64,000 bases of DNA from Bacillus sp. NP157. GTDB taxonomy: Bacteria; Pseudomonadota; Gammaproteobacteria; Xanthomonadales; Rhodanobacteraceae. The DNA is taken from contig CP076546.1 of assembly GCA_018889975.1 (NCBI GenBank), positions 1,240,001-1,304,000 on the forward strand, read 5' to 3'. The translations under genes were made by a program, and so were the position numbers. The notes beneath the pieces were generated by a model that worked only from the letters and a program-made list of their open reading frames with translations, had not been told where the DNA came from and did not search any database. How positions within the stretch are numbered: position 1 is the stretch's first letter; each line of letters starts with the position of its first letter. This document shows positions 1-64,000 of this stretch, piece after piece.

Positions 1-1
1 G

Positions 2-52
2 GCCCGCAAGCGCCAGCGCATGATCCGCAACGCCAAGCGCCGCGAAAAGTAA
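2..52 (+). CDS. C-terminal end of an unidentified gene (partial)
   Basis: The window opens inside a reading frame that ends at a TAA at 50-52. The 16 visible residues are very basic (ARKRQRMIRNAKRREK). The gene lies upstream of the MoeB-like gene and on the same strand. Too little is visible to name the protein. A basic tail would fit a nucleic-acid-binding or ribosome-associated protein, but that is inference. Confidence 0.5.
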   Translation, partial: ARKRQRMIRNAKRREK

Positions 53-53
53 C

Positions 54-74
54 TGTAGGAGCGCGCCCGCGCGA
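54..74. repeat. REP-type extragenic repeat (taggagcgcgcc family)
   Basis: A tgtaggagcgcgcccgcgcga stretch sits directly after the first gene. The same core recurs at 1312-1334 and twice, in opposite orientations, at 24003-24065. Short GC-rich palindromic elements of this kind are known REP sequences in Pseudomonas and Xanthomonadales. Confidence 0.6.
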
Positions 75-147
75 TGCTCTGGCGGACAACGCCCCAGCGC
101 ACGATGCTCTGGCGGACGATGCCCCAGCGCGCGATGCTCGAGCGCGC
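71..147. repeat. 30-bp tandem repeat, about 2.5 copies
   Basis: Two 30-bp units (71-100 and 101-130) differ at only a few positions and are followed by a partial third copy (131-147). Each starts (g/a)cgatgctct and carries ggcggac...gcc, able to form a small hairpin. The array lies between the REP element and the start of the MoeB-like gene. It is probably non-coding, although one frame stays open through it. Confidence 0.6.
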
Positions 148-185
148 AAGGCAACCCGCCCGCGCCGGATCCAGGAGTCGCCCGC

Positions 186-1316
186 ATGCCCACTCCCACC
201 GACCGCGACAGCCTGCTCGCCGCATCGCGCTCCCGTACCCGCGAAGTGACACCCGCCGATGCGCTCGCACGGCAGCGCGCCGGCGCCCTGTTGCTCGACG
301 TCCGCGAGGACAACGAACGTGCCGGCGGCATGGCGGCCGGTGCCACGGGCCTGTCCCGCGGCTTCCTCGAACTACGCATCGACACCCTCGAGCCCGACCA
401 CGACCGCGAGATCGCCGTGATCTGCGGCAGTGGCGTGCGTTCGCTGCTGGCGGCAGGCACGCTCCATGCGATGGGTTACCGGCGCGTGGTGTCCGTGACG
501 GGCGGCATGGCCGCGTGGCGGGCCGAGGGCCTGCCCATGACGGAAGGCCAGCTCGATGCGGACGCGGCCGAGCGCTACGCCCGGCAGGTATTGCTCCCGC
601 AGGTTGGCGAAGCCGGCCAGGCCCGCCTTGCCGCCGCGCGGATCTGCGTCATCGGGGCCGGCGGCCTCGGCTCGCCCGTGTTGCTCTACCTCGCGGCGGC
701 TGGCGTCGGGCATCTGACCGTCGTCGACGACGACCATGTCGAGCGGTCCAACCTGCATCGCCAGGTCGTCCACGCCGACGCCCGGGTCGGCCTCGCCAAG
801 ACCGAATCCGCCCGGCTCGCCATGGCGGCTCTGAACCCGCGTACGCGGGTCGATGTCGTGGCCGAGCGCCTGGTGGCCGGCAACGTCGAGGCGCTGCTCG
901 CAGGCCACGATGTCGTCGTCGATGGCGCCGACAATTTCCCCGCACGCTACCTGATCGCCGCCGCCACCCGGCGGCTCGGCATCCCGATGGTCTACGCGGC
1001 GATCGAGCGCTTCAGCGGCCAGGCCAGCGTGTTCGACCCGCGCCGCGAGGACTCGCCGTGCTATCGCTGCCTGTATCCCGAGCCGCCGTCGGCCGGGGAT
1101 GCGCCGAACTGCGCCGAGGCGGGCGTGCTCGGCGTGCTGCCCGGCCTGCTCGGCATGGTCCAGGCCACGGAAGCGCTGAAGCTCGTGCTCGGCATCGGCG
1201 AGCCGCTGGTCGGTCGCCTGGTGGCCTACGACGCGCTCGCCATGCACTTCCGCGAGTTCACCCTACGCCGCGACCCCGCATGCCCCGGCTGCGGCAGCAT
1301 TGCGATACCCCTGTAG
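186..1316 (+). CDS. moeB: Rhodanese-MoeB/ThiF fusion, sulfur-carrier adenylyltransferase
   Basis: This 376-aa protein has an N-terminal rhodanese domain (about residues 18-118) with the loop CGSGVRS, Cys80 being the likely persulfide residue. A ThiF/MoeB/E1-like domain follows, with the nucleotide motif GAGGLGS at about 157-163 and two CxxC pairs (CYRC, CPGC) that normally hold zinc. The E1 family adenylates the C-terminal glycine of ThiS/MoaD-like carriers for thiamin or molybdopterin sulfur transfer. The rhodanese is at the N-terminus; in MOCS3-type proteins it is C-terminal. The TAG stop lies inside a REP element (1312-1334). No thi or moa gene is visible nearby, so the carrier partner is unknown. 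Confidence 0.85.
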   Translation: MPTPTDRDSLLAASRSRTREVTPADALARQRAGALLLDVREDNERAGGMAAGATGLSRGFLELRIDTLEPDHDREIAVICGSGVRSLLAAGTLHAMGYRRVVSVTGGMAAWRAEGLPMTEGQLDADAAERYARQVLLPQVGEAGQARLAAARICVIGAGGLGSPVLLYLAAAGVGHLTVVDDDHVERSNLHRQVVHADARVGLAKTESARLAMAALNPRTRVDVVAERLVAGNVEALLAGHDVVVDGADNFPARYLIAAATRRLGIPMVYAAIERFSGQASVFDPRREDSPCYRCLYPEPPSAGDAPNCAEAGVLGVLPGLLGMVQATEALKLVLGIGEPLVGRLVAYDALAMHFREFTLRRDPACPGCGSIAIPL

Positions 1317-1334
1317 GAGCGCGCCTGCGCGCGA
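1312..1334. repeat. REP-type repeat overlapping the moeB stop codon
   Basis: A taggagcgcgcctgcgcgcga core is present. The first TAG of the repeat is the stop codon (1314-1316) of the preceding MoeB-like gene, so the element borders or supplies the end of the gene. The core matches the copies at 54-74 and 24003-24065. Confidence 0.65.
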
Positions 1335-1356
1335 ACCCACGGACTAACGAACCACC

Positions 1357-1911
1357 TCACGGAACAACAGAATACATCGCCGCATCAATAGGCGATCCAT
1401 TAATTATCAACCGATTACGCAACAAACCTTCGAACCTGCCTCCAATACGCTCCGCCGCCTTCCGACTCGCCCAGTTGTCATGCGCGGCAACGATCTCGAT
1501 CCGCGTCTCCCCAATCACATCGAAGGCGAACCCCAGCGCCAGCTTCCCCGCGCGGGTGGTCAGCCCCCGACGCTGCGCCGACTCACGCACCCAATAGCCG
1601 AGGTTCGCGAAGCGATGCTGGCGATGGCGCTGGTTGATGCCCATGCCGCCGAGGAACCGGTCCGTCTCGGCGTCGACGATGATCATCTCGAAGCCATCCC
1701 CCAGCAGCCACGCCTGTTTGCACAGACGGATCCAGTCCTGTGCCGTGGCGACGTCGTAATCGGCGGTGCACCACTCCAGCCACGGGCCGGCGGTGGCAAC
1801 CGATTCGCGGACGGCCTCGGCCAGTGCTTCGGCGTCGTCGTCGCGATACGCTCGCAGGCGTACGACGCCATCGGTCAGGTCGCGCGGGTAGGGCACGGTA
1901 TCAATGGTCAT
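1357..1911 (-). CDS. GNAT family N-acetyltransferase (RimJ/RimL type)
   Basis: The 184-aa protein has RimJ/RimL-like GNAT features: an N-terminal VRLRAYRDDDAEAL strand-helix, a central NLGYWV, the acetyl-CoA loop RRGLTTRAG, and a late HDNWASRKAAERIGG helix. This family acetylates ribosomal protein N-termini or small amine substrates such as amino acids and antibiotics; the substrate cannot be told from sequence. It is transcribed away from folD, with only 49 bp between the two start codons. Length and motif order are normal for the family. Confidence 0.8.
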   Translation of the reverse strand: MTIDTVPYPRDLTDGVVRLRAYRDDDAEALAEAVRESVATAGPWLEWCTADYDVATAQDWIRLCKQAWLLGDGFEMIIVDAETDRFLGGMGINQRHRQHRFANLGYWVRESAQRRGLTTRAGKLALGFAFDVIGETRIEIVAAHDNWASRKAAERIGGRFEGLLRNRLIINGSPIDAAMYSVVP

Positions 1912-1960
1912 TGCCCATTAAATCACGGATAATGCACCGCTTTTCGCAGGCGAACTTTCC

Positions 1961-2815
1961 ATGACGGCACGCATCCTCGACGGCAAGCGCATCGCCCACG
2001 AACTGCTGGAGCACATCGGTCGCCGCGTTGCGAAACGCGTCGGCGAAGGGCACCGCAAGCCGGGCCTGGCCGTCGTGCTGGTGGGCGAGGATCCGGCGTC
2101 GGCCGTGTACGTCAAGAACAAGCGCCGCGCCTGCCAGCAGGTGGGCTTTGAATCCTTCGCTTATGACCTGCCTGCGGAAACCTCGCAGGAGGATCTGTTC
2201 GCCCTGATCGACGAGTTGAATGCCGACCCTGCGGTGCACGGCATCCTCGTGCAGTCGCCGTTGCCGCACCATATCGATGAAGACGCGCTGGTCGATCGCA
2301 TCGACGCGCGCAAGGACGTCGACGGCTTCCAGGCGGTGAACGTCGGTCGGCTGGCCTTGCGCCGGTTTGGCCTGCGCCCGTGCACGCCCAAGGGTGTGAT
2401 GACCCTACTTGGCCATACCGATCGCCCCGTGCGTGGTCGCCATGCGGTCATCGTCGGCGTGTCCAATCATGTCGGTCGTCCGCTCGCACTGGAGCTTCTA
2501 ATTGCTGGTTGTACAGTGACTTGCTGCCATAAGTTCACGCAGGGTCTAGATACCTTCGTCGGCCAGGCCGATATCCTCGTGGTCGCCGCCGGCAAGCCGG
2601 GCCTGGTCAAGGGCGAGTGGGTGAAGGAAGGCGCGGTCGTGGTCGACGTCGGCATCAACCGGCTTGAGGACGGGCGACTGGTTGGCGACGTGGAGTTCGC
2701 GCCGGCCGCGTCGCGGGCGTCGTGGATCACGCCGGTGCCGGGTGGCGTGGGGCCGATGACCGTGGCGACCCTGATGGAGAACACGCTGGAGGCGGCGGAA
2801 GCGCTGGATGGCTGA
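1961..2815 (+). CDS. folD: Bifunctional methylenetetrahydrofolate dehydrogenase/cyclohydrolase FolD
   Basis: A full-length FolD of 284 aa. It interconverts 5,10-methylene-, methenyl- and 10-formyl-tetrahydrofolate in the cytoplasm and so feeds purine synthesis. Visible signatures are the YVKNKRRAC segment (Tyr50, catalytic Lys54), QSPLPHHID, the D-G-F block, the NADP-binding GVSNHVGRP and the C-terminal [14 protein letters not shown]. Codons 2495-2551 are unlike the rest of the gene: about 12 of 19 end in A or T (ctt, cta, att, gct, ggt, tgt, aca, act). The reading frame is intact there. The purine genes guaB and guaA follow. Confidence 0.95.
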
Positions 2816-2854
2816 GGGCGGCGCCCTACAACATGCTCTGGTTTTCGGATGGGT

Positions 2855-2891
2855 TTGACACATTCCCTTGTGCTGCATTGCAGGGTATAAT
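2855..2891 (+). promoter_or_regulatory. Putative guaB promoter
   Basis: A perfect TATAAT lies at 2886-2891, 28 bp before the guaB ATG. A perfect TTGACA lies at 2855-2860, but the 25-bp spacing is too long for a standard sigma-70 pair, so the true -35 may be the weaker sequence near 2863-2868. Confidence 0.45.
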
Positions 2892-2919
2892 GGCGTGATT
2901 TACTCGCGGGACTAATGCT

Positions 2920-4374
2920 ATGCGCATCCTTGCCGAGGCACTCACTTACGACGACGTGTTTCTGGTTCCCGGCCACTCCACGGTTCTGCCGCGTGATGTG
3001 GATACTTCGACGCGGTTCACTCGCGGCCTTCGCCTGAACATCCCGATCGTGTCCGCTGCCATGGACACCGTGACGGAAGCCCGCCTCGCCATCACCATGG
3101 CCCAGAACGGCGGCATCGGCATCATCCACAAGAACCTGACGCCCGCACAGCAGGCCGAAGAAGTTCGCCTGGTGAAGAAGTTCGAAGCGGGCGTCATCCG
3201 CAGCCCGATCACGGTCGGTCCGGATACCTCGATCGGCGACGTCATCGCACTGACCCGCGCCCACAACATCTCTGGCGTGCCCGTCGTCGACGGTGGCCGC
3301 CTGGTCGGCATCGTCACCGGCCGCGACACGCGCTTCGAGCGCAAGCACGACGACCCGGTGCGCAACATCATGACCCGCGAAGAGCGACTGGTCACGGTGA
3401 AGGAAGGCGCCTCGCACGACGAAGTCCTCCAGCTGCTGCACAAGAACCGCATCGAGAAGGTGCTCGTCGTCGACGACGCGTTCCAGCTGCGCGGCCTGAT
3501 CACGGTCAAGGACATCCAGAAAGCCCGCGATAACCCCTACGCCGCCAAGGACTCGCACGAGCGCCTGGTCGTCGGTGCCGCGGTGGGCGTCGGTGGCGAT
3601 ACCGAACAGCGTGTCGAAGCCCTCGTGGCCGCCGGCGTGGACGTCATCGTCGTCGATACGGCGCACGGCCATTCGCAGGGCGTCATCGAGCGCGCCGGCT
3701 GGGTGAAGAAGCGCTACCCGCAGGTGCAGGTCATCGCCGGCAACATCGTCACCGGCGAGGCAGCCCGCGCGCTGCTCGACGCCGGCGTGGATGCCGTGAA
3801 GGTCGGCGTGGGCCCGGGCTCCATCTGCACCACCCGCATCGTCACCGGCATCGGCGTGCCGCAGATCACCTCGATCGACCTGGTCGCCACCGCCCTCAAG
3901 GGCGAGATCCCGCTGATCGCCGACGGCGGCATCCGCTATTCCGGCGACATCCCCAAGGCACTGGCCGCGGGTGCGTCCTCGGTGATGCTGGGCTCGATGT
4001 TCGCCGGCACCGAAGAGTCGCCGGGTGAAGTCGAGCTGTTCCAGGGCCGCCAGTACAAGAGCTATCGCGGCATGGGCTCGATCGGCGCGATGCAGCTGGG
4101 CTCGAAGGATCGTTACTTCCAGGACGAAGCCGACGCCGACAAGCTGGTGCCCGAAGGCATCGAAGGCCGCGTCCCGTACCGTGGCCAGATGCGCAACATC
4201 ATCCATCAGCTGATGGGTGGCCTGCGCGCGTCCATGGGCTACATGGGCACGGCCAACATCGAAGAGATCCACCAGAAGGCCCAGTTCGTGAAGGTGACCG
4301 GTGCCGGCGTGCGCGAAGCGCACCCGCACGATGTCCAGATCACGAAGGAAGCGCCGAACTACCGCCTGGACTGA
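2920..4374 (+). CDS. guaB: Inosine-5'-monophosphate dehydrogenase
   Basis: A 484-aa IMPDH, normal in length. It oxidises IMP to XMP with NAD+, the committed step to GMP. The N-terminus [12 protein letters not shown] is typical. Two CBS domains occupy roughly residues 92-205 and bind regulatory nucleotides. The catalytic loop [10 protein letters not shown] (Cys near residue 303) and the mobile flap region GMGSIGAM are intact. guaA follows on the same strand after a hairpin with a T-run, so the two may be only partly co-transcribed. A good -10 box lies just upstream. Confidence 0.97.
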
Positions 4375-4406
4375 CGCCGCCAGGCGCTCGCTCCAGGTGA
4401 CCCAGG

Positions 4407-4437
4407 ACGCCCGCTCGCAGTGGGCGTTCTGCTTTTT
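4407..4437 (+). terminator. Rho-independent terminator or attenuator between guaB and guaA
   Basis: Stem acgcccgct / agtgggcgt around a short cgc loop, with one mismatch, followed after three bases by gcttttt. It lies 33 bp after the guaB stop and 60 bp before the guaA start, so it may be partial, leaving some read-through into guaA. Confidence 0.6.
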
Positions 4438-4496
4438 GAAGGGGCTGCGCGCCATGTCGCGCGGTTCCACCGATTGACTCCTTGCAGGCCGCCACG

Positions 4497-6053
<1,557 letters not shown>

Positions 6054-6057
6054 TCGG

Positions 6058-6077
6058 GAACTCGCAGGGTCGAGTTC
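6058..6077 (+). terminator. Hairpin after guaA
   Basis: A perfect stem gaactcg / cgagttc closes a 6-base loop immediately after the guaA stop codon and is followed by only a short pyrimidine tract (tctcc). It is a plausible but weak intrinsic terminator. Confidence 0.4.
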
Positions 6078-6102
6078 TCTCCGAACCGCACCAATAAAAG
6101 CC

Positions 6103-6132
6103 GGGCATAATCGTATTTTTCCAAATATGCCC
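6103..6132. promoter_or_regulatory. Inverted repeat gggcata / tatgccc upstream of fic
   Basis: Seven-base perfect arms at 6103-6109 and 6126-6132 flank an AT-rich 16-bp centre containing a T-run. A cataat at 6106-6111 could serve as a -10 box. The element could be an operator or an RNA hairpin; the data do not decide. Confidence 0.35.
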
Positions 6133-6135
6133 TTT

Positions 6136-6197
6136 CCTAATCGATTTGATGCAGGTCTAATCGCTTTAAGACGATTTCCTGCGTTTCTAATCGATTT
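6136..6197 (+). promoter_or_regulatory. Three phased ctaatcg(a/c)ttt boxes before fic
   Basis: The sequence (c/t)ctaatcg(a/c)ttt occurs at 6136-6147, 6156-6167 and 6186-6197, always in the same orientation. The spacings are 20 and 30 bp, close to two and three DNA turns, so a bound protein would sit on one face of the helix. The last box ends 32 bp before the fic ATG. It looks like an operator array; the cognate protein is unknown. Confidence 0.5.
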
Positions 6198-6229
6198 TGC
6201 GCGGCACGCGCCGTGCAGGCTGAGGTGGC

Positions 6230-7789
6230 ATGAACACGTTTCCGGTCGACGGCATTGGCGCGGCGTGGTTGGCCCGGACGTACCAGGTCGCGCCACTGGC
6301 GCGTCTTCCCGTCGTCAGTCAGGTGGGCACCCGTCGTGCAACGGAAACCACGGATGGCTTTCGGCTCGAGACCTACGTTGAGTCGATGCGACCGCCGGAC
6401 GAGCCGGCGGCGCACCTGCAGTTCCATCTGCGGCACGAAGTACCACACCTCGAATTCCTGGCACGCCTGTTCCAGGCGACGGGCCCGTCGATGGTGCAGT
6501 CGTGGGTGGACGCCGAGGCCACGGGTCAGTACGCGAGGCGGGCGGCGTTCCTCTATGAATGGCTGACGGGGGAAAGCCTCCAGGTACCCGCGCGCCTGGG
6601 TGGCAATTACGTTGACGCGCTCGACGCCGCCAAGCTGGTCACTGCGTCGCCCGATCGGATACGTAAGGTCGCGCGCTGGCGGATAAACGACAACCTGCCT
6701 GGCACGCCGTTCTTCAGCCCGACCATCGTCAAGACCGACGCCACGGTCCAGGCGGCCCAGCTCGACATTGCAGGCCTGCTTGGCCAGCTGACCGCCGAAT
6801 TCGGCGAAGACTTGCTGATGCGTGCCGCAAGCTGGCTGACACTTCGCGAAAGCAAGGCCAGCTTCGCGATCGAGGGCGAGGCGGATCAGTCTTCACGCGT
6901 GCAGCGATTCGCTGACGTGATGGCACGTCGGACCGGAGAAGGGGAGGTTCCCTTGAGCGAGGCGCGCCTGGCTGAGCTTCAAGGCGACATCCTGGGCGAC
7001 AGGACGACGGTGACTCGACTGGGTTTACGTCAATCGCCGGTCTTCGTCGGCGAAACGTTTCGTTTCGAAGAAGTGGTGCACTACGTGGCACCGCCGGCGT
7101 CGGATCTCGGGTCGATGCTCGCAGGCTTGTCCGAGTTCCTGCATCGCACGGAAGGGCAGTCGCCGGTGATGCGCAGCGCCGTTACCGCGTTCGGCTTCGT
7201 CTATATCCACCCGCTCGCGGATGGCAATGGCCGCGTCCACCGCTTCCTCATCAACGACGTCTTGCGCCGTGACGGGGTCGTGCCACCTCCCGTCATCCTC
7301 CCCGTTTCGGCGGCGATTACCGATGACTCGGCCGAGCGCAAGGCTTATGACGGAGCGCTGGACACCGTGTCCCGGCCGCTTATGGAAGCCGTTCGGAGAA
7401 ACGTGTCTTTCGAAGACCATCAGCATATGTACCCGGACGGGGTCGTCTCGAACTTCCGCTTTTCTGGCGATGCGATCGCCAGGCCCGCGTGGCGGTTTCC
7501 TGACCTCGGGGCCCATGTTCGTTTTCTGTCCGGCATTCTCCGCAGGACGATTACCGAACAGATGCATGACGAGTCGCTCTACCTGCGTCGCCATGGGCGC
7601 GCGCGCGTCGCCATCAAGCAGGTGGTGGAAATGCCGGATGCCCAGGCAGACCGCATCCTGCGATCCATCGAGCAGAACAAGGGACAGCTCAGCAACGTGC
7701 TTGCGAAGGAGATGCCCCTGCTCAAGACGGCGGGCGTATGGGACGCGTTGGTCGACGCGGTTACGTCGGCGCTCGATGGCGATTCGTGA
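6230..7789 (+). CDS. Fic/DOC family protein, class II, probable AMPylator
   Basis: A 519-aa protein with a complete Fic core HPLADGNGRVHR (catalytic His327), the family motif HPFx(D/E)GNGRxxR. About 110 residues earlier lies SFAIEGE (Ser211-Glu215), matching the inhibitory helix (S/T)xxxE(G/N). This places it among self-inhibited class II Fic proteins, which move AMP from ATP onto protein hydroxyls once the glutamate is released. The C-terminal part (about 410-510) has a helical segment with KQVVEMPDAQADRILRS that may be winged-helix-like. No separate antitoxin gene is adjacent. GAGG lies 4 bp before the ATG. It sits directly behind guaA with a repeat-rich leader and may be a remnant of an integrated element. 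Confidence 0.85.
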   Translation: MNTFPVDGIGAAWLARTYQVAPLARLPVVSQVGTRRATETTDGFRLETYVESMRPPDEPAAHLQFHLRHEVPHLEFLARLFQATGPSMVQSWVDAEATGQYARRAAFLYEWLTGESLQVPARLGGNYVDALDAAKLVTASPDRIRKVARWRINDNLPGTPFFSPTIVKTDATVQAAQLDIAGLLGQLTAEFGEDLLMRAASWLTLRESKASFAIEGEADQSSRVQRFADVMARRTGEGEVPLSEARLAELQGDILGDRTTVTRLGLRQSPVFVGETFRFEEVVHYVAPPASDLGSMLAGLSEFLHRTEGQSPVMRSAVTAFGFVYIHPLADGNGRVHRFLINDVLRRDGVVPPPVILPVSAAITDDSAERKAYDGALDTVSRPLMEAVRRNVSFEDHQHMYPDGVVSNFRFSGDAIARPAWRFPDLGAHVRFLSGILRRTITEQMHDESLYLRRHGRARVAIKQVVEMPDAQADRILRSIEQNKGQLSNVLAKEMPLLKTAGVWDALVDAVTSALDGDS

Positions 7790-7799
7790 CGCGGCGTCT

Positions 7800-7824
7800 C
7801 CCAGGATGTTGCTTTCGTCCTGGG
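7800..7824. terminator. Hairpin between convergent fic and araC genes
   Basis: Perfect arms cccagga / tcctggg flank an 11-base loop containing a short T-run, in the 38-bp space between two convergent stops. It could act as a bidirectional terminator, although no U-tract follows the stem. Confidence 0.45.
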
Positions 7825-7827
7825 TCG

Positions 7828-8772
7828 CTAGGGATCGATAGCATCGGGCTCCGGCTGTGCCCGTGCCGCGAGCCGGAACGCCCTCGGTGACTCGCCCGTT
7901 GCGCGCTTGAATGCCGTGCTGAACGCGCTTTCCGAGCCGTAGCCCAGCTCGTCCGCGAGGGCGGCCACGCTGGTCTTGCCCTCGCGCAACGCGCGTGTCG
8001 CGAGGTGCATGCGCCATGCGCCGAGATAGGCCAGCGGCGTGCTGCCCGCCACGTCGCGGAAGCGATTGGCGAAGGTCGTGCGCGACATGGCGCATGCCTG
8101 CGCCAGCTCCTCCAGGCCCCATGCGCGTGCGGGTTCGGCGTGCATCAGGCGCAGGGCGGGCGCGATGCGCGGATCGCCGAGCGCACGCAGCCAGCCGGCA
8201 GGCATCGGGCCCGAGGTCTGCAGGTGCGCGCGCAGGATCTGGATGAACAGTAACTGGGCCAACTGGGCCGAGGCGAGCTGCGTGCCCGGCTGCTCGGTGC
8301 GTCGTTCCGCGACGAGTTCGGCAAGCAACCAGCGAAACGACGTCGCCTGGGGCGAGTCCGCCGGTACGTGGATCCAGGCAGGAAGGACGTCCGCCAGCAG
8401 GCGCCCGCTGGCAGGATCGAGCTTCACGTGGCCGCCGATGTGGGCGAAGTCGGCACCGTCTCCGAGCATCGCCACGCTCTTCCCGGAACCCGAGAACACC
8501 GCCATCGCGTCGGCAGGCGGGAGCGCCAGGTCGCTGGCCAGCACCAGGCGCCGTGGGGCCGTGATCAGTCCGACATCGCCCGTGCCGAACCATGCAGGCT
8601 CTGCTTCGCCCTCGATGCGCACCCAGCAGCCGCCTTTGACCACGGCGAAGAACTTGATGCTGGACGGTGGCGGGAAGGCGATCGACCAGGGGCCGCCCGC
8701 GGAGAATCCGCCGGTGACCAGCGATTCCGCCTGGGTGAACCTGAGGATGTCGGAGAACGGGTCGGCACTCAT
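7828..8772 (-). CDS. AraC family transcriptional regulator (cupin N-terminus)
   Basis: About 314 aa from the ATG at 8772; a TTG at 8790 would add six residues. The N-terminal half resembles the AraC-associated cupin (GGFSAGGPWSIAFPPPSSIKFF, then a GxCWVRIEGEAEP strand). The C-terminal hundred residues form the double helix-turn-helix domain (CAMSRTTFANRFRD and ELGYGSESAFSTAFKRATG). It is divergent from an NAD-dependent epimerase/reductase gene with a 99-bp spacer, the usual arrangement for a regulator and its target. The effector is unknown. Confidence 0.85.
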   Translation of the reverse strand: MSADPFSDILRFTQAESLVTGGFSAGGPWSIAFPPPSSIKFFAVVKGGCWVRIEGEAEPAWFGTGDVGLITAPRRLVLASDLALPPADAMAVFSGSGKSVAMLGDGADFAHIGGHVKLDPASGRLLADVLPAWIHVPADSPQATSFRWLLAELVAERRTEQPGTQLASAQLAQLLFIQILRAHLQTSGPMPAGWLRALGDPRIAPALRLMHAEPARAWGLEELAQACAMSRTTFANRFRDVAGSTPLAYLGAWRMHLATRALREGKTSVAALADELGYGSESAFSTAFKRATGESPRAFRLAARAQPEPDAIDP

Positions 8773-8871
8773 GGCTGTACTCGCGAGCAAGTAACACGCA
8801 CTCTATCGCATTCAAAGTACCGTTCGCGCTGCCTAACCTTGTCGCATCCCCACACCGACAGGTTCCAGACC

Positions 8872-9900
8872 ATGGCAAACGAACGCGTCCTCGTCACCGG
8901 CGGCACCGGCTTCATCGCCCAGCACTGCATGGTGGCGTTGCTTCAGAAGGGCTACACCGTCCGCACCACTGTCCGCTCGCTGCAACGCGAGGACGAGGTG
9001 CGTGGGCACCTGCACACGGCGGGGGTCGATGCCGGCGAACGGCTTTCCTTCGTCCGTGCCGACCTCGGCGACGACGCGGGCTGGGCCGATGCCGTCGCGG
9101 GCTGCGCGTACGTCATCCATGGCGCCTCGCCGACGCCGTCGGGCGACCAGGTGACCGAAGACGAATGGGTCCGCCCGGCGGTGGACGGCAACCTGCGGGT
9201 GCTCAGGGCGGCACGGGCGGCCGGGGTCAAGCGGGTCGTGTTGACCTCCGCCTTCGGCGCCATTGGCGCAGGGCACAAGGCCAGCCACCGCCGACCGTTC
9301 GACGAGACGGACTGGAGCGATATCAGCGGCGACGTCTGGCTGTACCAGAAGTCGAAGACGCTGGCGGAGCGCGCGGCGTGGGACTTCATTGCGCGCGAAG
9401 GCGAGGGCCTTGAGCTGTCGGCGGTGAACCCGACAGCCGTGATGGGCCCCGTGCTCGGCGCCGACTATTCCCATTCGATCCGTCTCATCAAGAACCTGCT
9501 CGAAGGCCAGCAGGGCGTACCGCGGATCAACTCGGGATTCGTCGACGTGCGCGACGTCGCGGACCTGCACCTGCGCGCCATGGTCGATCCGGCGGCCGCC
9601 GGCGAGCGCTTCGTCGCCACCGCGGGCGAGAGCCTGTGGCTCGTAGACGTCGCCAGGATCCTGCGCGAACGGATGGGGCCGGTCGCCGCGAAGGTCACCG
9701 ATCGCGTCCTGCCGAACTGGGTGGTCCGGATGGCTGCGAAGACCACCCCCGCGATTCGCTCGACGCTGCCGCTGCTCGGCATGGATCTCAATGTCACCGC
9801 GGCGAAGGCTGAGCGTATCCTCGGATGGACGCCGCGCTCGCGCGAAGACGTCATCGTCGCCACCGCGGAGAGCCTGGTGCGGCTTGGTCTTATCGCTTGA
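8872..9900 (+). CDS. NAD-dependent epimerase/dehydratase, dihydroflavonol-reductase-like
   Basis: A 342-aa extended short-chain dehydrogenase. The Rossmann motif GGTGFIA is at residues 10-16, a Ser-rich strand VVLTSAFGAIG follows, and the catalytic YxxxK appears as YQKSK. NPTAVMGPVLG is typical of the 4-dihydroflavonol/aldehyde reductase branch (extended SDRs that reduce carbonyls with NADPH). The start ATG is preceded by aggttccagacc. It is divergent from the AraC regulator at 7828-8772, which probably controls it. The natural substrate is not predictable. Confidence 0.85.
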   Translation: MANERVLVTGGTGFIAQHCMVALLQKGYTVRTTVRSLQREDEVRGHLHTAGVDAGERLSFVRADLGDDAGWADAVAGCAYVIHGASPTPSGDQVTEDEWVRPAVDGNLRVLRAARAAGVKRVVLTSAFGAIGAGHKASHRRPFDETDWSDISGDVWLYQKSKTLAERAAWDFIAREGEGLELSAVNPTAVMGPVLGADYSHSIRLIKNLLEGQQGVPRINSGFVDVRDVADLHLRAMVDPAAAGERFVATAGESLWLVDVARILRERMGPVAAKVTDRVLPNWVVRMAAKTTPAIRSTLPLLGMDLNVTAAKAERILGWTPRSREDVIVATAESLVRLGLIA

Positions 9901-10036
9901 GCGCCGCGCTCGGCGGCTCTCACGCCTATCGCCCGCGGCCTACGTTCCCGTTCGGAACTCACCGACATCGCGGGCGAATGTCGCGCGTCAACATCCTCGA
10001 GGAGATTGGCGCGCGACGGCGTGCGGGAGTAAATCC

Positions 10037-10324
10037 ATGGAATACATCTTTACCTTGAAGTACAAGCTCGCCGCTGACGACCGGAACTTCGACGAACTCG
10101 TTGAGCGACTGGGCGAGGCTGGATGCGACGACGCACTGATTGGCATGGGGCAACCTGGCCGGCTGGCGCTGGAGTTTAAGCGCGAGGCGGCTAGTGCATG
10201 CTCGGCCATGCGTAGTGCCTTGTCGGACGTCCAGCGCGCGGCCCCGTCCGCCGTGTTAATCGAAGCGAGCCCGGATTGGGTCGGCTTTACAGATACCGCC
10301 GGATGCGGTGAGCACATGGCGTGA
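10037..10324 (+). CDS. Small conserved protein, apparently truncated before its helix-turn-helix
   Basis: A 95-aa protein with a good ribosome site (gggag 7 bp before ATG). It begins MEYIFTLKYKLAADD and contains GEAGCDDALIGMGQPGRLAL. From memory, such sequences form the N-terminal half of small DNA-binding proteins found near toxin-like genes; in those, a GLTD segment leads into a helix-turn-helix beginning GVSRQN. Here the match runs to GFTDTAGCGEHMA and then stops at TGA, and no helix-turn-helix follows in any frame. It is therefore probably a broken gene. No partner toxin is next to it. Confidence 0.5.
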   Translation: MEYIFTLKYKLAADDRNFDELVERLGEAGCDDALIGMGQPGRLALEFKREAASACSAMRSALSDVQRAAPSAVLIEASPDWVGFTDTAGCGEHMA

Positions 10325-10332
10325 CAGGGGCA

Positions 10333-11007
10333 TCACCAGCGCTCGCTGACCCAGCCCTTGAAGGTAAAGGCCGCATAGAACAGCTCGACGTTGCCAAAGC
10401 CCGCTTCTTCAAGGGCGACAACGTCCTGTTCGGGCGAAAGCACGGGCAGGTTTTCCTTCATTATTCGGATGCTTTCGGCGGCCTTGGCCGGATCGACAGG
10501 GGAGGTCGATACCAGCGCTGCATTTCGGCCCAGCCACTTGTCCTTGCCGGCATCGTCCGTGGGGAAGCTGTGATGGACGGTGATGAGGCGCCCACCGGGC
10601 TTCAATCGCTTGTGGATCTCCCTCAGCGTGCGGATGCGCTGGTCCTGCGGCAGGAAGTGAAGCGTGAGAAGGCAGGTCGCGCCATCGTAGGGCCCATCGG
10701 GAGCATCATCGATGTAGCCCTCATGGAACGTGACGCGCGAGGCGAGGTCGCCGAGCGTGCGACGCGCCAGCTCAAGCATCGGCGCCGAGGGATCGACACC
10801 TGTGAATCGCCAGCCCGGCTGAAGCTCGGCCATCGCTTTCAGTTCCAGTCCGCCACCGGCGCCGACGACAAGAATCCGACCATCGCTGGGAACGCACTCG
10901 GCAAGCAGCAGGCCGACCATGCGATGCAGGTCGCGCAGCCCCGGCACGTGGCGAGCCACGCGCTCGGCGTAACTGGCGACTTCGGCGGGATCGGAGAATG
11001 ACGACAT
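10333..11007 (-). CDS. Class I SAM-dependent methyltransferase
   Basis: The 224-aa protein has the SAM-binding motif I ILVVGAGGGLELKAM near residue 45, the acidic motif II FTGVDPSAPML, and post-motif strands GATCLLTLHFLP and GGRLITVHH. This is the architecture of the Methyltransf_25/12 families; the acceptor cannot be assigned. It is convergent with the truncated gene at 10037-10324. The start region lies next to a small inverted repeat (11056-11072). Confidence 0.8.
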   Translation of the reverse strand: MSSFSDPAEVASYAERVARHVPGLRDLHRMVGLLLAECVPSDGRILVVGAGGGLELKAMAELQPGWRFTGVDPSAPMLELARRTLGDLASRVTFHEGYIDDAPDGPYDGATCLLTLHFLPQDQRIRTLREIHKRLKPGGRLITVHHSFPTDDAGKDKWLGRNAALVSTSPVDPAKAAESIRIMKENLPVLSPEQDVVALEEAGFGNVELFYAAFTFKGWVSERW

Positions 11008-11055
11008 GAGGCTTCCTTCAGATTTAGTTGGGAGGCGGTGGCGCCTTCAACTCAT

Positions 11056-11072
11056 GTAACATCATATGTTGC
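11056..11072. promoter_or_regulatory. Small inverted repeat aacat-cat-atgtt upstream of the methyltransferase
   Basis: Five-base arms aacat (11058-11062) and atgtt (11066-11070) lie 51 bp before the methyltransferase start, in the divergent region shared with the next operon. A short operator is possible, but arms this short occur by chance. Confidence 0.25.
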
Positions 11073-11162
11073 GAGAAATTCCGGCGTCAAATCGTCAGCC
11101 TTACTAAGCTGGCTTGACGCCAGCCCGGCCATTCGCAACAGTGCGGCGGTCAGCCAGAAAGG

Positions 11163-12935
11163 ATGCTCAGGCGCATGGCGGTACCGATTCCAGGGGGCGT
11201 GTCCGAGCCGACCGTCCCGTTCGAAGCCTCGTCCATGGCACCGCCTGCTGCCACGCAAGCGAGCAAACTCGACACCATCCTGATCCTGGGCGGCTACGGT
11301 GTCTTCGGTGGCCGTCTCGCCGAACTGCTCTCCGACCTGGACGGCCTCGAACTGCTGGTCTGTGGCCGCGACCTCGCGAAAGCCACCGACTTCTGCCGGC
11401 GCTACGAAGGGCGCGCTCGCGTCCGCGCCATGCGCGTTGATCGTCGCGACATGGCCCATGTACTGGCGACGGAGCGGCCTGGGCTGGTCGTCGATGCCTC
11501 GGGTCCGTTCCAGGACTGTGGCGACCGCCCCTATGCCGTCATCGAGGCGTGCATCGACGCGGGCATCGACTACGTCGACTTTGCGGACGCGGCCGATTTC
11601 GTCTTCGGCGTTGCCAGCCTCGACGAACGGGCGAAGGCGGCCGGCGTGTTCGCGCTGTCGGGCGTCAGCAGTTTCCCTGTGCTCACCGCTGCCGTCCTGC
11701 GCGAACTCGCCAGGGGCATGGACATTGTGAGCGTGCAGGGCGGCATCGCGCCTTCGCCGTATGCCGGCATCGGCCTCAACGTGATGCGCGCGGTGGTTGG
11801 TTACGCGGGTGCGCCGGTCAAGCTGTGGCGCGACGGCAAGCCGGGGCAGGGCACGGGCCTCGCCGAAAGCATGCGCTTCACCATCGCCGCACCAGGCAAG
11901 CTGCCCTTGCGGAACATCCACTTCTCGCTGGTGGATGTTCCCGACCTGCAGGTGATCCCGCCGGAACACCCGACGATGACCGACATCTGGATGGGTGCCG
12001 GCCCGGTGCCCGAGGTCCTGCATCGCATCCTCAACCTGCTTGCGAAGGCGCGCCACCGGCTGCGCCTGCCGTCGCTGGAACCACTCTCGCCACTGTTCTA
12101 CCGGGTGCTGAACCTGATGCGCTTTGGCGAGCATCGCGGCGGCATGTTCGTACGCGCCCGCGGCCATGCGGATGGGCAACCGGTCGAACGCAGCTGGCAC
12201 CTCCTCGCCGAAGGCGACGACGGTCCGTACATCCCATCGATGGCGATTGAGGCGATCGTGCGCAAGCTGATCAAGGGAGAGCGCCCGGCGGCCGGCGCGC
12301 GACCGGCGACGCGAGCGCTCGAACTGGCCGATTACGACGCGCTGTTCGCGAACCGGTCCATCCATACCGGCTTTCGTGCGGACGACGCCACCGCACCGCT
12401 CTATCGCCGCGTACTCGGCAACGCGTTCGACACGTTACCGGCGACCTTGCAGGCGCTGCATGGCATCGCGGGCCACCGACAGTGGCGTGGCCACGCCGAC
12501 GTACGCCACGGCAGCGGCATCCTTGCCCGGATCGTCCGGGCGCTGGTGGGCTTTCCGAAAGCCGGTTCGCACGTGCCGGTGACCGTGACGTTCACTCCGG
12601 AAGCCGATGGCGCGGAACGCTGGACCCGCTCGTTCGGCTTCAGGGATTTTTCTTCGCTACAGGCGCTGGGGCGCGGCCGTGGCGCGCACCTGCTCACCGA
12701 GCGCTTCGGCGTGGCCAGCTTCGCGCTGGCCCTCGTCGTCGACAACGGACGCCTCGCGCTCGTGCCGCGGCGCTGGTCGGTGCTCGGGATTCCGATGCCT
12801 CGATTCCTCCTGCCCCGGGGCGTCAGTCATGAATACGAGGCCGATGGCCGGTTCCACTTCGATGTCGAGATATCCGCGCCACTGGTCGGGCTGATCGTGC
12901 ATTACCAGGGCGAACTTCAACCAAGGACGAGCTGA
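11163..12935 (+). CDS. Saccharopine dehydrogenase-like protein with C-terminal DUF4166
   Basis: Up to 590 aa; the true start may be the ATG at 11178 or 11235 because the Rossmann fold starts only at LDTILILGGYGVFGGRLAE. The N-terminal NAD(P)-binding domain reads as saccharopine dehydrogenase-like (VVDASGPFQDCG, YVDFADAADFV). The last 200 residues, beginning near LYRRVLGNAFDTLPA and including GFPKAGSHVPVTV, fit DUF4166, a domain often fused to such dehydrogenases. The reaction is unknown. It overlaps the next gene by one base (tgATGa), so the two are translationally coupled. Confidence 0.75.
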   Translation: MLRRMAVPIPGGVSEPTVPFEASSMAPPAATQASKLDTILILGGYGVFGGRLAELLSDLDGLELLVCGRDLAKATDFCRRYEGRARVRAMRVDRRDMAHVLATERPGLVVDASGPFQDCGDRPYAVIEACIDAGIDYVDFADAADFVFGVASLDERAKAAGVFALSGVSSFPVLTAAVLRELARGMDIVSVQGGIAPSPYAGIGLNVMRAVVGYAGAPVKLWRDGKPGQGTGLAESMRFTIAAPGKLPLRNIHFSLVDVPDLQVIPPEHPTMTDIWMGAGPVPEVLHRILNLLAKARHRLRLPSLEPLSPLFYRVLNLMRFGEHRGGMFVRARGHADGQPVERSWHLLAEGDDGPYIPSMAIEAIVRKLIKGERPAAGARPATRALELADYDALFANRSIHTGFRADDATAPLYRRVLGNAFDTLPATLQALHGIAGHRQWRGHADVRHGSGILARIVRALVGFPKAGSHVPVTVTFTPEADGAERWTRSFGFRDFSSLQALGRGRGAHLLTERFGVASFALALVVDNGRLALVPRRWSVLGIPMPRFLLPRGVSHEYEADGRFHFDVEISAPLVGLIVHYQGELQPRTS

Positions 12936-13669
12936 TGACCCAATCCGTAAACCGCATACCCTGGGCCGATGCCGACGGCGACATCGCCTGCAACCTCGCC
13001 ATGGGCCTCATGGTCCAGGCGCTGCCACAACGCCTCGCCATCGACGGGCGCCTGCACGCGGAAACGTATGTCTCCGCTGCCGGCGTGATCGCCGGATACG
13101 CCGCGCAACGCACGCTGTTCGGCGAGATGACACCGGTACCCGGAGAGAACATCCACCTGATGACCACGCGAGACGGCGGGAAATACTGGTTCGGCGATGC
13201 GCTCAATAATCTGCTCCTGCATCGCGATAACGAGGATGCGCCTCGGCGCGTGTGGGCCATGGCCGCGGCGGGGGCGATGCAGGCCGGGCTGACCGAAGCC
13301 GACCTGCCTGTGGTCGGCACGCTGTTTTCCTACGTCGCCTCGAGCATCGGCGGCGCGAACGAGGGCAGGTCGTCCGTTCCCGAGAAGCACCAGGCGCACC
13401 TGCCGGCCCGCGACCTGCTCAAGGCTGTCTGGCCGTTTGCCCTGAAGTGCTTCAATGATCCCCTCCCGGGTGCACCGCCGCAGATCGGCAAGGCGCCGGT
13501 GGCCTGGTGGGCCGCGATCGCCGCGCAGGCCGCGCTGAAACCGATCGTCGATGTCCAAAGCGTGCTCGAGCCACGGATCGCGTTGACGCTACTGATGGAG
13601 TCGGCGATCTACGCCAGCAAGCTGGACGCGACGCTGATCGGGGGTGAGTTGGCATCGGCCGTGGCCTGA
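12935..13669 (+). CDS. Conserved protein of unknown function coupled to the saccharopine-dehydrogenase-like gene
   Basis: A 244-aa protein with no signal peptide. It is alanine-rich and mostly helical, with segments such as AETYVSAAGVIAGYAAQRTL and SYVASSIGGANEGRSS. I do not recognise a family or catalytic motif. The start codon shares its A with the preceding TGA stop, so it is made together with the dehydrogenase-like protein and may act with it. Base usage is normal for the region. Its sequence is soluble in character. Confidence 0.7.
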   Translation: MTQSVNRIPWADADGDIACNLAMGLMVQALPQRLAIDGRLHAETYVSAAGVIAGYAAQRTLFGEMTPVPGENIHLMTTRDGGKYWFGDALNNLLLHRDNEDAPRRVWAMAAAGAMQAGLTEADLPVVGTLFSYVASSIGGANEGRSSVPEKHQAHLPARDLLKAVWPFALKCFNDPLPGAPPQIGKAPVAWWAAIAAQAALKPIVDVQSVLEPRIALTLLMESAIYASKLDATLIGGELASAVA

Positions 13670-13738
13670 ACGGCCGTGGCGGCCCACGAAGTCGGTGGGG
13701 TACGCTCCGGGAACCCTGAGGCAACCGGAGATCTCGCC

Positions 13739-14383
13739 ATGTCCGCGCTGACGCTGCACACCTTCGACTGGGTTCCCGAAGCGCCGCGCGGCTACGTCCG
13801 TGATCTGCGGGTCCGCTGGGCGCTTGAAGAAGCCGGCCTGCCGTACACGGTTCGCGGCGTGCCGTTCGCCGAGCGTGGCAGCGAACACTTCGCCCACCAA
13901 CCGTTCGGGCAAGTGCCGTGGCTGACCGACGGCGAGATCTCGATCTTCGAAAGCGGCGCCGTCCTGATGCACCTGGGTAGTCGCAGCGCCCGGCTGCTGC
14001 CGACCGATCCACGCGGCAGGGCGGAGGTCACCGAATGGGTCTTCGCCGCGTTGAATTCGGTGGAGATGGCCAGCCTGCCGTGGTCGATCCTCGCCTTCTC
14101 CGGCGAGGGCCGGGACAGCTCGGCGTGGGCGCGGCTGGACGAGTTCCTCACCGCGCGCCTGCGCCACATGGATGCGGTACTGACCGGTCGCGAGTGGCTC
14201 GCCGGCCCGTTCACCGTGGCCGACATCCTGATGTCCGACGTGCTCCGCCTGGTCGATCGCTTCGACGGTCTCGAAGCGTTCCCCGCCTGCAAGGACTACG
14301 TGGCAAGGGCTACGGCGCGTCCGGGATTCACCAAGGCCAGAGCCGACCAGATCGCCCATTTCGCGGCGGCGGACGCCGCGTAG
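13739..14383 (+). CDS. Glutathione S-transferase family protein
   Basis: A 214-aa cytosolic GST. The N-terminal thioredoxin-like domain has the cis-proline segment FGQVPWLTDGE and the glutathione-contacting IFESGAVLMHL. The C-terminal helical domain carries the N-capping box FTVADILMSDVLR. Enzymes of this family conjugate glutathione to electrophiles or reduce dehydroascorbate or peroxide. The start at 13739 has ggag 9 bp upstream. It closes a run of host-like genes; the next genes (14.4-15.8 kb) have a much lower GC content. Confidence 0.85.
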   Translation: MSALTLHTFDWVPEAPRGYVRDLRVRWALEEAGLPYTVRGVPFAERGSEHFAHQPFGQVPWLTDGEISIFESGAVLMHLGSRSARLLPTDPRGRAEVTEWVFAALNSVEMASLPWSILAFSGEGRDSSAWARLDEFLTARLRHMDAVLTGREWLAGPFTVADILMSDVLRLVDRFDGLEAFPACKDYVARATARPGFTKARADQIAHFAAADAA

Positions 14384-14407
14384 GTCCGCCCTGGTCGCGT
14401 CGGTCGA

Positions 14408-14447
14408 CTAACGCTTCATCACCAGGAACGTCGACGTCGCCGACGTA
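14408..14447 (-). pseudogene. Decayed second copy of the thioesterase gene 3' end
   Basis: Read on the minus strand, this encodes TSATSTFLVMKR followed by a stop. The intact thioesterase gene (15789-16241) ends SATSTLLVMER plus a stop. The DNA matches at about 31 of 39 positions (14408-14446 against 15789-15827), including the stop codon, and mismatches are mostly silent. No upstream part of the gene survives here. It forms the far boundary of the low-GC islet in direct-repeat orientation. Confidence 0.6.
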
Positions 14448-14465
14448 CGATCCTAAACTTGGGCA

Positions 14466-14885
14466 ATGGATGCGCCAAAAATGAACAAGAATCGTGATTT
14501 GGTTTTCGATGAATTCCGCAAGCTTTGCGAACACATAGCTGAACTGGAGGCTTCGTACTCGCCAGAACTTGAGGCTGGTTATGAGAGCTTGCTATGTCTT
14601 ATCGAGGGAGAGCCTGATAGCGAAGAACTATTCTCTGATGCGATGATCTCCTCAATACGCACCTATCGGAATGTGCGAAACGGTGGAAAACCGCTTTTGT
14701 CCATTGACGCCATAGCGTTCTGCATGCACAGATTGCGGTGGAAGGCGGTCCTTGCAACGGCAGAAAGGGAAAATGAAGAATTCTTCGCAGCGAGAGCCGA
14801 CAATTCGCTACTTAGATTAATCGACTCGTTTACTGATAATTGGCGCGAGGCGGATGACTACCGGATATATCGCGAACAAGATTAG
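14466..14885 (+). CDS. Hypothetical protein, low GC, possible orphan immunity protein
   Basis: A 139-aa protein of unrecognised family, acidic and helical (ELEASYSPELEAGYESLLCL, NEEFFAARADNSLL). Codons are AT-rich compared with all neighbours (aaa, gat, gaa, att), which suggests transfer. The Shine-Dalgarno sequence is poor; a second ATG at 14481 is possible. Size, acidity and setting next to gene debris are typical of orphan immunity genes from polymorphic toxin loci, but this is inference and no family assignment is made. Confidence 0.55.
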   Translation: MDAPKMNKNRDLVFDEFRKLCEHIAELEASYSPELEAGYESLLCLIEGEPDSEELFSDAMISSIRTYRNVRNGGKPLLSIDAIAFCMHRLRWKAVLATAERENEEFFAARADNSLLRLIDSFTDNWREADDYRIYREQD

Positions 14886-15139
14886 CCTTCGAAATCGTCG
14901 CTTGAACCATAAAACAACAAGTCTCTGAAATCATGCTCAGGCATTACTTTCGTCAAGAGAGTGCGTGCATGAGCATCGTGACCGAACAATCGATCAGCGA
15001 ACATGACCATCGGGAGCCGCCGTCGTCCGCAACGTCGATTTCTGGGGGGCACGTCTGCAAGGCCAAACGTTTCGTTCCGAACAGGCATTCATACGTGGCG
15101 CGCGGCTGACTATTTGAAAGATATAGGGCGAGGTAGCCG
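14886..15139. other. Low-GC spacer with possible minus-strand gene debris
   Basis: No convincing complete gene is present. On the minus strand an open frame ends at 14882 with MPEHDFRDLLFYGSSDDFEG and a stop, which reads like the tail of a real protein. It cannot be joined to a start or to a known family, so it is noted only as possible debris. Confidence 0.3.
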
Positions 15140-15460
15140 ATGACACGGTCGACATCACAAAGAGCTGAAGAAAGCGACTGGTTATTCAACCGGATCGTAT
15201 CGAATCTCCAGTCGCTATTTGGGCATTCGAGTGACGCGGCAGTCGCACTTGCCATGGACTATTACAGGCTTTTTCAAGACCAGACTTTTTGCGAATCCAT
15301 TGGAATCAGTGCTCAAGATAAAGATTTCTTTGAGCACGAGGCGCCCATGGGAATGGCGGTGAGAATTCACTACTATCTGGCACTGAAGGGAGACCCTGAT
15401 CCTCAAAAATTCCTGTTTTGGCGTAGGGATTTTCAATTACGCCTACGCGAACAAAAATAA
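15140..15460 (+). CDS. Hypothetical small protein, low GC
   Basis: A 106-aa protein with a good ribosome site (gaggt 6 bp before ATG). It is helical, with SDAAVALAMDYYRLFQDQTF and an aromatic-rich C-terminus (KFLFWRRDFQLRLREQK). No family is recognised. Codon use is AT-rich like the gene at 14466-14885, so the two probably arrived together. It has no signal peptide or membrane segment. Confidence 0.55.
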   Translation: MTRSTSQRAEESDWLFNRIVSNLQSLFGHSSDAAVALAMDYYRLFQDQTFCESIGISAQDKDFFEHEAPMGMAVRIHYYLALKGDPDPQKFLFWRRDFQLRLREQK

Positions 15461-15788
15461 CACGATCGGGCAGAATGAGAGCTACAAAGTAACCTGCGGT
15501 GGAGGAGCGAAATTTTGGCCGTACTGATTGAAGGTATTTCCGTAGTGGTTCGGTGCGAAGCGGTGATTGCCCTCTATCCCCGGGGAATTCACGCCTTCTG
15601 CGGAGATGTGCCGAACGGTTCGCACTCAATCCAAGAATTGAGAGCTCGGACCGTGACATCGGAAGCCACGCAGACAGGTAATAACTCGTCTTGAATGTGT
15701 CCCGACCGCACACGGTGCAATTGCTTGAGCAGGGCGCCCTTCCATTTCACCGTACCGGGAACCATCGGCGCATGCGCTTCGCCGACCC
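15461..15788. other. 328-bp spacer with gene remnants
   Basis: The spacer between the small orphan gene and the thioesterase stop holds no complete gene. It contains the minus-strand C-terminal remnant described at 15482-15640. The remainder shows no hairpin or repeat that I can support. Base composition rises to host-like values near the thioesterase end. Confidence 0.5.
15482..15640 (-). pseudogene. C-terminal remnant of a larger protein
   Basis: A minus-strand frame, open from just after a TGA near 15638 to TAG at 15482-15484, encodes a protein-like tail containing EGNHRFAPNHYGNTFNQYGQ and ending NFAPPPQVTL. Its composition (Asn, Tyr, Gly, Pro) is unlike the frame-shadow translations nearby. 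There is no start codon and upstream coding is lost, so it looks like the last part of a degraded gene. I do not assign a family; a secreted toxin or effector tail is one possibility. Confidence 0.4.
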
Positions 15789-16241
15789 TTAGCGTTCCAT
15801 CACCAGCAACGTCGAAGTTGCCGACGCATAGAGCTTCCCCGCCGCGTCCTTCAACGTCGCTTCCGTGAACGCCACCCGGCGACCGATGGTCAGCACGCGG
15901 CCTTCCGCCCGCATCACGCCGGTGTCTGCTGTGATGGCCTTGTGGTACGCCGTCTTCAGTTCCAGGGTCGTGTACGCCTGGGTCGGCGACAGCTTCGAGT
16001 GCACCGCGCAGCCGCATGCGGAATCGAGCAACGTGGCAGCGAAGCCGCCGTGCACCATGCCGATGGGGTTGTAGACACGCAGCGACGGCACGCCTTCGAA
16101 CACGGCGATGCCGTCGCCTGCCTCGACCAGGGTGATGTCCATCGTCTCGCCGATCGGCGCACGGCCGCCCATGGCGATCATCTTGCGTAGTTGCTCCAGG
16201 CCGGTGAGGCCTGGGCCCAGCTCTTTGGCGATGTCCATCAC
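15789..16241 (-). CDS. PaaI/hotdog-fold thioesterase
   Basis: A 150-aa protein of the PaaI-type thioesterase family. It has the hotdog-fold signature GMVHGGFAATLLDSACG (HGG-x4-LxD), followed by YTTLELKTAYHKAI and the strand AEGRVLTIGRRVAFTEA. Such enzymes hydrolyse acyl-CoA thioesters. The gene's last dozen codons are duplicated in decayed form at 14408-14447, bracketing the low-GC islet downstream. Confidence 0.85.
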   Translation of the reverse strand: MMDIAKELGPGLTGLEQLRKMIAMGGRAPIGETMDITLVEAGDGIAVFEGVPSLRVYNPIGMVHGGFAATLLDSACGCAVHSKLSPTQAYTTLELKTAYHKAITADTGVMRAEGRVLTIGRRVAFTEATLKDAAGKLYASATSTLLVMER

Positions 16242-16307
16242 GCAGCCCTCGTTTGACGTATGCCCATAATATGAAGGCGGACGTGGTTTACGGCAACCGT
16301 CGGCGCA

Positions 16308-16973
16308 TCAGCCCAGCCGCATCGACAGTTCCACGTCGTCCGAGAAGGGCACGGACAGATAGCCGCTCGCGGGGGAACGGACCTTTGCGATGTATTCGGG
16401 GCTGTAGTCCGCATTGTCAGCGACGATCAACGCGCCCGGACGCAGGCGCGGTTCGAGCAGGGCGAGGATCTCCGGATAAAGCGCTTTCGCACCGTCGAGC
16501 AGCACGAGGTCGATCGACGCCGGCAGCCCGCGCGAAAGCGTTTCTAGCGCATCACCTTCGCGCAGTTCGACCAGGTCGAGGACACCGCCCGCGGCAAGGC
16601 TGTCGCGAGCGCGAACGATCTTCGACGCCTCGAACTCGGTGGTGATCAGCTTGCCGCCGCCGTTGTCGCGCAGCGCGGCCGCGAGGTGCAGGGTGGAGAT
16701 GCCGAACGAGGTGCCGAACTCGATCACGCTTTGCGCGCGGATGCTGCGTGCGAGCATGTACAGGAGGGCGCCGGTTTCGCGCGATACCGGCAGGGGCATG
16801 TCGCCCATGGCGCCGTAGAACTCCAGGTACTCGGTCTTGCTCTGCATCAGGCGCACGTGGTCGTCGCTGGTCAGGTTGGCTAGGGCAGGATTGTTCGCCC
16901 AGGAAACCTTGTCGGCTTCGATGAAAAGATGGTCGATCAGGCCGGCCAGCGGTGCGGTGGTGAGGGTGGTCAT
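16308..16973 (-). CDS. O-methyltransferase-like SAM-dependent methyltransferase
   Basis: A 221-aa protein resembling class I O-methyltransferases of the catechol or caffeoyl-CoA type. SAM motif I is VIEFGTSFGISTLHLA; LITTEFEASKIVRA is the acidic loop; IDLVLLDGAKALYPEIL is motif III; the strand GALIVADNADYSPEY follows. The acceptor is unknown. It is divergent from a TetR regulator across an 84-bp region containing a perfect 14-bp palindrome, so it is the likely target of that repressor. Confidence 0.8.
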   Translation of the reverse strand: MTTLTTAPLAGLIDHLFIEADKVSWANNPALANLTSDDHVRLMQSKTEYLEFYGAMGDMPLPVSRETGALLYMLARSIRAQSVIEFGTSFGISTLHLAAALRDNGGGKLITTEFEASKIVRARDSLAAGGVLDLVELREGDALETLSRGLPASIDLVLLDGAKALYPEILALLEPRLRPGALIVADNADYSPEYIAKVRSPASGYLSVPFSDDVELSMRLG

Positions 16974-16985
16974 GGGACTCTCCGG

Positions 16986-17028
16986 TTGACGTGATGGGGT
17001 GCCGGATTAGAATGTGACGAATTCGTCA
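16986..17028 (+). promoter_or_regulatory. tetR promoter with perfect palindromic operator
   Basis: TTGACG (16986-16991), 16 bp, then TAGAAT (17008-17013) gives a good sigma-70 promoter reading into tetR. The perfect 14-bp palindrome tgacgaattcgtca (17015-17028) begins 2 bp after the -10 box, over the expected start site. It is the expected binding site of the TetR protein at 17058-17696 and also lies upstream of the divergent methyltransferase. Confidence 0.65.
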
Positions 17029-17057
17029 GGTTTTCTATTCGCATTGCCGGGACAGCC

Positions 17058-17696
17058 ATGAACACCCCCTCCAATCCCCCGATTTCCTCGCGAAAACAGC
17101 CCAAACAGGCGCGCTCGACCGAGCTGGTGGCGGCGATCCTGGAGGCGGCAGCTCAGGTTTTGGCGAAGGAGGGCGCGGCGCGTTTCACCACCGCGCGGGT
17201 CGCCGAGCGCGCCGGGGTGAGCGTGGGGTCGGTGTACCAATACTTCCCGAACAAGGCGGCGATCCTGTTCCGCCTGCAGAGCGACGAATGGCGCGAAACC
17301 AGCGGCATGCTCACCGCCACGCTGGCCGATGACGGCACGCCGCCGTTCGATCGCCTGCGCCGCCTCGTTCACGCCTTCATCCGCTCCGAATGCGACGAGG
17401 CGGCGATGCGCGTGGCGCTGGACGATGCCGCGCCGCTTTATCGCGACGCACCCGAGGCACGCGAAGCGAAGGCTTCGGGCGCACGCGCGTTCGAAGCCTT
17501 CGTGCTCGAAGTGCTGCCTCGCGCCGACGAGGCAACGCGCGTGATGGCGATCCGCCTGCTGCTGTCGACCTTCAGCAGCGTCGGCAAGGACTACTCGTCC
17601 ACGCCACGCGAGCCCGCGGCGATCGCGACCTTCAGCGATGCGCTGGCGGATATGTTCTGCGCTTACCTGCGCGAGTTGCAGGCGCGGACGGCTTAG
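17058..17696 (+). CDS. TetR family transcriptional repressor
   Basis: The 212-aa protein has an N-terminal TetR helix-turn-helix (ILEAAAQVLAKEGAARFTT, then VAERAGVSVGSVYQYFPNK) and a ligand-binding helical C-terminus. It is divergent from the methyltransferase at 16308-16973, and the shared region carries a perfect palindrome. Autoregulation and control of the methyltransferase are inferred. The stop codon overlaps the convergent AraC gene's stop by three bases. Confidence 0.9.
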   Translation: MNTPSNPPISSRKQPKQARSTELVAAILEAAAQVLAKEGAARFTTARVAERAGVSVGSVYQYFPNKAAILFRLQSDEWRETSGMLTATLADDGTPPFDRLRRLVHAFIRSECDEAAMRVALDDAAPLYRDAPEAREAKASGARAFEAFVLEVLPRADEATRVMAIRLLLSTFSSVGKDYSSTPREPAAIATFSDALADMFCAYLRELQARTA

Positions 17697-18574
17697 CCTG
17701 CCGTGCGCGCGATGTCGGCCGTGGGCGGTGCGCCGAACAGGCGCTTGTAGTCGCGGGTAAACTGCGACTGGCTATCGTAGCCAACGCTCGCCGCCACCGC
17801 GCCGGCCTGGCGTGGCGAGGTCAACAGCAGGCGCCGGGCTTCCTGCAGGCGTAACCGTGTCCGGTACTGCACCGGCGTCATCAGGGTGATCGCCTTGAAG
17901 TGGCGATGGAACGAGGTGGCGCTCATGCCGGCGACCTCGGCCAGCGCTTCGATCGACATCGGCGCGGCGTAGTGGGTCTTGATCCAGTGCGTCGCGCGGC
18001 GGATCTGCGCCACGTGCGAGCCGCTGAGCGCGAACTGCCGCAGCGTGTCGGCAAGGCTTCCGCGCAGTAGCCGGTAGTAGATTTCCTGCTCGATCAGTGG
18101 GCCGAGGTAGGGAATGTCGTCGGGGCGATCCAGCAGGCCGAGCAGGCGCGAAAACGGCTCGAGCAGGTCGGGCGTGAGCCGCGCGCTGGCCACGCCGGCA
18201 GATGCCTGCGCCGGGCCCTTTACCGCTTCGGCGGGCAGGCGGGCGAGCACGTCCGCAAGCCGGTCACGGTCGATATCCAGGGCCAGCGCGAGGTGTTCGC
18301 GGCCGTCCGGGTCGAGGAAGACCTGGGTGGCCACGGGCACGTCGACCGTCACCAGCAGGAAGGTCGAGGGATCGGCGACGAAGGGTGCCTCGCCGGCGGC
18401 GATCGTCTTGCTGCCACGCAGGATCACCACCAGCCGGGGCTGGTAGAACGTGTGCGCCGGGTGCATCGGGTAGCCGATGCGGAACAGGGTGAGGCCGGGC
18501 AGGGCGGTCTCGTGCCGCGGGTGGGCGGCATGCCGTTCGACGGCTTCACACATGGCTTCGAGCATGGCTTCCAT
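17693..18574 (-). CDS. AraC family transcriptional regulator
   Basis: About 293 aa from the ATG at 18574 (further in-frame ATGs follow within 25 codons). The N-terminus resembles the AraC_N ligand domain (LTLFRIGYPMHPAHTFYQP, then GSKTIAAGEAPFVADPSTFL). The C-terminal double helix-turn-helix comprises AEVAGMSATSFHRHFKAIT and SVGYDSQSQFTRDYKRLFG. It is divergent from the short-chain dehydrogenase at 18746, and it probably regulates that gene and perhaps the reductases that follow. Confidence 0.85.
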   Translation of the reverse strand: MEAMLEAMCEAVERHAAHPRHETALPGLTLFRIGYPMHPAHTFYQPRLVVILRGSKTIAAGEAPFVADPSTFLLVTVDVPVATQVFLDPDGREHLALALDIDRDRLADVLARLPAEAVKGPAQASAGVASARLTPDLLEPFSRLLGLLDRPDDIPYLGPLIEQEIYYRLLRGSLADTLRQFALSGSHVAQIRRATHWIKTHYAAPMSIEALAEVAGMSATSFHRHFKAITLMTPVQYRTRLRLQEARRLLLTSPRQAGAVAASVGYDSQSQFTRDYKRLFGAPPTADIARTAG

Positions 18575-18745
18575 GTGGCCATTATGGACCCGATCGACAC
18601 GTCGCCTGAACAGCCGGGCTGGCAGATTGGCAGGATCGTGCAAAAGGCTGGCAGCATCCCGGTAGTCGCCCGGGGTCCACGGGTCGATCCTGTGGACGTG
18701 CCAGCCTGGCCTGGCCAACCTCTCCCCCACGACAAGGCATTCCCC

Positions 18746-19585
18746 ATGTCCGATTCGAAGATCTGGTTCATCACCGGCTGTTCCACCGGCTTCGGCCGCG
18801 AGCTCGCCCAGCAGGCCTTGCAGCGCGGCGATCGCGTGGTGCTCACCGCACGCAAGCCCGAACAGGTGCGGGACATCGCCGAGGCCTACCCGGAGACCGC
18901 CCTCGCGCTGGCGCTCGACGTCACCGACGAGCAGGCCATCCGCAAGGCCGTCGCCGACGCGGAAGCGCGCTTCGGCCAGGTCGACGTGCTGGTGAACAAC
19001 GCCGGCTACGGCTACTTCTCCGCGATCGAAGAAGGCGAGCCGGAAGAAATCCGCCGGCAGTTCGAAACCAACGTGTTCGGCCTGATCTCGCTCACCCAGC
19101 GTGTGCTGCCCGGCATGCGCAAGCGTCGCAGCGGCCACGTGGTCAACGTTTCGTCGATCGGTGGCCTGCTGGCGTTCCCGGCCACGGGTTATTACCACGC
19201 CACCAAGTGGGCGGTGGAAGGCTTTTCCGAATCGCTGTCGAAGGAAGTCGGCCCGCTCGGCATCAAGGTCACCATCGTCGAACCCGGCCGCTTCCGTACG
19301 GACTGGGCCGGGCGCTCGGTGATCGAGTCGAAGACCGTGATCGACGATTACGACGCCACCGCAGGCGTGCGCCGACGCCAGGCCAAGGAATACACCGGCA
19401 CCCAGCCGGGCGACCCGGCGCGTGGCGCGGCGGCGATCATCAAGGCGGTGGATGCCCCGGAACCGCCGCTGCGCCTGCTGCTGGGCTCGGACGCGTACCA
19501 GTTCGCCAGCGAACGGCTGGTCGAACTGAAGGCGAATTTCGAGGCCTGGAAAGACCTGTCGACGAGCACGGACTTCCCCGGCTAA
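18746..19585 (+). CDS. Short-chain dehydrogenase/reductase (SDR)
   Basis: A 279-aa classical SDR. The cofactor motif TGCSTGFG is near the N-terminus, LVNNAGYG is present, the catalytic serine lies in VVNVSSIGG and the YxxxK pair is YYHATK. The C-terminal part (VEPGRFRTDWAGRS) fits the SDR family of oxidoreductases often listed near AraC regulators. The substrate is unknown. It is divergent from the AraC gene at 17693-18574 and convergent with the aldo-keto reductase (5-bp gap). Confidence 0.88.
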   Translation: MSDSKIWFITGCSTGFGRELAQQALQRGDRVVLTARKPEQVRDIAEAYPETALALALDVTDEQAIRKAVADAEARFGQVDVLVNNAGYGYFSAIEEGEPEEIRRQFETNVFGLISLTQRVLPGMRKRRSGHVVNVSSIGGLLAFPATGYYHATKWAVEGFSESLSKEVGPLGIKVTIVEPGRFRTDWAGRSVIESKTVIDDYDATAGVRRRQAKEYTGTQPGDPARGAAAIIKAVDAPEPPLRLLLGSDAYQFASERLVELKANFEAWKDLSTSTDFPG

Positions 19586-19590
19586 GCCGA

Positions 19591-20631
19591 TCAGCCCTTG
19601 CCGATGCGCGACGACACGTCCCACAGGTCGACGCCGCCGTCGCGCGCATGCTGGTCGATCTCGGCCAGCTCGGCATCGCTGAAGGCTAGCTGCCTGACCG
19701 CATCCAGCGAGTCATCCAGCTGCTCGACGGTGCGCGCGCCGATCAGTGCCGAGGTGACCCGCGGATCGCGCAGCGTCCACGCAATGGCCATCTGCGCCAG
19801 CGTCTGCCCGCGCTTTTCGGCCATGCCGTTGAGCGCGCGGATATGCGCCAGGTTTTCCTCGCTGAGCATGGCCTTCTTCATCGAGCCGTCGCGGGTCACG
19901 CGGGCGTCGTCGGGAATGCCATTGAGGTACTTCGAGGTGAGCATGCCCTGGGCCAGCGGCGAGAACGCGATGCAGCCGGTGCCCCAGGCTTCCAGTGTGT
20001 CCAGCAGGCCGTGCTCGATGCTGCGGTTGAGCATCGAGTAGTTCGGCTGGTGGATGAACAGCGGGACGTTCTCGGCGGCGAGGATCGATGCCGCCTCGCG
20101 GGTGAGTTCCGGCGAATAGGACGAAATGCCGACATAGAGCGCCTTGCCCTGGCGATGCAGGTGCACGAGCGCGTTCATCGTCTCGTCCAGCGGCGTGTCC
20201 GGGTCGACGCGATGCGAGTAGAAGATGTCCACGTAGTCCAGGCCCATGCGGCGCAGGCTCTGCTCGCAGCTGGCGATCAGGTGCTTGCGCGTGCCGGTGG
20301 GGCCGCCATAGGGGCCGGGCCACATGTCCCAGCCGGCCTTGCTCGAGATCACCAGCTCGTCGCGATGGGGCGCGAAGTCGGCGGCGAACCAGCGACCGAA
20401 GTTTTCCTCGGCGGAACCGAACGGCGGGCCATAGTTATTGGCCAGGTCGAAGTGGGTGACGCCGCGGTCGAACGCACGGCGCAGGATGGCGCGGCCGGTC
20501 TCGAAGCGGTCGACACCGCCGAAGTTCTGCCACAGGCCGAGCGAGATCGCCGGCAGCACCATGCCGCTGCGGCCAACGCGGCGGTAGGGCATCTGGCCAT
20601 CGTAGCGGGACGGGTCGGCAACGTAGGTCAT
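19591..20631 (-). CDS. Aldo-keto reductase (YghZ/glyceraldehyde 3-phosphate reductase type)
   Basis: A 346-aa (alpha/beta)8 aldo-keto reductase. It has the early block FDLANNYGPPFGSAEENFG (catalytic Asp/Tyr), SSKAGWDMWPGPYGG (Lys), the strand DIFYSHRVDPDTPLDETM (His), and the NADP-binding ALIGARTVEQLDDSL. The KAGW and GPYG signature is typical of the YghZ/YajO/Kv-beta-like branch, which detoxifies methylglyoxal and reduces L-glyceraldehyde 3-phosphate. It is divergent from the old yellow enzyme gene with a 213-bp spacer. Confidence 0.88.
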   Translation of the reverse strand: MTYVADPSRYDGQMPYRRVGRSGMVLPAISLGLWQNFGGVDRFETGRAILRRAFDRGVTHFDLANNYGPPFGSAEENFGRWFAADFAPHRDELVISSKAGWDMWPGPYGGPTGTRKHLIASCEQSLRRMGLDYVDIFYSHRVDPDTPLDETMNALVHLHRQGKALYVGISSYSPELTREAASILAAENVPLFIHQPNYSMLNRSIEHGLLDTLEAWGTGCIAFSPLAQGMLTSKYLNGIPDDARVTRDGSMKKAMLSEENLAHIRALNGMAEKRGQTLAQMAIAWTLRDPRVTSALIGARTVEQLDDSLDAVRQLAFSDAELAEIDQHARDGGVDLWDVSSRIGKG

Positions 20632-20698
20632 GGGGATTCCTTGCGTGGGGGCGTGGGGACAGGCAGGACCCCCGATGGTAGCGAATCCCGGCGCGCAC

Positions 20699-20720
20699 GG
20701 ATTCCCCCGAAGGCGGGAAT
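20699..20720. repeat. Dispersed-type hairpin ggattccc / gggaat
   Basis: A palindromic ggattcccccgaaggcgggaat in the AKR-OYE divergent spacer. It has the general form of the GGATTCCCGC-loop-GCGGGAATxx repeats spread through many proteobacterial genomes. Only one copy is seen in this window, so its repetitive nature is not proven here. Confidence 0.4.
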
Positions 20721-20844
20721 GGGCGCGGCCGCGTCGATCGGCGGATGCAGCTACGGCTAGACCGTACATACGAACGGATAAGAGCCCTTGCACCCGTGGT
20801 CGTTTGGCCCAACCCTGCGGATACGTCTTTCGCAGGATCACCGC

Positions 20845-22005
20845 ATGCCGTCCCCCGTCCTGTTTTCGCCGCTGAACGTCCGCGGCCACGCGCTGGCCAA
20901 CCGCATCATCATCGCGCCGATGTGCCAGTACTCGGCCGTCGACGGGCAGATGAACGACTGGCACCTGATCCACCTGGGCCAGCTCGCCCTCTCGGGCGCG
21001 GCGCTGCTGACCATCGAGGCCACCGCGGTGCTGCCCGAGGGGCGCATCACCTGGGCCGACGTCGGCCTGTACGACGACGCCACCGAAGACGCCATGCGGC
21101 GGACGCTCGAGGGCATTCGTCGCTGGTCCGACATCCCCGTGGTGGTCCAGCTCAGCCATGCCGGGCGCAAGGCCTCGACCGACACGCCCTGGGTCGGCGG
21201 CGCCCAGCTACCCCCGGGCGATCCGCATGGCTGGCAGACCGTGGCGCCGTCCGGCGTGCCGTTCAGTGACGGCCAGAACGCACCGCTCGCGCTGGATGCC
21301 GATGGCCTGAAGCGGATCGTCGAGGCCTTCGTCGCCGCGGCGAAGCGCGCCGACCGGATCGGTGTCGACGGGATCCAGCTGCATGGCGCGCATGGCTACC
21401 TGCTGCACCAGTTCCTCTCGCCGCTGTCGAACCAGCGCACCGATGCCTACGGTGGATCGCTGGAGAACCGGATGCGGTTCCCGCTGGAGGTCTTCGACGC
21501 GGTGCGTGCGGCGCTGCCGGCGGAAAAGCTGCTCACGATGCGGGTCTCCGCGACCGACTGGGTCGACGGCGGCTGGGACGTCGAACAGACCGTGGCGTTC
21601 GCCAAGGCCCTCGAGGCGCGCGGCTGCGATGCCATCCACGTCTCGTCCGGTGGCCTGGATCCACGCCAGCAGATCGCGGTGGCGCCGGGTTACCAGGTGC
21701 CGTTCGCGCGCGCCGTGAAAGACGCCGTGTCGATCCCGGTCGTCGCCGTGGGCCTGATCACCGAACCGGAGCATGCCGAGGCGATCGTCGCCAATGGCGA
21801 TGCCGACCTCGTCGCGCTGGCACGTGCCGCGCTTTACGATCCACGCTGGCCGTGGCACGCCGCCGCCGCCCTGGGCGGGCAGGTGAGGGCGCCTAAGCAA
21901 TACCTGCGCTCGCAACCCTCGCGGCACCGGCACCTGTTCCACACGGAGACCGCCATGCGCCCCGCCGCCGGATGGCAGCGTGGCGCTGACGGCCACTATT
22001 CCTGA
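20845..22005 (+). CDS. NADH:flavin oxidoreductase, old yellow enzyme (YqjM type)
   Basis: A 386-aa FMN-dependent ene-reductase. It has the N-terminal IIIAPMCQYSA (Cys-Tyr of the YqjM/thermophilic-like class), the central substrate His pair in QLSHAGRKAS and GIQLHGAHGYLLHQF, then the signature LSNQRTDAYGGSLENR. These enzymes reduce activated alkenes with NAD(P)H. The start at 20845 is preceded by aggatcaccgc; upstream in-frame starts are less likely. The SnoaL-like gene follows after a 21-bp gap, so both may be one transcript. Confidence 0.9.
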   Translation: MPSPVLFSPLNVRGHALANRIIIAPMCQYSAVDGQMNDWHLIHLGQLALSGAALLTIEATAVLPEGRITWADVGLYDDATEDAMRRTLEGIRRWSDIPVVVQLSHAGRKASTDTPWVGGAQLPPGDPHGWQTVAPSGVPFSDGQNAPLALDADGLKRIVEAFVAAAKRADRIGVDGIQLHGAHGYLLHQFLSPLSNQRTDAYGGSLENRMRFPLEVFDAVRAALPAEKLLTMRVSATDWVDGGWDVEQTVAFAKALEARGCDAIHVSSGGLDPRQQIAVAPGYQVPFARAVKDAVSIPVVAVGLITEPEHAEAIVANGDADLVALARAALYDPRWPWHAAAALGGQVRAPKQYLRSQPSRHRHLFHTETAMRPAAGWQRGADGHYS

Positions 22006-22026
22006 TCCCCGACCCGGAGCCTCGCC

Positions 22027-22488
22027 ATGGCCGCCCCCGTCCCTCCGTTTACTCACGAAAGCGCCGTCCATAAGGTCCGCCTCGCCGAGGACGGCTGGAA
22101 TAGCCGCGACCCCGCCAGGGTGTCGCTGGCCTATTCGCCGGACAGCGTCTGGCGTAACCGTTCCGAGTTCGTCACCGGCCGCGAGGCCATCGTCGCGTTC
22201 CTCACCCGCAAATGGCAGAAGGAACACGAGTACCGCCTGATCAAGGAACTGTGGGCGTTCACCGGCGATCGCATCGCGGTGCGCTTTGCCTATGAGTGGC
22301 ATGACGACAGCGGCAACTGGTTCCGTTCCTACGGCAACGAAAACTGGGAGTTCGATAGCGAAGGCCTCATGCACCATCGTTATGCGTCGATCAACGACCT
22401 GGCGATCAGGGAGTCGGAGCGGAAGTTCCACTGGCCGCAAGGGCGTCGCCCCGACGACCACGCCAGCCTGTCGGAGCTCGGCCTTTGA
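22027..22488 (+). CDS. SnoaL/NTF2-like protein (DUF1348)
   Basis: A 153-aa protein of the NTF2-like fold. It carries [30 protein letters not shown] and [23 protein letters not shown], typical of DUF1348. No catalytic function is established for the family. It follows the old yellow enzyme by 21 bp and overlaps the start of tag by 4 bp (TTGA). Confidence 0.85.
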
Positions 22489-23045
22489 CGACGCGTTGCA
22501 GCTGGGCGGGCAGCGACCCGCACTACATCGAATACCACGACAGCGAATGGGGCGTGCCGCTGCACGACAGTCGCATGCTGTGGGAGCAGCTGATGCTGGA
22601 AGGCTTCCAGGCAGGCTTGTCGTGGATCACCATCCTGCGCAAGCGCGAGAACTTCCGCAAAGCGTTCAAGGGCTTCGATCCGGCGAAGGTGGCGCGCTTC
22701 GGCGAAAAGGACATCCTTCGCCTGCTTGGCGACGAAGGGATCATCCGCTCGCGGGCCAAGATCGAGGCGACGATCCAGGGCGCGAAGATCTACCTCGACA
22801 TGCAGGCGAAAGGTGAGACGTTCGACGATTACTGTTGGTCGTTCACCGACGGCAAGATCCTGCGCGGCGATGGCGTCACCGTTCATGCGCAGACGCCGTT
22901 GTCGGCGACGATCTCGAAGGACATGAAGAAGCGTGGCTTCAAGTTCGTCGGGCCGACCATCGTCTATGCATGGATGCAGGCGGTAGGCATCGTCGACGAC
23001 CATGCGGGCAGCTGTTTCCGCCACAAGGCGGTGAAGGCAAGCTAA
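22485..23045 (+). CDS. tag: DNA-3-methyladenine glycosylase I
   Basis: A 186-aa Tag-like glycosylase that removes 3-methyladenine from alkylated DNA. It opens with the Cys zinc-knuckle segment [20 protein letters not shown], then the helix [23 protein letters not shown], and closes with [20 protein letters not shown] followed by Cys. The TTG start at 22485 overlaps the previous stop by 4 bp (TTGA), indicating translational coupling to the DUF1348 protein. Confidence 0.93.
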
Positions 23046-23061
23046 CCGCAAGCTTTTGCGG
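23046..23061 (+). terminator. Hairpin after tag
   Basis: A perfect stem ccgcaa / ttgcgg with a gctt loop lies directly after the tag stop codon. No U-run follows, so it may be only a partial terminator. Confidence 0.4.
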
Positions 23062-23131
23062 TGTGATCCATCGTGCGAACTTTCGTTTGATCCACTACTC
23101 AAATGGCCCACACGGAGCCCGGAACCACGTC

Positions 23132-23992
23132 ATGCATAAGTTCATGCTTTCCTTCCTCCTGGTCGCCCTGGCCTCGGTGGCGAGCGCCAACGATTCGCCC
23201 AAGGATGTCCAGGCGATGATCGCCCGCGGTGACTATCCGGCGGCGGAAACGGCGTTGCGCGAGGCGGTCTCGGAACATCCCAAGAGTGCGAAGGCGCATT
23301 ACGTGCTGGCGGAAGTGCTCGCCCACGAAGGCAACATCGGCGAGGCGAAGACGGAGGCCGGCAAGGCTGCGGCGCTCGATCCGCAGACGACGTTCACCGA
23401 CCCGGCGAAATTCCAGGCCTTCCGCCAGAAGCTCGATGCCGCGCTCGCGCCGGCGACCGCCCGTCCGTCGTCATCGTTGCGCAACGTCGATGCGCCGCAG
23501 GCGGCGGTCGGTGCGCCACGCGAGGCCGGTAGTTCGCACCTGACGGGCTGGCTGGTGTTCGGCGCGGTCGTGGCGCTGGTGATCTTCCTGTGGTCGCGCC
23601 GGCGCAATGCGTCGAACGGCCCGCAGGGTTACGGCGCGCCGCAGGGCTACGGCTCGGTGCCGCCCATGAACAACCCGCCGCCGTACGGTGGCGCACCGGG
23701 CTACCCGGGTTATGCACCGCCGCCGTCCTCGGGCATCGGTTCGACCATCGCCGCCGGCGTGGGTGGTCTCGCCGCGGGCGCGCTGCTCGACGAGGCGCTA
23801 CGCGGGCATCGCGAAGGTGGTGGCGATGTCACCCGCGATGTCGGCTCGACGGGGTTTGTGCAGCCGGATCCGTCGGCACAGGCCTACGACGATCTGCGCG
23901 ATGATCCGATCGACATGGGTAACAACGATAGTTCGTGGGATGACGGTGGGTCTTCGGATGACGGCGGGTCATCTGACGATAATTCGTGGTGA
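23132..23992 (+). CDS. TPR-containing membrane protein with low-complexity C-terminus
   Basis: A 286-aa protein with a signal peptide (MHKFMLSFLLVALASVASA). Tetratricopeptide repeats follow, about residues 24-100 (ARGDYPAAETALREAVSEHP and AHYVLAEVLAHEGNIGEAK). A transmembrane helix lies near residues 135-155 (HLTGWLVFGAVVALVIFLW). Then come Gly/Pro/Tyr-rich and Asp/Ser-rich tails (DSSWDDGGSSDDGGSSDDNSW). An envelope scaffold role is likely; no named family is assigned. Confidence 0.75.
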   Translation: MHKFMLSFLLVALASVASANDSPKDVQAMIARGDYPAAETALREAVSEHPKSAKAHYVLAEVLAHEGNIGEAKTEAGKAAALDPQTTFTDPAKFQAFRQKLDAALAPATARPSSSLRNVDAPQAAVGAPREAGSSHLTGWLVFGAVVALVIFLWSRRRNASNGPQGYGAPQGYGSVPPMNNPPPYGGAPGYPGYAPPPSSGIGSTIAAGVGGLAAGALLDEALRGHREGGGDVTRDVGSTGFVQPDPSAQAYDDLRDDPIDMGNNDSSWDDGGSSDDGGSSDDNSW

Positions 23993-24002
23993 TTTAAAGC
24001 AT

Positions 24003-24065
24003 TCGCGCGCAGGCGCGCTCCTACATGGGGTTCCGATGCCCGGGTAGGAGCGTGCCTGCGCGCGA
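24003..24065. repeat. Inverted pair of REP elements (REPIN-like)
   Basis: The element tcgcgcgcaggcgcgctccta (24003-24023) is followed by its inverse taggagcgtgcctgcgcgcga (24045-24065), with a 21-bp spacer. The two arms pair into a long hairpin in the intergenic space between the TPR gene and the convergent cupin gene. Single copies occur at 54-74 and 1312-1334. Confidence 0.75.
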
Positions 24066-24084
24066 TGGCGTTTCGCGATGGCCC

Positions 24085-25068
24085 TCAATACGACCCAGGC
24101 GGCGCCTTCTCCCCCCACCATCCCTCGTCCGGCCGGTGGTGGGCCCTGATCCCGCCGTAAAACGTCAGCGCCCGCAGCGCCCACTGCCGCGACACCCCCA
24201 GCAGGTAACCCAACGGCGCCTTTGCCCGGTCGAGCCACGCATGCTGCCCGGGAAACGACGGCGTCATCCCGAGGTATTTGCGGCACACCCGGTTGAACTG
24301 GTGGACTCGCGCGTTGCGCACGGTCTGGCTGGTGTAGAAGGTCACGCCGATCGAAATCGACACGCCATCGTCGCCATGCACCCAGTCGGTGTCCGACCGG
24401 GTCATGTGCGGCGAAGTCGTCGGGAAATACACACCATCGCCGGGGCCGCTGTCGAAATCGTGGCTGGTGGCGCGCGACGCGTCGTCCAGGCGCACGTCGC
24501 GCAGGGTGTGGCTGACGATGAAATCCTCGACGTGCCTGGCACTCACCGCGTCGCGGTTTTCCGGCTCCCACACGCTCAGCGTCTTCCGGCCATGCAGTTG
24601 CATCCAGAAGTTGTTTTCGCGATCGATGTGGAACGGCGTCACCGACGGCGGTGCCGAGATGAAGATGAAGCCGGTGACGTTGAAGATGCCAGGCTGTTCG
24701 CGCTCGATCAGCGGCCGCAGGCCATCGATGATCTCTTCGAGCAGCGCGCGGTAGCGCGGCACGGCTTCCACGTTGTACAGGGCGATCCACGAACCGCTCT
24801 GCTGGATCTTCTCGAACACCTGCTCCAGGTCGCGTCCGTCGGTTGGACGCGGCTCATGGCGAAAGGCCGAGTCCTGCTGCAGCCCCGGCTTGACGAAGCG
24901 GCACTGTTCCTTCGGCATCAGCTCGCGGGCGAGGTTGGCCAGTTCCGGTAACTGGAACAGCGGATGGCGGTGGAAGTTGTGGCGCAGCCGGGTAATCCGT
25001 TGCGTGGAGAACCCGGCCGGGTCCAGGGGCCACACGATGTGCGGCTCGTCGATGGCGCGCTGATCCAT
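24085..25068 (-). CDS. JmjC-like cupin (cupin_8 type) protein
   Basis: A 327-aa protein with a JmjC-type 2-oxoglutarate/Fe(II) fold: SVTPFHIDRENNFW (HxD iron ligands) and YFPTTSPHMTRS (distal His). Such proteins hydroxylate proteins or small molecules. It shows the same pattern of motifs as the gene at 62820-63737 and appears to be its paralogue. The target is unknown. A strong ribosome site (aggggag) precedes the ATG. A perfect 14-bp palindrome lies 50 bp upstream. Confidence 0.8.
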   Translation of the reverse strand: MDQRAIDEPHIVWPLDPAGFSTQRITRLRHNFHRHPLFQLPELANLARELMPKEQCRFVKPGLQQDSAFRHEPRPTDGRDLEQVFEKIQQSGSWIALYNVEAVPRYRALLEEIIDGLRPLIEREQPGIFNVTGFIFISAPPSVTPFHIDRENNFWMQLHGRKTLSVWEPENRDAVSARHVEDFIVSHTLRDVRLDDASRATSHDFDSGPGDGVYFPTTSPHMTRSDTDWVHGDDGVSISIGVTFYTSQTVRNARVHQFNRVCRKYLGMTPSFPGQHAWLDRAKAPLGYLLGVSRQWALRALTFYGGIRAHHRPDEGWWGEKAPPGSY

Positions 25069-25118
25069 GGTCGCTCCCCTTGAAGCATTCAAATCCCCTG
25101 CCAGCAAGGAAAGCCTCG

Positions 25119-25155
25119 TACGAAATTTCGTAGGCCGCCAGTCGACGGACGGCCT
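25119..25155. promoter_or_regulatory. Palindrome tacgaaatttcgta and adjacent hairpin
   Basis: A perfect 14-bp palindrome at 25119-25132, followed by an aggccg / cggcct stem (25132-25137 and 25150-25155). It lies between the AhpD-like stop (25167) and the cupin start (25068). The hairpin could end the AhpD transcript, and the palindrome could be an operator for the cupin gene. Confidence 0.45.
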
Positions 25156-25166
25156 AACCGCATGGA

Positions 25167-25634
25167 TTAGCTGGCGCGGGCCAGTCGCGAGGCCGCCATC
25201 GGCTCGTTGCGGAAGGCCACGCCGAGGCGGTTGAACGCACTCATCAGGGCGATCGCCACCGACAGGTCGGCGAGTTCCTTCTCGTTGAATTCGGCGGCGG
25301 CCGCGGCGTAGTCCGCGTCCGGCACGGCGGTCTCGGCCACGTTCGCGACGGATTCCGCCCAGGCCAGCGCGGCCTGTTCGCGCGGGCTGAACACCTCGCC
25401 GGCTTCGCGCCATGCCGAAGTGAGGATCAGCTTCTCGAACGGCACGCCGTGCTTGTGCAGGTCCTGCGAGTGCATGTCGATGCAGTAGGCGCAGTGGTTG
25501 ATCTGCGAAACGCGCAGGTAAACGAGGTCGACGAGGTTCTTGTCCAGTCCGCTCGAGGCGAGGTAACCGTGGGTGGCGATGAAGCCTTTAACCGCCTCCG
25601 GAGCGGCCTTCATGTAGTTGATGCGCTTGCTCAT
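25167..25634 (-). CDS. AhpD-like carboxymuconolactone decarboxylase family protein
   Basis: A 155-aa protein with the AhpD signature CAYCIDMH (redox CxxC plus His). It has the family's helical core: LVYLRVSQINHCAYC and LILTSAWREAGEVFSP. It probably acts as a peroxidase-type or general disulfide thiol protein. The ATG at 25634 has ggag 8 bp upstream; an upstream in-frame start is not needed. It is divergent from the MocR-type regulator at 25743, its likely regulator. Confidence 0.85.
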   Translation of the reverse strand: MSKRINYMKAAPEAVKGFIATHGYLASSGLDKNLVDLVYLRVSQINHCAYCIDMHSQDLHKHGVPFEKLILTSAWREAGEVFSPREQAALAWAESVANVAETAVPDADYAAAAAEFNEKELADLSVAIALMSAFNRLGVAFRNEPMAASRLARAS

Positions 25635-25742
25635 GTCATTCACTCCGATAGCGAGGGTGGGTTTTGCGATAGGCATAGCGTGCGCCCCACTTGGTCTATT
25701 CGATAGAGCCAAGAATGCGGCTGACGGATGTACCATGGCCGC

Positions 25743-27146
25743 ATGGACGGTTCCTTTGGCATTCGCATCGACCGGGGCGCGCGGCAGTCGCTGAGCGCGC
25801 AGATCGCCGACGGCATACGCAGCGCGATCCACGAGGGACGGCTGGCACCGGGCGCGCGGTTGCCGTCGTGGAACGATCTCGCGGCCCAGCTGGGTGTCGC
25901 CCGTGGCACCGTCCGAATGGCCTATGAGCAGCTCGCCGACGGGCAATACGTGCTGCCGCAGGGCGCCGCCGGCACGCGCGTCGCCGGTCGTTTGCCGGCG
26001 CAGCGGCAGCCACTGGAGGCCGCGCGGCCGCGACCGTCGCTCGGCACGTTCCCGGCCGGCGCCACCGCCCCCGTGCCGTTCCAGATGGGCGTGCCCGCGG
26101 CGGACCTGTTCCCCGTGGCCCTGTGGAGCCGCGTGCTCGCGCAGGCGGCACGCGAGGCGGCCGCGGTGCCGGTGGGTTACCCCGATCCGCGCGGCGAGCC
26201 TGCGCTTCGCTCGGAAGTCGCGGCGTATCTTGCCGTGGCCCGTGGCATGGCCTGCCAGCCCTCGCAGGTGTTCATCACCCATGGTTACGCCGGCGCCCTG
26301 AGCACCATCCTGCGCGTGCTTCGGGTGCAGGGGGCGGACGCCTGGTTCGAGGAGCCGGGCTATCCGTTCGCCCGCACGGCGCTGGGCTGGGCCGGGTTGC
26401 GACCGGTGCCGGTACCGCTCGACGGGCAAGGCATCGACGTCGAGGCGGGCAGGGCGCTGGCACCCCACGCCGCGCTGGCCCTGGTCACGCCCGGCCAGCA
26501 GGCACCGATGGGCATGACCATGTCGCTGGAGCGCCGGCTGGCCTTGCTCGACTGGGTGCATGCGGGCGAACGCTGGATCGTCGAGGACGACTTCCTCGGC
26601 GAACTACAGCTGTCCCGGCGTGCCGCACCGGCACTGGCCTCGATCGACGGCCGCCGGGTCGTCCACATCGGCACGTTCAGCAAGACCATCGCGCCGGCGT
26701 TGCGCATCGGCTACCTCGTCGTGCCCGTGGCGCTGGTCCCGTCCGTCGAAGAAGTGGTCGGCACGCTCGAGCCCGCGCCGCCGCCGGTCGTGCAGCGCGC
26801 GGTGGAAACCTTCATGCGCGAAGGCCATTACCTGCGCCACCTGCGACGGATGAAGCGCGCGTACACCAGCCGCCGCGACGCCTTGTCGGCGGCCCTGGAT
26901 CGGGCGGGCCTGACCCATGAAGGTGGCGGCCTGGCGCTGCGCGTGCCGTTGCCCGATGCCGTGGACGATGTCGCCATCGTGCAGGCGGCGCTCGGCGAAG
27001 GGCTGTCACCCGTGCCACTGTCCGCGTGGTACGCCGGGCCCGCCCGTCGATCCGGCCTGTTGCTGGGCGTGACCAACGTGCCTGAAGCGCAGGCGCAAGC
27101 GCTGGCGGACCGTCTCGCGGCGGTGATCCGCGCAGCGACCGGCTAG
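25743..27146 (+). CDS. MocR/PdxR-type regulator (GntR helix-turn-helix fused to aminotransferase fold)
   Basis: A 467-aa protein. The N-terminal GntR winged helix spans about residues 10-80 (LSAQIADGIRSAIHEGRLAP and AAQLGVARGTVRMAYEQL). The class I aminotransferase-like domain carries the PLP lysine in HIGTFSKTIAPALRIGYLV. MocR proteins sense PLP or amino acids. It is divergent from the AhpD-like gene (109-bp spacer) and lies upstream of tadA. Confidence 0.88.
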   Translation: MDGSFGIRIDRGARQSLSAQIADGIRSAIHEGRLAPGARLPSWNDLAAQLGVARGTVRMAYEQLADGQYVLPQGAAGTRVAGRLPAQRQPLEAARPRPSLGTFPAGATAPVPFQMGVPAADLFPVALWSRVLAQAAREAAAVPVGYPDPRGEPALRSEVAAYLAVARGMACQPSQVFITHGYAGALSTILRVLRVQGADAWFEEPGYPFARTALGWAGLRPVPVPLDGQGIDVEAGRALAPHAALALVTPGQQAPMGMTMSLERRLALLDWVHAGERWIVEDDFLGELQLSRRAAPALASIDGRRVVHIGTFSKTIAPALRIGYLVVPVALVPSVEEVVGTLEPAPPPVVQRAVETFMREGHYLRHLRRMKRAYTSRRDALSAALDRAGLTHEGGGLALRVPLPDAVDDVAIVQAALGEGLSPVPLSAWYAGPARRSGLLLGVTNVPEAQAQALADRLAAVIRAATG

Positions 27147-27173
27147 AATGCGCGGCCAGCCAGGAAACCCCGC

Positions 27174-27665
27174 TTGAACACGCCCGTGCCTACCGATAGC
27201 CCCACGCCCTTCGACGACGCCGACCGCGCGTGGATGGCGCGTGCGCTGGAGCTGGCGGCGCATGCGCGCGACGCGGAAGGCGAAGTGCCGGTGGGTGCCG
27301 TGCTGGTGATGGAGGGCAAGGCCGTCGGTATCGGCTGGAACCGCAACATCACGTTGAACGATCCGACCGCACATGCCGAGATCCAGGCCCTGCGCGCCGC
27401 GGGCGAAGCCTTGCAGAATTACCGTTTCCCCGGCGCGACGCTTTACGTCACCCTGGAACCCTGCGCCATGTGCGCGATGGCGATGGTCCACGCACGCGTG
27501 GGACGCGTCGTCTACGGCGCTGCCGACCCGAAGACCGGTGCGGCGGGCAGTGTGTTCGACACCCTGGTGTCCGAACGGCACAACCACCGGGTGAGCGTCG
27601 CGGGCGGCCTCGAGGCCGAGGCGGCGGGCGACATGCTGCGCCAGTTTTTCCGCGCACGCCGCTAG
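27174..27665 (+). CDS. tadA: tRNA-specific adenosine deaminase TadA
   Basis: A 163-aa zinc deaminase that makes inosine at the wobble position of tRNA-Arg(ACG). It has the catalytic HAEIQAL and the PCAMCAMAMVHAR zinc motif. It starts at a TTG (27174) with agga 9 bp upstream. Its stop overlaps the convergent sirtuin stop (27662-27665). Length is typical. Confidence 0.95.
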   Translation: MNTPVPTDSPTPFDDADRAWMARALELAAHARDAEGEVPVGAVLVMEGKAVGIGWNRNITLNDPTAHAEIQALRAAGEALQNYRFPGATLYVTLEPCAMCAMAMVHARVGRVVYGAADPKTGAAGSVFDTLVSERHNHRVSVAGGLEAEAAGDMLRQFFRARR

Positions 27666-28498
27666 GCGTACGGTGCGAGCGCCTCGGCGCAACCTTGCTC
27701 GATCTTCAACGTAAGCAGGGCGTCGGCGCGGGTGACGCCGAGATTGAGCGACGCGATCGGCAAGCCGAGTCGCGAGCCTTCCAGCACGAAGCGATAGCCC
27801 GAGTACACCATCAGCGACGAGCCGACCACCAACACGGCATCCGCGCGCGCCAGGTGAGCCCAGGCCGTATCGACGCGGGCACGCGGCACGTTCTCGCCGA
27901 AAAACACCACGTCGGGCTTGAGGATGCCGCCGCATACCAGGCACGGCGGCACGTGGAACGTGGAGAAATCCAGGCCATCGAGGTCGGCGTCCCCGTCGGG
28001 CGCGATGCGTGCGTCGAGGTCGGTCCACGCCGGGTTGTCGGCCTGCAGCCGCTGCTGCATCGCATTGCGCCGGGTGATCTCGCCACACTGCATGCAGCGC
28101 ACGCGATCGATCCGGCCATGCAGGTCCACGACGTTGAGGCTGCCCGCGGCTTCGTGCAGGCCGTCGACGTTCTGGGTGAGCAACAGCTCAATCCGACCCG
28201 CCTGTTCGAGCTTCGCCAGCGCACGGTGCGCGACGTTGGGGCGGATGCCGTCGAAGTAGCGCCAGCCGATCATCGCCCGCGCCCAGTAGCGTGCCCGGGC
28301 GGGCTCGCCGCTCATGAACATCTGCAGGGTCATCGGTGGGCTGCGCTTCCACTGGCCCTGGCCGTCGCGATAGTCGGGAATGCCCGAATCGGTGCTGATG
28401 CCAGCGCCCGTGACGACGAACATGCGCCGGTGCGCTTCCACGAAGTTTCGGAGGGCGTCGGCGTGGTCGTCCGTGGCGTGGGGCGCGTTCACCTGCAT
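27662..28498 (-). CDS. NAD-dependent protein deacetylase, SIR2 family
   Basis: A 278-aa sirtuin. The NAD-binding motif is GAGISTDSGIPDYRD, the base-contact TQNVDGLH is present, and the catalytic His lies in DLHGRID. A four-cysteine zinc ribbon is formed by CMQC and CLVC. It removes acyl groups from lysines using NAD+. Length is within the normal range. It is convergent with tadA, and the two stops share a 4-bp stretch. Confidence 0.93.
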   Translation of the reverse strand: MQVNAPHATDDHADALRNFVEAHRRMFVVTGAGISTDSGIPDYRDGQGQWKRSPPMTLQMFMSGEPARARYWARAMIGWRYFDGIRPNVAHRALAKLEQAGRIELLLTQNVDGLHEAAGSLNVVDLHGRIDRVRCMQCGEITRRNAMQQRLQADNPAWTDLDARIAPDGDADLDGLDFSTFHVPPCLVCGGILKPDVVFFGENVPRARVDTAWAHLARADAVLVVGSSLMVYSGYRFVLEGSRLGLPIASLNLGVTRADALLTLKIEQGCAEALAPYA

Positions 28499-28500
28499 GA

Positions 28501-29328
28501 CTATAACGGATCGCCTGCGGCGACGGCGCGCAGGCGGGCGAGGGCCCACGATGCGTCCGCCGCGAAGCGGCGCACCTGTGCCTCGACCTCGGCCAGCGGC
28601 TGCGTCGCTACCGCGTGCTCGAGCCGGATCCCCGTGCTGGCCAGCGTAGTCGCCTCGGCCATGCCGAGTGCGCCCGATACGCGATGCAACCACTGCTGGA
28701 TCGCCAGCGCATCGGCGCTGGCCAGCATGGCGTCGAGGGCGCGGAGGTCGGTGGTCAGCGCATGGTCGAGCGTGGCGACGACCTCGCGCATCGCGGCATC
28801 GCCACCCAGCGTCATCCGCAAGGCGTCGATGTCGATGTGCGGTGGCCGCGGCGGCACCACGAACTCCAGTTCGACGATGGCACGCGGCGTGGCGCCGGGT
28901 TCGACGTGGAAGGTACCGCCGAGGGCCTGCACGACATGGCGTGCATGCGGCTCCTCGCTCGCGCCGACGACCGTGAAGTGCACCGTCTGTCGCGACGGCG
29001 CATCACGCACTACGTCGACCCGCAGGGCGACGTGGCCATGCTCGTCGTGGCCATGTCGGATCGCCTGCACGAGCAGGACGGCGATCGCTTCGCCGAGGCG
29101 GGCGTGCGGACCGTCGAGGTCGCCTTCCAGCGCGGGATCGACATCCAGTTCGATGGCGACGCCGTGGCGTCGCGCCAGTGGCGCATAGCCACGCCCGAGC
29201 CGCTCGAGCAGGTCGGGCAGGTTGTTTGCGAGGTCGACGCGGGCACGTCGCGCCGCGTGGCGAAGCGCCAGCGCATCGAACCATGCCAGCAGGCGATCGG
29301 CTAGCGCATACAGGCGTGTTGTGCTCAA
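28501..29328 (-). CDS. Degenerate histidine-kinase ATPase fused to an HPt domain
   Basis: A 275-aa protein. The first half matches the C-terminal ATPase of hybrid kinases: GHVALRVDV and a final VQALGGTFHVEP beta-strand pair. However, the N-box Asn is replaced (LLVQA where LLNNA is expected), and the DxGxG and GxGLG boxes are missing, leaving VVGASEEPHARHV. The C-terminal 80 residues form an HPt domain with LHRVSGALGM, whose His is the likely phosphate acceptor. It therefore cannot be an active kinase but could relay phosphate. It is divergent from the LuxR-type regulator at 29398, its probable partner. Confidence 0.7.
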   Translation of the reverse strand: MSTTRLYALADRLLAWFDALALRHAARRARVDLANNLPDLLERLGRGYAPLARRHGVAIELDVDPALEGDLDGPHARLGEAIAVLLVQAIRHGHDEHGHVALRVDVVRDAPSRQTVHFTVVGASEEPHARHVVQALGGTFHVEPGATPRAIVELEFVVPPRPPHIDIDALRMTLGGDAAMREVVATLDHALTTDLRALDAMLASADALAIQQWLHRVSGALGMAEATTLASTGIRLEHAVATQPLAEVEAQVRRFAADASWALARLRAVAAGDPL

Positions 29329-29397
29329 CTCTGCGCCCCGTCGCGGAAGCCAGGAAGCTGGCGGGTCAATGGAACCTGGAACACGGAAGGACTACCC

Positions 29398-30036
29398 ATG
29401 GCGTATCGCGTCATTATCGCCGACGATCATCCCGTCGTACTCAAGGGCATCGGCCTTGCACTGGCCAGCGATGGTGTAGGGCAGGTCGTCGGCGAAGCTC
29501 ATTCGCCTGCCGTGCTGCTGCGCATGCTGGACGACACCGCATGCGATGCGCTGATCACCGACTTCAGCATGCCGGCAAGCACGCACGACGGCCTCGCCAT
29601 GCTGAAGGGCGTGCGCGATAGCTATCCCTCGCTGCCGGTGATGGTCATCACCACCATCGCCAACCCCGCCTTGTATCGGGAAATCCTCGCCCTCGGCGTG
29701 CTCGGCCTCGTCGGCAAGTCGGGCGATGCGCGCGAAATACCGGAAGCGCTGCGGGAAATCATGGCCAGGCATGTCTATCTGGGTACCTCGGTGCAAACGA
29801 TGTTGGGTGTTGAGCAGGGTGCCATCCTCGGGACGGAAGGCACGCTGGCCGACCTGTCGCCGCGGGAGCTGGAAATCCTGTGCCTGTTCGCCGGTGGCAA
29901 CAGCGTGACCGACATCGCTCGAAGCACCGGCCGTGGTCTCTCCACCATCAGCCAGCAAAAGTCGAACGCCATGCGTAAGTTGCACCTGGCCAGCGACGCG
30001 GAAGTCTTCGAGTACGTCGAACGGCTCCGCCTCTAG
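29398..30036 (+). CDS. LuxR/FixJ-type response regulator
   Basis: A 212-aa NarL-family regulator. Receiver domain: IIADDHPVVL, phospho-Asp in ITDFSMPAS, Lys in GLVGKSG. The C-terminal LuxR helix-turn-helix is LSPRELEILCLFAGGNSVTDIA. It resembles RcsB-like regulators. Its neighbour is a kinase-HPt protein lacking an active ATPase, so an outside kinase probably feeds this pair. Confidence 0.9.
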   Translation: MAYRVIIADDHPVVLKGIGLALASDGVGQVVGEAHSPAVLLRMLDDTACDALITDFSMPASTHDGLAMLKGVRDSYPSLPVMVITTIANPALYREILALGVLGLVGKSGDAREIPEALREIMARHVYLGTSVQTMLGVEQGAILGTEGTLADLSPRELEILCLFAGGNSVTDIARSTGRGLSTISQQKSNAMRKLHLASDAEVFEYVERLRL

Positions 30037-30226
30037 GCATCGCGCGAACCTTGCCACCATAGCCAGCCGGCGAGGCCGCGGACATGGAAGATTTCTCAAA
30101 AGGGCGCGTATGCTTGGCCGCTCGCACGCGGCGCTGCCTGCACGCCCGCTTGACAACCCCGGCCGACGGCCGCGACTACAATGCCCGACCGGACGCCACG
30201 GGGCGGCCGCAGCAAGGAGATCCACG

Positions 30227-31867
30227 GTGAGTGCCAAGATCAGCCCCCTCGCGGGTAAGCCCGCCACCGACGGCACGCTCGTCGACATCGTCGCCCTGGT
30301 GGATGCCTATGCCGACCTGAAGCCCGACCCGTCCGTGCCCGAACAAAGGGTCGTGTTCGGCACCTCGGGGCATCGCGGCTCGTCGTTCGAGCGCTCCTTC
30401 AACGAAAGCCACGTGCTGGCCGTGGTCCAGGCGATCTGCGAATACCGCCAGCGCACCGGCGTCGACGGCCCGGTTTACGTGGGCATCGACACCCACGCCC
30501 TGTCCCAGCCGGCGTTCGAGAGCACGCTGGAAGTGCTGGCCGGCAATGGCGTCGAGGCACGGGTCTCCAGCGGCGGCGAGTACACGCCCACGCCGGCGGT
30601 GTCGCACGCGATCCTGGTGCACAACCGCGGCCTCGAGCGCGGCCTGGCCGATGGCATCGTGATCACACCGTCGCACAATCCGCCGGATAGCGGTGGCATC
30701 AAGTACAACCCGACCCACGGTGGCCCCGCGGACACCGACGCGACCAGGTGGATCGCCGATCGCGCCAACGCGTTGATCGAAGGCGGCCTGCGCGAGGTCA
30801 GGCGCATGCCGTATGCGCAGGCGCTGAAGGCGTCGACTACGCACGAATTCGATTTCCTGCAGCGCTACGTGGGTGACCTCGGCGATGTGCTCGACCTGGA
30901 CATCATCCGCGCCGAGGGCGTGAAGATGGGCGTCGATCCGCTCGGCGGTGCGGGCGTGCACTACTGGCGCGCCATCGGCGAACGCTACGGGCTCAACCTC
31001 ACCGTGGTGAGCGAGACCGTCGACAAGACGTTTTCCTTCATGTCACTGGACTGGGACGGCAAGATCCGCATGGATCCTTCGTCCTCTTATGCCATGCAGC
31101 GCCTGATCCATCTCAAGGATCGCTTCGATGTCGCCTTCGCCTGCGACACCGACCACGATCGCCACGGCGTCGTCGCGCCGAGCACCGGCCTGCTGCCCGC
31201 CAACCATTACCTCGCCACGGCGGCCTGGTACCTGTTCCAGAACCGTCCCGGCTGGCGGCCCGACGCCGCGGTCGGCAAGACCGCCGTGAGCACGGGCCTG
31301 CTCGATCGCATCGCCGACCACCTCGGCCGGCCGTTGCTGGAAGTGCCGGTGGGCTTCAAGTATTTCGTGCCGGGCCTGTTCGACGGCAGCCTCGGCTTCG
31401 GTTGCGAGGAAAGCGCGGGTGCCTCGTTCCTGGCCAAGGACGCCTCGCCGTGGTCGACCGACAAGGACGGGATCGTCGCCGCCTTGCTCGCTGGAGAGAT
31501 GACTGCGCGACTGGGCCGCGACCCGGGCGATGTCTATCGCGAGATCACCGGCAAGCTCGGCGACCCGGCCAACGCGCGCATCGATGCACCGGCCAGCCAC
31601 GCGCAGAAGCAGAAGCTGTCGAAGCTCGCCCCCGCGCAGGTCACGACCCGGACGCTGGCCGGCGATCCGATAGTCAACGTGATCAACCAGGCCGACGGCC
31701 AGCCGATCGGCGGCATCAAGGTGATGTCCGAGCGCGCATGGTTCGCGGCGCGCCCGTCGGGCACCGAGGACATCTACAAGGTCTACGGCGAAAGCTTTGC
31801 CGGCAAGGACCATCTGGCCCGCGTTCTGGAAGAAGCGCAGGCGATGGTCGACCAGGCGCTGGGCTGA
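30227..31867 (+). CDS. pgm: Phosphoglucomutase (alpha-D-glucose phosphate-specific)
   Basis: 546 aa, matching E. coli Pgm in length. It interconverts glucose 1- and 6-phosphate. Catalytic serine in ITPSHNPPDSGG; metal loop CDTDHDRHGV; GCEESAG sugar-binding loop; phosphate-binding ARPSGTEDIYK. The GTG start has an excellent aaggag 8 bp upstream, better than any earlier in-frame codon. yjjX follows after two bases. Confidence 0.95.
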   Translation: MSAKISPLAGKPATDGTLVDIVALVDAYADLKPDPSVPEQRVVFGTSGHRGSSFERSFNESHVLAVVQAICEYRQRTGVDGPVYVGIDTHALSQPAFESTLEVLAGNGVEARVSSGGEYTPTPAVSHAILVHNRGLERGLADGIVITPSHNPPDSGGIKYNPTHGGPADTDATRWIADRANALIEGGLREVRRMPYAQALKASTTHEFDFLQRYVGDLGDVLDLDIIRAEGVKMGVDPLGGAGVHYWRAIGERYGLNLTVVSETVDKTFSFMSLDWDGKIRMDPSSSYAMQRLIHLKDRFDVAFACDTDHDRHGVVAPSTGLLPANHYLATAAWYLFQNRPGWRPDAAVGKTAVSTGLLDRIADHLGRPLLEVPVGFKYFVPGLFDGSLGFGCEESAGASFLAKDASPWSTDKDGIVAALLAGEMTARLGRDPGDVYREITGKLGDPANARIDAPASHAQKQKLSKLAPAQVTTRTLAGDPIVNVINQADGQPIGGIKVMSERAWFAARPSGTEDIYKVYGESFAGKDHLARVLEEAQAMVDQALG

Positions 31868-31869
31868 GC

Positions 31870-32418
31870 ATGGACGCAACGCCGCTGAAGGTGCTGGTCG
31901 GTTCGCATAACCCGGTGAAAGTGGGCGCCGTGCACAACGCGCTGGCCCCGCTATTCCCCGGGCGGCTGGTCGAGTGCGTCGGCATGCATGCCCCGTCGGG
32001 CGTGCCAGACCAGCCGATGACCACGGCGGAAACCCGCGAGGGGGCGTTGAACCGCCTGAACTTCTGCCGGCAGAACGGCGACGCGGATTACTTCGTCGCC
32101 CTGGAAGGCGGCGTCGAAGTGACCGAAGACGGCCCGGGCACCTTCGGCATCGTCGCCATCGCCTACGGCGAGACCGTTTCGGTGGGCCGCAGCGCGTGGC
32201 TGCCGTTGCCGCCGGCGGTGTACGAGGCCCTGCTGGATGGCGATGAGCTGGGCGACGTCATGGATCGCCTGTTCGGCACGGTCAACATCAAGCAGCAGGG
32301 CGGGGCGATCGGCCTGGTCACCAACGGCCACGCCACCCGCGAGAGCGCCTACACCCAGGCACTGGTGCTGGCGATGGCGCCGTTCCTGCATCCGGAACTC
32401 TACGGCGTCAGCCTGTAA
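31870..32418 (+). CDS. yjjX: Inosine/xanthosine triphosphatase YjjX
   Basis: A 182-aa house-cleaning NTPase that hydrolyses non-canonical ITP and XTP. The N-terminus VLVGSHNPVKVGAVHNAL is typical of DUF84/YjjX. Later blocks ALEGGVEV and the C-terminal FGTVNIKQQGGAIGLVTNG are also family features. It starts two bases after the pgm stop and is likely part of the same transcript. Confidence 0.93.
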   Translation: MDATPLKVLVGSHNPVKVGAVHNALAPLFPGRLVECVGMHAPSGVPDQPMTTAETREGALNRLNFCRQNGDADYFVALEGGVEVTEDGPGTFGIVAIAYGETVSVGRSAWLPLPPAVYEALLDGDELGDVMDRLFGTVNIKQQGGAIGLVTNGHATRESAYTQALVLAMAPFLHPELYGVSL

Positions 32419-32579
32419 AGCGCGCGACGAAGGGCCGGCGGAGCCTCGCGGCACAACACCTATGCCGCCCGGGCAATGATTTAGATCGATCCAGCCCCTT
32501 GAATCCGGGGCATTACCCCTTATCCACGTATCCATCGACGACGGCACCGCCGCCGCCTTCCTTCGTCCCGGATACCGTC

Positions 32580-34067
32580 ATGCCCGCCTCCAGCCAGCTC
32601 GAACCCGTCGCTTCCTTCGATTACGTCATCTTCGGCGCCACCGGCGACCTGACCATGCGCAAGCTGCTGCCTGCGCTGTACCGGCGCTTCGCCGAAGGCC
32701 AGGTCCCCGCGGACGCGCGGATCATCGGTACGGCGCGCTCGCCGCTCGACGACGCCGCCTACCGCGAGCGCGCCCGCAAGGCGCTCACCGACTTTGTCCG
32801 CGGCGACGAGTTCGTCGACGCCACGGTCGAACGCTTCCTGGGCCTGATCCACTACGTGAGCCTGAATGGCGCGGAGTCTGGCGGCAACTGGGCCGGCCTG
32901 GCCGACAAGCTGGGTGGTGCCGGCCCGAGCGAGCGCGTGCGCGTGTTCTACCTGGCCACCGCGCCGGATCTCTACGGCGACATCGCGAAGAACATCGACG
33001 ACAAGGGCCTGCGCACCGAACAGTCGCGCATCGTGCTGGAAAAGCCGATCGGCACCGACCTCGACACCGCGCGCAAGGTCAACGAAGGCGTCGGCCGGCA
33101 TTTCCCGGAAAACAGCATCTATCGCATCGACCATTACCTGGGCAAGGAAGCGATCCAGAACATCATCGCGCTGCGTTTCGCCAACCCGATGCTCGAGCGC
33201 ATGTGGGATCGCGAGTCGATCGAATACGTGCAGATCACCGCGGCGGAAACCGTTGGCCTGGAGGGCCGTGGCGGTTACTACGACGGCTCCGGCGCGCTGC
33301 GCGACATGATCCAGAACCACCTGCTGCAGGTGCTGACGGTGGTCGCGATGGAGCGCCCCGCGTCGCTGGATGCCGATGCGCTGCGTGACGAGAAGGTCCG
33401 CGTGCTGCGTTCGCTCAAGCCGCTCGACCGGCACAACCTCGCCGCCAACGTGGCGCGTGGCCAGTACGTGGGCGGTGTCGCCGGCGGCCAGTCCGTGCCG
33501 GGCTATCGCGACGAACTGCCGGACGCCACCCCGAGCAACACCGAGACCTTCGTCGCGCTCAAGGCCGAGATCGACGCGCCGCGCTGGCAGGGCGTGCCGT
33601 TCTACCTGCGCTCGGGCAAGCGCATGCCCGAGAAGCTGACCGAGATCGTCATCCAGTTCCGTGCCGGCGAGCCGGGCCTGTTCGGCGAGGCACGCCCGGG
33701 TAGCCGCCTGGTCATCCGCGTGCAGCCGAACGAAAGCGTGGTGCTGCCGCTGTTCGTCAAGCAGCCGGGCAGTGCGCTGGGCCTGGACGAGGTGGATGCG
33801 CTGTCCAACCTCGGCGAGCCGGGGCGGATGCGCTTCCGCGACTCCTATGAAGGCCTGATGCTGGATGCGGTGAAGGGAAGCCCGGCCCTGTTCGTGCGCA
33901 AGGACGAGACCGAGGCCGCGTGGGAGTGGGTCACCCCGATCCTGCAGGGCTGGAGCGATGCGGCGAAGGGGCCGGATGCGTACGAAGCCGGCACCTGGGG
34001 CCCGGATTCCGCCCGCGAACTGCTGGCCCAGGCCGGCCATGCGTGGGTGGAAGACATCGCCGCCTGA
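32580..34067 (+). CDS. zwf: Glucose-6-phosphate dehydrogenase
   Basis: 495 aa from the ATG at 32580; a TTG at 32499 is unlikely because it adds a Pro-rich tail without homology. NADP-binding FGATGDLTMRK, EKPIGTD and the catalytic RIDHYLGKE motif are intact. It makes 6-phosphogluconolactone for the oxidative pentose phosphate or Entner-Doudoroff route. The preceding 160 bp show no obvious operator. Confidence 0.97.
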   Translation: MPASSQLEPVASFDYVIFGATGDLTMRKLLPALYRRFAEGQVPADARIIGTARSPLDDAAYRERARKALTDFVRGDEFVDATVERFLGLIHYVSLNGAESGGNWAGLADKLGGAGPSERVRVFYLATAPDLYGDIAKNIDDKGLRTEQSRIVLEKPIGTDLDTARKVNEGVGRHFPENSIYRIDHYLGKEAIQNIIALRFANPMLERMWDRESIEYVQITAAETVGLEGRGGYYDGSGALRDMIQNHLLQVLTVVAMERPASLDADALRDEKVRVLRSLKPLDRHNLAANVARGQYVGGVAGGQSVPGYRDELPDATPSNTETFVALKAEIDAPRWQGVPFYLRSGKRMPEKLTEIVIQFRAGEPGLFGEARPGSRLVIRVQPNESVVLPLFVKQPGSALGLDEVDALSNLGEPGRMRFRDSYEGLMLDAVKGSPALFVRKDETEAAWEWVTPILQGWSDAAKGPDAYEAGTWGPDSARELLAQAGHAWVEDIAA

Positions 34068-34187
34068 GCATCGCCTCGGCCCCGGGTTCACCCGTTGGGG
34101 GCATTGCATACACGCCGCCAGCCCGCATTATGTGGGCAGCGGCGACGCGGACGCCCGCGACGCCGGTCTTCCCCTCTGGAGGCCCCC

Positions 34188-34649
34188 ATGTCCGATTACC
34201 GCAAGTCCCCCGAGGCCCTCGCCCGCCTCAGCCCCGAGCAGTTCCGGGTCACCCAGCAGAATGGCACCGAGCGCCCGTTCCACAACGCGTTCCATGAAAG
34301 CAAGGACCCGGGCATCTATGTCGACATCGTGTCAGGCGAGCCGCTGTTCTCCTCGCTCGACAAGTTCGACAGCGGGTGTGGCTGGCCCAGCTTCACCCAG
34401 CCGCTGGAAAGCGAGCACGTGGTGGAAAACCGCGACACGACGCACGGCATGATCCGTACCGAGGTGCGCTCGACCCATGGCGACAGCCACCTGGGCCACG
34501 TTTTCCCAGATGGCCCGCGTGACCGCGGCGGCCTGCGCTATTGCATCAACTCGGCGTCGCTGCGGTTCGTCCCGCTTGCCGACCTCGAGAAAGAGGGCTA
34601 CGCCGAGTACGCCCAGCTATTCGCCAACACGAAGGGAGGTGTCGCATGA
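34188..34649 (+). CDS. msrB: Peptide methionine-R-sulfoxide reductase MsrB
   Basis: A 153-aa MsrB. It has the catalytic Cys in [11 protein letters not shown], the recycling segment [20 protein letters not shown] and the fold motif SGCGWPSF. It reduces Met-R-sulfoxide in oxidised proteins. Its stop overlaps the ATG of msrA by 4 bp (ATGA), so the two reductases are coupled. Confidence 0.93.
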
Positions 34650-35146
34650 GTTCCCGTGCCATCCTGGCCGGTGGTTGCTTCTGGGGCATGCAGGACCTGA
34701 TCCGCAAGCAGCCCGGGGTGATTTCCACCCGCGTCGGCTACACCGGCGGTGACGTACCGAATGCCACCTATCGCAACCACGGCACCCACGCCGAGGCGAT
34801 CGAGATCGAGTTCGACCCGGCGAAGCTGACCTATCGCAAGGTGCTGGAGTTCTTCTTCCAGATCCACGACCCCAGCACGCTCAACCGCCAGGGCAACGAC
34901 CTGGGCCTGAGCTACCGTTCGGCGATCTTCTACCTGGACGACGAGCAGAAGGCGATCGCCGAGGACACCATCGCCGACGTGAACGCGGCGGGGCTGTGGC
35001 CGGGCAAGGTGGTGACGGAAGTCGCGCCGGCCGGCCCGTTCTGGGAAGCCGAACCCGAGCACCAGGACTACCTCGAGAAGTACCCGAACGGCTACACCTG
35101 CCACTTCATCCGGCCGGACTGGGTCATCCCCAAGCGCGCCGCCTGA
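34646..35146 (+). CDS. msrA: Peptide methionine-S-sulfoxide reductase MsrA
   Basis: A 166-aa MsrA with the GCFWGMQ catalytic motif near the N-terminus. It has the conserved GYTGG block, [22 protein letters not shown] and the C-terminal [14 protein letters not shown] segment ([16 protein letters not shown]). It reduces Met-S-sulfoxide and pairs with MsrB. The ATG shares four bases with the msrB stop. Confidence 0.95.
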
Positions 35147-35158
35147 GTGCACCGCCCG

Positions 35159-35186
35159 CCGCCGGCTCTGGTATAAGAGCCGGCGG
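35159..35186 (+). terminator. Strong hairpin after msrA
   Basis: An 11-bp perfect GC-rich stem (ccgccggctct / agagccggcgg) closes a six-base loop 12 bp after the msrA stop and 25 bp before the histidine kinase start. No T-run follows, so it could end transcription with help from other factors or slow it into the next operon. Confidence 0.5.
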
Positions 35187-35210
35187 TAGGGTTCGAGGGG
35201 ACAAGCCATC

Positions 35211-36302
35211 GTGGCCAGCGCGGGCAGGTCAGTTCCATCCGCGTGGCGGCGACACGCCGCATGGGCGTGGCTGGCCTTGCTGGTGGCGATCGGCCTGCTG
35301 CGCGCCTCCAACCGTTACCTCGTCGACGTGGCCAACGGCCATGCGACCATCTTTCTTCCACGCTTCGTCGAAGAACTCACCGGCTCGCTGAGCTTCGGTG
35401 CGTGCCTGCCGTTGCTGTTCATCGCACTGCGGCGGATGCCGCGCACCTGGTGGGCGCACGCGCTTGTCTTCAGCCTGCTGTCGCTGGTGCAGACCAGCCT
35501 GATGATCGCCTCGCGCCAGGTGGTGTTCCGCCTGCTCGACCTCGCCTCGTGGGCCTATCCGCCGAACGTCTGGCGCTACCTGATGGAAGTGCCGACCCAA
35601 CTGTTTTTCTATGCGGTGATCGTCGCCGGCGTTTGGCTGTTTGATCGCTACCGCGAGGGCCAGGCGCGCGAGCTGCGCAATGCCCAGCTGGAATCGGCCC
35701 TGTCCGAAGCCCGGCTCGAAGCGCTGCGCCTGCAGATCAATCCGCATTTCCTGTTCAACACCCTCAATGCCGTGTCCGAGCTGATGTACGAGCGGCCGCG
35801 CGCGGCCGACGAGATGCTGGCCCGGGTCGGCGCACTGCTGCGCGCCACGCTGGCGGCGACGGGGCAGGAGCACAGCTTGCGCGAGGAAGGCCAGTTGCTT
35901 GAGCTGTACCTCGACATCCAGCGTGCGCGTTTCGCCGACGGCCTGGATGCCGAACTGGCGATCGACGAAGGCGTCGCCGGCGTGCGCGTACCGTTCCTCG
36001 TGCTGCAACCCCTGGTGGAGAACGCGATCGAGCACGGCGGCGTCGGCGATGCACGCTTCGTCCGGATCGACGCCCGTCGCGACGGGACACGGGCGGTGGT
36101 CACGGTGCGCGATGGCGGCGGCCGGGGCGATGCGGTCGCCATGGAGGCGACGCCGCGCGCCGGCCATGGCATCGGCCTCGGCAACGTCGCCGCACGGCTC
36201 CGCCACCTGCATGGCGATGCCGCGGGCGTGCGCCTCGATGCGGCAGCCACGGGGTCGGTGGTGACCGTATGGCTGCCCGCGCGCGAGGCAACGCCGCCAT
36301 GA
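35211..36302 (+). CDS. LytS-type sensor histidine kinase
   Basis: A 363-aa kinase with four predicted membrane helices in the first 150 residues (WLALLVAIGLL, LSFGACLPLLF, FSLLSLVQTSLM, LFFYAVIVAGVWLF). The His_kinase box is NPHFLFNTLNAVSEL and the ATPase has NAIEHG and a GIGLGNVAARLRHLHG G-box, as in AlgZ and YehU/BtsS. It starts at GTG 35211. The stop overlaps the LytTR regulator ATG by 4 bp. Confidence 0.92.
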   Translation: MASAGRSVPSAWRRHAAWAWLALLVAIGLLRASNRYLVDVANGHATIFLPRFVEELTGSLSFGACLPLLFIALRRMPRTWWAHALVFSLLSLVQTSLMIASRQVVFRLLDLASWAYPPNVWRYLMEVPTQLFFYAVIVAGVWLFDRYREGQARELRNAQLESALSEARLEALRLQINPHFLFNTLNAVSELMYERPRAADEMLARVGALLRATLAATGQEHSLREEGQLLELYLDIQRARFADGLDAELAIDEGVAGVRVPFLVLQPLVENAIEHGGVGDARFVRIDARRDGTRAVVTVRDGGGRGDAVAMEATPRAGHGIGLGNVAARLRHLHGDAAGVRLDAAATGSVVTVWLPAREATPP

Positions 36303-37039
36303 CCCTGCGCGCCGTGGTCATCGACGACGAAGCGCCGGCGCGCGCAAAGCTTCGCCGCTATCTCAGTACCTGCGACGGCGTGGCCTGGGTCGGTGAAGCG
36401 GCGGATGGCCCGACGGCCGTGGCACTGGTCCAGCGTGAGCGTCCGGATGTGATCTTCCTCGACATCAGCATGCCCGGCATGGATGGCTTCGGCGTGCTGC
36501 AGGCACTGGGCGATCCGCTGCCTGCGGAGATCGTGTTCGTCACCGCGCATGCGGACCAGGCGGTGCGCGCGTTCGAGGTGCATGCCTTCGATTACCTGCT
36601 AAAACCGGTGGGGCCGGACCGGTTCGAGCGCACCGTGCGCCGCTTGTGCGCGCGGCTCGTGCCGTCGGCGGCGAAGCTCGACGGGCTGCTCGGCGACCTG
36701 CCGGCGCCGACGCATTACGCCGAGCGCCTGTTGCTGCCGCTGCCGGGCGCCGACGGCGCGGAGCTCGTGCCGGTCGAGCGCATCGACCGGATCGCGTCCG
36801 ACCGCAACTACCTCGAGGCCTTCGTCGATGGCGTGCCACGCCGCCTGCGCGGCACGCTGGACGCCATGCAGGCGCGCCTGCACCCCTCGCGTTTCGTCCG
36901 GGTCAACCGCTCGACCGTGGTGCGGCTGGACGCGATCGCCGAAGTGCAGCCGTGGCCGGATGGCGAAAAGCGCCTCGTGCTGCACGACGGCAGCCGGGTG
37001 ACCTGGACCCGGCGTTTCCTCCCCGACGATCTTCGCTGA
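36299..37039 (+). CDS. LytTR-type response regulator (AlgR-like)
   Basis: A 246-aa response regulator. The receiver has AVVIDDEAPARAKLRRYL, phospho-Asp in DVIFLDISMPGMDG and YLLKPV. The C-terminal LytTR DNA-binding domain is HPSRFVRVNRSTVV. Cotranslated with the kinase (ATGA overlap). Three ttcgtcc direct repeats follow its stop (37088-37143), a pattern like AlgR boxes. Confidence 0.93.
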   Translation: MTLRAVVIDDEAPARAKLRRYLSTCDGVAWVGEAADGPTAVALVQRERPDVIFLDISMPGMDGFGVLQALGDPLPAEIVFVTAHADQAVRAFEVHAFDYLLKPVGPDRFERTVRRLCARLVPSAAKLDGLLGDLPAPTHYAERLLLPLPGADGAELVPVERIDRIASDRNYLEAFVDGVPRRLRGTLDAMQARLHPSRFVRVNRSTVVRLDAIAEVQPWPDGEKRLVLHDGSRVTWTRRFLPDDLR

Positions 37040-37087
37040 AGGCCGTTCGCCGGCTGCGCCGGCGCGCGCTCCCGGGTGGTGACGATA

Positions 37088-37143
37088 TTCGTCCCTGGGC
37101 AATGCCGGTGTTCGTCCCCGGGCGGCGGCCCTTCGTCCCGGAC
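37088..37143 (+). promoter_or_regulatory. Three TTCGTCCC repeats, AlgR/LytTR-like boxes
   Basis: ttcgtccctggg (37088-37099), ttcgtccccggg (37111-37122) and ttcgtcccggac (37132-37143) occur as direct repeats 23 and 21 bp apart, about two helical turns. The core matches the known AlgR site CCGTTCGTC. They sit between the LytTR regulator and the serine hydrolase gene, which starts 60 bp after the last box. It is a plausible LytTR control region for that gene. Confidence 0.5.
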
Positions 37144-37202
37144 GGTCGTCCGCCGCGGCCGCCTCCGCGCGATGCTCGGCTCCAGCCACCGGGAGCCTCG
37201 CC

Positions 37203-38573
37203 ATGCGTAAGCGCACGATCATCGCCACCGCCGTCGCCCTGGCCATCGCCGTGGGTGCCTGGGCCACCACCCGGCCCGACCAGGCCATCCGGGTTGCCGC
37301 GGGCGTGGCCGCCCATCATGTCTGCTCGATGACCTTCGTCGGCAGGCAGGATCCCGACACGATCTATCGCGAGCTGGTGACGCCGATGATCGGGGCGACG
37401 CCGGCGAAGCTGCTGAAGGTGCACGTCGACCGCGAGGCGCAGACGGTTACGGTCAACGGCCTGGTCTCGGCGCTGGCGACGGCGCGTTATACCCCAGGCT
37501 ACGGCTGCCGGCTGGCGCTGCCGGGCAATCGCCCGCTGGCGGCGGTGACGGCACGGGTCGCCGCCCGCGACGACGGCTTCGCGCCCGAAGCCGTGGTCAC
37601 CACCGACAAGCCCGCCGTCACCGCGGCGCTGGACCGGGTCTTCGCTGAAGCGCCAGGCGCACCGCCGAAGGTGGTCAAGGCCGTGGTGATCGTCAAGGAC
37701 GGCAAGGTCGTGGCCGAGCGTTACGCGCCGGGCTATGGCATCCACTCGGCGCTGATCAGCTTCTCGGTCGCCAAGTCGTTCACCAACGCGTTCCTCGGCA
37801 TGCTGGCGATGGACGGCAAGGTCGACGTGAAACGCCCGCTGGGTGCCGCCGAATGGTCGGCGCCCGGCGATCCGCGTGGCGCGATCACCATCGAAGACCT
37901 GATGCGCATGCAGAGCGGCCTCGCCGCCGAAGAAGCGGAATCGGCCTTCAGCCCGGTGGCGAAGATGGAATTCCTGCACGCCGACATGGCCGGCTTCGCC
38001 GCGATGCAGCCGGCGAAGGAAGCGCCGGGCAAGACCTTCGAATACACCTCGGCCGACACCGTGTTGCTCGATCGGATGCTCGGCGAACGCATCGGCGGTG
38101 GCGCGGCGGGCTTGCGCGACTTCGCCCGCAGGCGCTTGTTCGATCCGATGCACATGGGCGAGGTGACCATGGAAGTCGACGGGCAGGGCACCTTCGTCGG
38201 CTCGACCTATGTGTTCACCAGCGCTCGCGACTACGCGCGTTTCGGCCTGCTGTATCTCAAGGACGGCGTCGCGCCGGACGGCACGCGACTGCTGCCGCCC
38301 GGCTGGGTCGACTGGTCGCGCCGATCGGCGCTGGGCGCGCCTTACGGCGCCGGCTTCTGGACCAACGACGGGCCGAGCGACGTCGCCCGGCAGCGCGTGG
38401 AGGGTGGCTTCCCGAAGGATGGATTCTTCGCCAGCGGCACGATGGGCCAGCGCATCTACATCGTGCCGTCCGCGCATCTCGTCATCACGCGCTTCGGTTA
38501 TTCCGCGCCGCCCAACTACGGCATCGAAGACGATGTCCGCCTGGTCAAGGCGGCCATCGAGGCCTGGCGCTGA
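37203..38573 (+). CDS. Serine hydrolase, beta-lactamase/PBP (class C-like) family
   Basis: A 456-aa protein with an N-terminal membrane or signal segment (TIIATAVALAIAVGAWATT). The beta-lactamase-like domain carries the SxxK motif in FSVAKSF (near residue 190). An EYTSADT segment follows, with a late SGTMGQRIYIVPS. This family contains carboxypeptidases, esterases and lactamases; the substrate is unknown. It lies downstream of LytTR-type repeats. Confidence 0.85.
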   Translation: MRKRTIIATAVALAIAVGAWATTRPDQAIRVAAGVAAHHVCSMTFVGRQDPDTIYRELVTPMIGATPAKLLKVHVDREAQTVTVNGLVSALATARYTPGYGCRLALPGNRPLAAVTARVAARDDGFAPEAVVTTDKPAVTAALDRVFAEAPGAPPKVVKAVVIVKDGKVVAERYAPGYGIHSALISFSVAKSFTNAFLGMLAMDGKVDVKRPLGAAEWSAPGDPRGAITIEDLMRMQSGLAAEEAESAFSPVAKMEFLHADMAGFAAMQPAKEAPGKTFEYTSADTVLLDRMLGERIGGGAAGLRDFARRRLFDPMHMGEVTMEVDGQGTFVGSTYVFTSARDYARFGLLYLKDGVAPDGTRLLPPGWVDWSRRSALGAPYGAGFWTNDGPSDVARQRVEGGFPKDGFFASGTMGQRIYIVPSAHLVITRFGYSAPPNYGIEDDVRLVKAAIEAWR

Positions 38574-38575
38574 GC

Positions 38576-39223
38576 CTACAGATCGAGCAGCTGGGGCATG
38601 CGGTCGATCACGGCGACTGCACCGGCGCTGGCCAGGTCCAGTGACTTGCGATAGCCGTAGCTGACCATCACCAGGGCGACCCCCGCATCGTGCGCGGCCA
38701 GCATGTCGCTTTCCGAATCGCCGACCATCAGCACCTTGTCGAGCGCCACCCCGGCCTGCGTGGCGAGGTACTGCAGGGGCACGCCACTGGGCTTGCGCTG
38801 CGGCAGGGTGTTGCCGCCGGTGATGCCGTCGATGTACTGGAGCATGTCGCGTGCCTCGAGCAGCGGACGGACGAATTCTTCGTTCTTGTTCGTGCACACG
38901 GCGAGCTTCACGCCTTGCGCGTGCAACGCGGCCAGCGTGTCGACCACGCCGTCGTAGGCGATGCCGTCCAGGGCGGTCTCGGCATAGTGCTCGAGGAAGC
39001 CAGGCATCACCTCATCGATGCTGGCGTCGCTGCCGGCATCCTGGAAGGCGTAGGTAATCAGCTGGCGCGAACCTTCGCCGACCCAGCCGGTGATGGTGGC
39101 GACGTCGTAGGTCGGCAGCTTCCAGTCGCGCAGCGTGCGGTTCACCGATTCGGCGATGTCGGCGGCGCTGTCGACCAGGGTGCCGTCGAGGTCGAAGATG
39201 ACGAGCGAGTAGGGAAAGGCCAA
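38576..39223 (-). CDS. gph: Phosphoglycolate phosphatase-like HAD hydrolase
   Basis: About 215 aa from a TTG at 39223 (cggag 8 bp upstream; no ATG lies ahead of the first motif). HAD motifs: FDLDGTLVDS (nucleophile Asp), CTNKN (motif II), KPSGVPLQYL Lys and VGDSESDMLAA (motif III). The family hydrolyses 2-phosphoglycolate or similar. It is followed by a serine hydrolase gene running convergently. Confidence 0.88.
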   Translation of the reverse strand: MAFPYSLVIFDLDGTLVDSAADIAESVNRTLRDWKLPTYDVATITGWVGEGSRQLITYAFQDAGSDASIDEVMPGFLEHYAETALDGIAYDGVVDTLAALHAQGVKLAVCTNKNEEFVRPLLEARDMLQYIDGITGGNTLPQRKPSGVPLQYLATQAGVALDKVLMVGDSESDMLAAHDAGVALVMVSYGYRKSLDLASAGAVAVIDRMPQLLDL

Positions 39224-39249
39224 GGGTCCGCTCCGGCAAAAGGTCGATT

Positions 39250-39945
39250 CTACGCCTTCGCCGGCCCCAGCCCATGGCCGAGCAGGGCCGCCGCATGGCG
39301 ACGGATGGATGCCTCGTCGATTTTCTTGCGGATGGGATCGTCCTTCCATTTGCGCAGCGCCGTCATCGGCAGCATGGTCAGCGACATGATCGATACCATC
39401 ACCAGCGCCGGATCGAGGTCCGGATGCATGCGTCCTTCGGCCTGCCACTGGCGGATCTTGTCGATCAGCGCGGCCTGGCGTGCATGGTCCACCGATTTCT
39501 TCATGTGCTTGCGGAACGAGTCGTCGTCGGTGAGCAGGTCGCCAAAGAACACCGGCGCGATCCACGAATGCTCGGTGGCCAGGTCCATGAAGCGCATCGC
39601 TACCTCGGTGAAGGCCGACACCGGGTCGTCGGCGTGCTCCTGGAAGATCGCCTCCACGCGGCCGCGCATCGGCGCGATGTGGGCGGCGTGGATCTCCTCG
39701 AACAGCTGTTCGCGGGTCCTGAAGTAGTAGTGCACGGCGGCGGGCGTCATCCCGGCGGCGCGGGCGATGCCCGCCAGCGTGGTGCCGGCGTAGCCATGCC
39801 GGGCGTACAGCGCGAGTGCGATCTCGATCAGGCGGGTGCGTTGGTCGGTACCGTCCGGCTGGCCCTGGGGGCGGCCGGGTGGCCGGCCGCGGCGCGGTGC
39901 CCGGGTGCTGGCCGTCTGGGGGAGGGGTTTGTCGGTAGTGCTCAT
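39250..39945 (-). CDS. TetR family repressor of the adjacent MFS pump
   Basis: A 231-aa protein with a TetR N-terminal helix-turn-helix (LIEIALALYARHGYAGTTL, IARAAGMTPAAVHYYF). It is divergent from an MFS efflux gene with an 87-bp spacer that contains an AT-rich inverted repeat. The N-terminus contains an arginine/glycine-rich stretch (RRGRPPGRPQGQ). No other targets are visible. Confidence 0.9.
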   Translation of the reverse strand: MSTTDKPLPQTASTRAPRRGRPPGRPQGQPDGTDQRTRLIEIALALYARHGYAGTTLAGIARAAGMTPAAVHYYFRTREQLFEEIHAAHIAPMRGRVEAIFQEHADDPVSAFTEVAMRFMDLATEHSWIAPVFFGDLLTDDDSFRKHMKKSVDHARQAALIDKIRQWQAEGRMHPDLDPALVMVSIMSLTMLPMTALRKWKDDPIRKKIDEASIRRHAAALLGHGLGPAKA

Positions 39946-39999
39946 CGGGAATCAATAACACGCGGCTGGGCCCTTGCCTTGCGACCCGTTGCCGCATAT

Positions 40000-40017
40000 A
40001 TTAACTGACGACTTAAT
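40000..40017. promoter_or_regulatory. Probable TetR operator, attaa(n8)ttaat
   Basis: Inverted repeat attaa / ttaat with an 8-bp centre, 16-33 bp before the MFS start. A -35-like ttgccg (39989-39994) and a -10-like ttaatt overlap it at 18-bp spacing. The MFS ATG has no clear Shine-Dalgarno sequence and a very short leader. Confidence 0.45.
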
Positions 40018-40032
40018 TAATTACATCCCATC

Positions 40033-41586
40033 ATGGCCGTAGCCCATCGCCCCGAACCCGCCGACACCCCCGCCGGCGTGGTTGAACCCAGCCTCGCTCC
40101 CGTCCCGCCACAGCCCTCGCTACGCCTGCTCTTCCCGGCGCTGATGCTGGTGATGCTGCTGGCGGCGCTGGACCAGACCATCGTCTCCACCGCCTTGCCG
40201 ACCATCGTCGGCGAGCTCGGCGGCCTCAGCCAGCTGTCGTGGGTGGTCACCGCCTATCTGCTGACGTCGACCGTCGTCGTGCCGCTCTACGGCAAGTTCG
40301 GCGACCTGTTCGGGCGCAAGATCGTCCTGCAGACGGCGATCGTCATCTTCCTGATCGGCTCGGTGCTGTGCGGCCTGGCCCAGGACATGGACTGGCTGAT
40401 CGCGATGCGTGCGCTGCAGGGCCTTGGCGGTGGTGGCCTGCTGGTGATCACCATGGCGGCGATCGGCGACGTGATCCCGCCCGCGGACCGCGGTCGTTAC
40501 CAGGGCCTGTTCGGCGGCGTGTACGGCCTGGCCACGGTGATCGGCCCGCTGCTCGGCGGCTTCATGGTCGACCACCTGTCGTGGCGCTGGATCTTCTACG
40601 TGAACCTGCCGCTGGGCATCCTTTGCCTGCTGGTGATCGCCGCGGTGTTCCATCCGCATACGCGCCACGTCAGGCACGCGATCGACTGGTTCGGCGCGTT
40701 CTTCCTCGCGCTCGCGCTCAGCTGCATCATCCTGTTCACCACCGAGGGCGGCACGCGGCTGCCGTGGGATTCGGTCGAGCTGTGGGCGATCCTGGCGATG
40801 GGCCTGGTCGCGGTCGGCGGCTTCATCTACGAAGAGCGCGTGGCCAGCGAGCCGATCATCCCGCTGCACCTGTTCCGCCATCGCACCTTCTTCCTCTGCA
40901 GCATGATCGGCTTCTTCGTCGGCACGGCGCTGTTCGGCTCGACGACCTACCTGCCGCTGTACCTGCAGGTGGTCAAGGGTGTGTCGCCCACCGGCGCCGG
41001 CATGCAGTTGCTGCCGCTGATGGGTGGCGTGCTGGTCAGCTCGATCGTCGTCGGTCGCGTGATCAGCAAAATCGGTCGCTACCGCATGTTCCCGATCATG
41101 GGGACCTTCATCGGCGCCGTGGCGCTGATGCTGCTGGGCAGCGTGGAGGACGACGACCCGCTGTACCTGATCTACACCTACGCCGGCATCCTCGGCCTGG
41201 GCATCGGCATGGTGATGCAGGTGTTGATCCTGGCCGCGCAGAACAGCGTGGAGCCGAAACTGATGGGCGTCGCCACCTCGGGCGTCACGCTGTTCCGCTC
41301 GATCGGTGGTTCGATCGGCGTATCCGTGTTCGGCGCGCTGTTCACCCACGGCCTGCAGTCACGCATGGCGGACGTGATGCCCGCCGATGGCATGGCTGGC
41401 ATGGGGCCGCGTGCGTTCGGGCCGGATGCCGTGGCGAAGATGCCGCCGGAGATCCACGAGCGTTACCTGCATGCGTTCGGTTCGTCGCTGCACGTGGTGT
41501 ATCACGTGGGCGCCGCCGTCGTGTTCTCCGGCTTCCTGCTGGCGTGGTTCCTGCGCGACGTGCCCTTGCGCGGAAAGGGCACGTGA
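40033..41586 (+). CDS. Drug transporter, MFS DHA2 family (EmrB/QacA type)
   Basis: A 517-aa inner-membrane protein with about 14 predicted helices. It has the DHA2 motif LDQTIVSTALPTIVGEL near the N-terminus, the motif A-like GKFGDLFGRK, and LGGFMVDHLSWRWIFYVNLPLG. It exports drugs by proton antiport. Divergent from a TetR regulator. It starts at ATG 40033 with no obvious ribosome site. Confidence 0.93.
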   Translation: MAVAHRPEPADTPAGVVEPSLAPVPPQPSLRLLFPALMLVMLLAALDQTIVSTALPTIVGELGGLSQLSWVVTAYLLTSTVVVPLYGKFGDLFGRKIVLQTAIVIFLIGSVLCGLAQDMDWLIAMRALQGLGGGGLLVITMAAIGDVIPPADRGRYQGLFGGVYGLATVIGPLLGGFMVDHLSWRWIFYVNLPLGILCLLVIAAVFHPHTRHVRHAIDWFGAFFLALALSCIILFTTEGGTRLPWDSVELWAILAMGLVAVGGFIYEERVASEPIIPLHLFRHRTFFLCSMIGFFVGTALFGSTTYLPLYLQVVKGVSPTGAGMQLLPLMGGVLVSSIVVGRVISKIGRYRMFPIMGTFIGAVALMLLGSVEDDDPLYLIYTYAGILGLGIGMVMQVLILAAQNSVEPKLMGVATSGVTLFRSIGGSIGVSVFGALFTHGLQSRMADVMPADGMAGMGPRAFGPDAVAKMPPEIHERYLHAFGSSLHVVYHVGAAVVFSGFLLAWFLRDVPLRGKGT

Positions 41587-41590
41587 GCGC

Positions 41591-43006
41591 TTAGCGGCGT
41601 CGGCGTCGGCGGCGGAGCAGGGCGAGCACCAGCCAGAACAGCAGCACGACCACCACCACGCCGCCGACCATCAGGTACGGGGTGAGGCGTAGCAACAGCG
41701 GCTTCGGTCCGCCGGAACGGATCGATGCGACGTCGGCGGCGCTGACCGTCACGCCCGGGTTGCCGAAGTGTTGTTCGACATAGGTCGCGACGGCGGCCAC
41801 CTGGGCATCGTCCATGTCGCGCGCGAACGCCGGCATCGACACATGCGCATCCGCACCCCGGCGATCGACGCCATGCAGGATCGCCATCACGAGGTTGTCG
41901 GCGTGCGACAGGCCGACGGCGCGGTTGTGGCTGAGCGACGGGAAGTACTGATCCTGCGTACCACGGCCGTCGGGCTGGTGGCAGCTGGCGCAGGCACCGG
42001 CATACAGCGTCGCGCCGTCGGTATCGTTGGCGAGGCGCAGGGCCGACGGATCCGCGTTGCCATCCACGCGCTGCGGTTCACGCATGCCCAGCGCGGGTAG
42101 CGGCGCACCGCCCTGGTAGTCGTACGCCGGATGCGTATCATCGGCGTCCCGGATCGGCGCCACCGTCTTCAGGTAGCTCGCCATCGCGAACAGGTCGTCG
42201 TCGGACAGGTGGCTGAGGCTTTGCTCGACCGCTTCGGCCATGCCACCCGCGGCCTGGCCCTTGCCCTTCACGTGGCCGTTCTTCAGGTAGCCGGCGAGTT
42301 CTTCCGTGGTCCAGCCGCCGATGCCGCTGACCGGGTCGGAGGTGATGTTCGGTGCGATCCAGCCGTCGATCTTCGCGCCGCCCAGGTAGGCAGCCTGGTC
42401 TTCGGCCATCAGGAAGGTGCGCGGGGAATGGCACGAACTGCAGTGGCCCAGCACGTCGACGAGGTACTGCCCGCGCTTGACCTCGCCCGGCTGCGCTTCG
42501 TGCAGGCCGTTGCCGAGGTAAAGCAGGTTCCACCCGGCCATGGTCCAGCGCATGCCGTAGGGGAAGGGCAGCTTCGTCTCGGGCACGGCGTTGTCGTCGG
42601 CCGGCACGCCGTGCATCACATAGGCGTAGAGCGCGTGGATGTCGTCGTCGGTCATGCCCGCGTAGGCGGTATACGGCATCGCCGGGTACAGGTGGCTGCC
42701 CTTTGCGTTGACGCCCTTGCGCACGGCGTCGGCGAACTGCGCTTCGCTGTACCCGCCGATCCCGTGGCCGGTCGATGGGGTGATGTTGGACGCGTAGATA
42801 TTGCCCATCGGCGAGCCGATCGCCCGGCCGCCCGCCAGCGGATGCGCCGGGCTGGAGGTGTGGCAGGCGGCGCAGTCGGCGGCGGTGGCGACCGCCTTGC
42901 CGCGTGCGATCAGCGCGGCGTCCTGGGCGTGCCCGGGCGTCGCGCAAAGCGTGGCCAGTGCGAGGGCGGCGCCGGGAAACCATCGAAGCATGCGTTGGAT
43001 TCGCAT
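41591..43006 (-). CDS. Membrane-anchored tri-haem cytochrome c, sugar/alcohol dehydrogenase subunit
   Basis: A 471-aa protein with a signal peptide, three CxxCH haem sites (CAACH at 45-49, then CSSCH and CASCH) and a C-terminal membrane helix followed by a poly-Arg tail. This is the cytochrome subunit of membrane FAD dehydrogenases of the gluconate/sorbitol/alcohol type. It passes electrons from the GMC subunit to the quinone pool. Its start overlaps the preceding GMC stop by one base. Confidence 0.92.
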   Translation of the reverse strand: MRIQRMLRWFPGAALALATLCATPGHAQDAALIARGKAVATAADCAACHTSSPAHPLAGGRAIGSPMGNIYASNITPSTGHGIGGYSEAQFADAVRKGVNAKGSHLYPAMPYTAYAGMTDDDIHALYAYVMHGVPADDNAVPETKLPFPYGMRWTMAGWNLLYLGNGLHEAQPGEVKRGQYLVDVLGHCSSCHSPRTFLMAEDQAAYLGGAKIDGWIAPNITSDPVSGIGGWTTEELAGYLKNGHVKGKGQAAGGMAEAVEQSLSHLSDDDLFAMASYLKTVAPIRDADDTHPAYDYQGGAPLPALGMREPQRVDGNADPSALRLANDTDGATLYAGACASCHQPDGRGTQDQYFPSLSHNRAVGLSHADNLVMAILHGVDRRGADAHVSMPAFARDMDDAQVAAVATYVEQHFGNPGVTVSAADVASIRSGGPKPLLLRLTPYLMVGGVVVVVLLFWLVLALLRRRRRRR

Positions 43007-44592
43007 CAGATTTCCTTGTGGATGGTGTCGGCGATGCGGATCGCCAGCGCAACGCCGGTCAGCGTCGGATTGATCACGCCGGAGGCGGGGATGACGCCGG
43101 TGGTCGCGAGGAACAGGTTGTCGTGGTCGTGCGTGCGGCATTCGCCGTTCACCACCGAGTCCTTCGGGTCGCTACCCATGATCACCGTGCCCATGATGTG
43201 GTCGCGGTTCTGCCAGCCCGATTCGTCTTCCACCACTTCGGCGTTGAAGATCTTCGCGAAGCGCGCATAGTCGGCCTTCGCGACGGCCTTGCCGGCCTTC
43301 ACGTAATCGTCCACGTCGTAATGGACGGTCAGCATCGGGATGCCGAGCGCGTCTTTCTTCGCGCTGGGCGTCACCCGGTTGCTGGCCCGGGGCAGCATCT
43401 CGAACACGGTGCCGACGTCGATCCAGCGGGCGGCATCGTGGCGGATGCGCTCGTCCAGCTCGGGACCGACGATGCCTTGCTTGAGCAGGCGCTCGGCCAC
43501 CGTGCGATTGGGCACGGCGTTCGACATCGAGTGCTTCACCGCCGAATGCTGCTTGCGGAAATCGCCATCGCGCCAGTTGAAGATGCCACCCTGCTGGACG
43601 GCCCCGCGACCCGGCCACAGCGGTTCGTCGCCGATCATCAGCAAGCCGATGCCGGTGTGGTCCATGAGGTTGCGGCCGACCTGGTCGGAAGAGTTGGCGA
43701 CCTCGGAGATCAGCAGCAGCTTGGGCGTTTCCAGGCCATGTGCCGCGACGATGAAGTAACGGGCGGTGATCCGCGTATCCGTGCCGTCCGGCTTGCGGTA
43801 GTGCACGGCGACGATCTTGCCGCCCGCGCCCTTTTCCAGCTTGTAGGCGGTGGATTCGGTGAGCAGCTTCACCCCCGCGTTCTCAGCGTGGGTGGCGTGC
43901 ATGTCGCCGCTGTACATCGCCCCGATCGGGCAGACCGGCATGCAGTTGTTGTTGCCGCAGCAGGCCGGGCGGCCATCGTAGGGCCGGGTGACGCGACCGT
44001 TCGGCTCGTGGATGTAGTGGTAGCCCTCGGGGGCGAGGCGCTTGTCCAGCTGCTGGTTCATGTACGTGGTGGCATCGGGCGGCAGCGGATACGGCTGCGA
44101 GCGCGGCGGCCATGCCTTGCCACCCTGGCCGCTCTGGTCTTCCTCGCCGTTGCCGGCGACGCCCAGCGCGTACTCGGCGCGCACGTAGTACGGCTCCAGC
44201 GTGTCGTAGTCGATCGGCCAGTCACGGCCGACGCCGTACAGGGTGTTCAGCCGCATGTCGTTGGGCAGGTAGCGCCAGCAGGCCGCGGCCCAGTGCCAGG
44301 TGGTGCCGCCGACCAGCTTGAGCATGCCGGGGCGGAAATTGAACGAACCGGTGTTCTCGAGGTAATCCGGGTCGTAGGACGTGTGCGCCCACGGCTCGTT
44401 CGGATACGGATCGTTGAAGTTGGCCTTGCGCGACGACGTGCGGAAGTTCTCGACGATCTTCCAGCGCGGGATGCGCGAGCCGGCTTCGAGCATGATGACC
44501 GAATGGCCCTGCTTCGCGAGTTCGAACGCGGCATTGCTGCCAAGCGCGCCCGAGCCGATGACGATGACGTCGGCGTCGTAAGTGATAGTCAT
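43006..44592 (-). CDS. GMC-family FAD-dependent dehydrogenase, catalytic subunit
   Basis: A 528-aa flavoprotein. FAD motif VIVIGSGALGSNAAFE near the N-terminus, VGGTTWHWAAACWR as in bacterial membrane-bound gluconate, glucose or fructose dehydrogenases, and a GMC C-terminal half ending in NPTLTGVALAIRIADTI. The substrate could be a sugar, sugar acid or polyol. It is the second gene of the operon, 19 bp after the small subunit. Confidence 0.92.
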   Translation of the reverse strand: MTITYDADVIVIGSGALGSNAAFELAKQGHSVIMLEAGSRIPRWKIVENFRTSSRKANFNDPYPNEPWAHTSYDPDYLENTGSFNFRPGMLKLVGGTTWHWAAACWRYLPNDMRLNTLYGVGRDWPIDYDTLEPYYVRAEYALGVAGNGEEDQSGQGGKAWPPRSQPYPLPPDATTYMNQQLDKRLAPEGYHYIHEPNGRVTRPYDGRPACCGNNNCMPVCPIGAMYSGDMHATHAENAGVKLLTESTAYKLEKGAGGKIVAVHYRKPDGTDTRITARYFIVAAHGLETPKLLLISEVANSSDQVGRNLMDHTGIGLLMIGDEPLWPGRGAVQQGGIFNWRDGDFRKQHSAVKHSMSNAVPNRTVAERLLKQGIVGPELDERIRHDAARWIDVGTVFEMLPRASNRVTPSAKKDALGIPMLTVHYDVDDYVKAGKAVAKADYARFAKIFNAEVVEDESGWQNRDHIMGTVIMGSDPKDSVVNGECRTHDHDNLFLATTGVIPASGVINPTLTGVALAIRIADTIHKEI

Positions 44593-44611
44593 GGGGATGT
44601 CCTGCGCCGGG

Positions 44612-45193
44612 TCAGTCGCTGGCGATGGTGGTGGGCGCGGCGGCCCAGTAGTCCGTGCCGGCACGGGCGTAGGTCGGGATCACGGTGACGTCGTGCGTGG
44701 GCTCAAACATCAGCGCGCCGGTGTAGGTGATGAAGGCGGTGTCGTCCTTCGCCACCAGCGACTTCGGCTCGCCGGTGTAGCCGAGGTACCAGCCGCTGAC
44801 GATGCTGACCACCAGGGCTTTCATGTCCGGGTCGCGATCGACCGGCGAGTCCTTGAACCTGCGCATGTCGTCGATCCCGGCGGCGTCGAGCGCACGCGCG
44901 AGTGCGGCGATGCGCGCGGGAAAACCGCGGTCGCCCCCGGCGAGGGCGACGAACAGGCGTGCGGAGATGTCCGCAGGGAGGCCGTCGCGACCGGTGAGGC
45001 GGCGACCGAGCGTGAGGAAGGCGTCGAGTTCGGCCGCGCTGGCCTGGGCGGGCGTGGCCGCGTAGGCCATGCGGGACCAGGGGAGCAGGGCGCCTGCGGC
45101 GGCGACCAGGCCGGCGGAAACGAGGATACGACGGCGCGCCGGGTTTTCAGGCATGTCGCCGCCAGGCCCCGTTGTCGCATGGGGAGCATGCAT
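44612..45193 (-). CDS. Small subunit of the FAD dehydrogenase, twin-arginine signal
   Basis: A 193-aa protein of the gluconate 2-dehydrogenase subunit 3/sorbitol dehydrogenase family. The leader ARRRILVSAGLVAAAGALLP has the twin-arginine look and would export the folded, FAD-loaded catalytic subunit. The start at 45193 has aaggaag upstream; 45226 is an alternative. It is first in the operon and 99 bp from the LacI gene. Confidence 0.88.
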   Translation of the reverse strand: MHAPHATTGPGGDMPENPARRRILVSAGLVAAAGALLPWSRMAYAATPAQASAAELDAFLTLGRRLTGRDGLPADISARLFVALAGGDRGFPARIAALARALDAAGIDDMRRFKDSPVDRDPDMKALVVSIVSGWYLGYTGEPKSLVAKDDTAFITYTGALMFEPTHDVTVIPTYARAGTDYWAAAPTTIASD

Positions 45194-45235
45194 GGTGGCT
45201 TCCTTGGAGGGTGGCTGTGGATGCAAAGCCGCCGA

Positions 45236-45296
45236 AGTATAGGAAGCGGTTTTGAGGTAAACCCCTCAAAAAGCCATCTTGATGGTTTTACCTCAA
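45236..45296 (-). promoter_or_regulatory. Promoter and paired LacI operators of the dehydrogenase operon
   Basis: Two 18-bp sites, ttgaggtaaacccctcaa (45252-45269) and ttgatggttttacctcaa (45279-45296), agree at 16 of 18 positions when one is reversed. A tatact -10 box on the minus strand (45236-45241) lies 10 bp below the first site, so that site covers the -35 region. The second operator overlaps the stop codon of lacI. This is the expected binding region of the LacI protein encoded just upstream. Confidence 0.7.
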
Positions 45297-46318
45297 CCGA
45301 CTTCCGGCAGGTTCTCGCGCATGACGATGCTGCTCGGCTGCAGGTGCGGCGCCGGCGTGGCTGAGCGCCCGAAGCGCGCGAGTACATGCTGCAGTGCGCG
45401 CGCGACCTGTGCGGCGAGGTTCTGGTCGAGCACCGCGTCCATCCGCCCCAACTCGAGCAGGCGCCGGTTACTGTCGGTGAGGTCGTGGCCGATGAAGACG
45501 ACGTCGCGCGGGCGGGTCTGTTCGACGAGGACCTGGGCCACGCCTTCGTCGCCCACCGAGGTGTTGTAGATCCCGCGCAGCCCAGGCACGGCGCGCAACA
45601 CGTCACGGGTGATTTCGGCGGTGCTGAGCGGATCCTCGCGGCTGTCGCCGCGGGCGATGATGTGCGCACCGGGAAAGTTTTCGCGCAAGGCGTCGGCAAA
45701 GCCGCGCTCGCGCTGTTCGTGGCTGCGGAAGTGGTGGTAACCCTTGATGACGAGCACCGGACCGCCCTGCGGGCCGAGGAAACGTCCCATCAGCTCGCCG
45801 GCGAGGCGTCCGGCCGCATGGGTGTCCGTGCCGACGTAGGCGATCCGGCCGCTGGAGGGGATGTCCGATGCGAGGGTGACCACGGGGCAGTGGCTGGCGA
45901 CGCGGCGCACCGCCTCGCGAACCACGGGATGGTCGTGGGTGGTGAGCACGAGCGCATCGGCGTGGCGGGCCTGGGCTTCGATCTGTTCGGCGATTTCCCC
46001 GGGCACGATCGATGCGAACGGATGCACCTGGCAGCGCACGCGCAGCTGGTGCATGGCGACCTGGTGGCCCTCGAAGCGGCGCGACAGCTCGTCGTAGAAA
46101 TGGATGGTGGGCGACTGCATCAGGATCGGCACGTTGAGCCAGCGCGCCGGCGGCGTGTCGATCACCCGGTTGAGCTTCAGTCGCTTCGCGGCTTCGAGTA
46201 CCCGGGACTGCACCCGTTCACTGACTCCGCCACGTCCATTGATCACCCGATCGACCGTGGCCGGGCTGACCCGCGCGGCGGCAGCCAGGTCGACGATCCG
46301 GGTTTTTTGCTTGGGCAT
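45293..46318 (-). CDS. LacI family transcriptional regulator
   Basis: A 341-aa LacI protein. The N-terminal helix-turn-helix and hinge helix read TRIVDLAAAARVSPATVDRV and VLEAAKRLKLN. The periplasmic-binding-like sensor domain has VLTTHDHPVVREAVRR and IAYVGTDTHAAGRLAGELM. It precedes the FAD dehydrogenase operon on the same strand, and twin operators lie at its 3' end. The ligand is probably a sugar or polyol. Confidence 0.92.
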   Translation of the reverse strand: MPKQKTRIVDLAAAARVSPATVDRVINGRGGVSERVQSRVLEAAKRLKLNRVIDTPPARWLNVPILMQSPTIHFYDELSRRFEGHQVAMHQLRVRCQVHPFASIVPGEIAEQIEAQARHADALVLTTHDHPVVREAVRRVASHCPVVTLASDIPSSGRIAYVGTDTHAAGRLAGELMGRFLGPQGGPVLVIKGYHHFRSHEQRERGFADALRENFPGAHIIARGDSREDPLSTAEITRDVLRAVPGLRGIYNTSVGDEGVAQVLVEQTRPRDVVFIGHDLTDSNRRLLELGRMDAVLDQNLAAQVARALQHVLARFGRSATPAPHLQPSSIVMRENLPEVG

Positions 46319-46419
46319 GGTCGCTAAAGTTTGATGCAGTGCACAAATCCTACCACCCATCCCCTGTATGGGCGGCCCCCGGTCGCGACATTTCCTCGCG
46401 AAAACCCTCCGATTCGCCG

Positions 46420-46448
46420 TTGCATTATTCGTTACCGTAACGAATAAT
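46420..46448 (+). promoter_or_regulatory. Promoter embedded in a 25-bp perfect palindrome, predicted leaderless
   Basis: A perfect inverted repeat at 46424-46448 has 12-bp arms (attattcgttac / gtaacgaataat) around one base. TTGCAT (46420-46425), 17 bp, then AATAAT (46443-46448) forms a promoter whose -10 is the right arm. Transcription would begin at about 46455, which is the A of the next gene's ATG. No ribosome site is present. The palindrome would block the promoter when bound. Confidence 0.7.
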
Positions 46449-46454
46449 AGCCCC

Positions 46455-46793
46455 ATGAAAAAGAACATCAACGCCACCCGCGATCCGAACACGGCCGACA
46501 TGTTTCCCATGGCGAAGCGCAGCCGCGGCCGTCCGCGCAAGCCGGATGCTCTGACCAATGCGCAGCGACAGGCGCGCTACCGCGCGCGACGCAAGGCGAT
46601 GGGCTTCGATAGCCGCGGGATCAACACCGCGGCCGTGCAGCTATTGGCCAGCACGTTCCGTGACCTGATCGAGGCCGACGCGCGGGCAGGGCAGTTGCTG
46701 GATGTGGTGCAGGACGTCGGCCACGCCGATGCCGCCAGCATGGCCCGGCACCTGCGTCAGCTGGTCGAGAAGGCGACGCGTCGTTTTGCGTGA
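46455..46793 (+). CDS. Small basic DNA-binding-like protein with AT-hook-like motif
   Basis: A 112-aa protein starting at 46455. It has the KRSRGRPRKPD AT-hook-like core and a very basic LTNAQRQARYRARRKAMGF helix, followed by an acidic or amphipathic C-terminal helical part (ASTFRDLIEADARAGQLLDV). The basic helix recalls small plasmid or phage regulators. Predicted autoregulation comes from the palindromic promoter directly before it. Family not assigned. Confidence 0.65.
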   Translation: MKKNINATRDPNTADMFPMAKRSRGRPRKPDALTNAQRQARYRARRKAMGFDSRGINTAAVQLLASTFRDLIEADARAGQLLDVVQDVGHADAASMARHLRQLVEKATRRFA

Positions 46794-46812
46794 CGCGTAA
46801 CGGAAATTCGAA

Positions 46813-49800
46813 TCAGTCGAAGCGCGCCTCGAGCACGCGGAACGGATGGTCCACGCGAACGCCGTCCGCGTCCCACGTGGTGGCTGGCTTCCCGTCGACG
46901 ACGACGCTGGCTGGTCGCATGCGTCCCGGCCAGAACACCCGCACAGGCGTACCGGCACGAATGCCCTTGTCGAGCGTCACCCGCAGCACGTCGCCTTCCC
47001 GGCGTGCCGTCATCGTCAGCACGCCGTAGGCGACCGGCAGCTTCGCCACCGCCAGCCCCTTTCCGGCGACCCATGCCGGCGGCGTGCCAGGCAGCAGGTA
47101 CAGGCCATCATCCGCCTCGCGCATCAGCATCCCGAACAGGGTGCGGGCATACTCCGCGCCGATCCACGTATGCGGCATGTCACCCAGGTAGCCCGGGTGA
47201 CGCAGGCGCGAGTGCACCACCTCGGCCCACATGTTCCATTCCGGCGGCCGGCGATCGCGCACGATGGTGCCGAGCAGTTCCGCCGCATCCGCAGGACGGT
47301 CGAGGTAGACGTAGGTCAGGACGTTTCGCAGCTCGTAAGGCGTGTACGCGAACAGCTCGCCAGGCGCCTCGCGCTTGCGCACGTCGGCAAGGTAGCGATC
47401 GAAGGTGCGCACCAGTGCATCGCGTGGCAGCACGTCCATCTGCCCGGCCGGGTCGAGCGCGATCGACACGCTGGTCGGGTCGCCGTCGCCAAGATCGGCC
47501 GCGGCGGGCAGGGTGTCCACGCCCTTCCAGGCCATGGTCGCGCGGATCGATGCGCCGACCGACTCACGCAACGCGGCGTATTGGGCGTGCGCGTAGGCGG
47601 CCAGCTCCCTGTCGCCCCACTGCCCGGCCAGCCACGCGCCGTCATGCCAGCCCTTCAGTGCCCACCAGTCGTCCCAGTAACTATGGGTCGGGCTGGAATA
47701 GCCTTCATGGCTGATCGAGGGCGCGATGATGCCGTGGAAGCGCTGCGCGGCGGGCAGGTCGGCGAGATAGCCCGGGACCATGGTCCGTTCGCGCAGTTCC
47801 TGCATGAAATGCATCGCGGCGCGGACCCTGGGCAGGTAACTGCGGACCGACTCCGGGCCACCGCCGAACCGCGCCACGTCGGCGACGAGGTTGATGAATT
47901 CGCCCTGGCTGTCGTACTCGATATCCGAGCCGAATCCACGGTTGACGCTGCCGTCGGCATTGAGGATTGGCGAGACCAGGCCATTCTCGTGTACCGCATG
48001 GCTGGCGTACCAGTCGAGGTAGTCGCGCGCGGTCTTGACCTCGCCCATGCGCAGCAGGATCGACGCCGTGGCCGCGCCGTCGCGGATGAAGGAACGGTTG
48101 TAGTTGCGTGGGCCGGCCTGCATGGCATGGCCGGTCTGGTTGACCAGCATGTAGGCCGCCTGCGAGCGCAGGATGTCTACCAGTGATTCGTCGGGCAGGG
48201 AGAGGCCGACGCTGCCGAGTCGCTTCTGCCAGGCGTCGGAAACCTTGTCGGCCAGTGCGTCGAAGCGGTCCGCGCGAATGCGGCTGCGATCCAGCGGCGG
48301 CGGCTCGGCCAGCGTGCCATCGGCGTTGGCCGGTGTCGTGCCGAGCGGGAAGGCGAGCACGATGTCCTGGCTTGCGCCCGCCGCGAGGTGTACGTCGTAG
48401 GCCAGTGCCCCGGCCGCGAGGCCCTGGGCATCCTCCGCCTGGCTGGCCGCGGGCAGCCGGCCGGTCGCGATGGCCTGGGTGATCTCCGTCGCGCCGTGGT
48501 CGCCGAACGGCGCGCTGCCCGTGGCATCGGGCTTCGTCAGTGGCACGAACAGCGTACGACCATTCACGGCCACCTTATCGGCGTCGACCGCGATCGCGTG
48601 GATCGGCGACGGGCCACCGTTCTGCCACGGCGGATTGACCTGCATTGGGCGCACGACGAGGAACAGCTTGCCCATCACCGGGGCATCGCCGTGGTTGGTC
48701 AATCGATGCCGGAGCAGGACGACGGGCTGCCCTTGGTCGTCGATCGCGAAGCTCTCACTGCGCACGTCGAGCCCGGACTGTGCCGTCCAGCCCACCGAGG
48801 GCATCGGCTTCCAGCGGTCACGCAGCGCGTGGCTGCGCTCGCTGGCGTCAGCGATGCTGGCCTTGCCGTCGTCGCTGCGCCAGATCGCCTGGACCAGCGG
48901 GCCGCCCTTGAACGGTTCGATGTCGCCGTATTCGTCGAAGATCGCCTTCTGCAAGCCGGCCGGCACGCCGACGTCGGTCCAGTACACCTGCTGCATGTGC
49001 AGCGACGACGGGAACAGCGACGCATTCGCCCGCGAAGCGGCGACCTGGTAGCGCTTCATCGGAGTCATCACCCGCGGCGCGGCCAGGAAGCGCAGTCGCG
49101 CGATCCGTGGCGTCCCGCTGCCGGCGCGGATGGCCAGGCGCAGGTCGCTTGCACTGAAGGTCTGCGCGGCGGCGAGGAATGACGTGGCGCCAAGTGAGCC
49201 GGGGTCGCTGTCGACGACGGACCAGTGGCCTTGCGCATCCTTCGACTGCAGTTCGACACCCTCGCGCGGGCCGGCCCAGGTGACTTCGATGCCGGCGATG
49301 TCGATGGGGTGCGCCATATGGATGTCGACGTTGCGCACGTCGCCCCCGCCCCCGACATCGCGTGGGCCGCCGTCGGCCCACAGCGAGGCGCCGTCGTCCT
49401 TGCCGGCCAAGCCGCGGATGCGTGCGACGTCGGTCGCCGCCATGGGTTCGAACTCGAATACCGAGACGCCCCAGTCGGCGGTGCGCGCCGGTGCGGCCAG
49501 GCGAACATAGCGTGCGTCGGTCGCGGGGAAGACGAGGTATTCCGTGCCGCCCGGCGAGTCGGTCACCGTGTAGACCGGGTGGAACGACGTGCCGTCCGTC
49601 GATACCTGGATCGAATAGGACGCGGCGAAACCGCTGTCCCAGTGGATCCGCACGCCGCCCACGCGCGAGACCTTGCCCAGGTCGACCTGGAACCACTGGC
49701 CCGGGCTGAACGAGCCACCCCAGCGGGTTGTTTCGTCGCCGTCGATCGCGTGCTTCGGCGCGAGGGCCGGCACCTGTTGCGACGAGCTGGTGGCCTGCCA

Positions 49801-49881
49801 GCCGCTGCGCGGAGGCAGGGCGTCGGCAAATGCGGTGGTGGCGAGCAGCGACGTGACGCAAAGGGCGAGGAGCGTGCGCAT
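46813..49881 (-). CDS. Large secreted protein with F5/8-type domain and (alpha/alpha)6 glycosidase-like fold
   Basis: A 1022-aa protein with a signal peptide (MRTLLALCVTSLLATTAFA). A discoidin/F5-8-like carbohydrate-binding domain covers about residues 22-145 (AIDGDETTRWGGSFSPGQWF). The C-terminal half has the hairpin-helical look of six-hairpin glycosidases (YNRSFIRDGAATASILLRMG, WNMWAEVVHSRLRHPGYLGD, DMPHTWIGAEYARTLF). It may act on a surface or plant polysaccharide. I cannot assign a GH family. The neighbouring genes give no substrate clue. Confidence 0.75.
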   Translation of the reverse strand: MRTLLALCVTSLLATTAFADALPPRSGWQATSSSQQVPALAPKHAIDGDETTRWGGSFSPGQWFQVDLGKVSRVGGVRIHWDSGFAASYSIQVSTDGTSFHPVYTVTDSPGGTEYLVFPATDARYVRLAAPARTADWGVSVFEFEPMAATDVARIRGLAGKDDGASLWADGGPRDVGGGGDVRNVDIHMAHPIDIAGIEVTWAGPREGVELQSKDAQGHWSVVDSDPGSLGATSFLAAAQTFSASDLRLAIRAGSGTPRIARLRFLAAPRVMTPMKRYQVAASRANASLFPSSLHMQQVYWTDVGVPAGLQKAIFDEYGDIEPFKGGPLVQAIWRSDDGKASIADASERSHALRDRWKPMPSVGWTAQSGLDVRSESFAIDDQGQPVVLLRHRLTNHGDAPVMGKLFLVVRPMQVNPPWQNGGPSPIHAIAVDADKVAVNGRTLFVPLTKPDATGSAPFGDHGATEITQAIATGRLPAASQAEDAQGLAAGALAYDVHLAAGASQDIVLAFPLGTTPANADGTLAEPPPLDRSRIRADRFDALADKVSDAWQKRLGSVGLSLPDESLVDILRSQAAYMLVNQTGHAMQAGPRNYNRSFIRDGAATASILLRMGEVKTARDYLDWYASHAVHENGLVSPILNADGSVNRGFGSDIEYDSQGEFINLVADVARFGGGPESVRSYLPRVRAAMHFMQELRERTMVPGYLADLPAAQRFHGIIAPSISHEGYSSPTHSYWDDWWALKGWHDGAWLAGQWGDRELAAYAHAQYAALRESVGASIRATMAWKGVDTLPAAADLGDGDPTSVSIALDPAGQMDVLPRDALVRTFDRYLADVRKREAPGELFAYTPYELRNVLTYVYLDRPADAAELLGTIVRDRRPPEWNMWAEVVHSRLRHPGYLGDMPHTWIGAEYARTLFGMLMREADDGLYLLPGTPPAWVAGKGLAVAKLPVAYGVLTMTARREGDVLRVTLDKGIRAGTPVRVFWPGRMRPASVVVDGKPATTWDADGVRVDHPFRVLEARFD

Positions 49882-49894
49882 GGATGCCTCCGGG

Positions 49895-50737
49895 TTATCG
49901 GCGATTCGCGAACACGCCGTCGAGCATGGGCCGGGCCTGGAAGCCCGCTTTCTCCAGCCGGATCGTGACTTCCGCGGGCACGTCGCGCCCCGAGGTCAGC
50001 CTGTTCGGGCTGCCGGTGTAATGGAACAGCCGGCCGCCACGACGGATCACCCGCGCCAGTTCGTTGTAGAACGCCTGCGAGTACAACTCGCCGGCGATGC
50101 CGAAGCGCGGCGGATCGTGCAGGACCGCATCGAACGAGCCGTCGCCAAGTGCCTTGATCGCTTCCGACACGTCGCCGTGGTTGAGTCGCAGCCGACCCGC
50201 CGATGCAAGGGCGTCGGGATCGGGCGACCACGGGTTGATGGTGCGCAGCCAGAGCACGTCCGGGTTCTTTTCGAAGGACACCACCTGGCCCACGTCGGCA
50301 TCGAGGCAGCAGGCGGCGAAATAGCCGAGGCCGCCGCAGGTATCCAGCACGACCTTGCCACGCGGTTCGACCAGGGCCACCTTCCGGCGCGCGTCATCCA
50401 GCGGCGATTCCTTCGACGTGGGCAGCATCTTGATGCCGTCGATCTCGAAGGTGGGCACGCCCCATTCGGTCGGCACCAGCTTGATCAGCGAGCCGGCGAA
50501 GCGGGACACCGCTTCGAAATCGCCGTCGATCCATGCGTAGGCCGTGCGCGGGCGCACCTTTCCCGGATAGGGGTAGTCATGGCCAAGCCAGCGCCAGCTT
50601 TCCTGGCCCAGGGTCGCCGCGTGTTCGCTACGGCCGAGGTCGAGCGAGCCGACCCATTCGGTCGCGCCGGCCTTTCGCGCCGCGGCCAGCGACTGGGCGG
50701 TCTCTTCGGTAAGCAGCGGGCCGGTGTAGTGCGCCAA
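49895..50737 (-). CDS. SAM-dependent methyltransferase-like protein
   Basis: A 280-aa protein of the class I methyltransferase fold. SAM motif I is VVLDTCGGLGYFAACCLD, the acidic motif is VVSFEKNPDVL, and motif IV is HDPPRFGIAGELYS, typical of nucleic-acid or protein N-methyltransferases. The start is TTG at 50737; no better ATG is in frame. The target is unknown. It lies 13 bp downstream of the large secreted protein's start (divided from it by direction of transcription only, both on the minus strand). Confidence 0.75.
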   Translation of the reverse strand: MAHYTGPLLTEETAQSLAAARKAGATEWVGSLDLGRSEHAATLGQESWRWLGHDYPYPGKVRPRTAYAWIDGDFEAVSRFAGSLIKLVPTEWGVPTFEIDGIKMLPTSKESPLDDARRKVALVEPRGKVVLDTCGGLGYFAACCLDADVGQVVSFEKNPDVLWLRTINPWSPDPDALASAGRLRLNHGDVSEAIKALGDGSFDAVLHDPPRFGIAGELYSQAFYNELARVIRRGGRLFHYTGSPNRLTSGRDVPAEVTIRLEKAGFQARPMLDGVFANRR

Positions 50738-50805
50738 GGGAATGCCATCGTGCGGAACGGGGCAGTCATCATACGCGCCCCGGCCGCGCGGGTGGCCAGG
50801 GCGGT

Positions 50806-51204
50806 TCAGCCGCCGAGGCGGGCCTGGCCGTGGAACACGGCCTCGATGTTGTGGCCGTCGGGGTCGAGGATGAAGCCGCCGTAATAGCCTTCGTGGTAGT
50901 GCGAGCGCGGGCCCGGCGGGCCGTTGTCGCGGCCGCCGGCGGCCAGCGCGGCCTCATGGAACGCATGCACCTGTTGGCGCGTGGTTACGCGGAAGGCAAC
51001 GTGCACCGGCGGCCGGTTCGGTTCGCCCTTATAGATCCAGAAGTCGGCCTTGCCACCTTCGCCATAGCCGGCGACGTCGGTACGGCCCGTCACCGAGGCG
51101 GGGAAGATCGCGAGCAGCTCGTAGCCGATGCTCGCCAGCACCGTTTCGTAGAAGGCCTTGCTACGTTCGAAGTCGCTTACCGTGACGCCAGTGTGGTCGA
51201 TCAT
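50806..51204 (-). CDS. VOC/glyoxalase-bleomycin resistance family protein
   Basis: A 132-aa protein of the vicinal oxygen chelate fold. It begins MIDHTGVTVSDFERSKAFYE and ends with YGGFILDPDGHNIEAV, the two beta-alpha-beta-beta-beta modules with metal ligands His3-like and Glu. This family binds divalent metals and acts on small molecules, including glyoxals, dioxygenase substrates and drugs. The particular substrate is unknown. Confidence 0.85.
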   Translation of the reverse strand: MIDHTGVTVSDFERSKAFYETVLASIGYELLAIFPASVTGRTDVAGYGEGGKADFWIYKGEPNRPPVHVAFRVTTRQQVHAFHEAALAAGGRDNGPPGPRSHYHEGYYGGFILDPDGHNIEAVFHGQARLGG

Positions 51205-51252
51205 CGGGGTCTCCCGCGCGAAGTGGACATGCCGCGGACTGTAGCGCAAAAG

Positions 51253-51846
51253 TCAGGGCGTACAGGTGTCCGTCGCAGAGAGCTTCGTGCCGGCCACGCC
51301 ACCGTAGGTGCTGATGCCGATCCGCGAGCCCGGTACGCGGGTGGTGTTCTGCCCTGGCATCGCGCTGCCCGAGGTCACGGCACACAGCACGAAGGCCATG
51401 GGTTGCGTCGCATTCGTTCGTGACGCGACGGCCTCCAGCTGGCCTTGCTGGCCGAACGTCACGACATTGCCATCGGTACCGCGCGCGGAGACCAGGTTAA
51501 GCGCCTGGCCGACGCGGAGCAGGAGCATGCCGTTGGTACCGGCGGTGTACGTGGCGCTGGCGGTCGTGGTGGCTACCGGGTGTGCATACACCAGCCAGCC
51601 GGTTTCGTACGTGGCGGCTGCGGAGCACGTGCTGCCGTCGGCGCTGGCACAGACCGAGACGTAGGTTGCGCGCAGCATGGCTTCGGCGCGCGCGTATTCC
51701 ACGGCGGACTGCAGGTTGTCCGTAGACGTACGCAAGCGGTGTTTCTGGATCGTGCCGCGCAGCGACGGCAGCGCCATGGCGAGAAGGATCGCCATGATGC
51801 TGACGGTGACCAGCATCTCGAGCAGCGTGAAGCCGCGCGCTTTCAC
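51253..51846 (-). CDS. Type IV pilus minor pilin FimT/GspH
   Basis: A 197-aa pseudopilin. The prepilin leader is very short (VKARG) before the cleavage Gly and FTLLEMLVTVSIMAILLAMA membrane helix. Its GTG start shares four bases with the pilE stop (GTGA). It is the last gene of the minor-pilin operon. FimT-type pilins can bind DNA during uptake in some relatives; here that is inference. Confidence 0.88.
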   Translation of the reverse strand: MKARGFTLLEMLVTVSIMAILLAMALPSLRGTIQKHRLRTSTDNLQSAVEYARAEAMLRATYVSVCASADGSTCSAAATYETGWLVYAHPVATTTASATYTAGTNGMLLLRVGQALNLVSARGTDGNVVTFGQQGQLEAVASRTNATQPMAFVLCAVTSGSAMPGQNTTRVPGSRIGISTYGGVAGTKLSATDTCTP

Positions 51847-52274
51847 CAGCAGGTCCCGTTGGTCGTCGTTGCCGTCGAGCTCTTCAGGCCCGTGTCGGTG
51901 ATGCTGAGCGAGCCGCACGTATCCTTCGCCTGGGGGCCCGTCGGCACGGCCGTGGCGACGTAGGACTGCGCCGCGAAGCTGTTGACCGCGCCCACGGTGA
52001 TGGTGGCCGTGTAATAACCGCTATCGGAGGTCGCCGTTGTCGTGGCGGCGTAGCCGATGGTCTTCACGTCGGCGTATTTGTTCTGCTGCGCGAAGTAGCG
52101 TTCTTCGGCATTGGCCAATGCCATCAACAGCTTTTGGCCATCGCCGCGCCGCGCGCGGTAGGTGTAACGGCTGTACTGCGTCACGGCGAGCGCGGCGAGG
52201 ATGGCGACGATCGCCACGGCGATCATCAGTTCGATCAGGGTGAAGCCGCGTTTGCGCGTGCGTAGGCTGGCCAT
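51843..52274 (-). CDS. pilE: Type IV pilin-like protein PilE
   Basis: A 143-aa pilin with leader MASLRTRKRG and the hydrophobic FTLIELMIAVAIVAILAALA helix, cut after Gly10. The C-terminus has two cysteines expected to form the D-region disulfide. It belongs to the PilE minor pilins in Pseudomonas/Xanthomonas clusters. It starts one base after the PilY1 stop. Confidence 0.9.
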   Translation of the reverse strand: MASLRTRKRGFTLIELMIAVAIVAILAALAVTQYSRYTYRARRGDGQKLLMALANAEERYFAQQNKYADVKTIGYAATTTATSDSGYYTATITVGAVNSFAAQSYVATAVPTGPQAKDTCGSLSITDTGLKSSTATTTNGTCW

Positions 52275-52275
52275 T

Positions 52276-55200
52276 TCAGTTCTCGCTGTTCAGGACGCGC
52301 CACGAGCGGCGGCGGGCCGTGGGGATGCTGGAGCCAAAGGTGGTACCGGCGGCGGTGATCTGCCCGGCGGAATAGGACATGCCACCACTGAGGCTGGCCG
52401 CCGTGTACAACGCGCCGGACGTGGCCGCGCCGGTCACGCGCGCGCCCGCCAGGGTGAAGCCCGTGCCGAAGCTGGCCGCACTGCCGATCGAGACGCCATA
52501 CGCCGCCGTGCCGGTGGTGCCGTCCAGCGCGAGGATGGAGCCCGATGTCGCCGTGGTGCAGGGATCGTTCGCCGTGGGAATCAGGGTGCTGAAGGTCACC
52601 GTGTTCGAACTGGCATCGAGCGCAGGCGTGACCACGACGCGCTCGCCCTTCGGGCTTTCCAGCTGCAGGTACCAGCCCGATTTGGTCGCCGGCACCGCGT
52701 TGTTGGAGACGCCTATGCCGCCGCTGTTCGCGTCGACCGTCATCGTCTGTTGCGCGAGCGACGCGATGCCCACCGGGGTCGTCACCGTGGTGCCCGGCTC
52801 GCGCACGCCATACAACGACTGCGTGGTGGTGTCGGAGGTATCCGACGTGCTGAGGAAACGGCCCGTGCCGAAGACCACGATGAAATACGCCGAGTTGGGA
52901 TCGGCGATGAGGCGTGGCGCGGTGGTGATCGATTGCGCGTTCACCGTGGCGGGCTTGAACAGCAGGCTGACGCCAGCCGTTTGCGTCGTCGAATTCAGCG
53001 ACGCGCTGGTCAGGTCGATTCGCCACATGTTGCCGTCGAGGTCGCCGGCGAAGGCGACATCGGCGACCTGGTCACCGTCGTAGTCGCCCAGCGAGGGCGT
53101 GGTCAGGCCGTGGCTCGCCGTGGCTCCGCTGCCGGAAGGCGTGCGGATCTCCTTCAACAGGGTGCCGGTCTGCGCGTCGAGGACGAACAGCGAGCTGTAG
53201 GTGTTGTTCGCCGCGGCCGCCGTGCTGCCGTCGGGGAAGTAACCGCCGGGCACCAGCACCACCCAGCGACCGACGGTCTTGTCGGTATTGGTCCAGGCGA
53301 CGCGTGCGATCACCGGCGTGCCGAAGGTGTAGCCAAGGTTCGCCGGCGTGCCTGCCGTGGAAATGCTGTCGCTGTTGAACTCCCACAGGATCTTCGAAGC
53401 GACCGCCGTGCTCGTGCCCAGCGTGCCGAGCGATGGGTCCGTGATATCCACGCCAAACACGCCGCGGCCACCGTAGCGGAGCGAGCCGACGAGCAGGGTG
53501 TGCCAGCCCTTGGTGGTCTTGTTGACCGTGTTGGCCTGGTTGAAGAACACGTCGCCGGTGACCGGGCTGCCATCGACGGTCGGGGTAAACGAGAAGTTGT
53601 TGAGCTTGCTCTGCGCGGGCAGGTTGGCGTAGACGCTGGCCGGCACGTAAGCCCACAGCTCACGTCCGGGCGTCGCGCCGGATACCGAAGCAAGCCGCGC
53701 GTCGAAGGCGTGGAACATGCCGTCGTTCGCGCCGACGTACACCGTGGCGGGTCGGTTCGCCCAGGTGTTCAGGAAGGCGGCATAGGTCATGGTCGGATCG
53801 CTCGTGGCTGCGGCCTCGGGCGACCCGGTGGGGAAGCTGTCGCTGTAGTTGCCCGAAGGCGCGCCGACGTAAGTGGGCTGCGAGCCGAAGATCGCACCGA
53901 GCAGGGAAGAGCGCGTGCGCAGGGTCGCGCCTTCGAGCGTGCGGTTGCCACTGAGCCAGGCCACGCGCTGGCGGCCCAGGTTGTCGATGCTGGAAAGCAG
54001 CCCCGTCCCGTCCGAAGAGTTGATCGCCGCCTGTTCGGCCAGGCTGAGGTTGTCGTAGGCGAACGTGGTCGAGGTACCCGTGCCCGGCGCCGTGCTGGTG
54101 GCGATCAGGCGCGGATCGCTGTCCGGGCTGCGCGGTTTGAGCTTGTCTTCCGCAGCCCACAGCACGCCGCCGACATCGCCGGTCGAGGTCAGCGACTTCG
54201 CGCTCAGCGTCCCGCCCCAGCTGGTCGTGTCGTAGCCCGCGTAGTAGGCCACGGCATTCGTCGTCAGCACGTTGGTGCTGAGGCTCAGCGTCAGTGCGGT
54301 GGAGCTGCTGGCGATCACGGACGACAGGATGCTGCTCAGGCTGTTGACCAGCGAGGTCGGGTCGGCCGCGCTGAAGTAGCCGCCGCGGCTGTTGATCGCG
54401 GCATGCCAGGTGTCGTCGATATTGGTCGCGCCGCCGCTGGTATCCGGGCTGGGCCAGCTCTTCGTACCCAGGCGCAGCGCGTTGTAATCGTCGTCGTAGG
54501 CCAGGGTGCCGGAGATGCCCATGGTCACCATGTATTGCGACATGTGCTGCCACGTGGCCGGGTCGTTCGCCGGGTTGAAGTAGACCTCGGCATTACTCCC
54601 CGGCGATCCGGCGCTGACGGTGGAAGCGGCGGCGGTGACGCCGGTGGTCAGGTCCGGCCAGTACGCCGGCACGTTATTGTTGAGCGTGGGCCGCAGGTCG
54701 GTGGCCCAGTAGGCAAACGCGATATCGGAAAGGCTCGGGTTGACCGAGGAGCTGGCCTGGTTCCAGAAGATCTTCGAGCGTGCGTCCGATACCGAGAACG
54801 AGACACCGTCGGGCAGCGTCGTGGAGGCGGAATCGGTCGGCGAGACCTTGCTTGGGGAGTCGCCATTCCAGTAGCCGTCGGTCACCAGCATGTGGAAGTT
54901 CTTGCGGCACGAAAGCTCGCCCGGCGTGCTGGTGCTACCGTTCCAGTACGGATCCTGTGCTGGTGTCGTACCCAGCGTGCGCTTGAAGAACTCGCCCGCG
55001 TTGATCGTCGCCACGCGTGTCGGGGTGCCGCCGCTGGCGGGCACGCCGTAGATCCAGTTCATGAACTGGCTACGCCAGCAGCTGTCGGACACGCTCGTCG
55101 CCGAACAGCCCGTCGTGGCGTTGGCAAGCTCCAGCACCTTGGTCGAGCTGACGATCGGGCCGTACGCCGGGCCGCTATAGAAAGAAGCGCCCGTGTAATA

Positions 55201-56043
55201 GCTGGAACTCGCCGACTGGCTCTGCAGCGTCTGCCAGGCCACGCGTACCGCGTTGTCGCCGATGGCGCTGAAAACGCGGCCGATCGCGGCACGCGCGTTG
55301 AGGTTGCGCGTGCGGTAGTAGCTGTACCAGATGGCGAAGTTCTGTTGGACATCGGCCGATTCGCTCGACACCAGGTGATAGGTGCAAGTGCTTTCGACGG
55401 TGGGCGAGGTGCAGACGTAGTAGAACGCACCGGTATCGTAGGTCGTGACCTTGTTGTTGCCGGTTCCTGTCGTCTTCGAGCCGCGCACCGCGGTCGGGAT
55501 CTCGAGCACGTTGCAGTTCGCGCGGTTGCCGCTGGTGCCGTACCAGCCCGCTTCGTTGGCATCGCGCGGGCAGGGCGAGTTGCCGGCCAGCACGTTGGTC
55601 AGGAAATTGGTCGAGTAGGTCGTGCCGAGGTTGACCGTCTTCGGCGCGAGGTAGATGCCATTGCCGGGCGACCAGCACAGCTTGGTCAGCGTATTGGCGC
55701 AATACCCGTCACGCCATGCCGCGGCGAAGGTGGGCGTGCCGATCGGTTGCCCATAGGCATCCGGCGGGACGACGTAAGTCACCGTGGGATCGAAGTAAAT
55801 CGGGTTTCCCGCCGCCGAGTAGTAGTACTTCTTGTCGTAGTTGTCGTCCATCGAATCGGGGATGGACGTGGAGTTCATGGAGCCGGAATCGTCGAAGGTC
55901 ACGACGATGTTCGGCGCGACCTTGGAGGTGACGCCTGGCGGAGTCTTGGTCAGCGTGACGGTGGTCGCCGAGGCGGCCGAGCCGACCAGTAGCGTGGCGA
56001 CAAAGGCCAGCAGCATGCACCAGGTGGCAGTGGGGGACGACAT
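52276..56043 (-). CDS. pilY1: Type IV pilus tip/biogenesis protein PilY1
   Basis: A 1255-aa secreted protein. Signal peptide, a von Willebrand A-type region with MIDAS DDSGSM (about 51-56), then a C-terminal PilY1 beta-propeller. Near residue 990 it carries DYDGDQVADVAFAGDLDGN, the Ca-binding motif shared by PilC/PilY1. It sits at the pilus tip and controls extension, retraction and adhesion. Confidence 0.95.
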   Translation of the reverse strand: MSSPTATWCMLLAFVATLLVGSAASATTVTLTKTPPGVTSKVAPNIVVTFDDSGSMNSTSIPDSMDDNYDKKYYYSAAGNPIYFDPTVTYVVPPDAYGQPIGTPTFAAAWRDGYCANTLTKLCWSPGNGIYLAPKTVNLGTTYSTNFLTNVLAGNSPCPRDANEAGWYGTSGNRANCNVLEIPTAVRGSKTTGTGNNKVTTYDTGAFYYVCTSPTVESTCTYHLVSSESADVQQNFAIWYSYYRTRNLNARAAIGRVFSAIGDNAVRVAWQTLQSQSASSSYYTGASFYSGPAYGPIVSSTKVLELANATTGCSATSVSDSCWRSQFMNWIYGVPASGGTPTRVATINAGEFFKRTLGTTPAQDPYWNGSTSTPGELSCRKNFHMLVTDGYWNGDSPSKVSPTDSASTTLPDGVSFSVSDARSKIFWNQASSSVNPSLSDIAFAYWATDLRPTLNNNVPAYWPDLTTGVTAAASTVSAGSPGSNAEVYFNPANDPATWQHMSQYMVTMGISGTLAYDDDYNALRLGTKSWPSPDTSGGATNIDDTWHAAINSRGGYFSAADPTSLVNSLSSILSSVIASSSTALTLSLSTNVLTTNAVAYYAGYDTTSWGGTLSAKSLTSTGDVGGVLWAAEDKLKPRSPDSDPRLIATSTAPGTGTSTTFAYDNLSLAEQAAINSSDGTGLLSSIDNLGRQRVAWLSGNRTLEGATLRTRSSLLGAIFGSQPTYVGAPSGNYSDSFPTGSPEAAATSDPTMTYAAFLNTWANRPATVYVGANDGMFHAFDARLASVSGATPGRELWAYVPASVYANLPAQSKLNNFSFTPTVDGSPVTGDVFFNQANTVNKTTKGWHTLLVGSLRYGGRGVFGVDITDPSLGTLGTSTAVASKILWEFNSDSISTAGTPANLGYTFGTPVIARVAWTNTDKTVGRWVVLVPGGYFPDGSTAAAANNTYSSLFVLDAQTGTLLKEIRTPSGSGATASHGLTTPSLGDYDGDQVADVAFAGDLDGNMWRIDLTSASLNSTTQTAGVSLLFKPATVNAQSITTAPRLIADPNSAYFIVVFGTGRFLSTSDTSDTTTQSLYGVREPGTTVTTPVGIASLAQQTMTVDANSGGIGVSNNAVPATKSGWYLQLESPKGERVVVTPALDASSNTVTFSTLIPTANDPCTTATSGSILALDGTTGTAAYGVSIGSAASFGTGFTLAGARVTGAATSGALYTAASLSGGMSYSAGQITAAGTTFGSSIPTARRRSWRVLNSEN

Positions 56044-56054
56044 GGCGACAGCCT

Positions 56055-56642
56055 TCAGCTCAGCGTACAGGTAAGGAGATTGGGCGTAACGAAGGTGGAC
56101 TCCACCACCCGGATCGTGTTCGGGCTTCCGCCGGTGGCGCGCGCGGTTATCCGATAGAGATAGAACCGCGCCGTGGCGCTGCCGCTCGCACCGACTTCCC
56201 TCGCATTGCTGTTGCCATTGCTCGGCGAGCGGTCCTGGCCGATCAGCTCCACCGTGTACCAGGGGTTGGCGGCGAGCACGGCCGTGCTCATCACCGGATC
56301 GGTCGTGGCGGCCTTGTAATTCGTGCTCACCGCCGCGCCCTGGTATTCCGTCGCACCCGCCGTGACCCAGGTCGAGGACTGCCGGAACGCGGTGACCTTC
56401 GCGCTCACCGTGGCCGGGTTGCTGGAGTTGTAGCAGCCCAGGCTGGCATCGCCGGAAAACAGCCGCCACTCCACGCCGCGCAAGGCATTTTCGGCCGACC
56501 AGTCCGCCTGCTGCGCGTTGCGCAAGGCACCGGCGAGGCGTTCCTGGATCAACGACCGGCTGGAGCTGCTTATAGCCACCATGGTCAGCAGCAACAGGAA
56601 GATGAGTGCGAGGACCAGCACGGCACCGCGTTCGCGTTTCAT
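56055..56642 (-). CDS. pilX: Type IV pilus minor pilin PilX
   Basis: A 195-aa minor pilin. It has a short leader MKRERG and the helix AVLVLALIFLLLLTMVAISS; the Ala after the cleavage Gly is normal for PilX. It contains a later Cys pair. It overlaps pilW by four bases (ATGA) and precedes pilY1 by 11 bp. Confidence 0.92.
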   Translation of the reverse strand: MKRERGAVLVLALIFLLLLTMVAISSSSRSLIQERLAGALRNAQQADWSAENALRGVEWRLFSGDASLGCYNSSNPATVSAKVTAFRQSSTWVTAGATEYQGAAVSTNYKAATTDPVMSTAVLAANPWYTVELIGQDRSPSNGNSNAREVGASGSATARFYLYRITARATGGSPNTIRVVESTFVTPNLLTCTLS

Positions 56643-57967
56643 GGGTTGTAGTTCCTCACCGATACGAGCGTGGAGAACTCCCGGCGCAGCATGTGGTTAT
56701 CGAAACCTTGCTGGCTGGGTTTCACGGTGCGACTGGCATCGTCGGGCGACGACAACCCACTGACGCCGGCGTCGCCGAAATACTGGTATTGCATGTCGGT
56801 GTCGGTGAGGCTGAATAGCGGTTTCTGCCCATCCATCAGCAGATGGACCTCGATGCTTTGTACCGACCGCCACAGGCACCCAGGGTCGCCGCCCAGCGTC
56901 GCCACGGCGGACGATGCGCAGCCAGTGGCATTGTCGATATCCGACGCGGTGCGGAAGCTGGTGTTCCCATTGGCGTCCATCACCCCGTAAAGGAAGTCCA
57001 GGCGTTCCACGCCGCGAACCACTTCGGCGCTCACGCCATTGAGGCGGCGCATCAGGGCGCCGGTTTTGGCGCCATTGTTGTCGTCGACCACCTGCAGGTA
57101 ATACGTCACCGTCTGGTAATCGCGGTTGAAGTCGAACAGGCGTGGCGAGACGCCCGATGGCTGGGCAAGGGGTGTGTAATTGGAATCGGCCGTGACCACG
57201 GCGCCGGCGACCTTGGCGCTGAACACCTGGGCACCGTTGCAGTCGGCCAGCATCATCAGGTCGCCGCCCTTGATATCGGTCAATGGCGGCTCACCCGTGG
57301 CCGGCGAAACGGTCACGCTGGTCACGGCCTGGCCGGTCAGCGTCATGCGGCTGTTTACGCCGTCGAGCGTCCAGCCGCGCGCGCCATCGACATAGCGGAC
57401 CGTGATGATGTCGCTGCCGATCACGCGCGAGCCGGTGGCGGTGCCCTGTGCGGGAATCGCGCCACTGGTGTTGGCCGGGCGGGCGGGATCGACCGGCGCA
57501 CAGGCCGTCACCGTGCAGTCATACCCGCGCATGCCGAACCACGAGGGCAGTGAGAACGGTGCCGTCGGCGACGCGGGGTAGGTATTCGAACCGCTCTTCG
57601 TCGCCCATGTCGTGGTGTTGTCGCTAAGCGCGGCCTGCAATGCCGCGCCCGATACGATCACCTGGGGCGTCCGCAGGTAGCGGTCCAGGGTCACCGCGCC
57701 GTTGGCCAGCGGAGCGGACTGCCCACCCATGTTCGAGCAGTACTGGCCGTTGGCCATGCGCAGGTCGTTGGCGAGCGAGGTGACCGCGAAGCGACCGCTT
57801 TCCTGCAAGCGGGCCAGCTGGGTCTGCGACTGGCTGCTGCCGGTGGTCGTGGTGAAGATGTTGACGATACCCAGCGCGACGAGCAGGCCAAGCGCCATCG
57901 CCACCATCAGCTCGATGAGGGACACGCCGCGCACGCGACGCCCGGCGAAGGCAAGGCGGTCGTTCAT
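56639..57967 (-). CDS. pilW: Type IV pilus minor pilin PilW
   Basis: A 442-aa PilW. Leader MNDRLAFAGRRVRG, cleavage before VSLIELMVAMALGLLVALGI, then a large globular C-terminus. The start overlaps the pilV stop (ATGA). In related clusters PilW is part of the tip complex that primes pilus assembly. Confidence 0.92.
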   Translation of the reverse strand: MNDRLAFAGRRVRGVSLIELMVAMALGLLVALGIVNIFTTTTGSSQSQTQLARLQESGRFAVTSLANDLRMANGQYCSNMGGQSAPLANGAVTLDRYLRTPQVIVSGAALQAALSDNTTTWATKSGSNTYPASPTAPFSLPSWFGMRGYDCTVTACAPVDPARPANTSGAIPAQGTATGSRVIGSDIITVRYVDGARGWTLDGVNSRMTLTGQAVTSVTVSPATGEPPLTDIKGGDLMMLADCNGAQVFSAKVAGAVVTADSNYTPLAQPSGVSPRLFDFNRDYQTVTYYLQVVDDNNGAKTGALMRRLNGVSAEVVRGVERLDFLYGVMDANGNTSFRTASDIDNATGCASSAVATLGGDPGCLWRSVQSIEVHLLMDGQKPLFSLTDTDMQYQYFGDAGVSGLSSPDDASRTVKPSQQGFDNHMLRREFSTLVSVRNYNP

Positions 57968-58482
57968 GGCTGGAAGTTCCATGCATAGGAGCGCTTGACC
58001 ACGCTCGCCGTGTTCGCGTCGCCCGCGGTGCGTTCGCTCCAGTTGATCTGCATCACGCAATTGCCCGCATACGGCGGGCGCATCTGCAGTTGCGTGGGAT
58101 CGGCGGTGGCACCTTTGGTGCAGGCGATCGATGCCGTCGCGTTGGGCAGGAACGTCGTCAGCTGGTTGCTGAACTGATACTGGTCGCGTTTCGCCAGCTG
58201 TGCCGGCGTGCAGGCGCTCGTGGTCGTGCAATCCTGCGTCGCGGTGACCGGATACGACGTGGAATCGTAGCCACCCGACCAGACGCCAAGCGGGTTGGCG
58301 CGCATGCGGTCAGCCATGCCCGATGCGATGAATTCGGCCTGCGTACGCAGGTAGCCGACTTGGTTGGATCGAAAGGAGACGATGAGCAAACCGGCAAGGC
58401 CGATGATGCCGACCCCGAACACCAGGACTGCGATCAGGACCTCGATCAGGGAAACGCCCCTGACTCGCGCTGGTGAAGCCAT
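57964..58482 (-). CDS. pilV: Type IV pilus minor pilin PilV
   Basis: A 172-aa minor pilin starting at ATG 58482 with aggggt upstream. Leader MASPARVRG then VSLIEVLIAVLVFGVGIIGL. First gene of the operon pilV-pilW-pilX-pilY1-pilE-fimT, where most junctions overlap by four bases. Several cysteines follow in the C-terminal domain. Confidence 0.92.
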   Translation of the reverse strand: MASPARVRGVSLIEVLIAVLVFGVGIIGLAGLLIVSFRSNQVGYLRTQAEFIASGMADRMRANPLGVWSGGYDSTSYPVTATQDCTTTSACTPAQLAKRDQYQFSNQLTTFLPNATASIACTKGATADPTQLQMRPPYAGNCVMQINWSERTAGDANTASVVKRSYAWNFQP

Positions 58483-58961
58483 ACCACCCCTAAAACTGCA
58501 AGACACATAACGTCGCACGCAACGAGCGCGCACATGCAAAGGATAATTGCTAAACCGTTCCACGTGCCGCATGGGAGCACACTGTGAACATTTCTTCACG
58601 TATCGCACGGCGCCTCCATGAACGTCGAGGCGGCGCTGCATGGTATCGATGCGCCACCGCCATCATGCTGCAAGTGCTTGGTGCGAACACTGCAATTACG
58701 GCATTTACTGCCTTGTGGGGCCGCGGCAGTGCGCGAGCCGTTATCGACGCGTGACGCGTGTGCCGCACTTTCGTCAGTGGACGATAACGCGTGAGATTTT
58801 TCGTAGCACACGCACCGATTTGCGGTGCGGCGCATGTATCAACGACGTTACAGCCGGCCATTGCCGCGATTACCTACGTCTTACGGCGTATTGAGTGCGG
58901 GCCTCGCGCGGGCGTCGAATAGCGTTTTGCCGCCATCGCGGTGGCTCGCAGGGGAGCAGGC
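58483..58961. other. 479-bp divergent intergenic region between pilV and the lipase gene
   Basis: No complete gene is supported. The region presumably holds the pilV operon promoter and the lipase promoter, but I see no clear sigma-70 or sigma-54 element. A near-repeat acgcgtgacgcgt (58749-58761) is the only structured motif noticed. Some frames are open for 60-80 codons but lack family resemblance. Confidence 0.5.
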
Positions 58962-60539
58962 ATGGCTATCGATGCGCGGTATCCGATCATCTACGTGCGC
59001 GGCTACGCGATGACCGGCGGGGAAAAAGACGAAACCGCCGCGGATCCGTTCTGCGGCTTCAACGTCGGCTCGACGGTCTATCGCGCGGTGTCGCAGCGTG
59101 ACAAACCCGCCCAGCGCTTCGTCTTCGAATCGCCGGTAATCCGGCTGGCGAAGGATTTCGGTTACACCAACGTCTACCAGGATGGTCTCGATATCCTCGA
59201 TCCTGGCTACGCTGGCAAGCTGTCGCCGCAGTCGATCATCATATACCGTTACTACGACGACACCGCGCCGCTGCTCGGCGGCACGGTCAAGCCATCGATC
59301 GAGGGCTTCGCGCAGGGGCTATCGACGCTGATCCTGAAGATCCGCGACATGGTTTGCCGCGGCGAGCCCGGTTGTCCGAGTCCGGAAGCCTTTCGTTGCT
59401 ACCTCGTCGCGCACTCGATGGGTGGGCTGATCTGCCGTGCGTTCCTGCAGAACGCGGCGAACGATCCCGGCAACGCGCGCGCCCTGGTCGACAAGTTCTT
59501 CACCTACGCGACGCCGCACAACGGCATCGACGTCGCGGGTCTGAATGTTCCCCGCTGGCTGGGCCTGTTCGACATCAACACGTTCAACCGGCAGAACCTC
59601 GCCGCGGATTTCGGCTACGACGCGGCACTCACCGCGAAGGGCCGTTCGGATTACCTGCGCGACCCGGGCGACATCCCGATCAGTCGCTGCTTCTGCATGG
59701 TCGGCACCAATCGCAGCGACTACGAGGTGGCGCAGGGGCTTTCGCGGACGTTTGCCGGCCACGGCAGCGACGGCCTGGTCCGGATCGAGAACGCGACGCT
59801 GTGTGGCGTCGATGCCAGGGGTGTCGAGACCGTCGTCGCCACGGCCTACGCCTACCGCTCGCATTCGGGCTACTTCGGCATCGTCAACAGCGAAGAGGCC
59901 TACCAGAACCTCACGCGTTTCCTGTTCGGCGACGTCCGCGTGGACGTCTCGGTCGACGTCGCCAGCGTCAGCCTGCCGCCGAAGGTGGAGCAGGCACGCC
60001 AGGCCGGCAAGGCGATCGATGCGATGTACCAGTTCGAGCTCCTCGCATCGCCGCGAGGGAAGCCATGGTTCCTTAGCAGGCGCACGGCCGAAGAAGACTC
60101 GGTCGCCTGCCGCAGCCAGGCCGAGCTCACCGCCACCGACGCCACCGCACGAAAGAACGTGTACCTGTCGACGATCTTCCTGGCCAACATCGCCCGGGTC
60201 GACCCGACCCGCACGTCGCTGTCGTACAGCGTCACGCTGGGCGTCCGCGTGCCGGATTACACCGTCGACCACGCCCTGTGGTTCGACGAGCACTACGAAG
60301 GGGCCTACCTGTTCCGCGACACGCTGATCGTCGAGATCGAGCCGCCCGCGGCCGGTAGCACGACGTGGCAGCAGCGGACACGCTGGCAGAGCGAAGCGGC
60401 GGCACCGACCGACGCACCGTATGCGCCGGTCGCGCTGGTCGACGGCAAGGCGATGCTTCGCGTCGCCTTCGCCAGCGGCAGCACGCCAGGCATCACCGGA
60501 TCGATCGCCTTCGCTATTTCGGCATGGAACGTGGGCTAG
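58962..60539 (+). CDS. Lipase/esterase-like alpha/beta hydrolase
   Basis: A 525-aa protein of the alpha/beta hydrolase fold. The nucleophile elbow is LVAHSMGGLICRAFL (Ser within AHSMG), and ATPHNGIDVAG follows, as in PGAP1-like and Tle-type lipases. The start ATG has ggggagc upstream. No signal peptide is obvious, so it is either cytoplasmic or exported by a signal-independent route such as type VI secretion; no T6SS gene is nearby. The substrate is unknown. Confidence 0.78.
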   Translation: MAIDARYPIIYVRGYAMTGGEKDETAADPFCGFNVGSTVYRAVSQRDKPAQRFVFESPVIRLAKDFGYTNVYQDGLDILDPGYAGKLSPQSIIIYRYYDDTAPLLGGTVKPSIEGFAQGLSTLILKIRDMVCRGEPGCPSPEAFRCYLVAHSMGGLICRAFLQNAANDPGNARALVDKFFTYATPHNGIDVAGLNVPRWLGLFDINTFNRQNLAADFGYDAALTAKGRSDYLRDPGDIPISRCFCMVGTNRSDYEVAQGLSRTFAGHGSDGLVRIENATLCGVDARGVETVVATAYAYRSHSGYFGIVNSEEAYQNLTRFLFGDVRVDVSVDVASVSLPPKVEQARQAGKAIDAMYQFELLASPRGKPWFLSRRTAEEDSVACRSQAELTATDATARKNVYLSTIFLANIARVDPTRTSLSYSVTLGVRVPDYTVDHALWFDEHYEGAYLFRDTLIVEIEPPAAGSTTWQQRTRWQSEAAAPTDAPYAPVALVDGKAMLRVAFASGSTPGITGSIAFAISAWNVG

Positions 60540-61062
60540 GGGCGGTGCGCGATGCCGTGACCCGGCTGGCGAGCAGCGGCATGGCCAGTCCCCAGCCCAC
60601 GGCGAGCCAGCCGACGAACAGCAGCGTGGACGGCGGCAGGTGGACGGCCTGCCACCCGCGCGCCGCGCCCAGGTAAGCCAGCGGCCCACCGATCGCGCCG
60701 AGGGCCGCGGCGAGCCACAGGCGACCCTGCAGGAACGATAGCGAGCGGTCGATGGTGGTGGCGAAGCACGCCCACAGGGCGAGGATCCACAACGGCGCGC
60801 CGTGCGGCGGCAGCGCGGGTGCCGGGCTGGCGTAGCTCCACCAGTCGAGCAGGGCAGGGACGCCGTCGACCACCAGTCCCGCGAGCACCGCCAGGGCTAC
60901 CCGGCGCAGGTCCTGCCGGGGGTCGTTCGCGGTGGCGGCCTGCCAGACGACGAAGGCGGCCGCAGGGACCAGCGCGAGGCCAGTCGAGCCGTGCGCGGCA
61001 CCGATGACCAGCGCGAACCAGAGCGCCTGGTAGAGGATGAAGTTGATCCAGCGCATCGGCAT
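60514..61062 (-). CDS. DUF2878 membrane protein
   Basis: A 182-aa inner-membrane protein with about five helices (FILYQALWFALVIGAAHG, LALVPAAAFVVWQA, APLWILALWACFA, LWLAAALGAIGGPLAYL, LLFVGWLAVGWGLAMPLL). Its features match DUF2878, found in many gammaproteobacteria with no known function. Its 3' end overlaps the 3' end of the lipase gene by 26 bp in the convergent orientation. Confidence 0.82.
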   Translation of the reverse strand: MPMRWINFILYQALWFALVIGAAHGSTGLALVPAAAFVVWQAATANDPRQDLRRVALAVLAGLVVDGVPALLDWWSYASPAPALPPHGAPLWILALWACFATTIDRSLSFLQGRLWLAAALGAIGGPLAYLGAARGWQAVHLPPSTLLFVGWLAVGWGLAMPLLASRVTASRTAPSPRSMPK

Positions 61063-61160
61063 CGCGTCCGTGAGGCCGGTTGGCCCGTAACCGTTTTACG
61101 GTCGCGGAAGATGGACGGATGCACCGCCGCGTATGGAAACGGGAGGGGCGTCGGGCGGAA

Positions 61161-61460
61161 TCAGCTCGCCCCTTCCTTGGCCCGGGCCCCTTCCTTCGCC
61201 AGCGCCACGATTGCGGGGTCCCGCCGGGTCGGCTCGGCCGGCCGTGCGCGCGGCAACCCAGGCACCGACGGGGCGGTACGACCGAGGGTGATGTTCTTCG
61301 AGGCGCGGACCTCGCGGTTGGCGAAAGTCCAGATCTCACCGGTCTCCGTGATGAACACGGTCCAGTAGAGATCCGACTCCGGGCCGTAGTCGATCAGGAA
61401 GTGGGCAAAGCCCTCGCCCTTGGGCGTGTTGAGGGGCAGGGGTGGATTCAGTTGCAGCAT
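61161..61460 (-). CDS. Small conserved hypothetical protein
   Basis: A 99-aa protein with a good ribosome site (ggagg). It contains a compact central block, HFLIDYGPESDLYWTVFITE then TGEIWTFANREVRAS, and a Pro/Arg-rich tail. No family named. The clear ribosome site and protein-like composition support it as a real gene. Confidence 0.65.
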   Translation of the reverse strand: MLQLNPPLPLNTPKGEGFAHFLIDYGPESDLYWTVFITETGEIWTFANREVRASKNITLGRTAPSVPGLPRARPAEPTRRDPAIVALAKEGARAKEGAS

Positions 61461-61527
61461 GCGGTACCTCCGTTTTACCGATTAGCGCGCCGCCCATGTC
61501 CTCGGTCGGTGAATGGCGCCCGCGTGT

Positions 61528-62748
61528 TCATTCACGCGGGTCGAGCCGGTTGGCGAAGCGCCGGCAGTGCTCCAGGTAACCGCCCTCGTGGGCCTGGACG
61601 AGCTCAACGACGCTGCGCCACAACCAGGATGGCGCATCGATGCTCTTGGGCCGGTTGCGCGACAGCTCGCCCAGCCAGGCCTTGCGCCGCTTCCACGGCA
61701 ACTGGCTGGCGTGGGCCCGGCCGACCACGTTGCCGAGGTAGTGGGCCACGCGCATCGCCTCGGCCTCGTCGAGGTCTTCCAGGTCGATCTTGAGATCCTG
61801 TGGGCGCAGCTCGCGGACGAACACCGAGCGTCCGGCGACGCGGCCGGTGATCATCCGCTCGCCAAGGTTCGGTGCAAGGTGCAGTGCCGCCTCCTTCACC
61901 CGCTGGGCGTGGTCGGCCGGCATGTCCACGCCAGGCTCGCTCGGTGCGGCCGCCGTGATCGCCTCCTTGATGTCGACCAGGCACAGTTCGTCGCGCTGGC
62001 CATCGTTGACCACGCGCAGCAGCAGCGCGTAGCGCAGGCGGCCGAGTGAGCTGCATCCCTTCACCCAGTACTTCGCATCGAGCAGCTCGATGCGTGCGTC
62101 GTCGTCGCGATGGACCAGCTGGGTGACGAGCACCCGCATGCCTTCGCTGTCGACGAGGGCTTCGATGTCCTTCAATTCCTCGTCGGTGACCGGCCAGAAG
62201 TGACGGCCTTCGGGGATGTCGGGACGCTGGCCATCGATGCGTTCCTGGGCCAGGTGCTTCCAGCGACGCTTCAGCGCGGCCTTCATCACCAGCGTGATCG
62301 ACGCGGGTCGCGGCACGCTGCGGAGCTCCTTGCGGCCGCCACCCATCGCGCGTTCGTACCCGTCGATCAGCTGCTCGACCATGCGCGTGGTGACGACGCC
62401 GGGCAGGTCCGAGCCGCGTGCGGCCGTCGCCAGCGACACGGCGAGCCGGACAATGTCGTGCGACGGATTGCCGAGCACGGCCTGGTCGAGGTCGCGGACC
62501 TGGATGTCGATACCGCCTTCGCTGTCCGCGACCGGACCGATGTTGCTGACGTGGCAGTCGCCGCAGATCCAGATCGCAGGACCTTGCGGTAGCGTGCGGT
62601 CGGCCTCTTGCAGCCACTCGTAGAACTGCTCGGTGTTACCGCGCACGAAGGCATGCGCCGAGCGCGCCATCTTCAACTGGCGCAGCGCGGTGAGGCGCGG
62701 CTTGCGATCGGCAGGGGCGACGGGCTGGTGCTTCGGTTTACGTGGCAT
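61528..62748 (-). CDS. DUF2252 family protein
   Basis: A 406-aa protein beginning at ATG 62748. Signature blocks WICGDCHVSNIGPVAD and QVRDLDQAVLGNPSHDIVRLA, then LDAKYWVKGCSSLGRLRYALL, match DUF2252, a kinase-like phosphotransferase fold of unknown target. Cytoplasmic. The small protein at 61161-61460 lies downstream on the same strand. Confidence 0.88.
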   Translation of the reverse strand: MPRKPKHQPVAPADRKPRLTALRQLKMARSAHAFVRGNTEQFYEWLQEADRTLPQGPAIWICGDCHVSNIGPVADSEGGIDIQVRDLDQAVLGNPSHDIVRLAVSLATAARGSDLPGVVTTRMVEQLIDGYERAMGGGRKELRSVPRPASITLVMKAALKRRWKHLAQERIDGQRPDIPEGRHFWPVTDEELKDIEALVDSEGMRVLVTQLVHRDDDARIELLDAKYWVKGCSSLGRLRYALLLRVVNDGQRDELCLVDIKEAITAAAPSEPGVDMPADHAQRVKEAALHLAPNLGERMITGRVAGRSVFVRELRPQDLKIDLEDLDEAEAMRVAHYLGNVVGRAHASQLPWKRRKAWLGELSRNRPKSIDAPSWLWRSVVELVQAHEGGYLEHCRRFANRLDPRE

Positions 62749-62819
62749 GGGCGAGCGGCAACGACGGTTGGAAGGGATCGCATTCTGTTGCCGCCCAAAT
62801 GAATTCCACGCGATGCCGC

Positions 62820-63737
62820 TCAGTCGTCCACCGCGTAGGCGTAGCGATGGCGAAGCGACGGGCAGGCCGGCTTGTGTCCACCCGGGCCACCGCAGGCGAC
62901 CAACGCGGACGATGCGACCCATGCCGCCGTGTCGAAGCTGATGTGCGCACCGGGCGACGGCGCACTGAAGCCCATCCGGCGCAGCGTGTCGCGCAGGACA
63001 TGGATCTTGCCCAGCCGACGCGTCGCCGCGGTGTTGTAGGTGAAGCTGATCGTGGTCGAGGCTTCGTCGCTGGTCTCGACCATGTGCGGGCTGGTCAGCG
63101 GCATGTATACGCCCGTGCCCGGCGTCAGCCGGAACACGTGGGCGCGTTCGCGGAAGGTTTCCTGCCAGCGCGTGCGGCTGAGGTCATGGCGCGCGTGGAA
63201 GATATCGCGGGCCTGGTCGTCGACGGCCACGCGGTCATCCGGGTCCCACACGTACACGGTCTTGGTGCCCGCCACCTGCAAGAGCAGCACGTGGCTGCGA
63301 TCGATGTGGAAGGGCGTCACGGTGTTCGGCGATGCGGAGAAGATCCATCCCGCACGGTAATACACGCCCGGATCGCTACGCTCGATGTCGTCGATGATGG
63401 GAGCGAACGCCTGGTCGACCAGGGTGCGGTAGGTAGGATCGATCTGGATGTGCCTGAGCAGCACCCAGGCCTTTGCGTCCTCGATCGCGTTCAGCGAGGC
63501 CACCGCGGATTGCGCGCTGGGGTATAGCGACGCGGCCGCATCGAAGTCGGTGTCGGCCTTCACGCCGTTGGCAAAGCTATACCAGCGGCTGGTGCCGCGG
63601 CAGCGCTTGCCCAGTTCAACCAGCGCCTCACGCTGCAGCAGGGGGTGATCGGTGAAGGTGTGGGTCAGCGGCGTGACGCGCCACGGATCGAAAGCGTTCC
63701 AGTCGGTGCTGATCAGGGGAGCGGTCGCGGAAGTCAT
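62820..63737 (-). CDS. JmjC-like cupin (cupin_8 type) protein, second paralogue
   Basis: A 305-aa JmjC-type protein. Iron ligands are suggested by NTVTPFHIDRSHVLLLQVAG (HxD) and VYMPLTSPHMVETS (distal His). The pattern closely mirrors the gene at 24085-25068 (TPFHIDRE and PTTSPHM). Protein or metabolite hydroxylation is likely. The target is unknown. Confidence 0.8.
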   Translation of the reverse strand: MTSATAPLISTDWNAFDPWRVTPLTHTFTDHPLLQREALVELGKRCRGTSRWYSFANGVKADTDFDAAASLYPSAQSAVASLNAIEDAKAWVLLRHIQIDPTYRTLVDQAFAPIIDDIERSDPGVYYRAGWIFSASPNTVTPFHIDRSHVLLLQVAGTKTVYVWDPDDRVAVDDQARDIFHARHDLSRTRWQETFRERAHVFRLTPGTGVYMPLTSPHMVETSDEASTTISFTYNTAATRRLGKIHVLRDTLRRMGFSAPSPGAHISFDTAAWVASSALVACGGPGGHKPACPSLRHRYAYAVDD

Positions 63738-64000
63738 GAGCGGTCACCGTTTGTACGCACGCCGACGCGGCGTGGGAGAGCCTGCCTGACAGCGTTATAC
63801 GCCCGGCAATCACGGTGTTTCGCTCGGCTTTAGGCGCTATGGCCGGACGATCTACGAGCAACGTTGCGAAGCGGCGCACCATCCTTCGACGACGCATGAA
63901 ATTACGGGTCGAAGCGCGCGGAGGAAGTCCTCCGCGATCATTGTTCTTCCGCTTCATTTCCGTTTCCGCGCAATACGTATCGCAAGATGTTGCGCCTCGT
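63738..64000. other. Upstream region of the second cupin gene to the window edge
   Basis: No supported coding region. It contains the hairpin at 63917-63936. A minus-strand open frame (63628-63957) overlaps the cupin gene and has no family character, so it is not called. Whatever follows on the right lies beyond the window. Confidence 0.5.
63917..63936. terminator. Perfect 9-bp inverted repeat with short T-rich tail
   Basis: The arms cgcggagga and tcctccgcg meet at a two-base centre, so the functional loop is probably four bases. A loose T-rich stretch follows on the plus strand. It could end transcription coming from the left, or mark the end of a gene whose body is out of view. Confidence 0.45.

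Follow-up and report, generated by a model that had tools for sequence, protein, structure and literature searches.

In bZIP proteins, a zipper leucine stands at a fixed distance after the arginine of the basic region, both lie in one unbroken helix, and the N-terminus of this helix points away from the dyad of the DNA site. In bZIPs of the GCN4/CREB kind, alanine at the +4 position of the basic region goes with TGAC. The archaeal activator GvpE has been described as bZIP-like, and it acts on another operon and on another site than those considered here. BetI, a further point of comparison, is a TetR-family regulator.

Pap1 reads TTAC with the pattern NxxAQxxFR, formed by Asn86, Ala89, Gln90, Phe93, and Arg94 (PMC7261193). 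From Endozoicomonas, the bZIP genes Nach1/2 have been reported, with a description as homologous to the CNC-bZIP factors of animals (PMC6213907); this is likewise a claim of bacterial bZIPs, and the family described below is not of the CNC-bZIP kind. For BetI of the alphaproteobacterium Ruegeria pomeroyi, the footprinted operator is the perfect palindrome ATTGACG-CGTCAAT (PMC12442346). The RepB-RCR_reg family (PF10723) also comprises small regulators of small replicons, and a phage member of the family described below is so annotated.

In the window, which is the whole stretch of 64,000 nucleotides analysed, ATTATTCGTTACCGTAACGAATAAT forms a palindrome at positions 46424-46448, with perfect 12-bp arms and a single central base, and constitutes a putative 25-bp operator. 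It is composed of the core GTTAC-C-GTAAC (46431-46441) and the A/T-rich flanks ATTATTC and GAATAAT. The preliminary description had reported this palindrome and considered its arm pair improbable by chance, and both points were borne out: it was the longest perfect inverted repeat of the window at a spacer of 0-2 (the runner-up had an arm of 10 bp), and 0.04 repeats with arms of at least 12 bp are expected in 64 kb from base composition. The promoter proposed with it, TTGCAT-17 bp-AATAAT on the plus strand, was also present. The palindrome fills the spacer and the -10 element, overlapping the -35 element TTGCAT (46420..46425) at its left end and ending on the right with the -10 element AATAAT (46443..46448), 6 nt before the ATG at 46455. 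As described before, this ATG opens a frame of 112 codons on the plus strand (46455..46793 including the stop), and no ribosome site was seen by eye in front of it. No RNA-level feature was found by Rfam between positions 45000 and 48000.

The 17-bp core of the palindrome occurred once in the 4,875,246-bp (4.88 Mb) genome (G000), so that no other targets exist at such stringency, and a genome-wide regulon was rejected on this ground. When three mismatches were allowed, three further sites were detected, with equally many matches for a reversed control pattern. The motif CGTTAC-N0-2-GTAACG was likewise present in one copy, located at the 112-aa gene, and its reversed control also in one.

The 112-aa protein was matched in 6 of the 61 genomes searched, the window's own included; the others were two of 22 congeners and three remote genomes. 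The proteins of the two congeners, G002 and G010, were 86% and 84% identical to that of the window. Judging from substitution rates in the three congener pairs (dN/dS of 0.087/0.83, 0.107/0.72, and 0.047/1.04, or approximately 0.05-0.15), purifying selection acts on the protein. Both gene-bearing congeners have retained the palindrome in front of the ATG, at 24 and 25 of its 25 bases, as its earlier interpretation would predict, and the -35 element was represented in the same place by TTGCCT and TTGAAT. Farther upstream, 19 of 70 bases agreed, which corresponds to the random level.

The most probable transcription start is the A of the ATG at 46455, which would make the transcript leaderless, as had been suggested. 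The distance of 6 nt from the -10 element to the ATG was found in all three loci of the genus, and in G010 a stop closes the frame 13 codons 5' of the ATG with no start codon between, so that the ATG is the first in-frame start. Five other loci have a distance of 3-6 nt; across the family, however, the median is 25 nt.

A divergent gene for a LacI-family regulator (45293..46318, minus strand; Pfam LacI, 33.6 bits against a cut-off of 27) starts 105 bp away on the opposite strand, and such regulators bind palindromes. The palindrome could accordingly be the operator of this regulator or of another host factor, with the small gene standing there by chance. The BetI operator also bears on this explanation: its core TGACG-CGTCA resembles the sites of those family members that have alanine at +4, so that more than one family of regulators uses such cores. 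BetI regulates choline genes, unlike the 112-aa protein, and is compared by its operator alone. Another match to the operator string, in the literature text that could be searched, turned out to be a primer and was discarded. Neither the 3.3-kb locus of G002 nor that of G010 gave a match to the LacI-family gene, and both have a gene for an MFS transporter on that side. The palindrome and the 112-aa gene therefore stay together independently of this neighbor, and it is probably not the LacI-family regulator that uses the palindrome. Since the core is present once in the genome, and since bacterial, plasmid, and phage copies of the small gene come with variants of the site that covary with its helix (see below), we regard an operator of the LacI-family regulator or another host factor as very improbable.

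On the other side of the gene, G002 carries the same neighbor as the window (90% identity over 493 residues), and G010 carries the gene that lies one further out in the window (78%). The neighbor shared with G002 (46813-49881, minus strand) encodes a 1022-aa protein with an F5/8 type C domain at its start, which looks glycosidase-like by eye; it is absent from the G010 locus. The minus-strand cluster at 41591-46318 comprises the LacI-family regulator, a small ORF resembling a dehydrogenase subunit, a GMC oxidoreductase, and a cytochrome c protein, and resembles membrane-bound sugar-acid dehydrogenases. The genes on both sides of the 112-aa gene read as metabolic, and this copy is chromosomal.

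The preliminary description had seen an AT-hook-like core and a basic helix in the protein. RGRPRK and the basic helix are both present, and together they make up an N-terminal module of the PHROG 10506 type. The AT-hook-like GRPRK is encoded by codons 25-29 (46527..46541, plus strand), and R24, G25, R26, and P27 were invariant among 28 aligned relatives. The Pfam AT-hook model (PF02178) was not among the Pfam matches of the window protein; the relative L053 reached 17.9 bits with it against a cut-off of 17.4. The proposed recognition helix, NAQRQARYRARRKA, is encoded by codons 35-48 (46557..46598, plus strand) and is numbered here with N35 as 0, R38 as +3, Q39 as +4, Y42 as +7, and R43 as +8. 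A36, R38, and R43 were also invariant in the 28 aligned rows, which were obtained without the search filter on +1 and +8; in the covariation and tree sets, the invariance of alanine at +1 and arginine at +8 is wholly or partly a product of that filter.

Modelled with AF2 (mean pLDDT 76.6, pTM 0.33), the window protein showed a helix at residues 35-48, a break at 49-57, helices at 58-88 and 91-111, and no strand of three or more residues. In a Burkholderiaceae relative, whose model has a pLDDT of 64.5, there is also a break after the basic helix, and in view of these two models the N-terminal module looks like a portable reader attached to varied C-terminal parts. A Foldseek search of the window model against the PDB gave no fold match apart from one meaningless hit, the PDB sequence search gave coiled-coil and designed-protein noise only, and no Pfam or NCBIfam model reached its cut-off in the window protein.

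The basic helix shares its spacing with fungal bZIPs. In NAQRQARYR of the window protein, the asparagine, glutamine, aromatic residue, and arginine occupy the same positions (0, +4, +7, +8) as in Pap1/Yap proteins, and the half site is likewise TTAC. Several relatives carry exactly the Pap1/Yap site TTACGTAA or the CRE-like TGACGTCA, and members with alanine at +4 have TGAC, many of them in the form TGACGTCA. The window protein also shows the spacing N-x7-R of a bZIP basic region, from N35 to R43, with the aromatic Y42 in the place where an aromatic residue, serine, or cysteine precedes the arginine. Unlike in Pap1/Yap proteins, +3 is arginine, position 0 varies (asparagine was found there in only 7 of 34 unique pairs, those of the RQ type, and other residues elsewhere in the family), the half sites lie 0-2 bp apart, and the modelled helix breaks at 49-57 without continuing into a zipper. 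Residue 53, ten after R43, is a serine, where the zipper rule calls for leucine, and the helix ends at 48 with the next beginning at 58. With the Pfam bZIP profile, the window protein gave no match, and the best relative (L074) reached 13.5 bits against a cut-off of 27.6. Membership of the window protein in the bZIPs was therefore rejected on zipper spacing and profile scores; convergence is likelier than descent, and homology is not claimed.

The window protein matched PHROGs 10506, 9651, 6334, and 23279 (best E 2.2e-11, PHROG 10506), for which no function is recorded in the PHROG library used. All 10 further members tested matched at least three of these four, over stretches that include the N-terminal module. 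Among 5.8 billion proteins, 25 matches were obtained, the window's own included, which comprised a single close cluster, a set of 83-86 aa in length in which the name Dyella was frequent, and a set of 153-191 aa in which some carried the name Paraburkholderia. Along the lineage of the window, matches were found in 41 of 233 genomes of its family, 35 of 299 of its order, 11 of 369 of its class, and 27 of 398 of its phylum; in the family to which the genome G315 belongs, 13 of 249 genomes had one. DNA loci were collected from 36 named genome contigs, 14 virus contigs, and plasmids, with 13, 17, 6, and 17 further loci from virus contigs. Searching phage or plasmid records by tblastn with the window protein returned nothing, and so did scanning virus contigs with the Aeromonas plasmid protein; relatives used as tblastn queries did find phage and plasmid members. 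These matches point to an undescribed family spanning the order of the window, the Burkholderiaceae, small plasmids, and filamentous phages. No paper on the family was found in a literature set of titles and abstract openings, from which subscription journals were mostly absent.

In many members of the family, GTNAC-(0-2 bp)-GTN'AC lies between the -35 and -10 elements with A/T-rich flanks. The pattern GT[TAG]A[CT]-N0-2-[GA]T[ATC]AC, which was composed after these upstream regions had been viewed, occurred in 39 of 60 non-redundant 100-bp upstreams. For comparison, it occurred in 12 of 1440 windows taken from these loci, and a complement-pattern control occurred in 2 of the 60. In these 39 upstreams, the -10 element was TAAAAT in 25, with the same offset from the core as AATAAT in the window, the spacer was 17 in 31, and the -35 element started with TTG in 23; the elements were chosen as best fits, so that these counts lean upward. 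Across 92 operators, the left flank (-6 to -2) was 91.5% A/T versus 49.9% farther upstream, and the right flank was also A/T-rich, though it overlaps the -10 element. The gap between the half sites was 0, 1, and 2 bp in 41, 12, and 41 of 94 calls. Plain inverted-repeat scoring separated the upstreams weakly (mean 7.2 of 9; other windows 6.6, shuffles 6.4), and the specific pattern was adopted for this reason.

Genome-wide, CGTTAC-N0-2-GTAACG was present in 22 of 28 genomes and records. In many of those bacterial genomes the reversed control was as frequent or commoner, which indicates that the site is not enriched genome-wide and that its location is what counts. Among 10 virus records, the motif was found in 9 and the control in none. 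Both copies in G309, the one copy in G310, and both copies in the 7.1-kb virus record G318 are located at the family gene. Other arrangements were also observed. The upstreams of L043 and L044 contain other repeat arrays (GTGAAC/GTTCAC and TAGTTGAGTTCAACTAG), suggesting that operators have diverged beyond GTNAC. In L254 and L258-L260, from virus contigs and with asparagine at 0 and glutamine at +4, GTTACGTTAC precedes the -10 element as a direct rather than inverted repeat, and the modules L060 and L061, which like L043 and L044 gave no operator call, are located where no promoter was seen. Copies of CGTTACATGTAACG near 2.90 Mb of G002 were considered as operators and set aside, as they look like repeated DNA; the locus there (L272, 2903800-2909600) has CGTTACATGTAACG three times within approximately 4 kb and is apparently unrelated to the family.

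The conserved repeat might instead be a replication or mobility site of the iteron kind, and not a transcriptional operator. Relatives on plasmids and in filamentous phages have replication genes nearby; on the L053 contig, a Zot-domain gene precedes the family member and a G2P-type replication gene follows it, as in filamentous phages. Several family upstreams also contain two or three tandem copies of the site. The metabolic flanks of the window copy and the constant position of the family site between the -35 and -10 elements speak against such a role, which we consider most unlikely.

To relate the protein to its site, we let a script blind to the protein assign the middle base of GTNAC, with the GT.AC frame and a -10-like hexamer as requirements. 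From 144 distinct modules, 94 calls were obtained, 80 symmetric and 14 asymmetric; the other 50 gave none, a few of these being chance frames. Sorted by the residues at +3 and +4, symmetric calls were T in 33 and C in 7 for RQ, G in 26 and T in 1 for RA, A in 9 and T in 1 for RM, A in 2 for KQ, and G in 1 for HS. The single T in RM is a register miscall (L075), and a further error of the caller concerned L037, where the site lies within the coding sequence. L203 is an exception, with alanine at +4 yet T in the operator, and has phenylalanine at +7; the seven RQ calls with C are exceptions as well. All six unique helices with C have tyrosine at +7 and five of them have glycine at 0; their sources are plasmids (Aeromonas, Citrobacter, an uncultured bacterium) and one Paraburkholderia. 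The Aeromonas plasmid locus L269 was considered as a single-residue case (phenylalanine for tyrosine at +7, T for C); it carries both site types and was therefore not used as proof.

In two trees with the contact positions masked, +4 changed at least seven or at least six times. Pairs of alanine or serine versus G went the expected way in 2 of 2 and 1 of 1 cases; for glutamine versus T in the first tree, 0.8 pairs on average agreed and 1.1 were without difference, and for glutamine versus T or C in the second, 0.9 agreed and 0.1 were without difference. Only 1-2 independent pairs per tree lay on well-supported branches, which leaves the test underpowered: a sign test cannot reach significance with this number, and relatedness is thus a serious caveat on the shuffle counts that follow. 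Over 34 unique helix/base pairs, mutual information exceeded shuffles by 0.69 bits at +4 and 0.62 bits at 0 (reached by 0 of 5000 shuffles each), 0.29 at +7 (8 of 5000), 0.16 at +5 (126), 0.13 at +6 (353), and 0.12 at +3 (59), with nothing at -1 and +2. Of the positions at which bZIPs read DNA, covariation was hence strongest at +4, 0, and +7 and weak at +3, with the tree test underpowered as stated.

This covariation supports, by comparison of sequences, the view that the encoded protein reads the site. Since N of the operator covaries with helix positions 0, +4, and +7, where bZIP basic regions read DNA, the protein very probably binds the palindrome at 46424-46448. Alternatively, the contact with the site might be made by a ribbon-helix-helix strand, as known from RepB/CopB-type replication regulators, and the basic helix would then be just an arm. 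Some relatives have a strand-like stretch, VTVELP or VTVTIN, behind the helix, and the relative from the filamentous phage Pseudomonas phage 42-1 (Tubulavirales) is annotated as "replication regulatory protein RepB"; L060 scored 12.2 bits with PF10723, which is under the cut-off of 21 bits, and the window protein gave no match to it. The operator base tracks helix positions 0, +4, and +7 among members with unlike C-terminal parts, and the window model shows helices and no strand behind position 48. We therefore judge binding through a ribbon-helix-helix strand unlikely.

A second, imperfect operator-like site, GTGACGCGTAAC at 46790..46801, overlaps the stop codon and is followed by GGAAAT. The half site gtaacggaaat reported previously at 46797 is present, although it is the right half of this longer inverted site and does not stand alone. 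A related ATAACGCGTAACGAAAAT was found at the stop codon in G002, and the site is missing in G010. Similar sequences occur inside genes. In V-T-[EKND] stretches, counted in the loci of the named genome contigs and the 14 virus contigs, valine was encoded by GTA in 65 of 77 cases versus 67 of 531 elsewhere in the same stop-to-stop frames, and threonine by ACG in 66 of 77 versus 164 of 391. Many of these stretches spell CGTTACNGTAACG and then NAAA, so that the DNA, beyond the protein, seems to be kept, and Burkholderiaceae relatives seem to retain operator-like sequence within the coding region. In L045 and L062, four in-frame VTE/VTK repeats directly before GRPRK were observed, each spelling a half site like GTAACGGAAA, GTTACGGAAA, or GTTACGAAAA.

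Considering these results together, we propose with good confidence that the 112-aa protein is an autogenous regulator, one that would bind DNA and be devoted to the control of its own gene. The autoregulation put forward in the preliminary description gains support from the covariation of helix and operator and from the position of the operator. In the presumed dimer, each subunit would insert its basic helix, with N35, Q39, Y42, and R43, into the major groove at one of the two GTTAC half sites. With a helix oriented as in bZIPs, the GRPRK tail would come to lie over the outer flanks, which are indeed A/T-rich, and probably contacts the minor groove there. The bound dimer would cover the spacer and the -10 element of its own promoter, which is of the sigma-70 type, and thereby shut off its own transcription and keep the protein level low. 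The palindrome most likely serves the protein to repress its own gene, a use preferred over other effects of binding because the operator lies between the -35 and -10 elements, where it may block RNA polymerase; the effect could also be activation, or both. Transcription would begin at the A of the ATG at 46455, the site over the stop codon may function as an auxiliary operator, and extra sites may help via looping or as a road-block. The position of phage and plasmid members near replication genes suggests that there the same autoregulatory circuit may set the copy number.

A wider interpretation is offered tentatively, as a serious possibility somewhat short of an even chance. The family would be an undescribed one with its own evolved code of the bZIP type, in which helix positions 0, +3, +4, and +7 choose the base of GTNAC: N/Q would give T, alanine G, methionine or lysine plus glutamine A, and glycine plus glutamine plus tyrosine C. 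Unrelated dimer modules would allow gaps of 0, 1, or 2 bp between the half sites, the gene itself would be almost the only target, and Burkholderiaceae members would have extra operators within the gene. If this interpretation is true, bacteria and phages possess, on a different scaffold, a recognition code known from eukaryotic bZIPs, with natural variants for all four bases that would make it testable with small proteins and short oligonucleotides; the conserved operator-like sequence within coding regions would be explained, and a mechanism would be provided for four phage protein families of unknown function.
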